From positions 372,001 to 436,000 of the forward strand of contig JAGTJL010000023.1 in assembly GCA_020746875.1 (NCBI GenBank): 64,000 bases of DNA, in the 5' to 3' direction. The notes beneath the pieces were generated by a model. It saw nothing but the letters and a program-made list of their open reading frames with translations. It was not told where the DNA came from and made no database searches. Shown one piece after another: positions 1 through 64,000 of the stretch. Source of the DNA: Rhexocercosporidium sp. MPI-PUGE-AT-0058 (lineage: Eukaryota; Ascomycota; Leotiomycetes; Helotiales). A program made the position numbers and the translations under genes. How positions within the stretch are numbered: position 1 is the stretch's first letter; each line of letters begins with the position of its first letter.

Positions 1-880
1 TTTATATATTATTAATTTAGATAAAGCTTATAAAGTAAGTTTATAAATGAAGAGTATTTGCTATACGTTATAAAGTTTTCTACTTTATTATAAAGTATAA
101 TTTATATTATTATTTTTTATTAATTCTTTTATTTTATTTTAAACGAGTATAAAAGCCGAGCAACTAGACTCAATCCCTCTTTAGTCTTTTCCCTTTTATT
201 GAATACTCGGAGCTTACGAGAATAATTCTTTCGTTATAATAAACTTAATTTTAGTTTTTTTTGTATAAATAATTGAACTCTTCTTAATTATAATAAGCGC
301 ACTTAAAACTTTTTAATATTAAGCGTTTAAATTCTTTTATATCTTTTATAAAATATAGAATTTAAAAAATCTTGCGTTATTAACTACTCTTAATCTTCTC
401 GACGCCGAATCGAAGCCTTTATCGTTAAATAATTTAAGAATGCAATAAGATAAAGAAGTAATTAAGTATAACTTTTAAGCTTAAGCGAAGTAAGACGAAG
501 ATACTCGCGATTCTATAAAGAAAAGCCTTAAGCCGAGCGTATTACTATCGGTAAAAGTTATAATTAAAAATATAGCTTTAATATATATTATTCTTATAAG
601 GGAATACGTAAGAAAACTCGTATAATAAACGGAAAAGGCTCGAGCTTATAAGGCAACTTATAAGTAGATTCAGGAGATAATTAATCTTTTTATTTATTAA
701 GAAGTAATTAGAAAATGCGAGAATAAGGAAGCTTATATAAAAAAGAAGCAGTTAATCGAAATAATAAACGGAGACTCTTAATTAAAATTATAGACTTTTT
801 AATTATTTTTCTAGATCTTTAAGAAAGATTACGCCTCTTCGGAAATAAGTACTCGCACGCTAATATAATTTTATAAGATT
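1..880 (+). mobile_element. Ty1/copia retroelement, 5' fragment (leader and gag)
   Basis: This stretch matches, base by base with transition differences, the right-hand end of the larger copia element read on the minus strand (about 23260 down to 22270). Both share a leader with a conserved 'aaaagccgagcaactagac' block and a gag-like segment. The copy enters the window just downstream of where its primer-binding site would lie, so its 5' LTR is probably outside the window. The match fades near 870-885, where the element is truncated. All frames carry stops, so it is a dead RIPed copy. The assignment rests on similarity to the second copy. Confidence 0.75.
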
Positions 881-1038
881 ATATTAAGCATATTACCGTA
901 TTCGGTATGAAGCACACCTTTTCATAACTCAACTACCTTCGCATAAAGCTCCGGCTTCCGGTAAAGGGTTATTCAGGGCTAAAACAGTGGCTTTCAGAAG
1001 CCTTAAGCTTCCGTGTTTTAAACCTCGGAAGCCCTGGT

Positions 1039-1140
1039 GATATAAAGCTAGTCTTGATACAAAGCTAGTCTTGATATAAAGCTAGTCTTAATATAAAGCT
1101 AGTTCTAAAACCAAGCTAGTTTCAATATAAAGCTAATAAC
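1039..1140. repeat. 17-bp tandem minisatellite, six units
   Basis: Six head-to-tail units of 17 bp with consensus gatataaagctagtctt. The first four are nearly identical and the last two drift. It sits in an otherwise low-complexity stretch just right of the truncated copia fragment. Confidence 0.85.
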
Positions 1141-1179
1141 CGATGCGAGAGCAAATAGCCGATGCGAGAGCTAAATAGC
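1141..1179. repeat. 19/20-bp direct duplication
   Basis: Two adjacent copies of a motif reading ccgatgcgagagc(t)aaatag, following directly on the 17-bp minisatellite. Confidence 0.7.
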
Positions 1180-3074
1180 TTGGCGCCTAAAAGTAGTTAT
1201 ATAGACCTAGTTTCCCCCGAAGTAATGGAATCATCATTCTCACCAAATCTCTTTTTTTTTGAATCTTTAATAAATGGGAATATATACCTTTCCAGCCACA
1301 GCTTTAAACGAAGCGCCAACTTCACGATAGAGCTCCATATAAGCTCCAATCAAGTGCTTACTTAAGCTCTTTTTTAAAGAGGTATACTCTTATTGATAAA
1401 TATTTCTATAAATATAAATCTTCCGCATTTGTTATTAAACGGACTTCGGAAAGTTTTAATTAATATTCTTAGCTTATTTTCTTTCGCGGTTTTATTAATA
1501 TTAATTAAGTTATTAAATTTTAGATTTTATTAATGTGCTCTGAGAGCGTTTCCCGGCACTTTGTCTTCTACTTAGCGCGATTAATATTACTTGGCCGAGG
1601 CGAGGCCATTATAATAGACGAGTATGTTTTATAATATAAAAAGCATTTAAATTATTTAATATAGCTTAAAGAGGATTATTCTTTAAGTTATAAGAAAGGT
1701 TTAGCTAGGTTGTGCTTTAGCTTCTCTGAAACTTAAGCTGAGATTTTAAAAATAAGTATAATTAAAATAGGCCGCTTAAAAAAAAAATCTTAGTATTATT
1801 CCTCGGGGTCTACGAACGGCCCCTGTACCCGTGACTTTATTCGACCGAGCCAGCGGCATAAGGGCTATCTCCGGCCAGAAAACCGGCAAAGCGCTTGAAT
1901 TAAGTAATTAGAAACAGAAGTAGTTATTAAAATGACTAGTAGAATAGATTTTATGTTTAAGGGACTAGAGAAACTAATTCCTTACTGAACTTATTTATTA
2001 ATTTTCCAGAATTAGCTTTGGCTTGTTTAATAGATTTCATTTCCTTATTCGGCTATTTATTTTAATTATTTTAATAGCGCTGATAAGAGGCCTTTCTATA
2101 ATAATTGCTTTATTGGAGACGACCTCCTTAACCTCTTTATATAAAAGGCTTAAGATTAAAGTTGCAGATATTTAATTAAAAACTCTAGATTTAAGAATAT
2201 AAGCCTTATTAAGCTTATTATTAAAGCCTAGTTTAATGCAGTAGTTATTATAAATAGTTAATAGCCTTAATAATCGCTTACTCCCTTTTAATAGCTTATG
2301 TTTATGCTTAATCCGTGTGAAAAAAGTATAGACGGACTTATGAATTCCTTTACTTATAAACATAACTTTGTTAATTTATTTTATCTTTAAAATTATAATT
2401 AATATAAGAGACGTTAATCTTCGCTTTAGTTTTAGGCTTTATACTGCCGTATTTCTTTATAGTGAAGTCGAGCTTCGATCGTTTAAGGTTTTGTTGCGTT
2501 AAGTTGTAAAAATAATAGATATGGACTGGGGTTTTGTTTAAAGCCGATTTAAAAAGCAGGAGCTCTTGTAATAATATTAGAGAAACCATCTTATTTCCTT
2601 AGACTTAGCTTACCCCGTGAGTCGTCTAGGGTCAGTTTAACTTACTGGAACCATCTTTCGGCCTTTGCTTCGCGGGATGCCCAGAAAAGCCTTTCGGAAC
2701 GAAGTCACAAGGGAGAGTATCTGATTATAATATTATCTGATTATAATATTTGATATTTGAATTGATTAAGTTTTATTGGTAGTAATTATACATACATTGT
2801 TTGTTTCAAATTAGAGACTATAGCTAGCCAAGACATCTAATCCTCGTTGGTACCGCGGTTGTACGTAATCCTTGTGGTATACCTCCTTCTCCCTATTTTG
2901 TCAGTAGTACGCATTAACAGATATAATACGTGTATAGGTCACCGTAAAGTATTAAATCGTATCGTACTATAATTATCCGCGATAATATGTTATAGGTAAT
3001 ACTATTAGCTACACTGCTCTGGGGGAAATGGTTTGTCCAATCAGAAACGTTGATGCTTCATAGCGCCGGTCGAG
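1180..3074. other. RIPed AT-rich DNA, no supported gene
   Basis: The left part is stop-rich and TpA-rich. A GC-richer segment at about 1550-1900 could be an old LTR or promoter remnant but has no partner in the window. Minus-strand open segments near 2172-2589 are low-complexity and match no family I recognise. From about 2600 the composition becomes normal and forms the 3' flank of the HET gene to the right. Confidence 0.5.
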
Positions 3075-5039
3075 TCAGAGAAGGGAGAAGTTTGAAAGCC
3101 CCGCTTTCGACGATCTGCGTAGCTCCAGCTCCTCCTCAACCATGATTCCATCTACATAACATGGTCCGATTAGCTTGAGTTGGAGTGATGATGGTGGTCT
3201 GTTATTGTCCAATTGCCCAATACGTCGGAGTATGAATGGCACGCGGCCACCCATCAATACACATACAAAGTCTCCAACTTCCGTTGCATTCGGTGAAAGT
3301 GCCAACTTCCCATTGTCCAGTGCACAGAGTTTTCTTCCGATTGTCGCCTGCCTGAGCGAAGAAACAAACGGCAGCAGCTCTGCAGGCCCCTCATCTGATG
3401 GGGCAACCTCTTCATGGTCGTTCACCCCGTCTACAGAGTTTACCCATCTACTATACTCGTGCGTGTCCTTAATGGGTACGTCCCTCACATGCTTCATAGA
3501 CACATTGATAGTCTCCGAGAGAGAGACGACGCTGGTTGGAGAATTGTATGTCGGGTTAAAGAGTAGAGTGCGTGAATAGGCTGTCAAGGCATCCCAGTAC
3601 TCTAGCCTGGCTTTTTGGAGCGGATCAGGTTGATGTGTCCAGACTTGAGGATATATATCAAAGCGCGGTGACTGAAGTGAGAGCCGAGCTTCATTGACAT
3701 TTTTTGGCTCCCAAGCTCGCACGAAGTGTTGCCATCCGTCAGTCAAGTAATGGCCATACGGGATATCGTTGACAGTCCTAACAACCTCGGCGTACATAAA
3801 GCCGCTCAGGAGAAGATGATTCCTCAGCTTATCGAGGTGCTCAATCGTTATTTCGGAAACCTCGTTCCTTGCGTGACCGCCTCCGTTGTTAGAATCAGCA
3901 AGAGGCTGAGTTGCCATCGGATCAGAGGGATAGAAACTCTGGGTCCAATCTGGGCTCCAGCTCGGAAGGCCCTTAACATTGGACTCGCCTATCGGCCGAC
4001 ACATGAGGATGTCAAGCGTTCGTTGGGTTGAAATCCAAGCCTTCACCAAATCGATATAAACCTCTGGGACGGACTTCATGTAGTCAGGCAGGACTTGAAG
4101 ATCATCGCTGACTATCTTCAATATGGAGTAGATCTTGTCTCTCGGGTCGGAAGCTTGGCGATGGCCAAACTTGGGAAGCAGTACCTCAAACCCTCCTTGG
4201 TCAAGTTTTCCTGTCTTTGCAAATGCTAACTCATCAATTGTGCTGGATATCTGTCGCAGTCGATCGCTTGGGCTGGCATACCCTCCAACGCCTAAAAGAC
4301 TGTAAGCAACGTTGTGCCTATGGTAAAGCCCCGCTTCCGTAACATCTTTCGCTATTCTATGTTCGTCATCATGGACATGGAGGAGGCTGTGATAAAAGTC
4401 TTCCCAAGGCAAACACCGATAACCGACAACCAACTCCACAATTTTGGAATTGACAACCTCTTGTACTACCCAACTCCTATTCCACCAGCTCCGAGCGAAA
4501 AGGTTATCTAGAGCTTTGAATTCTATCGACATGGTGCTTAGGCGGTCGGCTAAGATGGCCGATGGTCGGCTCCAACTCTCAATGACATCTAAAGCAAGAT
4601 CACTGTCCTCCGACTGCTCTCCTAGCCAAACAATTACCCGCGCTGCCGAGCCATATATGCGAAACATGAGCTGGACCTGCGCACTCCGCTCTTCTAAATT
4701 CTGCTGATCAATGCAGATGGCGTCGACCCAAAGAATCCTCGGTTTGTGCTCATATCTTAGGTGCAAAAGTGCGGTGTAGAGATTCTCTGTAACAAAAACT
4801 GTGGCTCCGTTGATGTAGATGAGTTTGCGTGAGCTTGAGTCGCCCCAGGTATATGAAAGAGCTTCATACCCTTCCCCCTCCTCGACAAATCCGCCAAGGA
4901 ACCATTCGCCGTGCTCAAGGTCTTTAGTGTTAAGGCTACACTGGATGTGGTCGTCCCTAGCTCCCGCCTTCAAGGTGAGCAAGCGGATTTGCTCAGAGTC
5001 TCCAAACGGTATATAGACGTATGCCTGAGTTTGATTCAT
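3075..5039 (-). CDS. HET-domain (heterokaryon incompatibility) protein, 654 aa, intact
   Basis: Single uninterrupted frame from ATG (complement of 5037-5039) to a stop at 3075-3077. The HET domain (PF06985) spans about residues 58-205. Its three conserved blocks are visible: YEALSYTWGD (58-67), LWVDAICIDQ (103-112) followed by QVQLMFRIY and a VIVWLG strand (121-140), and WWNRSWVVQE (185-194). The C-terminal part ends in a module also seen in the HET gene at 30766 (GDFVCVLMGG, then a Y-D-G-I-M segment). Length fits the usual 550-800 aa of solo HET proteins. In characterised cases the domain triggers incompatibility cell death; which alleles this one would react to cannot be read from sequence. 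Codon composition is normal and there are no stops, so it escaped the RIP seen on both sides. Confidence 0.93.
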   Translation of the reverse strand: MNQTQAYVYIPFGDSEQIRLLTLKAGARDDHIQCSLNTKDLEHGEWFLGGFVEEGEGYEALSYTWGDSSSRKLIYINGATVFVTENLYTALLHLRYEHKPRILWVDAICIDQQNLEERSAQVQLMFRIYGSAARVIVWLGEQSEDSDLALDVIESWSRPSAILADRLSTMSIEFKALDNLFARSWWNRSWVVQEVVNSKIVELVVGYRCLPWEDFYHSLLHVHDDEHRIAKDVTEAGLYHRHNVAYSLLGVGGYASPSDRLRQISSTIDELAFAKTGKLDQGGFEVLLPKFGHRQASDPRDKIYSILKIVSDDLQVLPDYMKSVPEVYIDLVKAWISTQRTLDILMCRPIGESNVKGLPSWSPDWTQSFYPSDPMATQPLADSNNGGGHARNEVSEITIEHLDKLRNHLLLSGFMYAEVVRTVNDIPYGHYLTDGWQHFVRAWEPKNVNEARLSLQSPRFDIYPQVWTHQPDPLQKARLEYWDALTAYSRTLLFNPTYNSPTSVVSLSETINVSMKHVRDVPIKDTHEYSRWVNSVDGVNDHEEVAPSDEGPAELLPFVSSLRQATIGRKLCALDNGKLALSPNATEVGDFVCVLMGGRVPFILRRIGQLDNNRPPSSLQLKLIGPCYVDGIMVEEELELRRSSKAGLSNFSLL

Positions 5040-5877
5040 GATTTTAGATGCCTATAGGCGAATTTTTAGTGCTTTAATGTATCCGAGTATTGTAGTGACT
5101 CCCTTATGATAGGAAGTCACGAGAGATGCGACTCTTGGTGGAATGCCTTCGTACTTGCCTTCGAAATGCCTTCGAAATTTTGACCGGAGGTTAAAATAAG
5201 AAGGAGGGCGGGCGCTTCGGCAAAACCGTCGTCCTAAAAATTAGTAATCCCCAACCCCTGACTAGCGTTCTTTTTGATCCGGTCTTGGCGTTTTCCCTAA
5301 AACTGTTTCAGTCCTTTCCCTATGTTTTCGCCTTAACGTTTTTCCTTCCGGTTTCCTCATTTCCTTCCGATTTCCTCACGTGTTATACTTATCGGCTTTA
5401 ATATTTCTTTTTTGTATGCGGTGTTTCCTTTCGTTTTCCTCCCGTCTTATGCTTATCGGCTCGAATATTTCTTTTTGTACGGAAGGTATAGGGCGTTTCG
5501 GCCGCGTTTTTGCATCACGTGTTCGCCTCGGTGGGTGCTGCCGCACCGCCAGAGACCTTGTCGATTTCATCCACCTTAACACTTACCAACTGCTCATTCT
5601 AACGTTTCTTAATTGAATTCTAATACTCTAATGAATTTCGAAGGCTTCGTGTGAGCCGCAGGCTAGCACCCACGTGATGATAGTGGAGAAGCCACACGTG
5701 ATGATCGTAAAGACCCGCTTCAGAGCTTCTAGAACATTCCACCGAAAGTTGGAGGAGGAAAAAAAAGCGCGGCCCAAAGACCTTTCGGAACTTCGTTCGT
5801 CCAGGCATCGCGACGGCAGGGGAACGACAACGATTCGCAGCTTTCACTGAATCTTACAGCAAACGCAACCCTTTCGC
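5040..5877. promoter_or_regulatory. GC-normal spacer between divergent HET gene and F-box-like remnant
   Basis: About 840 bp between the start of the minus-strand HET gene and the start of the plus-strand remnant at 5878. It should contain the HET promoter. Visible elements are clustered TTCGAA motifs near 5160-5180, several CACGTG/CACGTGA motifs (about 5376, 5515, 5672, 5695), and pyrimidine-rich runs on the plus strand. No gene is supported; short open frames here have no family features. Confidence 0.45.
5360..5487. repeat. 64-bp imperfect tandem duplication
   Basis: Two adjacent 64-bp units. Each has a TTTCCTT.CG-TTTCCTC start, a CTTATCGGCT core and an AATATTTCTTTTT tail. A partial earlier unit begins near 5341. 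Confidence 0.75.
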
Positions 5878-6051
5878 ATGTCGGTCGACATGTCGGTCAA
5901 CTTTTTTAGCCTCCCCAGCGAACTTCGTAACAAGATATATGAGCAACTATTAGTGCCTCGAGAACCCGTTGCTTGTTGGATAAAACCCTCCAGAGGGTGC
6001 AGGAATTCGTGGGACGCTAATTTTCGTGTTTCCAAAATAACGCGTCAATAA
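5878..6051 (+). pseudogene. F-box/2EXR-like N-terminal remnant, 57 aa
   Basis: An ATG at 5878 opens a 57-codon frame containing FFSLPSELRNKIYEQLLVP (residues 9-27). This resembles the LPxELRNxIYExLL motif that opens many fungal F-box-like/2EXR proteins of several hundred residues. The frame stops at 6049-6051, just before a Tc1-like transposase relic starts near 6100. The rest of the gene is therefore lost, or lies beyond the insertion and is not recognisable. The motif match is seen; the family assignment is inference. Confidence 0.5.
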
Positions 6052-6099
6052 TACCAACTTTTGGAATCAATATAATGGCACGAAAACTACGCAGCGCAA

Positions 6100-7113
6100 T
6101 AAAGAGATGTCCTCTGGCATAGAAAAAAGACCTCAAAGAATACGATACTCCTGTAAAAGACCGGTTTTTTAACGCGTTTAATAGAGATTCTAAGATTAAA
6201 AAGATTGAGGAGATTGCAGCCGATTCTAGGACCTCCCGAACTTCAGCATACCGATGGCTCTGCGAACGCGATAATATTAGCTCTCTTGCGTGTCGGCATA
6301 AATAAAAGAAGTTAATAAAGCTTAGGCGGAAATCTAAAGTTACGGACGAGTATATTTAACAAATGCTTTCGCCTTTAAATCCAGTGCGAGATCAGCTTTA
6401 CGAAGTCTAACTTAATAAGTTTAACGTACTAGTTAAACCACGAGCTTTTAAGACACAACTTTAAAATCGGATAAAGAATGCTCGGCGCTTTAAATAAGCA
6501 TATATAAAGAAAGAGATTTCTTCGGCAAATAAGCTTAAACGAATGAAATACGGTCGAGATTATCGGAACGAGACGGTCAAGTCGCATTAGTAATATGTTT
6601 TCTTTACGGACGAAGCATATGTTAACCTTTTATTTATAGGTATTAAGTATATCCTTCGAGAGGAGGGTATACGTGAAAATCCCGAGAATATTTAAGAAAG
6701 GCAGAACGAGAGGGAAACAAACTATATATCGCTGGCTGGATTAATTAACATATAAAATGCGAGAAACTTGAGTTTTACTACAACGAAGAAGAGAAGGTTA
6801 TATAGCCCCTTCGCCTACGGAAGCTTTGACAGCGAAAGAAAGAAAGTGCTAAGTAATAAGAGACTTATATGCTTGAGTAGAAAGCCACGAAGCTTTAGCC
6901 GGTAGAGGTCAAACTAAAAGGCAATTCTATAACGTAAAAGTATTACGTGGAACGTTTACTTCTTGTTTATAAAGCTGCTCTTGATATTACGAGGGCAAGA
7001 GATAGTTCAGCGCCTTAAGTTCTTCAAAAAGATAACAATAGTTCTCATAATACTCGTGGAGACAAGATCAACCTCGCAAAGCAATATAAAAAGTATCGCT
7101 GGTTTCATTTAAT
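6100..7113 (+). mobile_element. Tc1/mariner-like DNA transposon relic (transposase)
   Basis: Plus-strand translation with stops gives KDRFFNAFNRDSKIKKIEEI, then TSRTSAYRWLCERD (helix-turn-helix region, about 6160-6290), NPVRDQLYEV (about 6380), and a late VLQKDNNSSHNTRGDK block (about 7017-7065). The last corresponds to the D-N-x-S/P-S-H catalytic segment of fungal Tc1-type transposases. Frame changes and many TAA/TAG codons show it is dead. No terminal inverted repeats were resolved. The right end meets a gypsy fragment near 7114. Confidence 0.65.
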
Positions 7114-8012
7114 AAGATATTATTTGCCGATATAAGCTATTTTAAAAGCTAATAATTAATAAAATTATAAAGAATATAAGTAAAATCGTTAACTTATTAA
7201 ATAAAGTAGAAATTCGACGAATTCAAATATTAACTTATAACGCGAAAACTAATAATATAATTAAATAAAGATATAACTTTATTAAGAATACTCTTTCTAA
7301 AATAAAAATAAACTAAACGAGTAACTTACTAGCAGTTTTATTCGCTGACCGTATTATAATTCACGAACTTATAAGTTATACCTTCTTTTATATAATTTAC
7401 GGCAAAGAATCAGTTTTCTTAATTAAAACGGGTTATCTTATTTAAAATAGCCTTTTCTCGAAAGATATTAAGAATATTAACGATTTAATTTATATTCAAA
7501 CTTTTTAATATTAAATACGGAATAATAATATAAAAGAAGCTAAGCTTTAAAAAATACGCTATAAATAAAAAAAGAAAAAGCTTTTAATACGAGAAAATTT
7601 ATTCAAAATAAGTTATTATAAATTAAAGATTTAATTCTTAAGCACGATTTTATTCAGGAAATCAATATATTAAGAAGTAAAAAGCTTGACTTTCGGTAAT
7701 TAAAATCTTACGAAATTTATAAGGTTTTTTTTAAAAAGAGCTATTATAAGCCAAAAAAATTAAGAGACGACGGTATATCCTTCCGCGGTACTTTTATAAC
7801 TAATCGCCTTAAGTTATTTTATAAATAAAAGCGCTTTATTTATTATAAAAACGACGAGCTTTTAGCGATAACTTAATATTGTAAAAGAGAAAACACTAAG
7901 CACATAATAAGAGGATAGCAAAGCAAGTGCCAGAAAGTAAACGTAAGAAATACTTATTTAATAAATACTAAAGATATTATATATTTAAAGAGTATAATTT
8001 ATTAAGGAAAGG
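7114..8012 (+). mobile_element. Ty3/gypsy pol 3' fragment (integrase C-terminus)
   Basis: In plus-strand frames one reads a TTxRxTxYTPFYIIYGKE-like block (about 7330-7400) and, near the end, a GTFxxNRLKLFYKR-like block (about 7790-7830). Both are typical of the C-terminal part of gypsy integrases. Stops are frequent and no protease, RT or RNase H is present here, so this is an internal fragment. It is interrupted at 8012/8013 by a small LTR element. Its continuation after that element is short (10173 to about 10240). Confidence 0.55.
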
Positions 8013-8187
8013 TGTCAGGAGCAAAATAGAGGGTAGGCTTACGGCTTAATCGGGCCTAGTGCGGAGGCTTAGCGGAGGCTGAGGACTCATGTACTTAAAG
8101 GGAAATCACTCCTAGTCCCTTCTTACTTCCTTAAAGATTAATTTTTAAATTACAATTGTCGTGGCACTTTACCTTATAAACCTTATA
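8013..8187 (+). repeat. 5' LTR of gag-only element 1 (175 bp)
   Basis: Begins TGTCAGG and ends ..CTTATA (CTTACA in the other LTR). It aligns without gaps to 9998-10172. Confidence 0.85.
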
Positions 8188-8749
8188 TTTTAATCTCTTT
8201 ATTTATAAGGAGTAGCTCGCTATTAACTCGGAGGCATTACGGAGTCGATTCGGACGATTCGATATAGACTTAATATATCGCGGAATATAAGAGCCACGCC
8301 GGCAACCCACTAAAGCGACGCCAGAAGTAGTTATTTAATTGTGCCAGCGGTAAATATCGAAAGGCCTTCTACGGCCCTTGGGCGACGACAGCGAGACAAA
8401 TACAAAGACGACACAGAGTCGATTCGGAAGCTACTAAAGCTCCGGGAGCTTCTTACTTATAAAAGCAAAACAATTAAAGAAACACAGGCTTTTATATTAA
8501 GAGCGGAGCGTTAATTTAAACTCGATAAGGGATACTTTTACTTTATAAATAAAGACAGAATAGCTTATTGTATACTTACGTTCATAAAAAGGCCGGAAAG
8601 AATATGGACAGTATACGAGCGGAGTAAAGTCAGAGGAGATACGGAAGCAAGAGTTTCGTGAGAAGATTTTAAGATTTAGCTCCTTAATTCGATACAAGAC
8701 TTGATTTCCCGGCGTTTTAACGCGTTAATTTAATATAAAGAAGCTTAGT

Positions 8750-9140
8750 AAAGAGATAAAAAGACTACAGACGACTTCGTTAAGAGGCTCGATTACTTAA
8801 AAGAAACTCTAGGCCTTACGGAAGACCGCCATAAGGCAAATACCTTGTTTTCGAAGCTCCGGCCTAAGTTACGAAGAGACTTATTATAGCAATAGTTACT
8901 GCTCGATATACGCGAAGGAGTATTACGGCTTGCACGTCGAATAGAGGCCGCAGACGCGATTACGGCTTTAATTACGGAGTCGATACGGACGAGTTACGAA
9001 ACACGTACGGAGGCGACACAAGATACCTATTGATTTTGCGGAAGCACCGATTACTTTTCTAGTCGTTATGTAAAGGCTACGTATTATAATTGCGGAGGAA
9101 AGGGACACTTTGCGAATCGATGTACTAAAAGAGAATAAAA
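8750..9140 (+). pseudogene. Retrotransposon Gag remnant with CCHC zinc knuckles
   Basis: Plus-strand reading gives DDFVKRLDYLKETLGLTEDR (about 8777-8836), LFSKLRPKLRRDLL (about 8850) and REGVLRLARRIEAADAI (about 8920-8970). These match the C-terminal half of a retroelement capsid. Two zinc knuckles follow: FCGSTDYFSSRYVKA (about 9037), then YNCGGKGHFANRC (about 9087-9125). Missing cysteines read as tyrosine (TGT to TAT), consistent with G to A change. At least three in-frame stops occur. In Gag, knuckles bind the element's RNA for packaging. Confidence 0.7.
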
Positions 9141-9997
9141 TACGTTTTAGCTCCGAAAGAGCTCGGTTCGGCTTTATAAGAGCGTCGATTTGGCTCTAAA
9201 AGAGCGTCGGAATACGATTTGACTCCGTAAGAGCGCCGTGAAGCTGGTGACTATACTTATACTATAATAAACAAAGGTCTAGTAGTCGATGGGCGTTATC
9301 TCGAGTAGAACTATAAGCCATAAGTGACCTACTAAGTGGTATACTCCGTACGAGCGAAGCCACTTCAGCACCTGCTCGGAAGTGTGAATTCAAGCTGTTT
9401 AGGACGCCTTATAAGGAGAGCTAGTATAGATGAGGCACCGACTCGTCTCCGAAAGAGGCTGAGAAACCGTCCGAATGTACACCGAACGTACGTCGATAAG
9501 AAGCTATAAAGCTATATTATTATAGAATTTTTTTTAAGTATTCCTTTTAACTTAAAATACGCTAATATACGTGGCCGGGAGGCTATCTTAAAAAAAAGGG
9601 GTAATTTAAGACAATTATAATAAACTCAGCCCGACAGAGCTTTAATACGGCTCTAAAAGAGTCATAATATAATATAGCTTCGAAAGAGTAATAATACGAC
9701 TGAGCTTTAATAGACCTCCGAATAAGTAACGATATAGCTACGGAAGAAGCTATAGCATGATATAGCTTTAAAAATATGCGGAAGCTTTATAAAGGCATTT
9801 AAGGCTATAAGAAGACTAATTACTATTATATATATTTCTCTGTTTTCCCCACGAGGTTTTAGAGTTTATAATAGCTTAATATAAATATAAAAGAAAATAA
9901 AGACGTTATAAAGGCCTTACGGAAGAGATACGGAAGTAATACGTGGCTAAGTCGAAGGCTAATAGCCTTAGAGATTATAGCTTAAGAGAGGGGGTAA

Positions 9998-10172
9998 TAT
10001 TAAGAGTAAAATAAAAGGTAAGCTTATAGCTTAATCGGGCCTAGTGCGAAGGCTTGGCGAAGGCTGGGGACTTATGTACTTAGAGGGAAATCACTCCTAA
10101 TCCCTTCTTACTTCCTTAGAGATCAGTTTTTGAATTACAACTATCGTAACACTCTACCTTATAAATCTTACA
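9998..10172 (+). repeat. 3' LTR of gag-only element 1 (175 bp)
   Basis: Aligns gap-free with 8013-8187; followed by the AAAGG target-site duplication. Confidence 0.85.
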
Positions 10173-10379
10173 AAAGGGAAAAGTATAATTTAAATAAAAA
10201 GGAAAAATTATAATAATAAAAATCGTTATTATTTTTTAAAAAATGTTACCCTAGAGGCTATCTTAAATACAGTAAGATGCAGCTTAATCACGTGACAAAT
10301 GGACCTCTGAGATTAACCCCACCACAAATAGTCTAATTTATAACTATATAAATAATTAGTATTATTAATATTAATTTCT

Positions 10380-11170
10380 TAAGAAAAAAACTTACCTATT
10401 AAAATCGGTCCTTAAGCGAGCTATAATATCTAATATAAATCCGTTTAATATACCCATAGCTTCTAAGCCTTCTTCTTTAATTCTAAGATTAAAGATTATA
10501 GATAAATAAAAGTTTTTACTTTTATTATCTAAAATCCCTGTTTTTAAATAATATTTACGAAGCTTAGCGATACCGCTATTAATAGCATTAATAAATACTT
10601 TATCCTAGTTTTAAAGTTAATATTATTATAAAAGTTAAAAGAATTTAAAATAAGAAATATTATTTTAAATTCTTTTAACTTTTATAATAATATATACCTC
10701 AAGCATAATATAATAAATAGTCGGGTATTTTTCGGCTTATAATTTTGTAGTCGGTTTAACGAATATAGCTAAAATAGCTAATACGTTCTCTAACCACTTA
10801 ATCTCTATTTCGCTAAGTAATAGATTATTCTTATTCTTAAAAGCCTTAGAATTAGAGCTATTAATAACAGCTTTAATAGGCTCCCAAAGGTATAAGAAGT
10901 TCTTTAATATATAATACGTTAAAGACCAGCGAGTTTATTAATTTAATAATAATAATTAGTTAAATATTAATAATAAAAGAGTTTATTTTAATAAACTTAC
11001 TAAGTTAAGGAAACCGAGCCTTTTCTATTTTAAAAGCTTTAATTTAAGCTTGTAATAATCGCTTATTTTCTTGGTTATATTTAATACCAATTATGATTTT
11101 TTGAACCTTTTTCCAAATAAAGAAGTTTATTTAAAATTAATAAAATAAGTTATAAAATATTAAATATTAA
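10380..11170 (-). pseudogene. hAT-family transposase remnant
   Basis: The minus strand reads EPIKAVINSSNSKAFKNKNN, then LLSEIEWLENVLAILAIF, AEKYPTIYYI, and further on INSGIAKLRKYYLKTG and EEGLEAMGILNGFI. The order (E-W-x-x-L..L, EKYPT, then a K-x-x-KYY helix) is that of the central and C-terminal part of fungal hAT transposases. RIP stops and short tandem AT repeats interrupt it, and the N-terminal zinc finger and catalytic region are not visible. The GC-richer patch at 11215-11330 may be its 5' region. Confidence 0.55.
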
Positions 11171-11489
11171 TAAACTTACTTCTTTTTTAATTCTCTTCGT
11201 TATTATTACGATTCTATGAGCCTCGTATTCTAACCGAGCGAGCTCGGCATCGCTCGTAGCATTGCCTTGGCATGGCAACTATGGCGCTAGGCCTAATCGG
11301 GAAAGGCTAAGGGGACCCTTTATGTATTTATATTAAAGCTCTTTTTTATAAAAAGCTTTCCTTTTTTCTTTATCTTTTCTTTTTGATTCTGAGCGTAATA
11401 TTAGGCCTAAATATAAAGCTAAAGTTAACTCGCCGTATTAACCTCTTATAAGCCGTAATATAAGAAAAGATTAATAACTCTTTTATTAT

Positions 11490-11620
11490 TGTGACGGTCT
11501 GACTTAAAAGAATTAATTAAAGAGTTATGGAGGTGGCGCGAGTATAGCTCTTAAATACAAGTAACCCCTTGGCTAGTAGCCTAAGGCTCTTAGGCTCACG
11601 TATGCGACTAGGTCGTCACA
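11490..11620 (-). repeat. LTR (3' in element orientation) of gag-only element 2, 131 bp
   Basis: Ends TGTGACG/CGTCACA; gap-free match to 12906-13036. Confidence 0.85.
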
Positions 11621-11899
11621 CTACCTCCCTCTCTTGTAAAGCTGGCCTCTAGCGTTTACTTTATACTCTTAATCTTGCCTATACCTCTCTTACTCTCGGT
11701 CTTACTTCTACTATAATACTCCTAAGGCTCTGGTACGTAAAGTTGGCGCTTAGCTTTAATACGGCCCTTGGTTTTAATTGCTGGGTTGCCGTAAGGACAC
11801 TCCTTAGCCTAGTAGTAATAGTTTTCGTAGTTTATATAATTTCCTTATTATTTTTAACGCTTTTATTGTTTAGGAGTTATATATAACTTACTATCGACT

Positions 11900-12700
11900 A
11901 CGTCTAGCCGCGCCTATACATCGGCATACGTCTTTTTATCTAAATCGGGATCGACGTAACTAATTTTACCTAAGTGGTTGATTTCTAGGGAGTGTATTTA
12001 TATAATTTTTATAAAGTCTCCGGCATTAGCATTTGTATTACGGCGGGGGTATAAGGTATGCGGCCTTTAAAGGGTTATAAGGGGAGCAGAGCTTTAGAAG
12101 TTAACGTATTAAGTAGAACGTGTAAAGAGTTGTTGTACCGTGGTAACGTACGCGCTATACGTGTTTAATAGAGAGAGTTAGTGACTAAGTCGTCCGCGAA
12201 TCGTAGAGTTGAGTCCTTGGCGGAAGGAAATGATCTTAAAGTGGTCCGGCCAGGACTGGCATCGAGCTTTATAAAGGAGGCGTTTAAAACGCGCTATATA
12301 TATTGACAGGGAGTCTATACCTTACGTATACTTTAAAAGCTTATCTTCTGCCTTTTATACCTTTGTAAAAGAATCGTATACTCGCGCGAGCTAATCGAGG
12401 ATCGTTTAATAGTCCTAGGTTTCGGTGGATTTAGTAACTGTTAACTAAGGCAGGACGAGAGATTAAGCTTACGATTTTAAGTTAAGGTAAACGTAATAGA
12501 ATTACGCGGTAGAATTGCTAATTGCTTCGCCGTCGACTATGAATTTGGCTTCGATTAAGGGCAGCCAAGTGTCTTACTTAGTGGTATTATTACTGAATTT
12601 CTCTGGCTTTAGGAGGCATAGTTTAGGCCGTTGTAAGAGACGCGAAAAGAGAATATTAATTTATTATTAAAGAGCTTAAACCTCTAGTTATAACTATTAG
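11900..12700 (-). pseudogene. Retrotransposon Gag remnant
   Basis: The minus strand reads ARVYDSFTKV, KAEDKLLKYTxGIDSLSIYI, ARFKRLLYKARCQSWPDH, FRQGLNSTIRGRLS and SAYVTTVQQLFTRST. This block resembles the middle of fungal Ty3-type Gag capsids, with LxxYIARFKRLLYEA followed by a FRxGLxSxIRxRL helix. Several codons are TAA or TAG where Q or W is expected. No zinc knuckle or pol was found between the LTRs. Confidence 0.65.
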
Positions 12701-12905
12701 AATTGTTAAGCCGGCGTAGCCATTATTATAAAGAAAGTAAAAATATTAAAAATGCGAATAAGGGTAAAAATCAAGATAAGACGCCGTAGTGTACCGTCGA
12801 GGCAAAATAAAGAACTAAGTAAACTCGTATCGTAGCGTAACGTAGCGTATTATATTATACCGTAGCGTAACGTATTACAGCGCTTAGTTAAGGAATTAAT
12901 TTTAA

Positions 12906-13036
12906 TGTGACAGTCTGACTTAAAAGAATTAATTAAAGAGCTATAAAAGTGGCGCGAACATGGCTCTTAAATACAAGTAACCCCTTGGCTAGTAGCCTAA
13001 GGCTCTTAGGCTTACGTATGCGACTAGGTCGTCATA
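12906..13036 (-). repeat. LTR (5' in element orientation) of gag-only element 2, 131 bp
   Basis: Starts TGTGACA and ends CGTCATA; followed by the ATTAT target-site duplication. Confidence 0.85.
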
Positions 13037-13329
13037 ATTATAAAGCGTTATATTTTATTAAGTCTTGCGCGTCGCGTCTCCTTACCCTTATAATAAATTA
13101 ACGACGAACCTTAATACTTTAACTTATTCGACAAATAAGTACCTCTTTACCTTAATAATAAATTGCCTTAAAGAAAGCTAAAAAACCTCCTATTGTTAAC
13201 CTACTTTATGTAACTTAACGCGCGCTATTCGACTTCGAACTTCGACTTCGACTTATATTTAATTAATAAATCGATTAATAACCTTAAATACTTTTTTACT
13301 TCGTGTTATTATTACTTCCGACTTCTTCC

Positions 13330-14130
13330 TCCCGTCGGCAAAGCTCTAGAGAAAGAAGCGCCCTCTTGCGGCTAAGCTTTATTAATACTTTTATTCTTTT
13401 AGTCGAGACTCTTATAAAAGAACTCAATAACTTTAAAGAACTTAATTCCGATTTAAAAAATAAACCTTAAAACTTCTTTAACGCCTCGCTAAAGCTTATT
13501 ATTATTATAAAAGGCCTTACCCCCGCTTAATAAGTAAAAGTAAATTAATTAATTGAGATCTCCGTTAGCTTTATTATTACTGCCGTTATTAAGTAAGCCC
13601 TCGACTAATATATTATTAATAACTCTTATTAAGAGACTCGTACTCCTTCTCTTTTTTACGACTGATTAATACGTGTTCTTACGGCGGACCTTTAATTAAT
13701 TACCGGTTATTACCTCCTTAAGCTAAACCTTATTATCTTTGTCGTCGAGCCTAATAAGGTTAAATACTTCCGTATTCTTTTTAGTAATTATAAAGGCGAA
13801 ATTAAATATAATACTTAAAAAATAAATGTAAAGCTTTTTATTTAAAAGTACTCGGGTAACTTCTTTATTAGCGAATCGCAAGTCTATGCTTACTTTAAAT
13901 ATATAATAAAAGAAGCTAAGACTATTATTTTTTAATAAATAAACCTCGATTTCGCCGAAGACTTAATAAAGCCGCCGACGTATTAAAGGCTTTAGACTAG
14001 CGCTTCTTCGACTATAATCGAGTATAAGTAGTTAGGCTTAAATATAGTCAGTTATATATAAATAATATAACGTATAATAAGTTTCGTATAAAATTCACGA
14101 CATATACGACTACCGAAAAGATCTCACTTA
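13330..14130 (+). pseudogene. Gag-like retroelement fragment (weak)
   Basis: The plus strand gives a Pro/Ser-rich opening, then KVKYFRILFSNYKGEIKYNT (about 13760-13820), KLFIxKYSGNFFISESQVYAYF and FAEDLIKPPTY. This resembles the start of a retroelement Gag core but I cannot fix the family. Stops are dense. No LTR of its own was identified. Confidence 0.35.
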
Positions 14131-14179
14131 ATTATTAATTTAATAATATATATAAGAAAGTCTTAAATAAACTTAATGT

Positions 14180-15480
14180 TACAAACGCCCCGCGTCCCGT
14201 GACACTAGACCCCGGGATAGCGTAATACTTAGGACTATAGGCTTAAGAGGGTAAGGGTTTTAGGAGGAGTATATTAAAAAAGTATCGCTCTTAAAAGCGT
14301 CCTTTTAAGAGACTTTAATGCTTAGGATTTCATAAGTTATATATTATATAAATGTTATTATTAATAAACGACTAAAGGGTAAGTAAGCCCTTAAATTACG
14401 CGACCCCCTTACGTAACGACCGCTAAGACTAATGAACCGCTAGAGGTTTAGCGGTTTTAATAGTCCTAAGAAAAACAAAGGTTTTATAAAAGACTAGCAC
14501 GTTTATTATTAAATAAGAGCTTTATGCTTAATTAAAAATAATATCTTAATTATATTAATTATTATTTATTTTATTATACGTAATACACTTACTTTTTAAT
14601 TATTAAGATTAATATAACCCACCGTATTTATACCGAGTAAATACACGGACCGTGACACTTTAAGCACCTTTTTATTAAAAGTACCGACTTACGTATATTA
14701 TATTAACCCTCTTAATTAAAGGCTAAGTACTTAGCCCGCGAGGTAGTATTATCGGCACACTTATATTATTCGCACTTGTCCTAAGGGGGAAAGACCGTAA
14801 AGAAAGCGAAAATGAAGAAATACTTAATGCTTAAGACTACTTAACGTATAAGCTTAAGGAAACGCTAAAGGTTAAGCTTCTCGATACTTTTTAAAGAAAC
14901 CAAAAGGACTTAAAGACGTTTATTCTTTAAGTAGAATTTTATTAATACTTTAATAACGATAAGTTTCCTATTAATAAGAGCTACGCCCTCTAAACGGTAT
15001 TATACCTTAAAGGCAAAGCTATATAATGGATCGAGCCGTTCCTTAGGGACTACTTTAAAAACGAAAACACTTATAGGGTTATGTTCGCCACACAAACTAT
15101 ATTTTAAACTTAAAGAAGATTTAAAAAGGAAATTCGGCAAATGTTCGGCGACATTAATAAAGTCAAGACGGCGGAAACCTACTTATACGGCTTAAAGCAA
15201 GTTAATAATATAATAGCTTACGCCACGAAATTCTAAAAGCACGTTAATAAAATCAATTAAAACTCCTAATTACTTATTAGCTATTACCGACGAAGACTTA
15301 AGGATTATATCCGACTAAAACTCACGCGAATCGATCCTTAAGTAAGAGACATTCTTATCCTTATCGAATAAACCGTCCGAATTAATAACTGTTTACACGA
15401 ATTTAAACGCGAGTAATAAATATACGTAAAAAGGGGCTAGAGGCAGTCCGGCTATTAATAAAACGAGAGGCGCCGACGAT
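14180..15480 (+). mobile_element. Ty3/gypsy retroelement fragment (LTR-like leader plus gag)
   Basis: A GC-rich LTR-like stretch starts TGTTACAAACGCCCC at about 14180. Gag-like coding follows at about 14790-15480 in plus-strand frames, including FKEDLKRKFG, then DINKVKTAETYLYGLKQVNN and AYATKF-KHVNKI. This is the standard order of fungal gypsy Gag capsids. It has RIP stops and frame changes. The fragment ends where the copia LTR begins at 15489. No second LTR was found. Confidence 0.55.
14427..14465. repeat. Near-perfect 16-bp inverted repeat (hairpin)
   Basis: GACTAATGAACCGCTA and its near-exact complement TAGCGGTTTTAATAGTC are separated by a loop of a few bases. It lies within the LTR-like part of the gypsy fragment. 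Confidence 0.7.
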
Positions 15481-15488
15481 AGGGTAAC

Positions 15489-15674
15489 TGTGGTGTAGAA
15501 GTAAATCAAAGCACTGTAAGCAGTTGTAATTGAATTAAAGTGATTAATTGTTATATTTAAAGCTCTCAGAATTAGGAGAAGATAGTTATTCTCTTAAAAG
15601 CGGTTTATAATAGTAGAACTTAATTAGGTCACGTGTAATACTAAGAGAGTAGCTGCCCGTGCCTATATGACATA
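15489..15674 (-). repeat. Copia LTR, left (3' in element orientation), 186 bp
   Basis: Starts TGTGGTGTAG and ends GACATA; aligns gap-free to the right LTR. Confidence 0.85.
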
Positions 15675-16110
15675 CCCTTTAGGCAATTGACAGTAGTAAG
15701 CTATTACTATTGTGATTAATTGTATTAAGCGAGAGTAAATAATAAGAAAGAATTAAGTAAATAAATTTACTTATATATAGTAATTAGGCAAATAACCTGA
15801 TTATACGAATTAACGATTTTCTTATTAAACTTAAACTTATAAACACTTGACAACTTATAAATCGACTGCTCTCGATTTACTACTTAATTAATCTATTAAT
15901 TAATTAATTAATTAACTGCTCCCTTCGATATTATAAGTGTCTCCAAGCGCTCCGCTAAAATCGTTATAATAGAACGACGATTTGCTCGCTAAAGTAAGGT
16001 AAGTGACTCGATTTTCGATTTATTAGTTTTAATCTATTAGTCGGAGATCGATTGATTAAAGATTAATTAATTAAAAAACAACCGCTAACTTATAATAAGT
16101 TAAGGATATT

Positions 16111-17050
16111 ATTAATAATAAGAAGAAAGTCGTTGCAAAGGCACGATTATCGGCTGCTTCCGTCTTCGCCCCCGCTCCTCGCCGTGCCGCTACTACTCCC
16201 CGGGCTCTAAAGCAATTAGTAAATACTTATATAATAATCTATTTAAGCTATATTAATAACGCCTTCTAAATAAAAGGTAGCAGTTAATATTATAATATTA
16301 TTAAAAAAGGTGCTCGTTGCTTTGCTTACTCGTCCGGCCACAAGTGCGTAGTTACTCCCGCTATTATCTAGGCTCTTTTTCTTATATATTATAATACGTT
16401 AGAGAATAAAACTAGCAAAAAGGTAAGTCGATTTAGCTACTTTTTTCTCGCTTTTTAATTTATTATTAATTTTTTTAGGAGTTAAAGCAATTGAGAATCC
16501 CGGTCCGTGCCGCTCTTAAGGGTGGTAATATTAGTGGAGTTATTGCTATTGGCGCTGCTATTAGTTTTAGTAGTAGAATTACTTTAGGAGCTATTAATAG
16601 ATTCGGAGGTAATAATAAAGATAATAATAATAAGGAGAACGATAAGTTATTCGCTTTATTTTTAAAAAAATAAATTAATTTAATTAATCTTTTAAAAGAA
16701 GAAAAAAAGCCTTTAGCTGCTTTTATAGCTTATGCTTATGCTGCTAAAGAGAAGATTGCTACCGCTGTAGGTACTCTCTTTATTAAGAAGAGTAATAAGA
16801 AAGTAGTTAATTATTTTGCTGCTATTACTACTGCTGAAGCTATTACTGCCGAGGCTGCTGCCGGAGCTGCTCGCGCCTATGGCCTAGGTCCTAGCGTTTT
16901 AGCTTTTCAGGTTATATTTGCTTATAGAGTTATTCTTACTCTTAAGTAAGAGGCTTAAGCTACTCGCGTTAAGGAGCTGATTAATGTGATAACTAATGCT
17001 TTAGGCGAGCTAGTTCGGGAGGTTTTAAGCCTTCTTTTTTTTAATAAATG
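16111..17050 (+). pseudogene. Antisense, intron-containing coding-like stretch in copia (unrecognised)
   Basis: It runs on the plus strand, opposite to the copia gag-pol. Exon 1 (about 16111-16422) reads KKVVAKARLSAASVFAPAPR (17 codons of basic/Ala/Pro), then an ARCFAYSSGHKCVV block with a C..GHKC motif. A putative intron follows, with GTAAGT near 16423 and a pyrimidine-rich TTTTTTTAG near 16480. Exon 2 continues in frame: ELKQLRIPVRAALKGGN, an Asn/Lys linker, then helical Ala-rich segments (AAKEKIATAVGTLF, AEAITAEAAAGAARAYGLG, RVKELINVITNALGELV). Only a few TAA stops interrupt it. Better preserved than the copia pol around it. I do not recognise the family; a small DNA-binding or Gag-like protein with a coiled C-terminus is possible. 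Confidence 0.4.
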
Positions 17051-17999
17051 AGTTGCTTTCTTGTTTTTTAAGACTTAAGAACTTTTTATTTTTTAAGTAT
17101 TCTCTTATATTTTAGAAATTAAAGCTTACGTTTGCTTTTAAATTAAAGAATCGTTAAGAGAAATTAGCTCTTTAAGATATAATAATTTATACCCCCGAGC
17201 TTAATTAATTTTTAATAAAATAAAGTTATAAATGGAAATTTATAAAAGAGAATTTTATAAAAGAATATATAATAATATAAATAAAGCTCTTTAATTAAAA
17301 AGTAAATTTATTATATAATCACTTTAAGAATAAATAAAAAGTAAAAAATATATATAAAAGACTACTTTAAAGCGAGTCTCTTAAAGGAGTTGCTTTAGTT
17401 AAATATAAATATTTACTAAGTTAATAAGAGTAATAAATGCTTTAAATTTCTGTCGAGAGAGGTTTTTAATAAGTCCGTTAGCTAGCATATAGCTTATAGG
17501 CAGATATTTTATTATAAAAGTACCTTTTTAAAACTCCTAACGTAATTACATATTCTGAATATTAATATAGCGCAACTTAATAAAAATATAATGATTTTCA
17601 CTAATAATTAATTAAATTATTTATTAATTATTATAGAAAATTGTTTAAGCTATTCTTATATTAAGGCGTAATTCTTAAAAGAATCGCTAAAGTGCTATAA
17701 GTTCTTTGCCGGTGCGCTTAACTCTAAGAAGCTCTACTTGTATTATAAACGTAATAATTATATTTTATAAAGCTGCTCTTTAAAGGATTAAATCTCCAAA
17801 AAGTATAAAAATATATTTATTAAAAGATCGCTTTATTTTAATATTATCCGCAAAAAAAGCATTTAATATTATTATAAAATAAGAATCGCGCAGCTTATAA
17901 CTATAAGTAATCGCTAAGAAACGAGTGCCGAAAAAGTAATAAATTGTCTAGTTAACTACAATTAAGTATTTTTAAAAAAGATTAATTAAGAAATGAAAA

Positions 18000-18500
18000 A
18001 GCCTTAAAATAATAAAAGTAATATTTACGCATAATATAATTATAATATAAAATACTAATTTAACCTTTTCTTAAAATTCTTTAATTTGAGCTAGAGTGGC
18101 CGATTTTTAATTCTTTAGTAGCTCGACTTAAGGTAATAATATACTTAAGTAATTTCTATTTACTAACTCAAATTAAAAAATAATTTTTTAAATATAAGTG
18201 TCGTATATTAAAGAAATAATCTTCGTTAATCGATCTCTAATAATATAAACGCCTAAGAACTACTCCGTTTACTCTCCTTTAATAAGCTTATATATTATAT
18301 TTAAGCCGTCGATAATTGATTTAACGTTTTTAAAAGCTAAAATATAATAAAATACTTAAATATTATCGACATAAAATATCACAAATACCGTACGTTACTC
18401 GTTTATAAATATATAAGGCTCCTCTTTATAAGCAATTAACTCTAAAGTTATTAAAGTATAAGTAAAGTCACCGTATTATAGCGTCGATGAGTCTTTAAGT
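18000..18500 (-). pseudogene. Copia reverse transcriptase remnant
   Basis: The minus strand reads VIFYVDNI near 18400-18370, corresponding to the F-Y-V-D-D-I catalytic strand of copia RT with the second Asp changed to Asn (GAT to AAT, as RIP would give). KNVKSIIDGLN and an LGV-YIIRDR-like block then follow leftwards. Part of the element at 15489-23446. Confidence 0.6.
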
Positions 18501-20924
18501 CCGTAAAATACGCGATTAACTTTTATTACTATTCCGTCTTATTTAAAACCGTTTAATAAATAGCAGCGTACGCGAGTACTTATCTTATTTCGTTTAACGT
18601 TAATAAAGGCATTTATTATATTAAATTAAATTATTTTTAAATTAAATTAAGCTATAATAGCTATAGCGGTTCTAAAGAAGCGAGTAGTTAAAATAGTTAT
18701 ATATATTAATAAAATTAACGTTTTAAGCTGTAAGTCTCCTCTTATAACGACTCGGGAGCGACAGCGGGTTAAATACCTTAACGAATCGACTTTGGCGTGA
18801 AATACTCATTTTAAAAGAATTAATTACTCGGTAGCAAAGGTATATTTAACGACTCTTTAATAATTACGCGACTTAAGGTTAATTATTTCCTTAATAGCAT
18901 CGGCTCGGAAATACTCTTTTAACGAGTGGTCCCTAAAGTCTTTCTAATTTAATAAGTCCTTAGGCATTTATAATTAATAAATCCGTAAAAACTTAATTAA
19001 TTATTAAATTTTGACATTTTTAAATACAAACGCTAATATAATAGCGTAAATTACGCTTAAGTCTTTTCTGTCTCTTTACACTAGTTCTTAACTAAGCCAG
19101 AAAGTCCTTAAAAAATCCTCTAAATGCTCGCGGTTATTTAACGGTTATAATAATTCCGTAATTAACTCTTTAATAATTGTTATATAAACGCTTCGATTCG
19201 GTTTTATTACCTTATTATTAACTCAAGTCTTTCGACTTTTATTAATTACTTAGTTTTTTACTTTTTTCTTTTTAAGAGATTTAAATAGGCCGGAATTTAA
19301 TTTAATTAAAGCCGAAAGTAATAAGCGTAAACTTGACTCTTTGTTTTCTTTTAATTCCGATAATTATAAATACTTTTTATACTTAATTATTTAAGGCAAA
19401 GCTTCTAATTGCTTAAGGCCGACACTTTCTTTAAGTACTCCCCGATACTTAAAACCGCGCTCTCGGTCGTATAGCCTTCTAAAGTAAATTATAACTTATA
19501 ATATCGACTTCCGCTTAAGGCCTATATTACTTTAAAAATTTAATATATTACGTAAAATACCTCTTTTAATTACGCTCTTAAACGCTAATTGTCTTAAAGT
19601 ATCGGCTCGTTTTAAGACTTAATTAAAGTACTCGTAAATAAGAAGTCTAGCACTCTTTTTTAATTAAATCACCCCCGAGTTCTTATTAACGAGCGGCTAA
19701 ATAGAATTAAGAGTTATTAAATTAATTAAAAGTGGCGTATTTATTTTTATTAACTTAATTAAAGGGGAGCAAATGGCTCCACCCCCGAGCTTAAAAGCTT
19801 AACTAAAAGTTTTAATACCTCCCGAGCTCACAGGCTCGTCGACTTTTATAGCGCTCATTACTTTGCTTAATTATTCTCCGTTCGAAGTGATAGACGGTGT
19901 TTTTAATTTTAGTATATTAAGTGTGCTTAGTCGATTAATTATAATAAAACTAACGTCTTAATCTCCTTCTTCTTTTTTTAATATTTTCGTAAAATCCTTT
20001 AATATTAAACGCGGCTGGCCGATCGTTCTCTTTATATTTAAAGAGCCTAAGTAAAAGAGGGTTTCGTTAAAAGTAATATTCCGAGTTATTATTATATATT
20101 ATAATTAAGGCACTTAAATTCTATAAATATTAAATAAGACGTATTTAACTAAGTAATTAAAGTGCGCTTGCGAGTTGACTTTAAAGACTCTCTTTTAACA
20201 GAGAGCTTTTCGGTCTTTAATTATAAAATAAGCTCTATAGTCGTATATATATAAATTGCTTTAGTTAAGCCGTAAATCAATTGTCAGCTTTAGCGTGAGC
20301 TTAAGGTCGTAATACCGAAAATACTACCTAAACCAGGCTTAAAATACTTTATTTAGACTCTTAAAGCCTTTACGAGTAAATAAACTTATATTATAAAGAA
20401 TAATTGCCGCTATTATTAATTCCGTCTAAAGCGCCTAAGGTAAATTAGTAAAGAGGCGCATCTTAATTAATTTATCGATTATTTTTTTACTTACGCGCTT
20501 AGCTCTTCTATTAAGTTAGTATATATATAAGGAGGTAAATTCAATATTAATACCACTCTCCTTACATTACTTTTCATACTTAATTAATTTATTAATCCTT
20601 ATAACTAAAGTATCGTTGTCTTAGCGTATTTTATAAACCGAGAGCCCGAATTAACGTCTTATTTACGCCTTAAACGGTTTAAGAATATTTAAGACGGCGA
20701 TTAACCCTTTAGTTTTTAAAAGCCGCCTATAAAATTTCCTATTATATTTATTTTTAATTAATAAAAGCTAGCTATTCCCGTTAAACTTTATTAAAAAGTT
20801 AAATAAATCCTAAGAAATATAATAAAAAAGACGGATAGCTACTCTCTTTAATTAACGACAACTTATTATTTATTATATAATAGTCACCGTATAATACTCG
20901 CATTTTAACCGAGTTAAGCTTTAA

Positions 20925-21010
20925 ATCTCGACGTTACGCGCATTTTTTACTAAGTTTTCTAAGGCTTCCTTTCCTAAGTAACCTACGCGCAAATGCCATA
21001 AGTAAGCTTC
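20925..21010 (-). pseudogene. Copia GAG-pre-integrase domain remnant
   Basis: The minus strand reads AYLWHLRVGYLGKEALENLV followed by KNARNV. This is the W-H-x-R-x-G-H-x-x-x-x-x-L zinc-binding block that precedes copia integrases, with the usual GH read as GY (CAC to TAC). Confidence 0.7.
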
Positions 21011-23260
21011 GTCAACTCGTAGCTTTAAATATCGTCTACTCGATTAAAAGCCTTGGCGAATACTCTTCTTTAGCGTTAAAAATATTAAAAAGCTATAATT
21101 TAAGTAAGTTAAAATACGGCGAATAATTAAAGAAACTAAAAAGTAATTAAAAGGCTTATATTTAAAAAAAGTTAAGTTAAATTATTGCTATAATTACTTT
21201 AAAACTAAACTGTTCTTAGTTATTCCTGTACGCAAAATATAATTTAAACTATTATATCAAACTCTTGCTTATAAAAAACGAGCTTTTAAAATAATATTAA
21301 TATTAAAGCCTTTAATAACAGCGACATTCGAAAGGGTTAAATCGCCTATATTTAGTCCGTTAAAGCCGTAAAGAGCACTTTTAAAGACTTAAGTACCGTG
21401 GCCCTTAATTATTAGGCTTAACGTTTCGGCCTTAACGCTATCGTCCGCAGTAAATTTAATAAAGCTTTTAAGAATAAAAAGAGCTTTTGAATTTATTAAA
21501 TAAATAGTAGCTTTATTATTAAGTAAAGTACTTTCTGCGAGCGGATAACGATCCATATTTATAATAACGTATACCCCCGTAGTAGCGAGAGCTTTGTCGA
21601 GAAATTCAGGGCTTATAAGGTAAGCTTAAATGTTTTTAAAGTATTTTGTTTTTATTAAAGTAATTGGCTTTAAAGCTATAAGAGCTATTAGTGCTTAAGT
21701 AGAAAAGGAATTACTAAAAGGTAGTCTAGAAGCTAATTACGCTATTAATAGCATATTCTTATTAAGTTTAATAATTTCTTAGCGGAGATTAAGAAAGTCG
21801 CTCTTTAGTCGGAGTCGAATCTTTTTAATTTCTTTTATTAATAATAAGTTCCTGAAGTTGCTCGCCGTCGAGCCGTCGTAATAATACCGAAGTCTATAAT
21901 AATTAATAGCCTTATAATAATAAAAGCAATACTTATATAAGTAAGTATTTACTTGGGTATTTGACGATTAGTTTTATTAAACCGACAGAGTTATAAAAGT
22001 ATTTAATCTTTCTTTAAAAGTAGTATATAAGCTTATTGTTTTTTATTATTTAAAAGCTATAAGTGATTCCTTATTAAGAATAAATAACTAATTAATATAA
22101 TTAAGTAAAGAATATTAGTTTATTACCTTAAGAGCATTATCTCTTAGTAATTTAAAATGCCGTTTACGCGCCTATTCCGATACGAGCTTCTTTTATATTA
22201 CTTTAATAAAATCAAGCATTACTAGCGGTCCTTTGACGTCCGGTAAGTCGTATAAGAGAGCATTTTAATAAGCCGCTCTTTATTCTTAAAGCTACTCCTT
22301 AGAATTAACTCGCCCTGCTTTAATAATAATAAGCTTTTTCTTATAAATAAATTATACTAGCGTTTAAATACTTATTTCTAAAGAAACGTAATCTCTTTTA
22401 AGAATCTGGAGGAATAACTAAAGAGTTTATAACTTTAATTAAAGGTCTCCGTTTATTATCTTAGTTAACTACTCCTTTTTTATATAAGCTTACTCGTTCT
22501 TGCATTTCTTAATTATTCTTTAATAAATAAAAGAATTAATTATTTCTTAAATCTACTTATAGGCTGCCTTATAAACTCGAGCTTTTTCCGTCTATTATAC
22601 GAGCTTCTTTACGTATTCTTTTATAAAAGTAATATATATTAAAGTTATATTCTTAATTATAGCTTTTGCCGGTAATATTACGCTCGGCTTAAGGCTTTTC
22701 TCTATAAGGTCGCGAGCATCTTCGTCTCACTTCGCTTAAGCTTAAAAGTTATACTTAATAATTTCTTTATTTTATTATACTCTTAAATCGTTTAGCGATA
22801 AGGGTTTCGGTTCGGCGTCGAGAAAGTTAAGAATAACTAATAACGTAAGGTCTATTAAATTTTATATTTTATAAAAGATATAAAAGGATTTAAACGTCTA
22901 ATATTAAGGAGTTTAAGTGCGCTTATTATAATTAAAAGGAGTTTAATTATTTAAAAAAGAGGCTAAAATTAAGTCCGTTATAGCGAAGGGGTTGCTCTTA
23001 TAAGCTTTAAGTATTTAATAAAAGAAGAAGGACTGGAAAGATATTAAGTCTAGTTGCTCGGCTTTTATACTCGTCTAAAATAGAATAAAAGAATTAATGG
23101 AAAACAGCGGTGTGAATTATACTTTATAATAAAATGGAAAACTCTGCAACGTATAATAGATACTTTCTATTTATAAACTTGCCTTATAGGCTTTATTTAA
23201 ATCAATAGCGTATAAAAGAAAAAATATTAACTTAATAACTTTGTCAACGGGGCTTATAAC

Positions 23261-23446
23261 TGTGGTATAGAAGTAGATTAAAGTACTATAAGTAGTTATA
23301 GTTGGATTAAAGTGATTAATTATTATATTTAAAGCTCCCAAAATTAGGAGAAAACAGTTATTCTCTTAAAGGCGGTTTACAGTAGTAGAACCTAATTAGG
23401 TCACGTGTAATACCAAGAGAGCAGCTGCCCGTGCCTATACGACACA
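23261..23446 (-). repeat. Copia LTR, right (5' in element orientation), 186 bp
   Basis: Starts TGTGGTATAG and ends GACACA. The sequence directly right of it (atataattactaac) is already a unit of the 71-bp array. Confidence 0.85.
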
Positions 23447-24501
23447 ATATAATTACTAACTTTATTTGTTTTTTATAATATAGTGTGTAAGTTTTATTCT
23501 ATTAATAAGTTAAAGCGATATAATTGCTGACTTTAACTGTCTTTAATAATATAAGAAATAAGTTTTATTATATAGACAAAATAAAGCGATATAATTATTG
23601 ACTTTAGCTTCTTTTAATAATATAGCGGGTAAGTCTTGCTTTATCGACAAAATAAAACGATATAATTACTGACCTTAATTATCTTTAATATTATAGCGTA
23701 TAAGTCTTATTATATTTATAATATAAGGCGATATAATTACTGACTTTGGCTGTCTTTAATAATATAACGTATAAGTCTTGCTTTATCGACGAGTTAAAAC
23801 GATATGATTACTAACTGTAGCTATCTTTAATAATATAATTAATAAGTCTTACTTTATTAACGAAAAAAGGCGATATAGTTATTAACCTTAATTACTTTTA
23901 TTAATATAGCCGGTAAATCTTGCTTTATTAATAAGACAAAGCGATATAATTACTAACTCTAGCTGTATTTAATAATATAAGAAGTAAGTCTTATTATATA
24001 GACGAGATAAGGCGATATAATTACTGACTTACGCTATCTTTAATAATATAGTTAATAAGTCTTATTTTATTAACGAAATAAAACGATATAATTATTAACT
24101 TTGGCTATTTTTAATTATATAGCTTATGAATTTTACTTTATAGACGAAATAGGGCGATATAGTTACTAACTTTAGTTGTCTTTAATAATATAAAATATAA
24201 GTCTTATTATATAAATAAAGTAAAGCGATATAGGCGATATAATTACTGACTTTGATTATCTTTAATAATATAATAGATATGACTTACTTTATGGATAAGA
24301 TAAGGTGATATAGTTACTGACCTTAGCTTTTTTTAATAATATAATCTGTAAGTCTTATAATATGAACGAAATAAAGCAATATAATTATTAACTTTAACTG
24401 CCTTTAATAATATAACTAGCGAGTCTTGCTCTATTAAAGAGATGGAGCAATATAGTTACTGACTTTGGCTGTCTTTAATATAAGAAGTAAGTCTTACTAT
24501 A
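23447..24501. repeat. 71-bp tandem satellite array, left block (about 14.5 units)
   Basis: The motif GCGATATAATTACTGAC recurs at 23515, 23586, 23657, 23728, 23799, 23870, 23941, 24012, 24083, 24154 and 24225: exactly 71 bp each time. Each unit also holds a CTTTAATAATATA block and a TAAGTCTT block. A 9-bp local duplication follows 24225. The period is not a multiple of three and all frames have stops, so it is not protein-coding. It begins at the copia LTR border and is cut at 24501 by a DNA transposon. Confidence 0.9.
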
Positions 24502-24530
24502 TCCGAGGGGCTGCTGCCAGGGTTGACTTG
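24502..24530 (+). repeat. Left terminal inverted repeat of piggyBac-like element
   Basis: Begins TCCGAGGGGCTGCTGCC and continues AGGGTTGACTTG. It is mirrored at 26519-26547. Confidence 0.85.
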
Positions 24531-25269
24531 GCCAAAGCGCAAGGTTGCCTCGGCTAATTCTGGCCAATCAGAGAGCCGCATTTCGCTCGAATTCATTCAA
24601 ATTCTGGTTACTTGCTATGAAATCTACTAAAATAAGGCCTATTTTTATATAAATAAATATCGTATTATTTACACTTAAATATCGTTTATTTCTTTATAAA
24701 AAACCGATTCTAATTTACTAATATTTAATTTAATGCAACCCGTTTCGTAAGCCTGTCTTTAAACCTCCTTCCTTTATATATAATATATTAACTCTTTTTA
24801 ACTATTTTAACTTATTAGTAAAAATATAGCGATTTAAGGTTAGCTTCTTAATTAATAATAAAGATTCTCTTTTTTAAGTTCCGTTAAGAAGCTTTATTTA
24901 TTATAATAAATAGCTTTTTAATAAGTACCCGTCGAAACTCTTACTAGCTTCTAAAAGACAGCTTCTGCGGCTCTTTAACTTTAGACTATTTAACTAATAA
25001 GTAATAGTTTACTTAAATAAGCCTAAATAACTAATACTTAATAACTTAATAACTTCTTCGGCATACTTCTCTTAAATTAAGCTTTTAAGCAATTAAATAA
25101 TCCCTTTAATCCACAGCTTTTATATTATAATTATAACTATTAGCTATTACCGGAATAAGTAATACTTTAATAACTCCTTCCGTAAAAGGTACTCGGGATA
25201 TTTTTGCCTTTAAGCTTATCTCTTTTAGGCGTTTTTTTCTCCGTTCAATAGTTTTATTTATTAATAAGA

Positions 25270-25880
25270 CCGATATTATAAATAAGATAAAAGCTTAATC
25301 CTTTTAACCGATTTAAAGTGTTTTGCCGTTAATTATAAAGTAAATATAAAGCTGTCCTTATAAAATAATATCGTTCTTATTCAACTTCTTTAAATTCAAT
25401 AATTCTTTAATAACGCCGGAGTTAGTTCGATACGTGCCGGTGACGCTAAAGCTTAAGGTTCTTGCGTATGCCACGAATTTGATTAATATAAAAAAATTAT
25501 CTAAAAAGGCATAATATCTATAATTTATTAAAAGCTTTAATAACCGTTATAAAAGCTTTAAAACTACCGCTTAAGTCTTATTCCCTTTTTTACCGGCTTT
25601 TTTAATATCGCTTAATGTAATCGATATAAGAATATCCACAGGCCTATTTCCTGCTTCTAGAATATATTAATTTTAAGTAAGAATAAATCCGGTACAAGCA
25701 ATCGCTTATACTTTAAAGCTTATAAGCGTAGGTTTATTTAATACTATAATAGCTTCTTTAGCTTGCCCTTCGTACCGGATCATATACTTATTTATTATAA
25801 TATTTCTTCTAGGTATATATACCGAAAAATTAATATCTTAAATATAATTTAAGAGCTTATTTACTTATTAAAAGTTAATA
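25270..25880 (-). pseudogene. piggyBac-like transposase remnant (DDE_Tnp_1_7)
   Basis: The minus strand reads INKYMIRYEGQAKEAIIVLN (about 25800), KPTLISFKV-AIACTGFILT, AGNRPVDI, then DNFFILIKFVAYARTLSFSV, TGTYRTNSGVIKELLNLKK (about 25430) and NDIILxGQLY. This order (I-D-E-x-M-x-R-F-x-G, K-P-x-x-x-F-K-x-W, D-N-F-F, T-G-T-x-R-T-N) is characteristic of piggyBac-type transposases. The D of DNFF and the T-G-T-x-R motif remain, but expected Trp codons are stops. Nothing functional is left. Confidence 0.65.
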
Positions 25881-26518
25881 AATTTAATACTTAAGCATTA
25901 ATACTTACTCGTTCATATAATCCCGAAGCCTTACTTCCAGCTAGCCTCACACGCATATAAAGCTCTTAAAACTAATTCTTTAATATATAACGTATAATAT
26001 TATAATAAACGAGATATTCCTTATTTACTTAATAATCAGAGATCTCATGCTATATATTATACGTTATATAAATACGTATAATAAAATATACGTAAAGCTC
26101 TCCACGAGTAATAAGGTATTAAAGGAAAAGTCGTATATATAACTAAAAATAATCTTTTACGTCCCAAATATAATTATTTATTTTTTTAATTATTTAATCT
26201 ATTATTTCAGGGGTGAAATATATAATAAAAAAAAACAGCGGATCGTTTATATTAACGTGTTCTAAAAGCCGGATTTCAGGAGGGAATGCCGGTAATTTCA
26301 TAAGATAAAAAATATCCCCGTGACTTTTTAATAACGGCGTATTCGGGCGACGGGTTCCTAAATCTATAGGATTTGCAACTGTGTCTTTTAACATTATAAT
26401 AATAATAAAAATAATAATTTCAGGTATAAATTACGGTTTATTTATATATTAATAATAGCCCTGGATTTTAGTATTCCTCTAGAATAACTGTTTTTGCGGC
26501 TCCGGGCAAGGGTCTGGG

Positions 26519-26547
26519 CAAGTCAACCCTGGCAGCAGCCCCTCGGA
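26519..26547 (-). repeat. Right terminal inverted repeat of piggyBac-like element
   Basis: Reads CAAGTCAACCCTGGCAGCAG and ends CCCCTCGGA, the exact complement of the left end. Followed by TA and then array sequence. Confidence 0.85.
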
Positions 26548-27290
26548 TAGATGGGTTAAAGTAATATAATTACTGACTTTGGCTACCTTTAGTAATATAA
26601 GAAGTAAGTCTTGCTATCGACAAAGTAAAGAAATATAATTACTAACCTTAGCTGTCTTTAATAATATAAAATGTAAGTCTTATTTTAACGACGAAATAAG
26701 GCGATATAATTACTGACTTGCGTTATTTTTAATAATATAATTAGTAAGTCTTATTTTATTAACGAGATAAAGCAATACAATTACTAATCTTAACTGTTTT
26801 TAATAATATAAGAAGTAAGTCTTATTATATAAATAAAATAAAGCGATATAGTTACTGACTTTAGCTACCTTTAGTAATATAATAAATAAGTTTGCTTTAT
26901 TAACGAAATAGCGCGATATAGTTACTGACTTAAGCTATCTTTAATAATATAAAAAGTAAGTCTTCTTTTATAAATAAGACAGAACGATATAGTTATTAAC
27001 CTTAACTGTCTTTAATAATATAGTTTATAAGTCTTATTATATTAATAAGGTAAAGTAATATGATTCCTGACCTTCGCTATCTTTCGTAATATAATAAGTA
27101 AGACTTGCTTTATGGACGAAATAAGGTGATATGGTTACTAACCTTAGCTGCCTTTAGTGATATAGCGGGTAAGTCTTGCTCTATCGATGAGATAGCGCCA
27201 TATTGTCACTGACTTTGGATGTCTTTAGTTATATAGGATGTAAGTCTTATTCTATTAACGAGATGGAGTAATGTCTTTGCTAATATTATT
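26548..27290. repeat. 71-bp tandem satellite array, right block (about 10 units)
   Basis: Same unit as at 23447-24501. The GCGATATAAT-type motif falls at 26561, 26630, 26701, 26772, 26843, 26913, 26984, 27055, 27126, 27197 and 27268 (spacing 69-71 bp). The array decays near 27290, where the HET pseudogene flank begins. Confidence 0.88.
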
Positions 27291-27569
27291 TTTTAAAAAG
27301 TACGTATGGCATGTTAACCCGATGCTATCGCTGATCGTATTCGTTTTCTTGTGTCAGTTTATGAGTTAGCTTATATACTTATGTAGTATGTAATACTGAT
27401 ATAAGTGTATAAATCTAGTTTGCTAGTAACAAATGGGCCTACCCGTCTTATGATGCATTTTCAGCATCTCTTAAAGCAGAAATTCTGTCAGATTTCCCTC
27501 CTAATTACGAAACGCCGTCAGAATTATATGATAGCTGTCTTAACATCGACTTAACGATGGTACTCTTTT

Positions 27570-29490
27570 CGTTATATTATCTAGAGGAGCGCTGTCCTCT
27601 CTGTCAAATTCTCTCCAAGTGCCTCGACAAGGACGAGATCAAGGACACCGAGATTCCACTTCTTGAAGCCCAGCGCTACGTAAGGATCTGTGCTGTGCCG
27701 GGTGTGTGAAACTGCTCTATTGAAGATACTGGAATAGACAGCTGATACTTTGGCAGCGCCCTAAGATGACTCTATGTGGTCGAACTCAATCAAACCCGGA
27801 CTTCCCGTTTTCCTATAATCGGGTAGCTCGAGTCATTTCAAGCTAATCAAGGAGTGGCTTCGACTTTGCGACGAAGGCGAGTGCTCGAAAAGCGGTGGAT
27901 ACCGTCCCAAGCTTAATGCTGCAATGCCAACCCGGCTTATTGATGTGGGAGAAAACAAGATTAGCCCAACCGTATGCCTTATCTTAATAGACAAAATGAG
28001 ATAAGGAATATATTACGTGGCTCTGTCCCATTGCTGGGGCGAGCTAACGGAAGAACAGAAAGATAGTTGATGTACTACCCGCAAGAACGAGGAGCATAGG
28101 AGGACGTAAGGATTCCTAGTTAAATAATTGCCGCAGATATTTCAAGATGCAATCAGAGTCGCTCGAGAACTCGGCTAGCGATACTTCTGGGTCGACTCGC
28201 TTTGTATCATTTAAGGCTAGGGCGGGGACTGGGGAACTGAAGCCAAAAAGATGGAAACGGTCTTCAGGAACGCTTATTATACGATTGCCGCCACCTCCGC
28301 CGATGACTTAACTAAAGGATTTCTTAACCGGCTGGAAGAGTCAAATTTGCAATACGTGACAGTACTTAAATCCTCGTATAGTAAAGTCTACGTTTACGAG
28401 GCTATTAATGATTTCTTTAGCGACGTAAACAAAGGTGTCTTAAATTAACGGGCATAAGTGTTACAAGAACGAGCCTTATTACGCCGAACGATCCATTTCA
28501 CGAAAAGGCAAACATACTAGGAGTGTAGCGGTGGGGTGCGTTGCGAAACGCTTACTTATATACGTAAGTAAGTCTACAAAGAGTTAAACTTAAACGCACC
28601 GTTTTTTGTCTTTATATTCCGCTTTTCTTCATTATCTCCGAGTACTTACTAGTAAGCTTAATATCTAATTAAAGTAATAAGAACTTGTCTTTTCGAAGTA
28701 ATCTAGAATTTCCTCATTCTATTATAAAGCGTTCTCGGGCGGCCTAAGTCGAGCTTTTTTAGTCCTTCTTTGCGGATTACTCGAACTTCGGCCTTATAGA
28801 GGTTATAAACAGGGCTATTGCGATCGACTCACTAGCTATGGCGTTGGCTAAGGCTTTCGATACAAATATCAGCTATAATATCTTTAAACGTTACTTTTAT
28901 AAAAGTCTCCTGTGGCAACGGTCGCAGGATATTCTTATGAGGCGGATATTTTACGCGGCTGGTGAGACGCCTTTATCGTGGTCTTAAATGGCATACCACG
29001 GGCATATCGAGTATTCGAACATTTAAGACGTTGAGTGGGATCGGAGCGTTCAATTTGTGAGAAACGTGGCCAACAACTTAGAAAATGATAGCAATGTCTT
29101 TAAGGCTCGAGTGAGACGGCTTCAAGATTGCGAGATTAAATCCGAAGGCACAAATCATATTATACGCGATCAAGACGATAATAAAGTCGGAAACTTGTGC
29201 TTTAATACTTAACTAAATTACGTTATGCGTATCCAGACGAATAATAAAGTCAGATATCTGTGCTATAATACTCAGCTAGGAAAGGCCCTAATAAAAGTAC
29301 GGTGTATTATAATTAAAAGAGAAACTAAAGGAAAGGATGGTAAACGGAAATATTACGTTTTATTTATTACAGAATGCGTGACGTAACCGGAATTCGGAAA
29401 ATTTAAAAGGCTTGGAATAAGTTGGGTTCAGCAGCGTTTTATACTGTTTAATAGTCAAGACGATATAGTTCAGATCTTATAATATTTCGT
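27570..29490 (+). pseudogene. HET-domain gene, RIP-inactivated (tol-like layout)
   Basis: The N-terminal part reads LEERCPLCQILSKCL (about 27580). From about 27840 one continuous frame gives WLRLCDEGECSKSGGYRPKL, PTRLIDVGE, then the HET domain: YYVALSHCWGE (about 28014), LPQIFQDAIRVARELG, RYFWVDSLCII (about 28178), DWGTEAKKMETVFRNAYYTI with AATSADDL (about 28231-28310), and VLQERALLRRTIHFTKRQTY (about 28457-28510). Further on come AMALAKAFDT, SLLWQRSQDI, PLSWS-MAYHG (about 28970) and an SWVQQRFILF end (about 29425). TAG/TAA/TGA codons sit where W, Q or R is expected. Mutation load rises rightwards. No intact start was fixed; the 27290-27570 stretch is part of its 5' flank. Confidence 0.8.
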
Positions 29491-30765
29491 TTCGCGGTTC
29501 GATTTATCTCTTTTTAAATAAGGGTTAAATCGCTTTATTAGCAAACTAACACGCTAACTACATATTAATCCGAGACTATTCTAACGTGATCAAGCTCAAT
29601 CGAGTGGCGCGAACAAGAGAAAAAGAGTCAAAGAATGTGGGGGATGGCCAGTTGCGCAAGGACCGATCTCGCTGTCTGTTATAGGGGAAACATTTTACAA
29701 CCGCAGCACCGTGACCAACATCATATGGCAAAACACACGGTAGAGGCAACCTTCAGCCAGCCGTTTTCCACGATGCAAGCCCGACATCAGAAAAAATGCT
29801 TCACCAAGATCAGTAATGCCGACCTTTATCCCCAGTCATAGTCGAAACGTGCCATTGTATTGGGAGAGACATCCTAATAAGTCAACACTGAATGTACAGT
29901 ACCGGGGTTGGCAGATGGAGTGGAGCCGACTTCCGAGGCAAATAATGAAGGGGTGCTTAGGGAAGAGGATGTCGACTTTGAGCTTTGGGTTAACGCTGTC
30001 GTGGTTCGAAGTGTCGTAGATTTCCCTCTGCGTCTGCCTCTGTATTCATCGAACACCAACCCTCTTGCTGATAGGGTAGTCTAGCAGCCTTGGGCGGGGA
30101 GCAAGTCTCATGGGATAATTCGTGCTGCCGTTGACGCTTTCGAGTTGGATCCACCGATACTGAAGACGAAGTGCGCGGTACAGTAGGAAACTTGTTGTCC
30201 TTTCTAAAGAGACTCCGGAAGGCGCGGAATAGCAAGTGGAAACCCACTACAAACAGGTTGACATTTGGGGTAACCTAGGAGGGGTTGATGTTGGAGAGGT
30301 GACTGGATATGAAGGCGTAGTGAACTAGAAGGAGAGGCCGGGCTGAGGAAACGAAGGATTCAAGAAAGTTGGGAAGAAATCAAGAGGAGGGTGAAGAGTG
30401 AGTCACTAGAAAGACCGCTTTACAGTCGCTAACAAACTCGGGTTCCCCTACTCACTCCGAAACTTTCAGCTCCGGGCTCGTGAGCAATGCTTTGGAAGAC
30501 GTGGAGCTCTATCATCATTGTTAATTGTTAAAATGGCGTTAATACATTACTAAGCAGCTTGGATGCGAAGTAACTTACTCACGTCATTTGGGCCTTTTAA
30601 CGTGACGCAGGATGGTGGGGGCTGAATGGAGCCGCTAGCCGAACCTCGTGAGGGGGTTCTTTCGCACCCGCGGCGGTTTAGGCGGTCGTCCATTACGCGC
30701 AACGTCTTCTTCCGTCTCGAAACCCGACCGCTGCCAGGACGGCTACACAGTCAAAAGAAGCCAAT
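29491..30765. other. GC-normal intergenic DNA with a small coding-like patch
   Basis: Composition returns to normal after about 29600. On the plus strand 29907-30075 is open (VEPTSEANNEGVLREEDVDF, then ELWVNAVVVRSVVDFPLRLP) but ends at a TAG and has no recognisable start. The opposite strand is also open at 29990-30247. I cannot tell which, if either, is real. The 3' part (30250-30765) is purine-rich on the plus strand and should include the promoter of the HET gene starting at 30766. Confidence 0.4.
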
Positions 30766-32594
30766 ATGGCTCAAATGGAGAGGTTAGTATACGTTTCTCA
30801 TACCAGCAATCACACTTCATCTTGTCCACCACCAGCTCATGCGAAGATTGCAGCTGCTACCAATACAAGTCGCTGCCTTCAGAAAATTGTATAAGACTCC
30901 TAGAACTTTACCCCGGGCAGGCAGACGACACTCTTGACTGCACTTTGCGTCAAGCCGAATTGGAAAATGCCCCAAAATACGAAGCAATATCATATGCGTG
31001 GGGTGATCCCACGAATAAGGTCGATGTGCTCTGTGACGGCAAGATCATTACAGCCACACAAAACCTCAAGGATGCCTTGGTCCGATTTAAGCTTAAAGAC
31101 AGATCACGATTTGTTTGGGCTGATGCGATATGCATCAACCAGAATGATGACGTGGAGAAGGGGTCACAAGTCAAGCTAATGAATAGGATATATGCAAATG
31201 CGACCAGAGTATGTGCCTGGCTAGGATGGGCAACCGTACAGATGCAACCCGCCTTTGAATTCATAGACGAAATAGAGTTCCATTCCAGCCCTACAAGTAC
31301 TCGTACGTCCCCATACCTTACAAGACCGAACCTTTCTCTAACATTATAAAACATTGTAGGTCAAGCTGAGCTCCCAGTACCTGCTTCGGAATGTTGGTCA
31401 GCACTGGCCATATTCTTCTCTGCAGCCTGGTTCAATAGGCTTTGGGTCGTTCAGGAAGTATATGGTCATGCTTGTACAGTCTTCTGCGGCGACTATGAGA
31501 TACCGTGGAAGAACATCGTCCTGGTTGCAAGGTTGCTTTTGAAACTTCGAATCAACGACCCAAGCGTATATTCTCTACCGGAAAATGCCATTTCGGCGTT
31601 ACAGATTGACTCCGCCGGCGATCGATCCGCGTCATCTGATATAATGGACACATTCCGCCACTTCCACTGCTCCGACCAGCGAGACAGAGTATACGCCCTG
31701 TTATCATTTCCACCTCTCTGTGGACTTCGGCCGTTGATCCAACCAGATTATAGCAAGACCGTTGTGCAGGTCTTCGAAGAAGTTGCAGTGAGAATTTTCC
31801 TGTCTTCCCAGAATCTCGGACTTTTATCCAGCGTTGAGCATGATTGTGCAATTGACGAAAACTGGCCATCCTGGGTTCCGAGATTGGATCGTCAACGGCA
31901 AACTCAGATTCTCCACAAGTACACCTCGGGGAGAGTACAATCATCCCTACCTGTCATACAGCACACCCCAAAGATCCTCATATCAAAAGGCGTTCGTATT
32001 TCCATGTTATCATGGTGCGGTGTGGTGATAGGGGGAGCTCCACATGGCAAATCCGGAATGAATCTTCTCAAGCAACCTCTCCAGGAATGGCTATCCAAAT
32101 ATCTTCCTATTATAGCACATCCAACCGACTCCCTCTTGCTTTGCATTGCCATGACGCTTACTGTTGGCCTAGACTTGCATTCGAATTGCCCTCCTCTCGA
32201 TTTGTCCCGGTTCCGTCTCGACTTTCTCGCCTATTTGGTGGGCATCCTACCATCTCTACATTTACCTCATACTGCACGACACGTGTTGGAAGTTTTGGCA
32301 GAACCAGGACTAGCAGGTAATTCATCAAATTACTATGCCGCTGCCGTCCGCGGATGCAAAAACAAGCGTATTTTCAGTACGCAGACCGGAGAATTTGGCA
32401 TAGGCCCCGGAGCCGCGCAGACTGGCGATCATATCGCCTTGTTATACGGCGGCAACGCTCCGTGCGTGCTTCGGCCAAAAGGGTTATATTACCAATTTGT
32501 CGGCGAATGCTATCTCCATCAGCATATGCACGGCGAAGCGATTGAAATGCTCGCTAGAGGATTGTTTGCTGTTGAGGAGTTTGAAATGAGATAG
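30766..32594 (+). CDS. HET-domain protein, three exons, 566 aa, intact
   Basis: Exons 30766-30782, 30854-31302 and 31360-32594. Intron 1 (71 bp, GTTAGT..TTGCAG) joins a 17-nt first exon so that MAQMES runs into CYQYKSLPSENCIRLLELYP, a normal HET N-terminus. Intron 2 (57 bp, GTACGT..CTAAC..TTGTAG) falls inside the HET domain. Coding length is 1701 nt with no stop before TAG at 32592. HET motifs: YEAISYAWGD (48-57), RFVWADAICINQ (91-102), QVKLMNRIY (111-119), VCAWLG (125-130) and WFNRLWVVQE (179-188). The C-terminal module (FGIGPGAAQTGDHIALLYGG, then GECYLHQHMHGE) is shared with the gene at 3075-5039. HET proteins act as incompatibility cell-death effectors. It lies 1.02 kb upstream of a HET-NLR pseudogene on the same strand. 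The tiny first exon is inferred; transcript data would settle it. Confidence 0.85.
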
Positions 32595-33614
32595 ATTCGT
32601 TACCTGGAAATGAAATGTATATGGGCATTTATCAAGTGTAGGGTAGAGCTCAGGAGAAAGCTTGGGACTTGAGATAAGCACTCGTTAGCATATAAAACTG
32701 CATATTAGAAGAATGGCGTGTGAAGTATTGTACGTCACATTGCTACTGTACAGCATACATGATAGATTCGTACTTTAACGTCCATCCCTGCGTAACGGAA
32801 AGCAGTTGAGGATTGGAAGAAGAAGTGATAGCAGCATGCGAAGCTGGCTGTCTAGGTGTTCTTATATAGACAAGAGACTGTAGCTGCCTGGCTAGGCAGC
32901 CACACGTGATCAGGGATCCAACAAAAACCCTACGTGCCGGAAACATGGGTGCTCGCCAGCGGCTCACACGAAGCCTTCGAAATTGAAACACCGAGTAAAA
33001 CGCGAACGTCCTTCGATCGACTCCCGACTAGATCCTCAGGCAGAAATCACGGGACTAACGAATTTTACGGCGATTTGGGGTTAGTGTTTCTCCGGGCCCG
33101 CCCCGTACTGCCTTACAAGGGAGGGCGAGACCCACTGTCCACCCCTTCCGTACCTCGAATCGAAGTGACTAACGATATTTGGTTAGGGTAACGACCCCGC
33201 TCTCCCCGCACCTCATGACGGACGGAATTGAGACAAATTAGAACTACTGCCTGAGATTCAAGGCCCAAGGCTCGAACTCCAAAGATTAAAGGTAAATTCG
33301 TGATCTTCGGTTTCTGTTTCTATCATCCGCTCTCCAATTCCTTCAACTTCCTTACCAGCAACAAGAATAGATCATGCTCAATCGAAAGTGGCTTCGGATA
33401 TCCTATGCCTATAGCTTCCAGAATTCTAGCCTGAGCGACTGGCTGGTCCTCTGCGCTTCTAGTGTACGACTATGTCATAGCCGCGAGGCTGCCGCCCAGC
33501 TGAGTCCGCCTGCCTCAACACGTCTTCTTCAACCTTACTTCGCATTTATGCTATTTGGACGGCTCATCATTAGTGAAAACCCTTCCTCCTGCGATCGTCG
33601 AACCTAGTGGAATA
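32595..33614. promoter_or_regulatory. Spacer between HET gene and HET-NLR pseudogene
   Basis: One kilobase of GC-normal DNA holding the HET gene 3' end and presumably the NLR promoter. A CACGTGA motif lies near 32903. Open frames at 32934-33191 and 33374-33607 have no family features. The latter overlaps the presumed NLR 5' untranslated region. Confidence 0.45.
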
Positions 33615-34341
33615 ATGCGTCTGCTATAGTCAGATGGCGATGATAACCCTAGCCTGACCGAGTTCTTTAAAGACAATATCCCCGAGTATATTATACTTTC
33701 GCACAGATGGGAAGCGGAGGAGGCGAAATTTAAGGATTTGCGGAATGGAACTGGTACGAACAAGGCTGGCTATGAAAAGATCCGGTTCTGCGGAGAATAG
33801 GCTAGGCGTGATGGCTTGAAATACTTCTGGGTAGACACATGCTGTATCGACAAATTAAGCAGCGCTGAGCTCTTAGAGGCTATCAACTCGATGTTTCGCT
33901 AGTACCACAAGTCTACTGTATGCTACGTCTATTTATTAAATGTGTTGGGAACTGCTGTCAACACTGGCGACCTGGCCTGGGAATCGGCATTTCGGAACAA
34001 CAAATGGTTCACTCGAGGCTGGACCTTATAAAAACTCCTTGCTCCAAGATCCGTTAAATTCTTCTCCCGGGAAGGCAACGGACTAGGTAATAAGAGAACT
34101 CTAGAGCAATAAATCCACGAGATTACGGGAATCCCTGCCACGGCTCTTCGAGAAAACCCTCTCTCCCAATTCGACGTCGATGAACGATTCTCGTGGGCCA
34201 AACGTCGACAGACCGCACGCGGAGAAGACAAGGCATATTCGCTTTTCGGCATTTTCGATGTCCAGATGCCACTTCTTTATGGCGAAGGAGAAGTCAAGGC
34301 GTTTCAGCGGCTCCGGGAGGCCATCGATAAACCGTTCAAGG

Positions 34342-34406
34342 GTAAGTCACATCCCAACGATTGATGCTTAACAGACTGTTAAGACCAACGCTAACTAGCA
34401 GTTCAG
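34342..34406 (+). other. Intron 1 of HET-NLR pseudogene
   Basis: GTAAGT donor, GCTAACT branch site, and acceptor TTCAG at 34406. The nearer CAG at 34401 would throw the following NACHT-proximal sequence (PEKDLLRHLPYANEALFNSY) out of frame, so 34406 is chosen. Confidence 0.75.
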
Positions 34407-35968
34407 GCCCTGAGAAAGACCTACTTCGTCACCTACCGTATGCTAATGAGGCGCTCTTTAACTCTTACAACCGCTAACAGGAATCCACCTGCCTCCCTAA
34501 GACACGCGTCGACCTTTTACAAGAGATATATGGCTGGTGTAATGGAATTAATAAGCCGTGCATCTTCTGGCTGAGTGGGTTGGCGGGCACGGGCAAGTCG
34601 ACGATCGCGCGCACGATTGCTCATAGATATTCTGAGCAAGGGCATCTTGGGGCCAGCTTCTTCTTTTCGAGGGGCGTTCAAGATGTGAGCCATACTAGCC
34701 GGTTCTTTACAAGTCTTGCCGTGCAGCTGTTAAAGCGTATACCATCTCTCTAGCATTATATCTCAGATGCTATCTCCAAGAACGAAGACATTGCGAGCCA
34801 CTCCCTTAGCGATCAGTGGCGCCAGCTTGTCCTCCACCCCCTATCGAAGCTAGACAGCTATCATGGCTAAAGCCGCTGCATTCTCATAATCGATGCTCTT
34901 GATGAGTGTGAGAACGAATACCACATTCGCACAATTCTGCAGCTTCTTGTTGAAGCTCGGTCGTTGAGGACAGTACGACTTCGAGTCTTTTTGACGAGCA
35001 GACCAGAAATCCCAGTTCGACACGGCATATGCGCTATTTCACAAGCCGAACACCAAGACTTCGTACTCCACAGCATACAGCCAACAATTATTAACCACGA
35101 CATCTCGCTCTTCCTTGAACACAATCTGGGGAGACTTAGTCAGGAATGGACTCTTGGGGCTGGGTGGCCAGGCGAGCAGGTTCTCCAACAGCTGGTATAA
35201 AAATCAAGTGGCTTGTTTATCTGGGCTGCTACTGCTTGTCGTTTTATTAACGACGGCCAAGAGTTTGCTGAAGAGAGGCTGAATGAGATTCTTGAGGGTA
35301 CTGGCTTTGAAGGCACCCCGGAGCACCATCTCGACCAAATATATCTCACCGTACTTCAAAGCTTTATACCTAACACTTTTAGACCAGCGGAGAACGTGCG
35401 GTTATGTGCGAGGCAGCGAAGGATTCTTGGAAGCATTGTTAACTTATTTTCCCCTCTTCCCGTTGCCTCGCTAGCAAAGGTAATTAGCATCTCTGGGACG
35501 CAGGTTACGCGGACTCTCGAAAGACTACAAGCTATCTTAGATGTTCCAAAGGATGTGGCTAGTTTACTCCGCCTCCACCACCCTTCATTTCGCGACTTCC
35601 TCCTTAATAAAGATCGATGTGGAGATTTCTAAGTAAATGAGAAGGAGGCACACCAACGATTAGCTACTAGCTGTATACAGCTGATGTCCCAGGCACTCAA
35701 GAAGGACATCTGCGGTATACATGCCCCTAGTAGTCAGGTCAGCCAAGTTGAGAGCGGTCGCCTACAGGAATACCTTTCCCACGAAGTTCAGTACGCATGC
35801 CTCTATTGGGTTCAGCATCTATAGAGGAGTGGCTCTCAGGCTTACGACGGTGATGAAGGCTACCGGTTTCTACAAGATCATCTACTGCACTAGCTTGAGG
35901 CGCTTGGGTGGATAGGCAAAATCTCAGAAGGGATTCAAGCGATCTTGTCCTTAAAGACTCACGCTTCG

Positions 35969-36017
35969 GTAATCTATTTAACTATTATATGTAAGAGTTT
36001 AATTAACTTATCCTTAG
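35969..36017 (+). other. Intron 2 of HET-NLR pseudogene
   Basis: 49 bp, GTAATC to CCTTAG, phase 0. Removing it links LSLKTHAS to the linker FIYDVRRFILYNRLAIKQAP and puts the WD40 array in the frame of the upstream exon. Confidence 0.75.
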
Positions 36018-36239
36018 GCTACTGAAAGTCCTAACTGACATGCGTTTATATATGACGTAAGGCGATTTATATTATACAATCGATTAGCGATTAAACAGGC
36101 GCCCCTGTAGTTATATTGCTTTGCTCTTGTCTTTGCGCCAGGAAATAGTATTGTTTAAAGGAAGTTCGAGGGATGTATCCCAGATTAGATTCAACTAAGA
36201 CCAAAAGTGCAAGCGCACTGGAACGCGGCGCTGCAGACG

Positions 36240-37682
36240 CTCGAGGGCCATACTGGCTCGGTCGCGTCAGTAGCCTTCTTACCCGACGGCAAGCAGGTCG
36301 TATTCGGGTCTTACGATCGGATGATGCGGCTCTAAGACGTTACTATAGGAGCAGCGCTGTAAATAATCGAGGGTCACACTAACTCGGTCACGTCAGTAGC
36401 CTTCTTACCCGATGACAACTAAGTCGTATTTGGATTTAAGGATCGGCTAGTGCGGCTCTAAGACGTTGTCACAAAAGCAGCGCTGTAAATGCTCGAGGGC
36501 CATATTAACTTAGTCACGTCAGTGGCCTTTTAATTTAATAGCAAGTAAGTCGTATTTAAGTCAGGGGATCGGACGGTGCGGCTCTAGGACACGGCTATAG
36601 GAGTAGCGCTGCAGACGCTCGAGGGCCATACTTATTAAGTTATATTAATGGCTTTTTCACTCGATGGCAAGCAAGTCGTGTCCGAATTAGGGGATCGAAC
36701 GGTGCGGCTTTAGGATACGGCCACGGGAGTAACGCTGCAGACGCTCGAGGGCTATACTAATTAAGTTATATTAATGGCCTTCTTATTTAATAATAAAGAA
36801 GTCGTATTAGGGTTTAATAATTAGACGGTGCGGCTTTAAGACACGGCTATAAAAGCAGCGTTATAAACGCGCGAGGGCTATATTAACTCGGTCGCGTTAA
36901 TAGCCTTTTTACTTAACGGTAAATAAGTCGTGTCGAGGTCTTATAATTAAACGATAAAGCTTTAAGACGTTACTATAAGAATAACGTTATAAACGCTTAA
37001 AGGCTATATTAACTCGGTTACGTTAATAGCCTTCTTATTCGACGACAGACAAGTCGTATCCGAATCTAAAAATCGGACGGTGCGGCTTTAAGACGTTATT
37101 ATAAAAGTAGCGCTATAAATACTCTACGGCTATATTAACTTAATTATATTAATAGCTTTTTTACTTAATAACAAGCAGGTCGTGTCGAGGTCTTACGATT
37201 AAATAGTGCGGCTTTAAAATACGGCTATAAAAGCAGCGCTGTAAACGCTCGAAGGCTATATTAACTCGGTTACGTTAATAGCTTTTTTACTCGACGGTAA
37301 GTAAATTATATTTAAGTCTAACGATTAAACGGTGCGGCTTTAAGATACAGCTATAGGAGTAGCGCTGTAGACGCTCGAAGGCCATATTAACTTAGTTACG
37401 TTAGTGGCTTTTTTACTTAATAATAAATAATTTGTATCGAAGTCTTATAATCGGACGGTGCGGCTCTAAAATACGGCTATAAAAATAGCGCTATAGACGC
37501 TCGAGGGCTATACTTATTAAATTATATTAATGGCCTTCTTACTTAATAATAAGCAAGTCGTGTCCGGATTAGGGGATCGAACGGTGCGGCTCTGGGACAG
37601 TGCCACGGGAGCAGCGCTGCAGACGCTCGAGGGCCATACTGACTGGGCTACATTAGTAGCCTTCTCACCCTACGGCAAGCTA
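36240..37682 (+). repeat. WD40 repeat array: eleven 126-bp units plus a partial twelfth
   Basis: The TCGAGGG core of each LEGHT motif falls at 36241, 36367, 36493, 36619, 36745, 36871, 36997, 37123, 37249, 37375, 37501 and 37627, exactly 126 bp apart with no indel. Each unit encodes 42 residues of the form LEGHTxSVxSVAF, SPDGKQVVSGS, then DRTVRLWD and TGAALQT. The first, fourth, fifth and last units keep most C/G. Units 6-11 carry many C to T and G to A changes and multiple stops, typically at the W of RLWD and Q of LQT. In HNWD receptors this array is the recognition surface. Confidence 0.95.
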
Positions 37683-37862
37683 TTACTAATCCTATAAGTA
37701 TTCGATCACTGGATACTCGAAGGCAATACGAATATTCTTTGGCTGCTTCCCGATTATCGGCAATCTCATTCAGCTACTTGGAACGGAAATCTTGTTATAG
37801 GGCATTTATCTGAGAGAATGTCATTCTTCTACTTCGAAAAAGGAGTAAATCTTGTTATATAA

Positions 37863-39779
37863 AATTAAGAAATATATTTTTATTTCTTAAACGGTCCTAG
37901 TTGGTGTAGGTATCGGAAGCCCCAAGGGGTCATAAGACAAGAGGGATATATTATCTCGGATGTGGAGGCGAGGCTCGCCCTCTCCGACTCGCCAGCTATA
38001 GTCAAGCGCAAACGCGGTAGATAGCCAGTACTATACGACTATTTCATTTAATAATTATATATTCGAGCGAAACAAAATGTAAGGCTATAGATTATAAGAG
38101 AATTTGAATTTATATTAATATGAATCTCGGTGTGTAATTCATTTTCCGCTAATGCCATTATAATTCCAGATCCTCGATTCTTTATATGAATTACCAGCTA
38201 GGAATTGGATACTTACTCGGGTTGAAATTCTAGTTCTTATAAACGAACTCCATAATTTAGGTGCGGACGAACAAGAGCCCGGAGCTTATCTTAGAGCTCG
38301 TTAAATCTAGAAATTATAAGTATTAGGATCTTCCTCGCCTTAAGAAGCAGGATGGATTTCTTTATTTATAATAAGTATCTTGCCTCGCTTCTCTGATATT
38401 ACTTATAGTTTCTGGATATATTTTCTTATTACCTCGTCTTATAAGATCCCTTCGATATTCGCCGTACTTAAATAGATAGTTGCACGCTTGCCGAATAATA
38501 TTTTAACGATACCGGGGGTATTCACGTAAATTAAAATATTAAGGATTTATATTAACTTTAATTAAGTAAGTGTTTTAAAAACTACTTTACTTATATAATT
38601 ATCGTCTAAAGTATCTTTATTTAAGGCGTTATTTAAAAGGGACTCCGTAGCTACGTAAATATCTATAGTCGTTAATTTTTATTATAATAAAAGGCATGGG
38701 TTTTATTAAGATTATAAAGCTATTATATTAAATGAACCCGTTTTATGCGAGTTTTATAAGTTTAATAGCCGTGGATTAGCTCACAAAAGTAAGATAATAA
38801 TATAGTAATATTAAAGTCAGTCGCGATCATAAGAACGGTCTCGTATTCTATAATTAATATGCTAAAGCCGTGCGGCTTGTTAAATAATACTAAATAAAGT
38901 ATAATATCTCGCGCATTTATGGTTTTATAATTAAAGAGATTACTTGTAAAGCCTTTTCGTAATTGAATGAAGAGTTCTAAAGTGCTTTGTTTACTCTCGA
39001 CTCAATTAGTTATTATAAATGGATAGCTTTATAAGATGTACTAGTTAATAAAAGCGATTTATATATTAATATATTGGCTTGCTTTGATGTTAACCGGCCG
39101 AGACGCTGTAATCCGGATTTTAATTATACTGTTAATATGCGTAATATAAGCTTGAGAAAAGTTATGGCTTCAGGTTATGTTTCGAAATACAGTCGTTAAA
39201 AGCTAAAAAATAAATAAAGTAGCGATTATCTTAATAAAAATGTATACGAATCGCTAAAGGAATTTAAATATAAATATAAGATATTATATAATAAAATACG
39301 TCCTAAGTATAGCTAGACTTTAATATATACGGAGGAATAACTCGTACGACGGGCGGCGGAAGATAGGTATCGAGAGGAGGAGGAGGGAATATAAGGCTAA
39401 GTTATCTTAGTAGTTATTAGTCGTTTATATTATAATTTCTAAGAAGATAAGGAATATTATAATTAGTTTATGAAAGTTCTCGGGCACGCTTAAAGAAAAA
39501 GTCTTAATATTATAAACGATTACGATGAAAACGTGGAAGAATATAAAAGTAAACGATATTATACTTATTAAACGGTGAATTATTCGGAACGTTTTTAAGG
39601 AGATAGTAAATCGATCTGCGAGAAAGCTAAAATACGTCTTAAAAAAGAGTGATATTATATTAATTAAAGTCAGATTCGCTGCGCGGATGCCGACTTTTGT
39701 GGCCGTTAATTTTTAAAATTCAAAATAATAAAAATTTACGATAATATATATTGTTTATATAATGAGGCTTGCTGGTGAT
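37863..39779. other. RIPed DNA right of the NLR, no supported gene
   Basis: A GC-richer 37900-38030 patch with TGTAGGTATCGGAAGCCCCA resembles an LTR but no partner was found. The rest is AT-rich with short coding-like scraps (for example RRAAEDRYREEEE on the plus strand near 39350). None could be assigned. Confidence 0.45.
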
Positions 39780-39781
39780 TA

Positions 39782-41632
39782 ACGTCTCACCCCTAGATTC
39801 CGCCCACCCTTAGATTCCGCCTACCTCGTTTAATTCTAGTACTTGATACTTAATACTTAATAATTTTATATTACGCTAACTTCTATTTAAGATATTATAG
39901 AATCTATTTCTCTTCTTGATTCTGATTCTAAAGATTTAATTTGGCGTTTTCTAGCTGCGATTTAAGCTTTCTTAATAGCACGTATTATAGCGAATTTGGA
40001 ATTTGGACTCGTTCGGATTTTTCGCTTTTTTTTTAGCCTTAACTATTTTAATCTCTCTTTTAATTCTTTAATCTTTATATTTGCTTTCTCTAATTCGTAA
40101 TCTCTTTTATCGATTCTTTTTATAACTTTCTTAAAAAGCAAACGTTACGTTAAAAGTTAATTATATGATTCGCTGGTTAAAATACGAATCTGTATATATA
40201 AATCTTTCTTAGCCTTTAAAATCTGAACTTTAATTAAAGTATTAGTTACTTCCGGAGGTAATATTAGCGTTTCTTAAAGCTTTAGAAGAGATAGATTTGC
40301 CGATTTATTATTATTTTCTAATAGTAAAAGGCTTATTAATAACTTAATTATAAATACCGGTTATAATCCTGCAGCTCTTTATTCCGCTTTAATATTAGAA
40401 GGTATAATACTTTCTTAACGTGCTTTTTAGTAGCAGATAAAGAAGTTACGCTTGCTAATTAAAGTAGAATCGATTAAAGAATTTAATTTTTATAGTTTTT
40501 TCCGGTAAGCACGCTTTAAGATAAAGAAAACCGTTAAATCCAGAGGTTGTAAGACGTGTAACGTATATACAAGTAAGAATAGAAAGTATATATTATATTT
40601 AAGGCATTTCTAAAGGAATTCCGTAATCTTATAATTTTTATAACTATTTAGAATAAGAAGTCTTACTGAATGATCTCGTGGTTTCGTTTAAGGGATAAAG
40701 ACTTTTTCTAGTTATTCAAGGGCTATTTAATCAGTTATTTACTTATTTTCAGTAATTATAAAATGCTATTAGTCGAATACGTCTAATTGAGACGGAAATT
40801 ATTATTGTTAGATCGATTTTCTCTTATAAATTATAGCTAATAGCGTAAAAGCTCTAATTGCAGAGATATATTTAATAATTATCGTTTAAGCACGTGAACC
40901 TGGCTATTTTCCTTGAATCTTGCGGCTCTTAGCGTTTCTTATAATATATTTATTAAGACCGTAGCTTTTTATAATATTAGTCTCGTTTATATTTTATCGT
41001 TAATAAGCTGGAATAGCCTTAATAGCCGGAATCTTTAATTTTTAGAATTACGGTTTAATAATTTCAGTATAAGCGGCGTTAATACGTACAGAATCGACGT
41101 AGATTTGCCTCTTGGTTTTTAGAACAGGATTACGTGCTAAAAATCGTATTATCTAGTATTTTCTTAGTAATAAGTGGTCTCCTTGAAGTGCTAAAAGCTT
41201 TTTTTTAAATACTTTGATCTGTATGTACGTAATTCTATAACTAAGAAACTCTTAAGTTAAAATCTAATTAGTTAATCGATTCTCTATTACCGTAGGTAGC
41301 TTTTGTAAGTGATTAAGAGCCTCTTTACGTAATTGAGTTATTATATTACGGTTACGAAGTGTAGACCTTGGAATACCTTATTTTAAGTATACTTTTCGCA
41401 AGGACTTATTATTTGCGACTTCTTCAAGCGCATATATGATATTATACTCAGTATATTCAGGCTTTATGATGAAAATAATGCGAATTCCAAATTTGAAGAG
41501 AATCGATTAAAGAATGGAAGAATAATTAATTATTCAAGTTAGTAGGTAGGAGTGGCGGTGAGTTAAGCGAGGGTGGGCGGAATCTAGGGGTGGGCGGAAT
41601 CTAGGGGTGGGCGGAATCTAGGGGTGAGACGT
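39782..41632 (-). mobile_element. pogo/Fot-type DNA transposon, copy A
   Basis: 1851 bp flanked by TA (39780-39781 and 41633-41634). Terminal inverted repeats begin ACGTCTCACCCCTAGATTCC. The right end holds three tandem copies of a 17-bp motif (GGTGGGCGGAATCTAGG) and the left end two. The interior is homologous throughout to 60985-62817, where the transposase is easier to read. Coding strand is minus. It is heavily RIPed, with no open transposase frame. Confidence 0.85.
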
Positions 41633-42240
41633 TATAGCTTAAGTAACGAATATCAGTAAAAAATGCGAGGATAAATCAGGATTTTATGTAATAAAAGAGC
41701 GACGTATTTAACGAGTTATTAAATATATAAACGAAAAGCGAAGATAAAAAACGTAGTAAAGATATTATTAATATAAATTATATATAATTTAATAGTTTTT
41801 ATAATATAAATAATATAAATAAAAAGATAATCCTAGGGGGGGGTAAGTGAAAGGTAAATATAAGGAAGATAAGGAAAAGGGAGAATTCGGCGGAAGAAGA
41901 GAGAAGAGGGATAAGTTAACAGATGATTTATTTAAGAATATATTAAATAAAACAGATAATTATCACTAAAGTGAAGGCTGACGCGATAAATTAGCGGATT
42001 AGGTATAAGAGCCAGAATATGCTTTTATAAGAATCATTAAGATTATAGACTTTAGGGATAATTCTTTACGATTATATAAAGAACTTAAAGGGAAGGAAAC
42101 GAGGGATAACGAAAGTGAGGACAAAGAAGTTGAGGGATAACGGAATTAAGAATAATAAGTTAGAGGACAATAGAATAGAGGACAATGGAATAAAGGATAA
42201 TAAAATAAAGGATAAGGACTTTTAGGAGGCGGGCGGGGCG
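41633..42240. other. AT-rich DNA with a purine-rich 12-bp repeat patch
   Basis: No gene. Between about 42060 and 42222 the plus strand is almost pure purine apart from T in a GAGGGATAAC/GAGGACAATGGAATA pattern, about ten degenerate units of roughly 12 bp. Confidence 0.55.
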
Positions 42241-45200
42241 GCCATGTTTGCCCGTACTAGCTTACTAAGGGTTCGACAGTAGTAAACCCGCGAAAGAATA
42301 TTAATAAATAAGTGAGATTAAAAGTCTTCTTAAATATTTAAAAGTAAATAACTCTTTTATATAATAAGGGAGAAATAAAAAGCGTACCTTTATATCGCCG
42401 TAAAAGTTCTTTTACGACAATTTTCAAATATTTCTTTTATTCTTTTGTGTTATGACTTGGCTCTTTTTAATTCTCTTCTCTCCTAAGAGTAAGATTAAAT
42501 GAATGTGCGAGCTATAGTAGCTTCAAGTTTAAAGATAATCTTTAATATGATGGGAGGCTTAAAACTTTGAAGACGAGGTTTTTATAAATATCGGAAACAA
42601 AGTAAAAAGAATTGTATTAGAAATTGTGATTTTCCGTAGGGATGCTTAAGATTCTGTAAATCGACTATTAATATAGCATTTTAAATAAGTATAAATTAAA
42701 CGAGAACCTAGGGGTGCAGTTTAGAGTTTTCAGAATGGCGTAGTAAAGTAGATTAACTACTCGACTAGAGAGCGCACTAATCATTATTAATACCTTTCTG
42801 CCCGCTCAGTCGCTTACTTACGTATTCTGTAAACGGCTCGGCGCTATTATATACAAAATATCAAATATTTATTATTTAAAGTAAAGTAAATAATTACGCG
42901 TTATATAAATAACTTCTCGGTGCTATGACTTTAACTGAAAATATTAAATTTAAAAGATTTTCTTTACGAGTACGATGTTTTAATAATAAATACTAAGCTC
43001 GTTAGCTTTTAGCTTTTAATAAAAGAGAGTTATAGACGTTTTATAATTCGAGCGCGGATTTTACCGATGTCGTCTCGGAAAGAAAGGCGACGGCGTTACA
43101 ATTAAAAGGCTAACGACGTAGATTATTTACGTTAACCGCGCTATTATTCTTAACGTACTTTTATATTAATTCTATTATAATTAAATTAAGTGCTCTTATA
43201 TCCCGAGGCTCGCTTTTCTTATTTATAATTTTATAATATTATAAATTAACTGGTTTTGTTAGTTGAGGTTAAGGGTTAGAACATAATCGACTAACTAATT
43301 TTAAGATTACTTTAAGCGCTGAGGAAGATGATTAAGTAGTAGAAGGATTTATATTAGAACTTCTCGCGTTCGAGGTACATTAGGCCGCAGATAATCTTAT
43401 ATATTATTTTAATGAGTATATTACACTAAATATAAAGAATCTCATTTACTTAAGAATAGCTGCTAGCTGCTATTTATTAGGATACTTGGCGCTTTCGATA
43501 ATCTACAAGAAAGAGATGAGTAGGTACTCGAGGATAATATAAAGAAGTATATCGGTAGTAAAGGTATCGAGGATATCAACGATATTCTCGTGCGTTATAC
43601 GTTAGTGCCTTTCTAGTGCCTTTTCGGCGGCCGCCGAAGAAAATACTTTAATAGTAATTAGCTTAAAATATAGCGGTTTCTATTCTGCTATTATAATGGA
43701 GTTATAAAGGTGCTTAATATCGAGAACTTTCTTATACGAATCTTACGGCGACCTTATTTATATTTAAAAGTCTCGCGGGATGTTTCTTTTATACGCTTGA
43801 GTTTTAATCGTTTTTATAATAGCGATAAGGTCTTTTTTAATATCTGAAGGGCGGTATCGTTTCTTACTCGACTTAATCGGATTATTCTTTAAGGACGAGT
43901 TTTGATTAAGAGAGTTAAAGCGCTAGAGCTGCTTATTAAGAGTATTATGAGCTATATAAGACGATATATCGATTTGTGCTTTTTTATAATTAAGAAATAT
44001 ACGTGTTTTAAGCTGTGAATTCATATTATATAGAATACCTCGACGACGTAAGAACGAGAGGTAGGATATCAATCGATAATTAAGTTAGGAAGGACGAAGA
44101 GCGAGTGGAAAGTATAAAAGAGGATAAATAAGCGTCGTAATAGTTTATATTCTAAGGAAAGTGGATAGTCTTATTAAAGGTATAAGCTTACTTAATTAAG
44201 AAGCAGTATATTTTAGCTGCTTTTATAGACTTATAATAAGCGATATATCTTCTTATCTTTCCGCTTATTATTTTATTTTTTATAAATACCTTATTCGACT
44301 CAGACTTTAAGATAATATATATTAAATGTCACCGCCGTTAAGATTCGCTAATTAGGAGGAGAGGCTGGCTATTAAGGGGCGGGAGAAGTATTAAAGTACG
44401 GCTCGGATTAGACTTAAAGTATTATATTTCTTATAAAACAAGCCCTAAGAACTAGATTAAGAGAACGTCGAGAGATTAAAAGGGTATTTTAAAAAAAGAT
44501 AATATTACCGAGTAAGAAGAAATTATATTCTAGCTGTGATCGATTAAGCTTAACTTTCCGAGGTGCTTCGGGATTCCCAGGTATCGGCTAAAACGCTATT
44601 AAATAATACCGACTTTTACTCGAAGCTTAAATTTCCTATCGGATCTTAACTTTACTACTTTTACGGGCGATACCGTATTTAAGTAGTACGAGAGTTCCTT
44701 AAACCTAAGGATAGCTGATAAACGGTAGATCTTTACCTCGTAAGTACGTATTATTATTCGAGTCGAGGGTATTTTAATTAACGCGGTTTTGCAGATGCCG
44801 ATTATAAGCTTAAGACCGCTCTGATCGAGGAGTACGCTAATAAGAAGCCGCCGAGTGCCGGCGAAATCTATTACAAAATCTATAAATATAAGTAAAAGCG
44901 AGATCTTTATTTTAAAAGCAGGTGGCGGAGTCGTCTGTCGAAAAATGATACTCGATGTTTAACTTAGCTCTCTTGTTATCTAGACTTAAAGGCAGCATTC
45001 GATGATCTATTAGATCTACTTAAGCTCTAGGGGGATATAAGGATTAATACGTTAAGCAAAGTGATTAGCATGAGGTGTAAAGAAGTGAGTCTGTCGTCGA
45101 CTGGTATACTAGAGCAACTCTTATAACGGCATCTCGAACGAAGGCGGGCTCCAAATCAGTTATCTTCTGCGAATAGCCTTACGTACAGTATTTCGAGTCA

Positions 45201-46080
45201 TTTCCTCTTCTATATAATAGTAGACCGCGAAAAAGCGCTTTTAAGATAGACGAGCAAGTTTATAAGAAGTACGATATAGGACAGGTCATAGATATTATAC
45301 TTTAAGAGGCTGTAATGGCGTTCGTCTGTTAATAATAGACAGGCAGTCGCGTGCGCCTTACGAAAGACCGGCTTTGATCTCAATACTTCCCCGATAATGT
45401 CATATGCTTTTATGTTAGGGTTGCAGTCGATGGCCAGCTTGCCGGTAACGCTTTCGCCTGTCGTTGGACGATTAACGGCAGAGTTGTATTGTGGGTGACT
45501 CAGTTGGTAGTTGATCGCAATTATTGAGAGCGGGGGCTCGTAAAGGGCCTTTTGAATTAGCTAAAGCAAAACGATGTTAATATATATAAGCTTATGAGCT
45601 CTTATCCTGCGGCTTGTCTCGCCGCTGCGAAAGTATTTAGAGGTAAGCATACGTGAAGCTTCGCATTTCATTAAGTTCTAAGAGCTATAGATTCTATTAG
45701 AATACTTTGGCTTAGTTTAATTAAAAGATATGCGGAAGAAATTATAAATGCGTTACTTATAGCTTATATTAAGGAGGCTAAACTTTGCGGTAGCGTTTTT
45801 AACGGTAAGGACACCAGTGGCCTCGTTTCGTTTATGGACTCGGGGTTTTTTGTCGACCATAACGAACCCCTCGAAACGTTGGCATAGTTACGGGAGGATA
45901 TGGACTGGCCGCTAAGTGAATTGTTTAATAAGTATGAATTCCTCTTTATTTTCGAAGCCAAGCGTTGTTCCCGATATAAGTCTGCGTTAGGGCAGCATTT
46001 ATAAGACAGCCTACCTCTCGCTTGTAATTATTACTAAGCGTATGGCTCTTCTAGTACTTCGGGATAATAGATGTCTAATT
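42241..46080. other. Degraded region with coding-like scraps, unassigned
   Basis: Coding-like plus-strand stretches occur near 43400-44350 and 45150-45560. At 45690-46010 a segment reads EAKLCGSVFNGKDTSGLVSF, then MDSGFFVDHNEPLETLA, and after one TAG, MDWPLSELFNKYEFLFIFEA. That last part looks like real protein but I do not recognise it. A gene or transposon mosaic is likely; no borders or repeats were resolved. Confidence 0.35.
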
Positions 46081-47634
46081 TATTTTATTTTATATAATTT
46101 AACGAATACATTCTTAGTAAACTCTTTTTTATTTAATCGTAAATACCGTGAGATTTAATAACGTTTATTCTTGCGTTTTAAGACGTACTTTATAACGAGA
46201 CAAATTATAAGTATTTTAAGTTTAAGTGGCTTTAAATTTATAAATACGTTAAAATTTCTATTTAGATTTATTATAATGTATTATATACTTTCTTTAAACA
46301 CTTCTAATTTATTAATTCTGAAATTTATTATTATATTATCGCCGCCTTCTTAAATCTATAGAAAGCAAGCACCGTTTAATATTTTCTACTTCTTGCTTTT
46401 CTATTTATAAACTTTATTACAAGCTAGCCGGTATATTTAATATTATAACGAAGTATATATAACTTTTACGCCGATAACTATTATTATTAATTAATATAGA
46501 TTTTCCGTATTATAACTTCGGCTTTTAAATTAAAAATATATTTAATGTTCTCCGCTTAGTAATTAGGAAAAGATTTATTAATATTACTTTTATTTATAAA
46601 GTCTTACTTATTTTTCTTATTAATGTCTTAAGACATAGAAAGCTTTAAATCTTTATCGTTTATAGAACGCTTTCGAATATTAATATAATAGTCTTTTATG
46701 CGTAGCTTATTATTATAAGTTTATATACTTTTATTGTAATAGTCGAGGGTCGGGAAATACATATATTTTATATATATTCCCAACTACTTAATATTTAGCT
46801 AGGAGATTAATATGCGTTGCCAGCTTGCTTCTTTTTTTATAAATCGATTATTATTTATATTAAAATGTAAAAGTAAGTCTTTTGCTTTTATAATCTCGGA
46901 GTTAATCGGAAAGTAACGCGGAAACCGTGCTTAAAGTAATGGATTAATTAACTTATCGCGTAAAGATAAAGTATTTTTTGATTTAAAGTATAGTATTTAC
47001 TAAAGAAATGTCGTCGTAATAATAAGCCGGCGCTAATCTCGGTATATTAGTTAAGTAGAGGTTAAGAGAGTAAGGAGATCGAGATGTCAGAGAATTATAA
47101 CTTGGATTTTGCGTGCGAGATAAACGGGTCCGTCTTTTCTAAGGCTTATAGCTTTATTTTAATATATAGCTAAAAGAGCCGTGCCAAACTCTTTCATATC
47201 GAGGAGAGGTTTTAAAATAAGTTAAGATAAGTTAAGGTTATTATTAAATATAAAGTAAATTCTGAAGGCGAAGACTTATAAGGGAAAAGGCTAAAGTTAA
47301 AGTGTTAGGTCTTTAAGAAACTATATAAGTTATAGCGCCAGACTATGCGGTCGTAAAGTCTAAGACGTTATAAGGCGAGTGGATCGACTTAAAAAGAGAA
47401 GTTAATATAAGTTGTATTTCTTTTTCTCGATAAGCTAATGTTTCTTAAATGTTTATTTTGTTAAGGAGGACTTTTTATATAATTAAAAAGCGTGATTTAT
47501 TAAGAAGTTAATTTTCTTTAAAGATTCTGAGGTAGGCGTTTGTGAGTCGTTCGGGAGTTAGTTTTGTTTTTATTACGGAGTTAAGGTAATACTATTACTA
47601 ATAAGGTTTATAATATTGATTAACTCTTTTCGCT
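46081..47634. other. RIPed AT-rich DNA, nothing identifiable
   Basis: TpA-rich, CpA-poor and stop-dense in all frames. No repeat with another part of the window was noticed. Confidence 0.5.
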
Positions 47635-48420
47635 GTGGCGGAACTTAAAGTTAATTATAAAAAGAGTTGTAAAGGGAGAGGGTGTAAAGTCGGAGAAAGA
47701 GAACATGTCTTGGCGCCTAACGCTTTAAAGGCGTCGAATGAACTCCGCAGATCGCCAAACTTTAGAAATAAGGTATTTAGGCGTTTTATAATCGACGAAA
47801 AATCTGCGACGCGAATTTAGCGTTATAGTAAAAGTTAATAATTATTTGTTATAAGAAGAAGAAAAGAGACGAGGCTGTAATAAAAGCTCGGAATTATATC
47901 TTTTATAAGGATTTAGTCACTGTTTTACGCGGGGCTAGAACCCCTCTAGCTCCTTACGTGTAATACCTCAAAAGACTAGGATTACCTTCGACCGTCCCCG
48001 CGTTAATGTCCGTAACGCCTTATACTCGCCAGTTTTCTTTTGTATCGGCTCGAGAGTTATATTAATAATAGATGGAACACTTATAATATCGTCTATAAGG
48101 TTGAAAATTCCGAGGGTATCGTCGTTAAAGATTTCGTTAGCGAGAGAAAGATTCCTCCCAAAACCGATATTAGATTTCGTTGGCTAATAAAGAAATAAAA
48201 GGTAGCGACATTATTTCTCTTTCCTTATAAGTCTTCTCGCCAGTCTCGGGGATTTCCTTTTATACGTAGCAATGATTATAAAAAGGAGGATTGGCTTACG
48301 GCTATTAAAATTAGAGATATATATCAAGAGCTCGACTCGCCGCTTCGAGAGCCTCCTGCGTGAGATAGCCACCCGCATCTCATATCCGAGAGTTAAAATA
48401 TTAAATTTAATTATTTAAAA
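47635..48420 (+). pseudogene. Unrecognised plus-strand coding remnant
   Basis: Successive open pieces on the plus strand read VNYKKSCKGRGCKVGEREHV (from 47635), then IFYKDLVTVLRGARTPLAPYV and LKRLGLPSTVPALMSVTPYT (about 47900-48050), then NSEGIVVKDFVSERKIPPKT and DWLTAIKIRDIYQELDSPLR (about 48100-48360). Composition and residue use look protein-like, with TAA/TAG breaks and at least one frame change. No family recognised. Confidence 0.3.
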
Positions 48421-48870
48421 CCCACTTCCCCGACATGCGAACTCTTCATATTCTCTATATAGATTTATTCTCTTTTAAAAAGTATAAGCGTCACGTAATA
48501 TTATTATAGCGCAGAGAAGATTTAAAGGAGACGGATTATTGACCCTATGAGAGACTAATAGAACTAAGCGTATTTATACTATTAAAATCGTATAAAAATC
48601 TAATTTAAATACTTTAAATACTTAAATTTTTTAAGGGGTATGAGGAAGATCACGTAAAATATTAAACCTCCGCGGACTTAGGTGCCGTTTAAAAAGGGTA
48701 CTTTATAGCCCTTAACCTTTAATTGTTGTTTTAATAGATAACGCAAGGACACGCAGTCGATTTAGGCCGTTAAGAAACATTATTACAAGGAATACAGCTT
48801 AACGCCGAAGGTTCTTTCTGGCTACTTGATTTCTAAGCCGCGACAGTGAACATAATGATTTAAAGCCGGG

Positions 48871-49182
48871 TTAGAAGCCACGCTTGTCTTCGACACAAGC
48901 AACGTAGAGCCGGATGAGATTCTGGCGGGAGAATATAAAGGTTAGTATTTGCTGCTTTCCGGGAGCTTTGTCAATCTTCAGCCTTGCGTACTCTAGAGCG
49001 CTGGACCGCCAGCCGGCACGATATTCGCTTAGCGAAATGCGAAGCGGCCCTGGCTTAAACAAGATAATATCGCAACCTGGCAAGTGATGTGAAGCGCAAG
49101 TATAAGCAGTAATATTAGAAGTATTCCGAGTACGTGCGCGGAACCGGAATCGGAACTCTATATAACTCGCTGCTATATACAA
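48871..49182 (-). pseudogene. Possible gene fragment, minus strand, about 100 codons
   Basis: A GC-normal open stretch reads ASHHLPGCDIILFKPGPLRI, then SALEYARLKIDKAPGKQQIL and FIFSRQNLIRLYVACVEDKR. It lacks an ATG and stops at 48871. It ends 18 bp from the pogo-type transposon at 49201, which may have cut off its 5' end. No family recognised. Confidence 0.3.
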
Positions 49183-49200
49183 AAGTTGAGCTTAATAATA

Positions 49201-51059
49201 ACGTACTTAATAAGTAAGCTGGCCGTGTATGTAAAGTGGCCACGCCCTACTAAAACCACCACTTTTACCTTATTTAATTAGTTATGTCTTAACGAACTAA
49301 AGCTTAATTTGCTTTTAAGAAAGGGCGAATGACTCTTGCGATTAATTCGTATAAATCTGGCTATTTTATAAGTTAATAAGGCGCAGCTATTTTATATAAC
49401 GTATTAAAATCGACATTTCAGACGCGTCTTTAAGGACGCCCCTTTCGATAAGAATATTAGTCCGTAAACTATAAATTCATAATTATAAAGGAATTAACGC
49501 TTATTAATTAAATTTTATTTATAAATAAACGAAGTTTACCGGTCCGTATAGCTTTAATTCGAGTTATAATTATATTACTTCTTTAAAAACAGACCGATAT
49601 AGACGCGTCTTTTACGCGTACGATTAGAATTCGGTAGCTATACAACTTCGTTTAACGCCACGATTCTTTATAGACTTAATATAACCGGAAATACGACTAT
49701 AAACGTGTTCTTTGTGAAGATCTTATAGTTATTCGAGACTAGTTCCGACTTGTATAAAATACGGTCGCAAAATATAAAATTTAAGACAAAGATATTTATA
49801 ACTTTAATAAGACAGGCTTTTAAATAAGCGTAATCTTAATTATAAAAGTTATTATAGCTTTTAAACGAGCTTTACGGCCTATTACGATTCAACCTAGGAA
49901 CCGCGAATAAGTTACGGCTATTAAGTGTATTAATTCGAGCGATTAGTCGCTTCCCTCGATAATTATACTTAAAGGCAAAACCTATATCTTTTCTTAATAT
50001 TTCGATTTTTTACTATTCGATTAAATAATTGCAATTAATAATAATAGCTAAACGATTAATTAATTAAGCTTAACTTAGCTTACGGACGTGTTTTATTTAT
50101 ATATAAAGGATTATATAAAAGGTATATATTAGCTTTTAATTCTTAATAGACACGGAAGCCACGTAACGCCTGAATTCGACTTGTTTTATAAAGACTATTA
50201 TATTATTACTCTTTATATGCCACCGTATTCCTCGCATTTACTTTAGCCTTTTAACGTTAACTATTTTGCGGTCCTTAAGCGCTTATATAAACGATAAATT
50301 AAAGACTTAATACGGGCCGGGGTTAGCTATATTAATAAGTCTGACTTCCTTTCGGCTTACTTTACGGCCTATATAAAGTCTATAACTTTAAATACGGTCT
50401 ATAGCGGGTTCGCAGTTACTGGATTAGTTTCGTACGACCTTAAACGTGTCCTCTTAAAGCTTAATACTTAATTACGAACGCTTATTCCTTTTCTTCTTCT
50501 CGCGACCGAATAAGCGCCTTAAGTCTTAAAAACGCTATATAATATATAAGAGTTAAAATTATAAGCTAAGGCAATCGGAGACTTCGTATAACGTCGTATA
50601 ACTGGTTCTTTTAGTCCTATAGACCGTGTAATTTAATAATTAGTTAAAGGTTATTAAATAATTATACACTTTACAGTCCTTCTTATAAACGAAAACAAGA
50701 AGTTACGAGTCGTAAATAAACGCTAAAAAAAGAAAAAAGTTATATAAAGGTCGTATATTACTATAAAGAGTATTTTAATAATTTAAGAGGGCTTAAATCG
50801 ATCTATAATTGCGAATATAAAGCCTACGGGTTAGTTTACGAGTAGGGTTAAAGAGCGACGAATCCGCGCGCCGCGGACGTATAATATGTGTAAATCGCTC
50901 GAACACACGGCCCGTACGTATCCACTTAATTTCAATTCAAATTAGCCTAGTTTAATAATAATAATTTCAATTTATTGTTAAGTTATTAGTTCTTAAAGTA
51001 GTGGTTTTGGTAAGGCGTGGCCACCTTATATGCACGGCCAGCTTACTTATTAAGTACGT
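49201..51059 (+). mobile_element. pogo/Fot-type DNA transposon, second family
   Basis: 1859 bp flanked by TA (49199-49200 and 51060-51061). Its long terminal inverted repeats (about 60 bp) start ACGTACTTAATAAGTAAGCT. The plus strand encodes a dead DDE_1 transposase. Visible pieces are LLIDTEAT (for LLILDGHESH-like) near 50150, a CHRIPRIYFS/FLAFTLAF region, and a late FAVTGLVPYDLKRVLLKLNT block near 50410-50465, which matches the G-L-V-P-Y/F-x-x-x-x-V-L-x-K-L end typical of this family. The termini keep GC; the interior is RIPed. Confidence 0.8.
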
Positions 51060-51332
51060 TACTTTTATTATATTACATAATTAAAGTCTTGGCCCGAATT
51101 ATACTCGCGGAAAGGGTACGTGGCCTCGGTCTAATTGCGCGGTTCTTTATACTCTACTTCTAGTCTTTATATTACGGCTTTTACCTTATGGGGTTTACTT
51201 TAAAGTGAACTATATATATGTAATTACTTCGGACATGCCACTTATATACTTTTATTACTATTCTTATGTTTTAATTTCTATCCTTAGTCGTCTTATTTTT
51301 TAATTAAAATAGACTCCAAGTCTTTTACCAAG

Positions 51333-52990
51333 ATGGTCGAGAATATAATTTTAAGTAATGCTGTCGATTTAAATGATGCCACCCACCGAGCTAAGAAGAA
51401 ACTGCGTATTAAAATCGACTTTTATATCGTGCCGACAGTCGCCTTACTCTATCTCATGTGTTTTATCGATCGGGCGAATATTAATAGGCGAGTGCGAGAT
51501 TTTTAAAAGCAAATAGTCTTAATTATATTATAGGTAATGCTCGTTTAGCCGGCTTCGAAAAGGACCTAAACTTAAGGGATATGACTATAATACCGTGCTC
51601 TTAATTTTCTATATCTCTTATATCTTTTTCGAAATCCTTATAATACTTTGCTATAAGCTTATAGGTATAATTTCGATACCTTAATATATAGATTATTTCA
51701 GCGCTTATATTGTGGCATAAGTCCTAATTAGTTTTTATTATTAATTATTCTCGGTTTTGGCATTGTCTTAATCGCGACTAGTTTTATGCGTACGCGTGCT
51801 TAAATATGTGCTGTCCGGTTTCTTTTAAGTATATTCGAGGCAGACGTTATATTAGGCATTATATACTACTTCTCGCGCTAGTATTGTCGATCTGAATTTA
51901 TATTCCGCCTTAGCCTTTATATGACTATGGCATTATTATTAAGTGCTTTTGGCGGCCTATTAGCTTTTGGCATTCTGAAGTTATCGCACTTTAAATTATT
52001 ATATAAATGGGGAATATACGTTAATTTTCTAAATACTTATTAATTTATATCTCTTTAATAAAGACTTAAGATTTTTAGGATCGAAAGGCTTATTATTATT
52101 ATTATCTCACTTATTGCCCTCTTTATTATAATAAACCGTCCTAAAACCGCCCGCTGACTTTTTAAAGAAGAAAAGGAACTCGTTATTAATCGCGTTAAGT
52201 CGGAACGTCTGGCTTAAGTCGTTTTACTCGACAAAATTAATGGCACAAAGTTAAAGCGTGACATTATTAACCCTATTACTATTATTATAACTTGCGTTTT
52301 TATACTTAATAATATTATAGTGCTCTCTATCTCCTTCTTTTTCTTAACTATTATTAAGTTTATTTACTCCGGTCGCACAACCGTGTAATAATAACTCTTG
52401 ACTATACCTTTATACATCGTTAATACGTTCTTTACGCTCTTAATACCGACACTAAGTTAGCGCTTCAATTATCGATAATAGTTTTTTATAATTACTAGCC
52501 CCACGGTTATAATAAAATTCTTAATCTTATTAATTATATTAAATATAAACGTATAATATAAAGCTATCTTTTTTATAGCGAGTACGGCATTCACGCTTAA
52601 TGTAATATATAATACGTAAGTTAGTGTAAATATATTAAGTGACTCGGCGAAAAGCATTATAATTAGGATAAATAATACGTTTTATACCCTCCTCTTTAAG
52701 GTGGATATAAGATTAAGAACTGATAGTTATTATAATTATATTCGGTAATATTAGTGGTCTTATTATAACCTGGACTTTCCTCCCTTTTAATATATTAAAG
52801 TATTATATTAATAATAATATAAACTTAGCATGCGCAATTCTTTAAACGTTCTTTATTATTTTAACTTTTTTTTAAATAAAGTACGATAATAAGAAGCGTA
52901 ATAATTAAGCGGCTAGTGTAAAGGAGTAGCTTGCGGGCTTAAGTTAAAAGGAAATCCTTAATTTGGAGTGAAAACACTTAAAGTAGCAAT
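51333..52990 (+). pseudogene. MFS transporter (anion:cation symporter/Dal5-like), RIP-killed
   Basis: An ATG at 51333 opens a frame reading RAKKKLRIKIDFYIVPTVAL and LYLMCFIDRANI, the first transmembrane segment and D-R-x-N-I motif of ACS-family permeases. A small intron is likely near 51490-51535. Next come NARLAGFEKDLNLRDMT, GFGIVLIATSFMRTRAxICA, VRFLLSIFEADVI (the F-E-A-G-x-x-P region), FRLSLYMTMALLLSAFGGLL (about 51900), then TARW-like and cytosolic-loop residues, and a hydrophilic tail ending near 52985. Frame shifts and stops are frequent. Members import organic anions such as allantoate, nicotinate or pantothenate; the substrate here cannot be said. Confidence 0.7.
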
Positions 52991-54671
52991 AAAGATTATA
53001 ATACGCCATTCCGAGAAGTAAATAATAATATTCTTATTACTTTAGTGAACGCGCTTATATAAAGCAGGAGATTTAGCCGTATAATAATAATAAATTTACC
53101 GGGCTTTATAATAGGACTTGAGATGTTACTCTATAAGACGGTCGAGTTGCCAGTATATTTAATAGCTTTTAAATGTTAATTTTTTAATAATATTATATAT
53201 AACTTCATACTATGAGTTGCCTTTCCCTCGACCTCTTTATAAGTTTCATTCCGTCCTTTTCGATGACTATTGCCTTTCTTAGTGTTTTTTTATTTTTAAT
53301 TATAAATGTGAATTAAGAAAACCTTAGCATCGAAGTTTCGGTATAAGTGTAAATACATTATAAAAGAAGCTTAAGGCAAAATAAAAATTACCAAAAGATA
53401 ACAGTACGTAATTCGAGGTTCAGGGTTTCTTACGGGGCATATTCTAAAAGTAATCTCGCATTAAGAGCTCTTTTAGAGTACTTCCTTTTATTTATTAAAC
53501 TAACGGCGGATTTTAATTATTATTTAAGAATAAGGGATTTACTGTTTAATATTAGTTGTTATTTTAATTAAAGCTACTCTTTTTCTAAGGCGGTCGTCCC
53601 AGAATCTGCCTCTCTTATAGGCGTTATAAGCTTAAAACCCGCCCTTCTTTTTAATAGTGGCTTTGCTTTAAGTCTAAGGGTTTTAAGATTAATAGGATTT
53701 ATAATTACATTTTCAGAAATTATAAAAGCATTAAATTATAAAGTTTTAATAAAGAAAAAAGGTTTATTTATATTCTTTGCTAATCTTAAAATAAAAGACG
53801 TGTTACACGCCTTATAGCGATAGCGACGTTAACTATAGACCTGTGTAATTAAGGGGATAATGAATAGGCTTATTTATTAACCCGCTAAATAAAGAAAGTA
53901 TATTATATACGGAATAAACCTTAAAAATAAGACAGGGTACGGTCACCCGTTACGCGGAATTACCTTAGCTAAATTCATTACTCATATATTATGACTTATA
54001 TACACTTATAAATTAAATATTTAATTTTTTTAAAAGAGGAAATTAGCCGCTTTATGTTCCGAATTATTAATTTCGATTCCGACATGGCTTTTAAGGGCGC
54101 AATTTAAATGTATATAAAGAAAGGACGCCTAAAACTGCGGAATTCTACTTATTAATAACTTTTAATAAGTGTTAAGACATCAGACGTATTACTTTTATTT
54201 AATTAAAGTTTTATTATTATATAGATTTTTATTAACTTCTTCGTTACCCTTAGCGCCACAGTCGCACACGTGACTGCCTGCGACCCTTCGCATTAATATT
54301 ATTATTAAGCGACCTTAATCTCTAATATACTACTACCCTTTCCCTTAATTAATAACCTTATAAAAGTTATTATAATAAACCTAACGGTAATAATATTATT
54401 AACTTCTTTATTCGGATTTTTTAATATAACTTAGTTTCCTTTATAATAATAATAGAATGTCACCGAATTTCTTATATAAACTATTAAACTAAGCATTAAC
54501 TAAAGGGTTCGTCAATTCTTTTAAAATCAATATATTACGCAGCAAGTGTTCCTAAGCCTCTTCACACAGCTAGCTAGCTTCGTCACTCCCTTTTCGCTAT
54601 TCGATAACTTTTACTTTATTAAATAAGCCTTTATATTATTATAAGCCATTAATATAAAAGATAAGTTAGTC
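52991..54671. other. RIPed AT-rich DNA, nothing identifiable
   Basis: No gene, LTR or inverted terminal repeat was seen. A GC-richer patch near 54250-54290 has no partner elsewhere in the window. Confidence 0.45.
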
Positions 54672-55151
54672 GTGATTAATTCACTTAAGTCCTTAGTAAA
54701 AATAAAGGCTATTATAATTCCGGCGCTTAAAAAGTTTAACTTTATTAATAATGACATTAAATATATTATTATTACATATAAACATTTCGATTATTACGAC
54801 AAAGCTAAGTATTTTAAAAAGACCTATAATTTAATAATCTACGCCTTTAACATCGCGTGGCAAGAAATAATAATATATAATATCCCTCTCAACTTAATAT
54901 CTTATCCTTCGAGCAGGGACGCTACGCTCGTAAATAACCAAGTCCTAACCGTCGAAAATTTCTCTATTAAAACTGTTCTTATACTTAGACACACCCCTAA
55001 TACCCTATCGCTAATCTTCTTATTTACCTTAAAGAATAATATTAAGAAACACATAGCCGGCTTAAACGACGGCACAAGTAACCTAGGGTCTACTATTAAT
55101 CGCATAAATAAAGTGTTATTATATAAACGTTTTGCAAATATCTTATACTAG
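54672..55151 (+). pseudogene. 159-codon open stretch in RIPed DNA, unrecognised
   Basis: Open from a GTG codon to TAG, rich in I, N and K as expected of RIPed coding sequence. It includes FDYYDKAKYFKKTYNLIIYA and VLTVENFSIKTVLILRHTPN. Coding-like residues continue in the same direction after the stop (SPPDAPNLFIINKNNFYNYL). The lack of stops over 480 bp in such DNA is unusual, but the start is not an ATG and no family fits. Possibly part of a retroelement. Confidence 0.25.
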
Positions 55152-57125
55152 CGAGGTATTAATACGCTTATTTTTAACCATTTAATTATAAACCACACGC
55201 TATTTAATTTAAACATTATGGCTTACTCACCTCCGGACGCTCCTAACTTATTTATTATTAACAAAAACAACTTTTATAATTACTTAAATATCTTAAGTTA
55301 TTACATTAAAATACTCGCGGCAAGACAAAGCATAAATCTTTAGGTTTAAGCGTAAGAAAGTATCTAAAAAGTCATATTTAAAAAAGTAGTGACGTAAATA
55401 ACGTCGCGAATATTTAGCTTTTAATTATAATATTAACAAATATCAAAAGTCAGATTTTAATGAAAATTAACTATGTTATCGACGCGAGTTTGCGACTTAT
55501 ACGTTTTCGAAAAGCATTAAAAGCGGTCTAACGAAAAACATATAAGGAAATAATAAAAATATTTAGTTTCCGTTTAAGATATCTTCTTTTACTAACGTTA
55601 TAAGTGCGTATTTAATGCTATAGTAACAGTGAATAGCGTAATTCTAAGTATCCTCAAAAATCCATATTATTAGTAAGCCCTACGGCGAGGATCCATTCTT
55701 CGAGGATCTACTATTATACAGAAATGCGGCTTAGTAATATAGCGGATAGGTAGACTATGCCCTTCTTTTTCTTTATAGTTGCGATCTCCTACTTTATACC
55801 CTCTACCTAAAAAGTAAGTATAACTCAGATAGTGCATACTTATTTAAATAATAAAAGTCTTACTACTAAATGACAAGGGTTAGCTGAAGAATAGTAGGTT
55901 CAAATGGGGATCTTATAGCTTTAGTATTAAAAGGACTAATTTAAATTCCTTTATATATAATCGAATTATAAGTACTTATACAACGATAGCCACTAGTTTA
56001 ACAGAAGGTAACTTTCACAACTAATGACAATGGTAAACTCTTCTAAGTATTGCGTGCGAAAAAAAAATCCTTAGTAGAGAGCGGCGATAGAAAAGAAAGA
56101 GAAAGAGAATAAGAAAATAAATAAAAAAAAGGGCAGATTAAAACTAAAGCCTTTAAATTAGGCCGTCTTCGCCACGGAGGGTTGGTCTAATCGTCTCCAC
56201 TGCTTATTAAGGAATTCTTATGCGTCGTCGCCCCACTAATTAACCTCCAGAAAGTTGGCTCGAATCACGAAAATGGCTCGAGGCTTTCGTGTTCGATATT
56301 AAAATTCTTTATATTAACGCTCGAAAGGGTCGGAAAAGCAGTATCCAGAAGTTAAAGGGTCGCCGTTTGTGTATCACGCGAATCTCGAGGGATTTCAGGA
56401 ATATTAACATATTCAAGTAACATTAACGCTCTCTTTTAAATTGTTTTAAGCGATTTAATTATTAAACAAACGCAGAATAACATCCTTCTCTCTTTCTTCT
56501 CTATTACCTAACCTCCTCCGCTTCTTAACCTCTTTCTCTTCTTAATTTCCTTCCCCTCTTAACCTTTTCCGCTCATTATAATTTTCACTTCTTTTATTTC
56601 TTTTTGTCTTTAAATAAACCTTTTCCGTTATCCTCTTTTTCTCTAACAGTCTTATATGCTTATTTAACCTAAGTTTTAAAAGCCTCCGCGTCGAAATTAA
56701 TGCGGTTAAATTAAATCTCTATAATGTTTTTATAAGAACCAGAGCTTTTATTGCCTCTTTTTATAAAATCTTTAACGCCGGAATCCTTTGCCTTAGTATT
56801 CGCCTAGACCTTTGCGGTAGCTTAACTAAGGTAGCTAGTATTCTTATAAACATTATTACAAAGGTCGTCGGTCTTAATAACGTTGACTTTTATAATAATA
56901 TTATCGGGAAATTTTACTATGAGTTTATTAATATTCTTTAGGCTAATCTTGCCGCTTAGCGACTTAAAAACATCCTTTATGCCTATCTTTTTAAATATAT
57001 AAATTACGGACTTAAAGAAAGAATTGTAAAGGAAAATATAAAGGAGAACGAATTCGGTATAATAAGTATGCTTGAACGTAATTAAAAGTAGAGTGTGCAA
57101 TTAATTACATGCAGCGTGTCAAATG
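55152..57125. other. Degraded DNA, no supported gene
   Basis: A GC-normal patch at 56150-56400 and a pyrimidine-rich run at 56480-56650 (plus strand) stand out. An open minus-strand frame at 56822-57100 is low-complexity (I/K/N/F) and not convincing. Confidence 0.4.
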
Positions 57126-57162
57126 AATAGACTAGAATAGAATAACACGTGACTAGTCTATT
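57126..57162. repeat. 10-bp inverted repeat around CACGTG
   Basis: AATAGACTAG and its exact complement CTAGTCTATT flank a short spacer that contains CACGTG. Related ATTCTATTCTAGTTAA motifs recur at about 57190 and 57222. Confidence 0.6.
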
Positions 57163-57689
57163 CTATTTAATAAAATCAGCTGTTATTTTATTCTAGTTAA
57201 TTAATATTAAGTAATTATTCTATTCTAGTTAAATAACACTGAATAGTTGCTGAATAAGAAGCTACTTAGCCAATTAGAGCCTTTCGCTTAATTTAAGGTT
57301 TAAAAAGTGCGGTAGGCTTACTTAATTCGGAAAGGCTTCCGCAGCTAACCCTTATCAAGCGGGGCCAGCGATAAGGAACCTTCGAGAATCGACTTATAAA
57401 AGCTCACGTATTCTAGCTTTATTAATTACAAATCATATTATTATTAATTTAAAATTAATTAAATACTAGTATATTCGATTCTAATTAATATTATAAATTA
57501 TTAGAATACACTAGATTCTTATAGAATTATTTAATTCTTTATATAAATACTTAATTTCTTATTTAAAGTTAATTCTTTTTTACTTTAAAATCATTACTTT
57601 TATAATATACTAACTATTATTACAATAATCACTTACGTATATATTATATATACTTTAACTACTTATATATATATATATATTATATTATA

Positions 57690-59560
57690 CATATCTCGAA
57701 AATGTCTTAATCCACCTTTAATATTAAGTAAAATTCGGCTAATTATAAGCTTAATCCTCTTAATTAATAAGCTCCTTTATTTAAGTATAAATACTTCGAA
57801 AAAACCCTCGATCTCGCTAAGCTTAATCCGGAATATTTAGGAAATTATCTAACTGTTACTATTAAGTGTTTAATAAGAAGTTATACGTAAGTAATTTTAT
57901 TAAATTCAAAAAGATAATTACTAATTATTAATTATAGTAAAAAATAGATTAATTAAAAATTCAACGCTCTTATTAGTAATTATTACAGTCACTTTCGATT
58001 TCTTCATAAAGCTATTAATATAAAAGCTTTAAAAACGATATTAATCTTAATAAGTGTTTTATTTATTTATTATTTATTTATTAAATAATTACTAATTTAA
58101 AAAGGATTAATTATACCGGAATTTACGGCCGAAAGCTCTAATTAATTAAGCTTAGAGCAATCTTTTAATAAAAGACAAAAAATCAACTAATCAGAAGAAA
58201 AAGAAGAAGTTCGGACTTTTATTATAAGTTACTTTAAGAAATTACTTCTTAATTTTATTATTTCGAATAATATATTGTTTCGAGCGGTAACTATACCTAG
58301 TTTTCGAAAACTTCTTGCGTATTTATATCGGTTAGTAATTATAACCTGTTAATTATAAGATTAATAATTAATTATTTAATATAGCGAAGTACTTTTATTA
58401 TATTCTCAAATTCTTACTAACGAACGTACGCTTTAATTTAATAATATTAAAAGCTTTATTAAAGACTTATTAATTAAGCAAAAAGAATCTTAAAAGTTCT
58501 CTTTTACTTTAAACGCTTAGACAGTTATAAATTAAGACGCTTATTTAGGAATTATAATATAAGTTTTTTATTTTTTATTTTTTATATTACTTTTTACTAA
58601 TAATTAACTAATTTTATAGTTATTGAATAGACGCTGAGTTTAATATAAACTCTAAGTTATTAGTTATGCGAGATTTGGCCGAGAAACAGTTAGGCGTTTA
58701 TATAAATAAAGTCCTATTAAAAGCTTTAAAAGACTTTAATATCGAGTACAATATTATAAAGTAAGTTCTTTTTATTTTAATATTAATAATTAATAATTAA
58801 TTATATTTAATATAACTCGAGATAACGCTTCTTCGAACGATACTTTAATTACGGCTTTTATTAAGCATTATATTAAAGAAGCTATTAAATTTCAAGGAGA
58901 TACGCCGTGTATTGCTTACGTGCTTAACTTAGTCGTTTAAGATATATTAAAAAGTCTTATTAAAAAAGATTATAATACTTCTTATTTAAACGATATATAT
59001 AACGTTGAAAATAACGAAGAAGATTAAGAAATAAGTAATTATATCTTATAATTTATTAATTATATTATTAATTTAATATAGATTTTTTAATTTAGAAAAA
59101 GATTCGAAAGATTATAATTAGTCTTAAATATGGGCAAGAAAATAAGCGAATATTATAAGCTTAAATAAAAGCACATAATATTAAAAAGCTTAAGTTTCCT
59201 TAACTCGGTAAGTCTTTTATTATTTATTATAACTTATATTAATATATTTTTATATTAATTAAAATTAAATTAAAAAATAAAGTAGTCTTCGACATATTAT
59301 ATGTTAAAGAATTTCTTTATATTTTTACGAATTAATTAAAGCTATTATAAATAGCTTAACTTCGATTATAAATAGCTTATTATTACTTACCGATATTGAA
59401 ATCACGTAGCTAGAAAATATATTAGTTATAATAATTATCTTTATTAAAGTTATTAAAAAATTACAAGCCGAGAACTACTTAATAATTTATTATATTATTC
59501 TAAAAGTATTTTTTATATATACGAAATTAAAGAATTTTAAAGTTAATTATACTAGAGAAC
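57690..59560 (+). pseudogene. hAT-family transposase relic
   Basis: The best-preserved plus-strand blocks are YKALKDFNIEYNIIN, an NxxRDNASSNDTLITAFIK block (about 58810-58860), KFQGDTPCIAYVLNLVV (about 58890-58940) and DILKSLIKKDYNTSYL. The D-N-A-S-N-D-T motif followed by C-x-A-H-V-L-N-L-V (here H read as Y) is the catalytic-domain signature of fungal hAT transposases. An N-terminal piece at about 57830 reads AKLNPEYLGNYLTVTIK. Internal AT-rich stretches with stops separate the blocks. Terminal repeats were not resolved. Confidence 0.6.
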
Positions 59561-59580
59561 TCCAGAGAGTTTAGACGATT

Positions 59581-60403
59581 TTATATTGTAGTGCCTAAGA
59601 TATATTTTATGGATATGTGAAACATCCCGTTAAAGCAGTATATATATAATCTTTTTAAATCTGTCGCCCCTAATAAGATTCTGGTTAATTTCCCTGTCCT
59701 CCAGCCGTTGTTAATGTCGACTTCGTTAGCAGCGATCTTGATATTACAAAGGCCGCGAAAGGCATTACAGCAGTGACTTAAATTGAGTTGTGATATTCCT
59801 CGAAAGAGCGCTTCATTAATACTGTAACCGCAATTATAATTATCGCTTTCGATATCGAGTTCTCGAATATTCGCACCTGTGAGTGATAAAACGCGTGCCA
59901 TAAGAAGGAATGCTTCGTTATATACTGGATTGAGATCCAGGAAATATTTTAGGTAATGGTAACTGTCTAGCTCGTCGTCTAGCTCGTCCTCTAACTCGTA
60001 TTCGAAGTTCGGCGAGATCGTAATTTTCTCGATATTTGGCATCTATATTAAAGCGGAGTAAAGACAAGTTATGACCTCGCCAGAGCTTTTTATCGCGGCC
60101 TAGTTATTGTAGTACGGATTATAATCAGAAAACGCTGTATCTAGACTTAAATCTTCCTCTTTAGATCTCGGTTCGTCGAATTCACTGAATCGAGATGCCT
60201 TGCGCAATGCCTCTTTATATTCTGGAAGTGTTTTAATGGATTGAAACCGGCTATAATTATAGACAACTTCCCTAATAGACCTGCTTAACACAGGATGACG
60301 CGACACGGCCGTAAGTGTAGTTAGCGAACTTAATAATAGGCCACAAATCATACGAGGCAGGAGGAGGAAAGGAGTTGCAAGGTTTTCGAAGATCTTACTT
60401 CGT
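59581..60403 (-). pseudogene. F-box-type gene fragment, truncated at both ends, two in-frame TAG
   Basis: One minus-strand frame runs from about 60403 to 59581. It starts in KIFENLATPF (the segment following an F-box), then HPVLSRSIREVVYNYSRFQS, YKEALRKASRFSEFDEP, AFSDYNPYYNN, a TAG, SSGEVITCLYSALI, a TAG, then MPNIEKITISPN and an acidic ELEDELDDELD run. Leucine-rich pieces (ARVLSLTGANIRELDIES, ATDLKRLYIYC, KYILGTT) close it. Both TAGs sit where Gln is expected. The F-box itself is missing on the right, where a 76-bp repeat starts, and the C-terminus is cut on the left next to the hAT relic. Such proteins are substrate receptors of SCF ubiquitin ligases. Confidence 0.65.
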
Positions 60404-60800
60404 TAAACTTTTGTATACCTAAACCTAAATCTACGTATACCTAAATTTCCCCGGCATAATTAATCACGACGGCATATACGGTATGGCTTACGCTTAATTT
60501 CTGTATACCTAAAATTAAGTCTACACAAAATGATCCCACTACTGTCTGTCGCTTATCTCGGGGCATATGCTTAAGTTTGCGTATGCCTAAATTAAGTCTA
60601 TATAGAATGTCGCACCCCTCCCAGAGCTTGTCTTAGGGCATATTCTTAAAATCTGCGTATTTATAAAATTAAGTTTGTAAGTGAGGAGGTCCCCCGCATC
60701 GTTAATTAGGGGTGCATGTACTTATTATTTTTGTATGCTTAATCATCAAGTTTATGCTTTGATTTAAATATGCTTATAATTAAGTCTGCAAATGAGCCAT
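60404..60800. repeat. Degenerate tandem repeat, period about 76 bp, five to six units
   Basis: A motif of the form CTTAA-TTTCTGTATACCTAAA followed by ATTAAGTCTA recurs at about 60410, 60494, 60570, 60646 and 60721. Related GCATATGCTTAAG/TTAAGTATATG pieces occur on both sides of the transposon at 60985-62817. Confidence 0.6.
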
Positions 60801-60984
60801 ATTCTCAGCGTCATATACTAAGATATCCTTACTTGAAAAATCAATTCAGAATACGAAAATTTAGCCGTACGTCTTCGTCAAATAAGGCTGAGCATAAATT
60901 TAAGCAACAATACTAAGGAAAATCCTCTCTTATAAACTTTAATTAAGTATATGCAAATTTGAGTATATTCCCTTATAATAAATA

Positions 60985-62817
60985 ACGTCCCACCCCACCA
61001 TTCCGCCCACCCCCCTATTCCGCCCACCTCGCGTAATATCAGCATTCTCTATTCAACACTTAATAATTCTATTCTACGTCAACTTCTATATAAGATTTTA
61101 TAAAGTCAGAATCTGCTTCTGATTTTGGTTCTATAAATATAATTTGACGATCCTCAGCCGCAATTTGAGCCGCCTAAATAGCACGTGTTATCGCAAACTT
61201 AGAATTTGGGCTAGTTTGGACTTTCCTCCTTTTCCTTAGCTTTAATTACTCTAATCGCTCTTTCAACTCTCTGATTCTCATATTTGCCTTTCCTAATTCG
61301 TAATCCTTTTCATTAAATCCTTTCATAATCTTCCTAAAGAGTAAACGCTGCGTCGGATGCTAATCATGTGATTCGCTTGCCAAAGTGCGTATTTGTAAAC
61401 GAAGATCTTTCGCAGCTTTAGGAGTCTGTAATTGAATAGAAGTGCTAAAAGGCTCGGGAAGTGGTATTGCTACTCTCTGAGACTCTTGAAGAGCTAAGGC
61501 TGTCGATTTATTATTATTTTCTAGCAATAACGGGCTCATCAAGGGTTTCGCCAGAGATACCGGCCATAATCCACTAGCTCTCCACCTAGATTTGATATTA
61601 AAAGGAATGACAGTATCTTAGCGTGCTTTTTGATAGCAAAGAAGGAAATTGCGCTTGCTAATTAGCGTGTAATCGATTAAAGAACTTAATTTATATAATT
61701 CTTTCCGGTAAGCACGCTTTAGCGTAAAGAAAACCGTCAAATCCAAAGGTTATAAGACGTATAACGTATGTGCGGGTAAATATAATAGAAATATATTATT
61801 TTCAAAGCACTTCTAAAAGAATTCCGTAATCTCATAGCTCCCGTGGCCGTCTAGAATAAAGAGTCTTGCTAAATGATCACGTGGATCCGTCTGAAAGATA
61901 AACACCTTTACCAGCTATTTAAGAGCCGTCTCGTCAGTCGTCCATTTATTATCGGTTGCAGTAAAGTGCTAGTCGTTGAATACGTCTAATTAAGACGGAA
62001 ACCACTGTTACTACACCGATTTTCCCTTGTAAATTATAAGAAGTTATGTAAATACCCCTATAATAGAGATGCACTCAATAATTAACGTCCAAGTACGTGA
62101 GCCAGGCTATTTTCCTTGAATTTTACGCTTTTTAGCGTACCTTATAATGAAACCATTCAAATTATAACCTTTTATAATACCAGTCTCGTCCATATTCCAT
62201 CGTTAACTCGCTGGAATAGCCTTAATAACTAGAATCTCTAATTTTTAAAACCAAGGCTTAATAACATCGGAACAAGCGCTATTAACACGTACAGAATCGA
62301 CGTATATCTGCTTCTTTGTCTTCAGAATAGGATTCCGTGCCAAAAACCTAGAAATCCAGTATTTTCTAAGTAGTAGATGATCTCCTTAAAGAGTTAGAAG
62401 ACGCTCTCCAAAAACCCTAATCTGTGCATGCGTAATTTTACGTCTAAGAGACTCCTGAGTCAAAACCTAATTAGTCAATCGACTCTCTACTAAAGTAAGT
62501 AGCCTTTGTAAGTAATTAGCGGCTTCCTTATGAGATAACGTCGTTATATTGCGGCCACGAAGGGTAGACCTTAGAACACCTCATTTAAGCGATGCCTTCC
62601 GCAATAACTTGCCGTTTGCGATCTCTGCAAGCGCACATATAATATCGTACTCGGTATATTAAAGCTTTATAATAAGGACAAATCGCATTCCAAATTTGAA
62701 AAGAATTAATTAAAGAATCAAAGAGTAATTAATTATTTAAGTTAATAGGTAGATATAGCGGTGAGTTAAGCGAGGTGGGCGGAATGGGGGGGTGGGCGGA
62801 ATGGTGGGGTAGGACGT
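60985..62817 (-). mobile_element. pogo/Fot-type DNA transposon, copy B
   Basis: 1833 bp flanked by TA (60983-60984 and 62818-62819). Inverted ends start ACGTCCCACCCCACC, with the GGTGGGCGGAAT motif twice at each end. Homologous along its length to 39782-41632. Less mutated than copy A in its outer parts. Confidence 0.88.
61300..62640 (-). pseudogene. pogo/Fot transposase remnant (CENP-B HTH plus DDE_1)
   Basis: Minus-strand blocks in order: an HTH-CENPB-type region (LTNQVLTQESLRRK near 62480, AQIRVFGERLL), the catalytic start RWNMDETGIIKGYNLNGFII (about 62195), GSRTWTLIIECISIIGVFT and IIYKGKSV. Then come FTATDNKWTTDETAL (about 61965), VFIFQTDPRDHLARLFILDG followed by HGSYEITEFF (about 61880), and a basic/helical tail KRRKVQTSPNSKFATI. 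D of NMDETG and D of LDGHGS, two of the catalytic triad, are still readable. TAG/TAA/TGA at Trp and Gln positions disable it. Confidence 0.75.
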
Positions 62818-62819
62818 TA

Positions 62820-64000
62820 ACGCCAAGAAATTCCTTTCTCACAGGATTTATTAAGTATATATAACTTTAAGCATATGCCCTCGTAATACAAAACAGGACG
62901 GAATTCCTTAGTTATTATATTATACATATTCGATTTTAAGATAAACGGCGCGATATTTAGCATTTTATTATAATACTTATTAAAACGATATTTTACTAAT
63001 TCCCGCTAAACAAATATAATACCTATTACTCACTCTTCCAGAAATAAAGGGGTCTTTTAGGTTTAAACCCGATTATGATAACCGCCGGCACCGATATAAT
63101 TACGACTCGTAAAAGGTTATAAAAATGTCCATATATACACAGTATCTGAAGTGCTTACAGTCAGAGTCCTTATTCCTTTTCTCCGCACAAAAAGTGTTTA
63201 ATAACAAGATTTTATAACATATTCTTAAATTAAGACTTTCTCAAATTAACATATTTCGTTCTAGAAGTAATGCTTTTGTAAAGTAATAAGCGATTTAAAT
63301 CATTAATAATAAGAAGCGCAGAGAGAGTACGCGCTTAACCGTGATCACAGAAGCCAAATCACGAGATTATTTAATATTCTAAGCCTTATAAAGTGCGTGG
63401 ACTACTGATTATAATTTTGGGATTAAAAGATACTAACGCGATTTTCACACTCATCGATGCTCCCGAATATAATTCTCTAAAGACTTCCCTTCTTTTTTAT
63501 TTATATATTTCATCGAACTGTATATTATTATAAATATAAATATATTAAGTAAGCCGGCTAATTTAAAAGGTTAAATATTTAATTTAAGTAAGTAAAAATA
63601 ATAAAAAGTACTTTTCCTCTTGTTTTATTAATCGTTTAATTAAAGAAATGTTTTTAATAGACATTTCCTACTACTTAATAATAACCGGCTTAAGCTTACT
63701 TAATTTTATTAACTTAATTTAGGTCCTTTTTTTAAAAAATTAATAACTTTCGGAGAAGTTTATTAGATTTCTTTTAATAAAACCCCATATATTAAAATCT
63801 ACTAAATATAAGCTCGCATTCTTAATTTATAAAAAAAATAAATGCTCGAGTTCGTCGACAAAAATAAGCTTTTAAAGCTTATTAAATTACTAAAAGAACG
63901 TAATAAAGCCCTAAAAATAATATACTCTTATCTTAAGTATAAGACTTTATATCGATCGAAAAGCTATGCCGAAGACGCTTATTACTTTATTAATATTTAT
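62820..64000. other. RIPed AT-rich DNA to the window edge
   Basis: No gene supported. A GC-normal bit near 63050-63180 and coding-like scraps at 63830-63990 could not be assigned. Confidence 0.45.

What the first reader, a model, noticed from the sequence alone, without database searches (positions are those of the whole stretch)
33615..37862. Complete HET-NACHT-WD40 NLR fossil readable from start to stop, broken only by transition-type stops
HET effector, NACHT with intact P-loop and Walker B, linker, twelve WD40 units and C-terminal cap lie in one gene with two short introns and no net indel in about 4.1 kb of coding sequence. At least 13 stops upstream of the WD part, and more within it, are each one or two C:G to T:A steps from Gln, Trp or Arg codons. 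That matches the HET-E/HET-D/HNWD receptors that control non-self recognition in Podospora. An inactive but structurally perfect allele suggests recent loss by RIP, and a functional allele may exist in other strains.
Basis: partly seen in the sequence, partly recalled or inferred. Interest (0 to 1): 0.88.

Follow-up and report, generated by a model that had tools for sequence, protein, structure and literature searches.

The report
Dead fungal immune receptor, sensor hypermutated
This is a broken copy of a fungal receptor gene of the self/non-self type in which a repeat-seeking mutation process (RIP) hit the repeated sensor part about four times harder than the rest, which suggests that such sensors attract their own mutation, an idea raised in 2007 and left open.

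Summary
Confirmed: window 33615-37862 is a HET-NACHT-WD40 (HNWD-type) NLR pseudogene. All three domains match Pfam; with two inferred introns the frame holds, with 48 in-frame stops (47 TAG/TAA, 1 TGA). The genome looks helotialean (best homologue 72% identical, Cadophora sp.) and holds related genes, at least three stop-free in all three domains.

Against paralogues, WD units 2-11 carry 196 C>T/G>A changes at 480 conserved C:G cells, 0 reverse transitions, 6 transversions, CpA preferred. Edge units 1 (6/48) and 12 (3/48) are spared. The compared parts of HET and NACHT show 68/653, within paralogue range. Thirteen other arrays fetched show 0.01-0.10. Podospora NWDp1/NWDp2 show the reverse: NACHT RIPed, WD spared.

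Best explanation: array homology made the near-identical WD units the RIP substrate, in a gene no longer protected by selection. This is a natural case of what Paoletti et al. 2007 said was needed to decide whether WD arrays trigger RIP. Whether intact alleles exist in other strains could not be tested.

The parts
33615..34341 (+). HET exon (5 in-frame stops)
   Evidence: PF06985 44.1 bits; one unbroken tblastn match
34342..34406 (+). inferred intron 1 (65 nt)
   Evidence: GT..AG and frame bookkeeping; not tested by transcript or alignment
34407..35968 (+). NACHT exon (7 in-frame stops); P-loop and Walker B readable
   Evidence: PF24883 113.6 bits, PF05729 41.3 bits; one unbroken tblastn match; motif names recalled, letters
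35246..35566 (+). about 107-residue patch of the NACHT C-terminal part of a minority sequence type; left out of the mutation counts
   Evidence: 39-41% identical to five in-genome paralogues, 74-83% to 10 of 120 homologues
35969..36017 (+). inferred intron 2 (49 nt)
   Evidence: GT/AG borders in an alignment with 7 paralogues
36018..36206 (+). linker before the WD array (4 in-frame stops)
   Evidence: RIP-type changes 7/37 over 36041-36206
36207..36332 (+). WD unit 1, spared (no stops; 6/48 RIP-type)
36333..37592 (+). WD units 2-11, hypermutated core (31 stops; 196/480 RIP-type, 0 reverse, 6 transversions)
37593..37718 (+). WD unit 12, spared (3/48 RIP-type; 1 stop in its diverged last part)
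37719..37862 (+). C-terminal cap and terminal stop; no RIP sign (composite index -1.38 over 37719-37844)
   Evidence: aligned with the cap of paralogue L037
37863..39779 (.). AT-rich flank with RIP-like composition
39780..41634 (.). high-copy repeat with 46-bp terminal inverted repeats

Best explanation
The locus is a dead member of a HET-NACHT-WD40 receptor family in a helotialean-like fungus. Its ancestor presumably worked like HET-E/HET-D: WD repeats sense a partner, NACHT switches, HET kills the cell (inferred from family knowledge, not shown). The WD sensor is a tandem array of 126-nt units. In five arrays without stops the units average 0.84-0.93 DNA identity, above the roughly 80% and 400 bp quoted for RIP of linked repeats, while HET and NACHT find only shorter or less similar partners in this genome. 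The array was therefore the part of the gene that RIP could recognise, by its own units or by arrays elsewhere. RIP changed C:G to T:A, preferring CpA, on both strands across units 2-11 and fell off at the edge units. Shown: location, spectrum, context, and that it stands out among the arrays fetched. Inferred: that array homology was the trigger, and that lack of selection let the damage stay.
For: Units 2-11: 196 of 202 changes at conserved columns are C>T (111) or G>A (85); no reverse transition; 6 transversions. CpA 34/50 against 65/200 in other known contexts. RIP-type fraction by unit 1 to 12: 0.12, 0.31, 0.38, 0.25, 0.35, 0.48, 0.44, 0.54, 0.48, 0.42, 0.44, 0.06. HET 17/205, NACHT front 34/284, NACHT back 17/164, with 49 reverse transitions and 47 transversions in all. 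Unit 12 and cap are spared between array and AT-rich flank. Of 17 other loci scanned, 13 have 3 or more units at 0.01-0.10. Inter-unit identity is now 0.71 (0.63-0.84) against 0.84-0.93 in five arrays without stops.
Against: HET and NACHT carry 12 stops, so something also hit them, with no clear excess of RIP-type change (NACHT front 0.12 against 0.075 and 0.077 in stop-free L039 and L038, so a light excess is possible). The 13 other arrays, several in loci with stops, are not hypermutated, so repetition alone is not enough. A single unit in L048 scored 0.19. Units share columns, so the tests overstate significance. Five of the 13 arrays built the reference unit (the other eight give 0.02-0.10), and L059 and L060 were fetched only in part. 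Whether the array matched itself or arrays at other loci cannot be told. The trigger and timing are not observed. RIP is not shown by experiment in this unnamed species; DNA methyltransferase matches exist but RID was not identified.
Confidence: 0.7

Rival explanations
1. Spill-over: RIP of the AT-rich transposon flank downstream leaked into the end of the gene.
For: The flank from 37863 on is AT-rich and RIP-like in composition; a high-copy repeat starts near 39780.
Against: Unit 12 (3/48) and the cap (index -1.38), which lie between flank and core, are spared, and the highest fraction is in unit 8.
Confidence: 0.06
2. Whole-gene duplication RIP: a recent duplicate of the entire gene was recognised and both copies were RIPed, as proposed for P. 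anserina NWDp1/NWDp2.
For: It is the known route in the family (PMC1805685, sections 6 and 13). The 12 HET/NACHT stops are all TAA/TAG.
Against: HET+NACHT 68/653 against array 196/480. No near-identical partner in the assembly: best full-length match 81% for HET and 82% over 402 nt for NACHT.
Confidence: 0.1
3. Mosaic: the whole gene was RIPed, then HET and NACHT were overwritten by gene conversion from an intact paralogue; or a RIPed array was moved in from another locus.
For: WD units are exchanged between loci in P. anserina (PMC1805685, PMC12222747, passages). Part of this NACHT is of another sequence type than the paralogues.
Against: No paralogue in the assembly is close enough to be a recent donor of HET/NACHT, and the best long array match is only 68%.
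Confidence: 0.1
4. Ordinary decay after loss of selection, or CpG deamination, with no repeat-directed process.
For: C>T is a common mutation in general (recalled).
Against: 196 RIP-type changes beside 0 reverse transitions and 6 transversions; CpA (34/50) rather than CpG (13/40) is hit most; confined to units 2-11; no frameshift in HET or NACHT.
Confidence: 0.03
5. The gene is still used, by read-through or stop-removing RNA editing.
For: The frame is conserved; A-to-I editing of UAG is known in some fungi (recalled).
Against: 48 in-frame stops, the first at codon 5; 26 of 31 array stops are TAA, which would need two edits; 13 of 31 lie where paralogues mostly have Gln.
Confidence: 0.01

Closest known systems
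P. anserina het-E, het-D, het-R and hnwd1/hnwd3 (HNWD family)
   Same: Same domain order and tandem WD units; functional alleles usually have 11 highly conserved repeats plus diverged C-terminal ones (PMC12222747, abstract passage); here 11 units pass the similarity cut, followed by a partly diverged twelfth and a cap.
   Different: Other class of fungi (inferred), dead, partner unknown, no incompatibility test.
P. anserina pseudogenes NWDp1 (nwd6) and NWDp2
   Same: NWD-type genes inactivated by RIP; nwdp-1 lacks stops in some strains (PMC12222747, passage).
   Different: There NACHT is RIPed (CA/TA 0.1 and 0.03) and WD spared (3.28 and 3.24) (PMC1805685, Table 1). Here NACHT is 1.16 and WD 0.28.
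P. anserina NWDp3
   Same: Its WD ratios (CA/TA 0.74, TG/TA 0.42) are lower than its NACHT ratios (1.15, 1.08), the nearest precedent seen for the direction found here (same table).
   Different: Mild, and that section does not name it as RIP-inactivated; the gene was put down to an inversion.
Helotialean HNWD proteins, best Cadophora sp. DSE1049 P0001
   Same: HET and NACHT homologous over the whole query region, 72% identical.
   Different: A protein of another species, not an allele of this locus.

Membership tests
HNWD (HET-NACHT-WD40) NLRs | N-terminal HET domain | tested here: met
   PF06985 44.1 bits, cut-off 22.5
HNWD (HET-NACHT-WD40) NLRs | central NACHT with P-loop and Walker B | tested here: met
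   PF24883 113.6 and PF05729 41.3 bits; motifs readable (motif names recalled)
HNWD (HET-NACHT-WD40) NLRs | C-terminal array of near-identical WD40 units | tested here: met
   12 units of 126 nt in register; near-identity is lost now (mean 0.71 in units 2-11) but kept in paralogues
HNWD (HET-NACHT-WD40) NLRs | open reading frame | tested here: not met
   48 in-frame stops: a pseudogene of the family, not an active member
vegetative incompatibility (het) gene | polymorphic alleles and a barrage reaction | not testable with these tools
   no strains or crosses available
RIP-inactivated sequence | C:G>T:A excess with CpA preference (WD array) | tested here: met
   units 2-11: 196 of 202 changes; CpA 34/50 against 65/200
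RIP-inactivated sequence | same excess in HET and NACHT | tested here: inconclusive
   68/653, within paralogue range; all 12 stops TAA/TAG
RIP-inactivated sequence | RID-dependent, premeiotic | not testable with these tools
   PF00145 matches found; RID not identified

The most novel reading that the evidence does not exclude
Tandem WD arrays of fungal NLRs are themselves RIP targets. In living receptors selection and unit exchange hide it; once the gene is dead the array hypermutates in place, core units first, until the units fall below the recognition threshold. If so, the sensor carries its own locus-specific hypermutation, as Paoletti et al. 2007 proposed but could not show.
Probability: 0.5. 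Interest if true: 0.75.

Novelty: new variant of a known kind. Interest (0 to 1): 0.5.

Why it matters
PMC1805685 (Paoletti et al. [quoted passage not shown] A dead gene with damage sharply limited to the array is such a case in nature. It gives a pattern (core units hit, edge units and unique domains spared) that can be sought in other dead NLRs and in laboratory crosses.

Tried and rejected
Rejected: spill-over from the transposon flank (cap and unit 12 spared); ordinary decay; the argument that stops near Gln/Trp/Arg codons prove RIP (true of any TAA or TAG). Left weak: a RIP excess in HET/NACHT and a gradient towards the array (linker 7/37, but paralogue L040 also 7/39). Composite RIP indices are raised in the WD arrays of L037 and L040, but their column-wise fractions are only 0.08 and 0.10, so the index alone misleads on repeats. 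Third-position enrichment of non-RIP changes holds for NACHT but not for HET (4/3/4). No near-identical orthologue was among the 120 listed of 5871 matching proteins, so no allele comparison. WD arrays matched at other places (for example on C12, C4 and C10) were not all fetched. Literature: searches and 57 of the held library showed no report of array-centred RIP in an NLR pseudogene in what I saw. PMC1805685, PMC2873952, PMC4986451, PMC12222747, PMC12258605 and PMC12543289 were seen as passages (of PMC1805685 also sections 6 and 13 in full), PMC12881547 as one passage of its reference list; all others as search listings.

Full report
The window lies at G000:C16:372001-436000 of a 62.7-Mb, 60-contig genome with at least 150 HET and 158 PF24883 six-frame matches (matches, not genes; lower bounds; PF24883 also rang in 9 of 14 control genomes). 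The best-scoring named proteins are mostly Helotiales (Cadophora, Leptodontidium, Hymenoscyphus, Phialocephala and others), the best 72% identical over the HET-NACHT part.

The gene. HET exon 33615-34341, intron 34342-34406, NACHT exon 34407-35968, intron 35969-36017, WD exon 36018-37862. Pfam models match each part with stops read as X. Intron 2 has GT/AG borders in all 7 paralogues aligned; intron 1 rests on GT/AG and frame only. HET and NACHT each give one unbroken tblastn match, so no frameshift. There are 48 in-frame stops: 5, 7 and 36 in the three exons; 47 are TAG/TAA, and one is a TGA at 36036 that my first count missed because it began at 36042. That each stop is one or two C:G>T:A steps from Gln, Trp or Arg holds for any TAA or TAG. 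Against codons of any aligned paralogue, 10 of 12 HET/NACHT stops and 26 of 31 array stops are reachable by such steps only; the majority residue there is Gln, Trp or Arg in 10 of 12 and 23 of 31.

The family. Besides the gene itself, DNA searches found HET-exon matches at 66-88% (the 88% over 137 nt only) and NACHT-exon matches at 70-82% in the same genome. Loci L041, L045 and L047 show no stop in HET, NACHT or the WD units found (the L047 NACHT match is only 25% identical). L036, L037, L040, L042, L044 and L046 carry stops in HET or NACHT matches, and L037, L040, L055, L056 and L060 in WD units, so dead or dying members are common here.

Where the damage is. I compared each unit with columns at least 85% constant in five arrays without stops (L041, L045, L038, L039, L047). 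In window units 2-11, 196 of 480 conserved C:G cells are C>T or G>A (111 and 85), no reverse transition is seen at 250 A:T cells, and there are 6 transversions. By unit the fraction is 0.12 in unit 1, 0.25-0.54 in units 2-11 and 0.06 in unit 12, whose last part is diverged and says little. In blocks of 42 nt (80% columns) the change sets in at 36333 and falls after 37550, unevenly in between (0.11-0.78). CpA is hit in 34 of 50 cells against 65 of 200 in other known contexts; CpG in 13 of 40. For HET, NACHT front and NACHT back, counted against paralogues, RIP-type changes are 17/205, 34/284 and 17/164, with 49 reverse transitions and 47 transversions in all. Paralogue values there run from 0.03 to 0.14; the stop-free L038 and L039 have 0.077 and 0.075 in the NACHT front against 0.12 here, so a light excess is possible. 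A 320-nt patch of NACHT too diverged to align as DNA (about 35248-35567, no stops) was left out. The linker gives 7/37 against 0-7 of 35-39 in eight paralogues. The composite RIP index is -0.27 in HET, -0.20 in NACHT, +0.85 in the WD exon, up to +1.91 in unit 9, and -1.38 in the cap. Fisher tests give 5.8e-33 for array against HET+NACHT and 4e-10 against units 1 and 12, overstated because units share columns.

Outlier. I scanned 17 other loci with the reference unit: 13 had 3 or more units, with RIP-type fractions 0.01-0.10; L036 and L048 had one unit each (0.04, 0.19); L042 and L046 had none. Five of the 13 made the reference; the other eight give 0.02-0.10. L059 and L060 were fetched in part, and further arrays matched were not fetched. 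The window array gives 202/528 (0.38) over its 11 scored units.

Reading. In the five arrays without stops the units average 0.84-0.93 identity, above the 80% and 400 bp that PMC1805685 (section 6) quotes for RIP of linked copies. HET and NACHT find no partner beyond about 81% over 750 nt or 82% over 402 nt, short of the 1 kb quoted there for unlinked copies. Those thresholds predict damage in the array and little outside, as seen. Units now average 0.71. Other changes in units 2-11 are 6 of 730 cells (0.8%), in the range of eight arrays without stops (0.6-5.3%, reverse transitions and transversions), so there is little sign of long decay after the burst. Non-RIP changes in NACHT lean to third codon positions (front 15/15/40; back 1/5/9 after allowing for the frame offset), which suggests earlier constraint; in HET (4/3/4) they do not. 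No absolute date follows. Spill-over from the flank fails because unit 12 and the cap are spared.

What is known. P. anserina NWDp1 and NWDp2 are RIP-inactivated relatives, but there NACHT is RIPed and WD spared, explained by exchange of units with live genes. The same paper holds that WD arrays should a priori trigger RIP, finds only suggestive counts, and asks for measurement without selection (PMC1805685, sections 6 and 13). PMC4986451 repeats the suggestion (passage). The main text held of PMC12222747 does not contain the word RIP and reports nwdp-1 without stops in some strains. NWDp3 in Table 1 has mildly lower WD ratios, the nearest precedent seen. The present locus is the mirror image of NWDp1/2.

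Limits. One genome, one allele, no transcripts, no crosses. The order of events (array first, or HET/NACHT stops first) is open, and so is whether the array matched itself or arrays elsewhere. Twelve HET/NACHT stops remain without a clear RIP excess. Why this array and not the thirteen others is unexplained; its AT-rich setting or an earlier loss of function may matter.

Noticed in passing
35246-35566: About 107 residues of the NACHT C-terminal part come in two sequence types. In-genome paralogues are 39-41% identical to the window there, but 62-75% on either side. Of 120 homologues, 12 score for the window's type by more than 20 bits (10 of them 74-83% identical; named ones are Helotiales of several genera), 82 for the type of paralogue L039, 26 lie between. 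It looks like an old swapped or balanced module.
   Followed up: partly
39780-41634: High-copy repeat with 46-bp terminal inverted repeats (44 of 46 identical). 54 matches, self included, from 40 scored of 237 candidates, the long ones at 73-90%; another copy lies about 1.3 kb outside the window.
   Followed up: partly
30766-32594: HET gene just upstream, apparently with one short intron (inferred) and no sign of RIP (index -0.75).
   Followed up: no
3075-5039: Uninterrupted 654-aa HET-domain reading frame on the minus strand.
   Followed up: no
L037, L040, L055, L056, L060: Further HNWD-like loci with stops in WD units but only 0.04-0.10 RIP-type change, possibly other stages or routes of loss.
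   Followed up: partly
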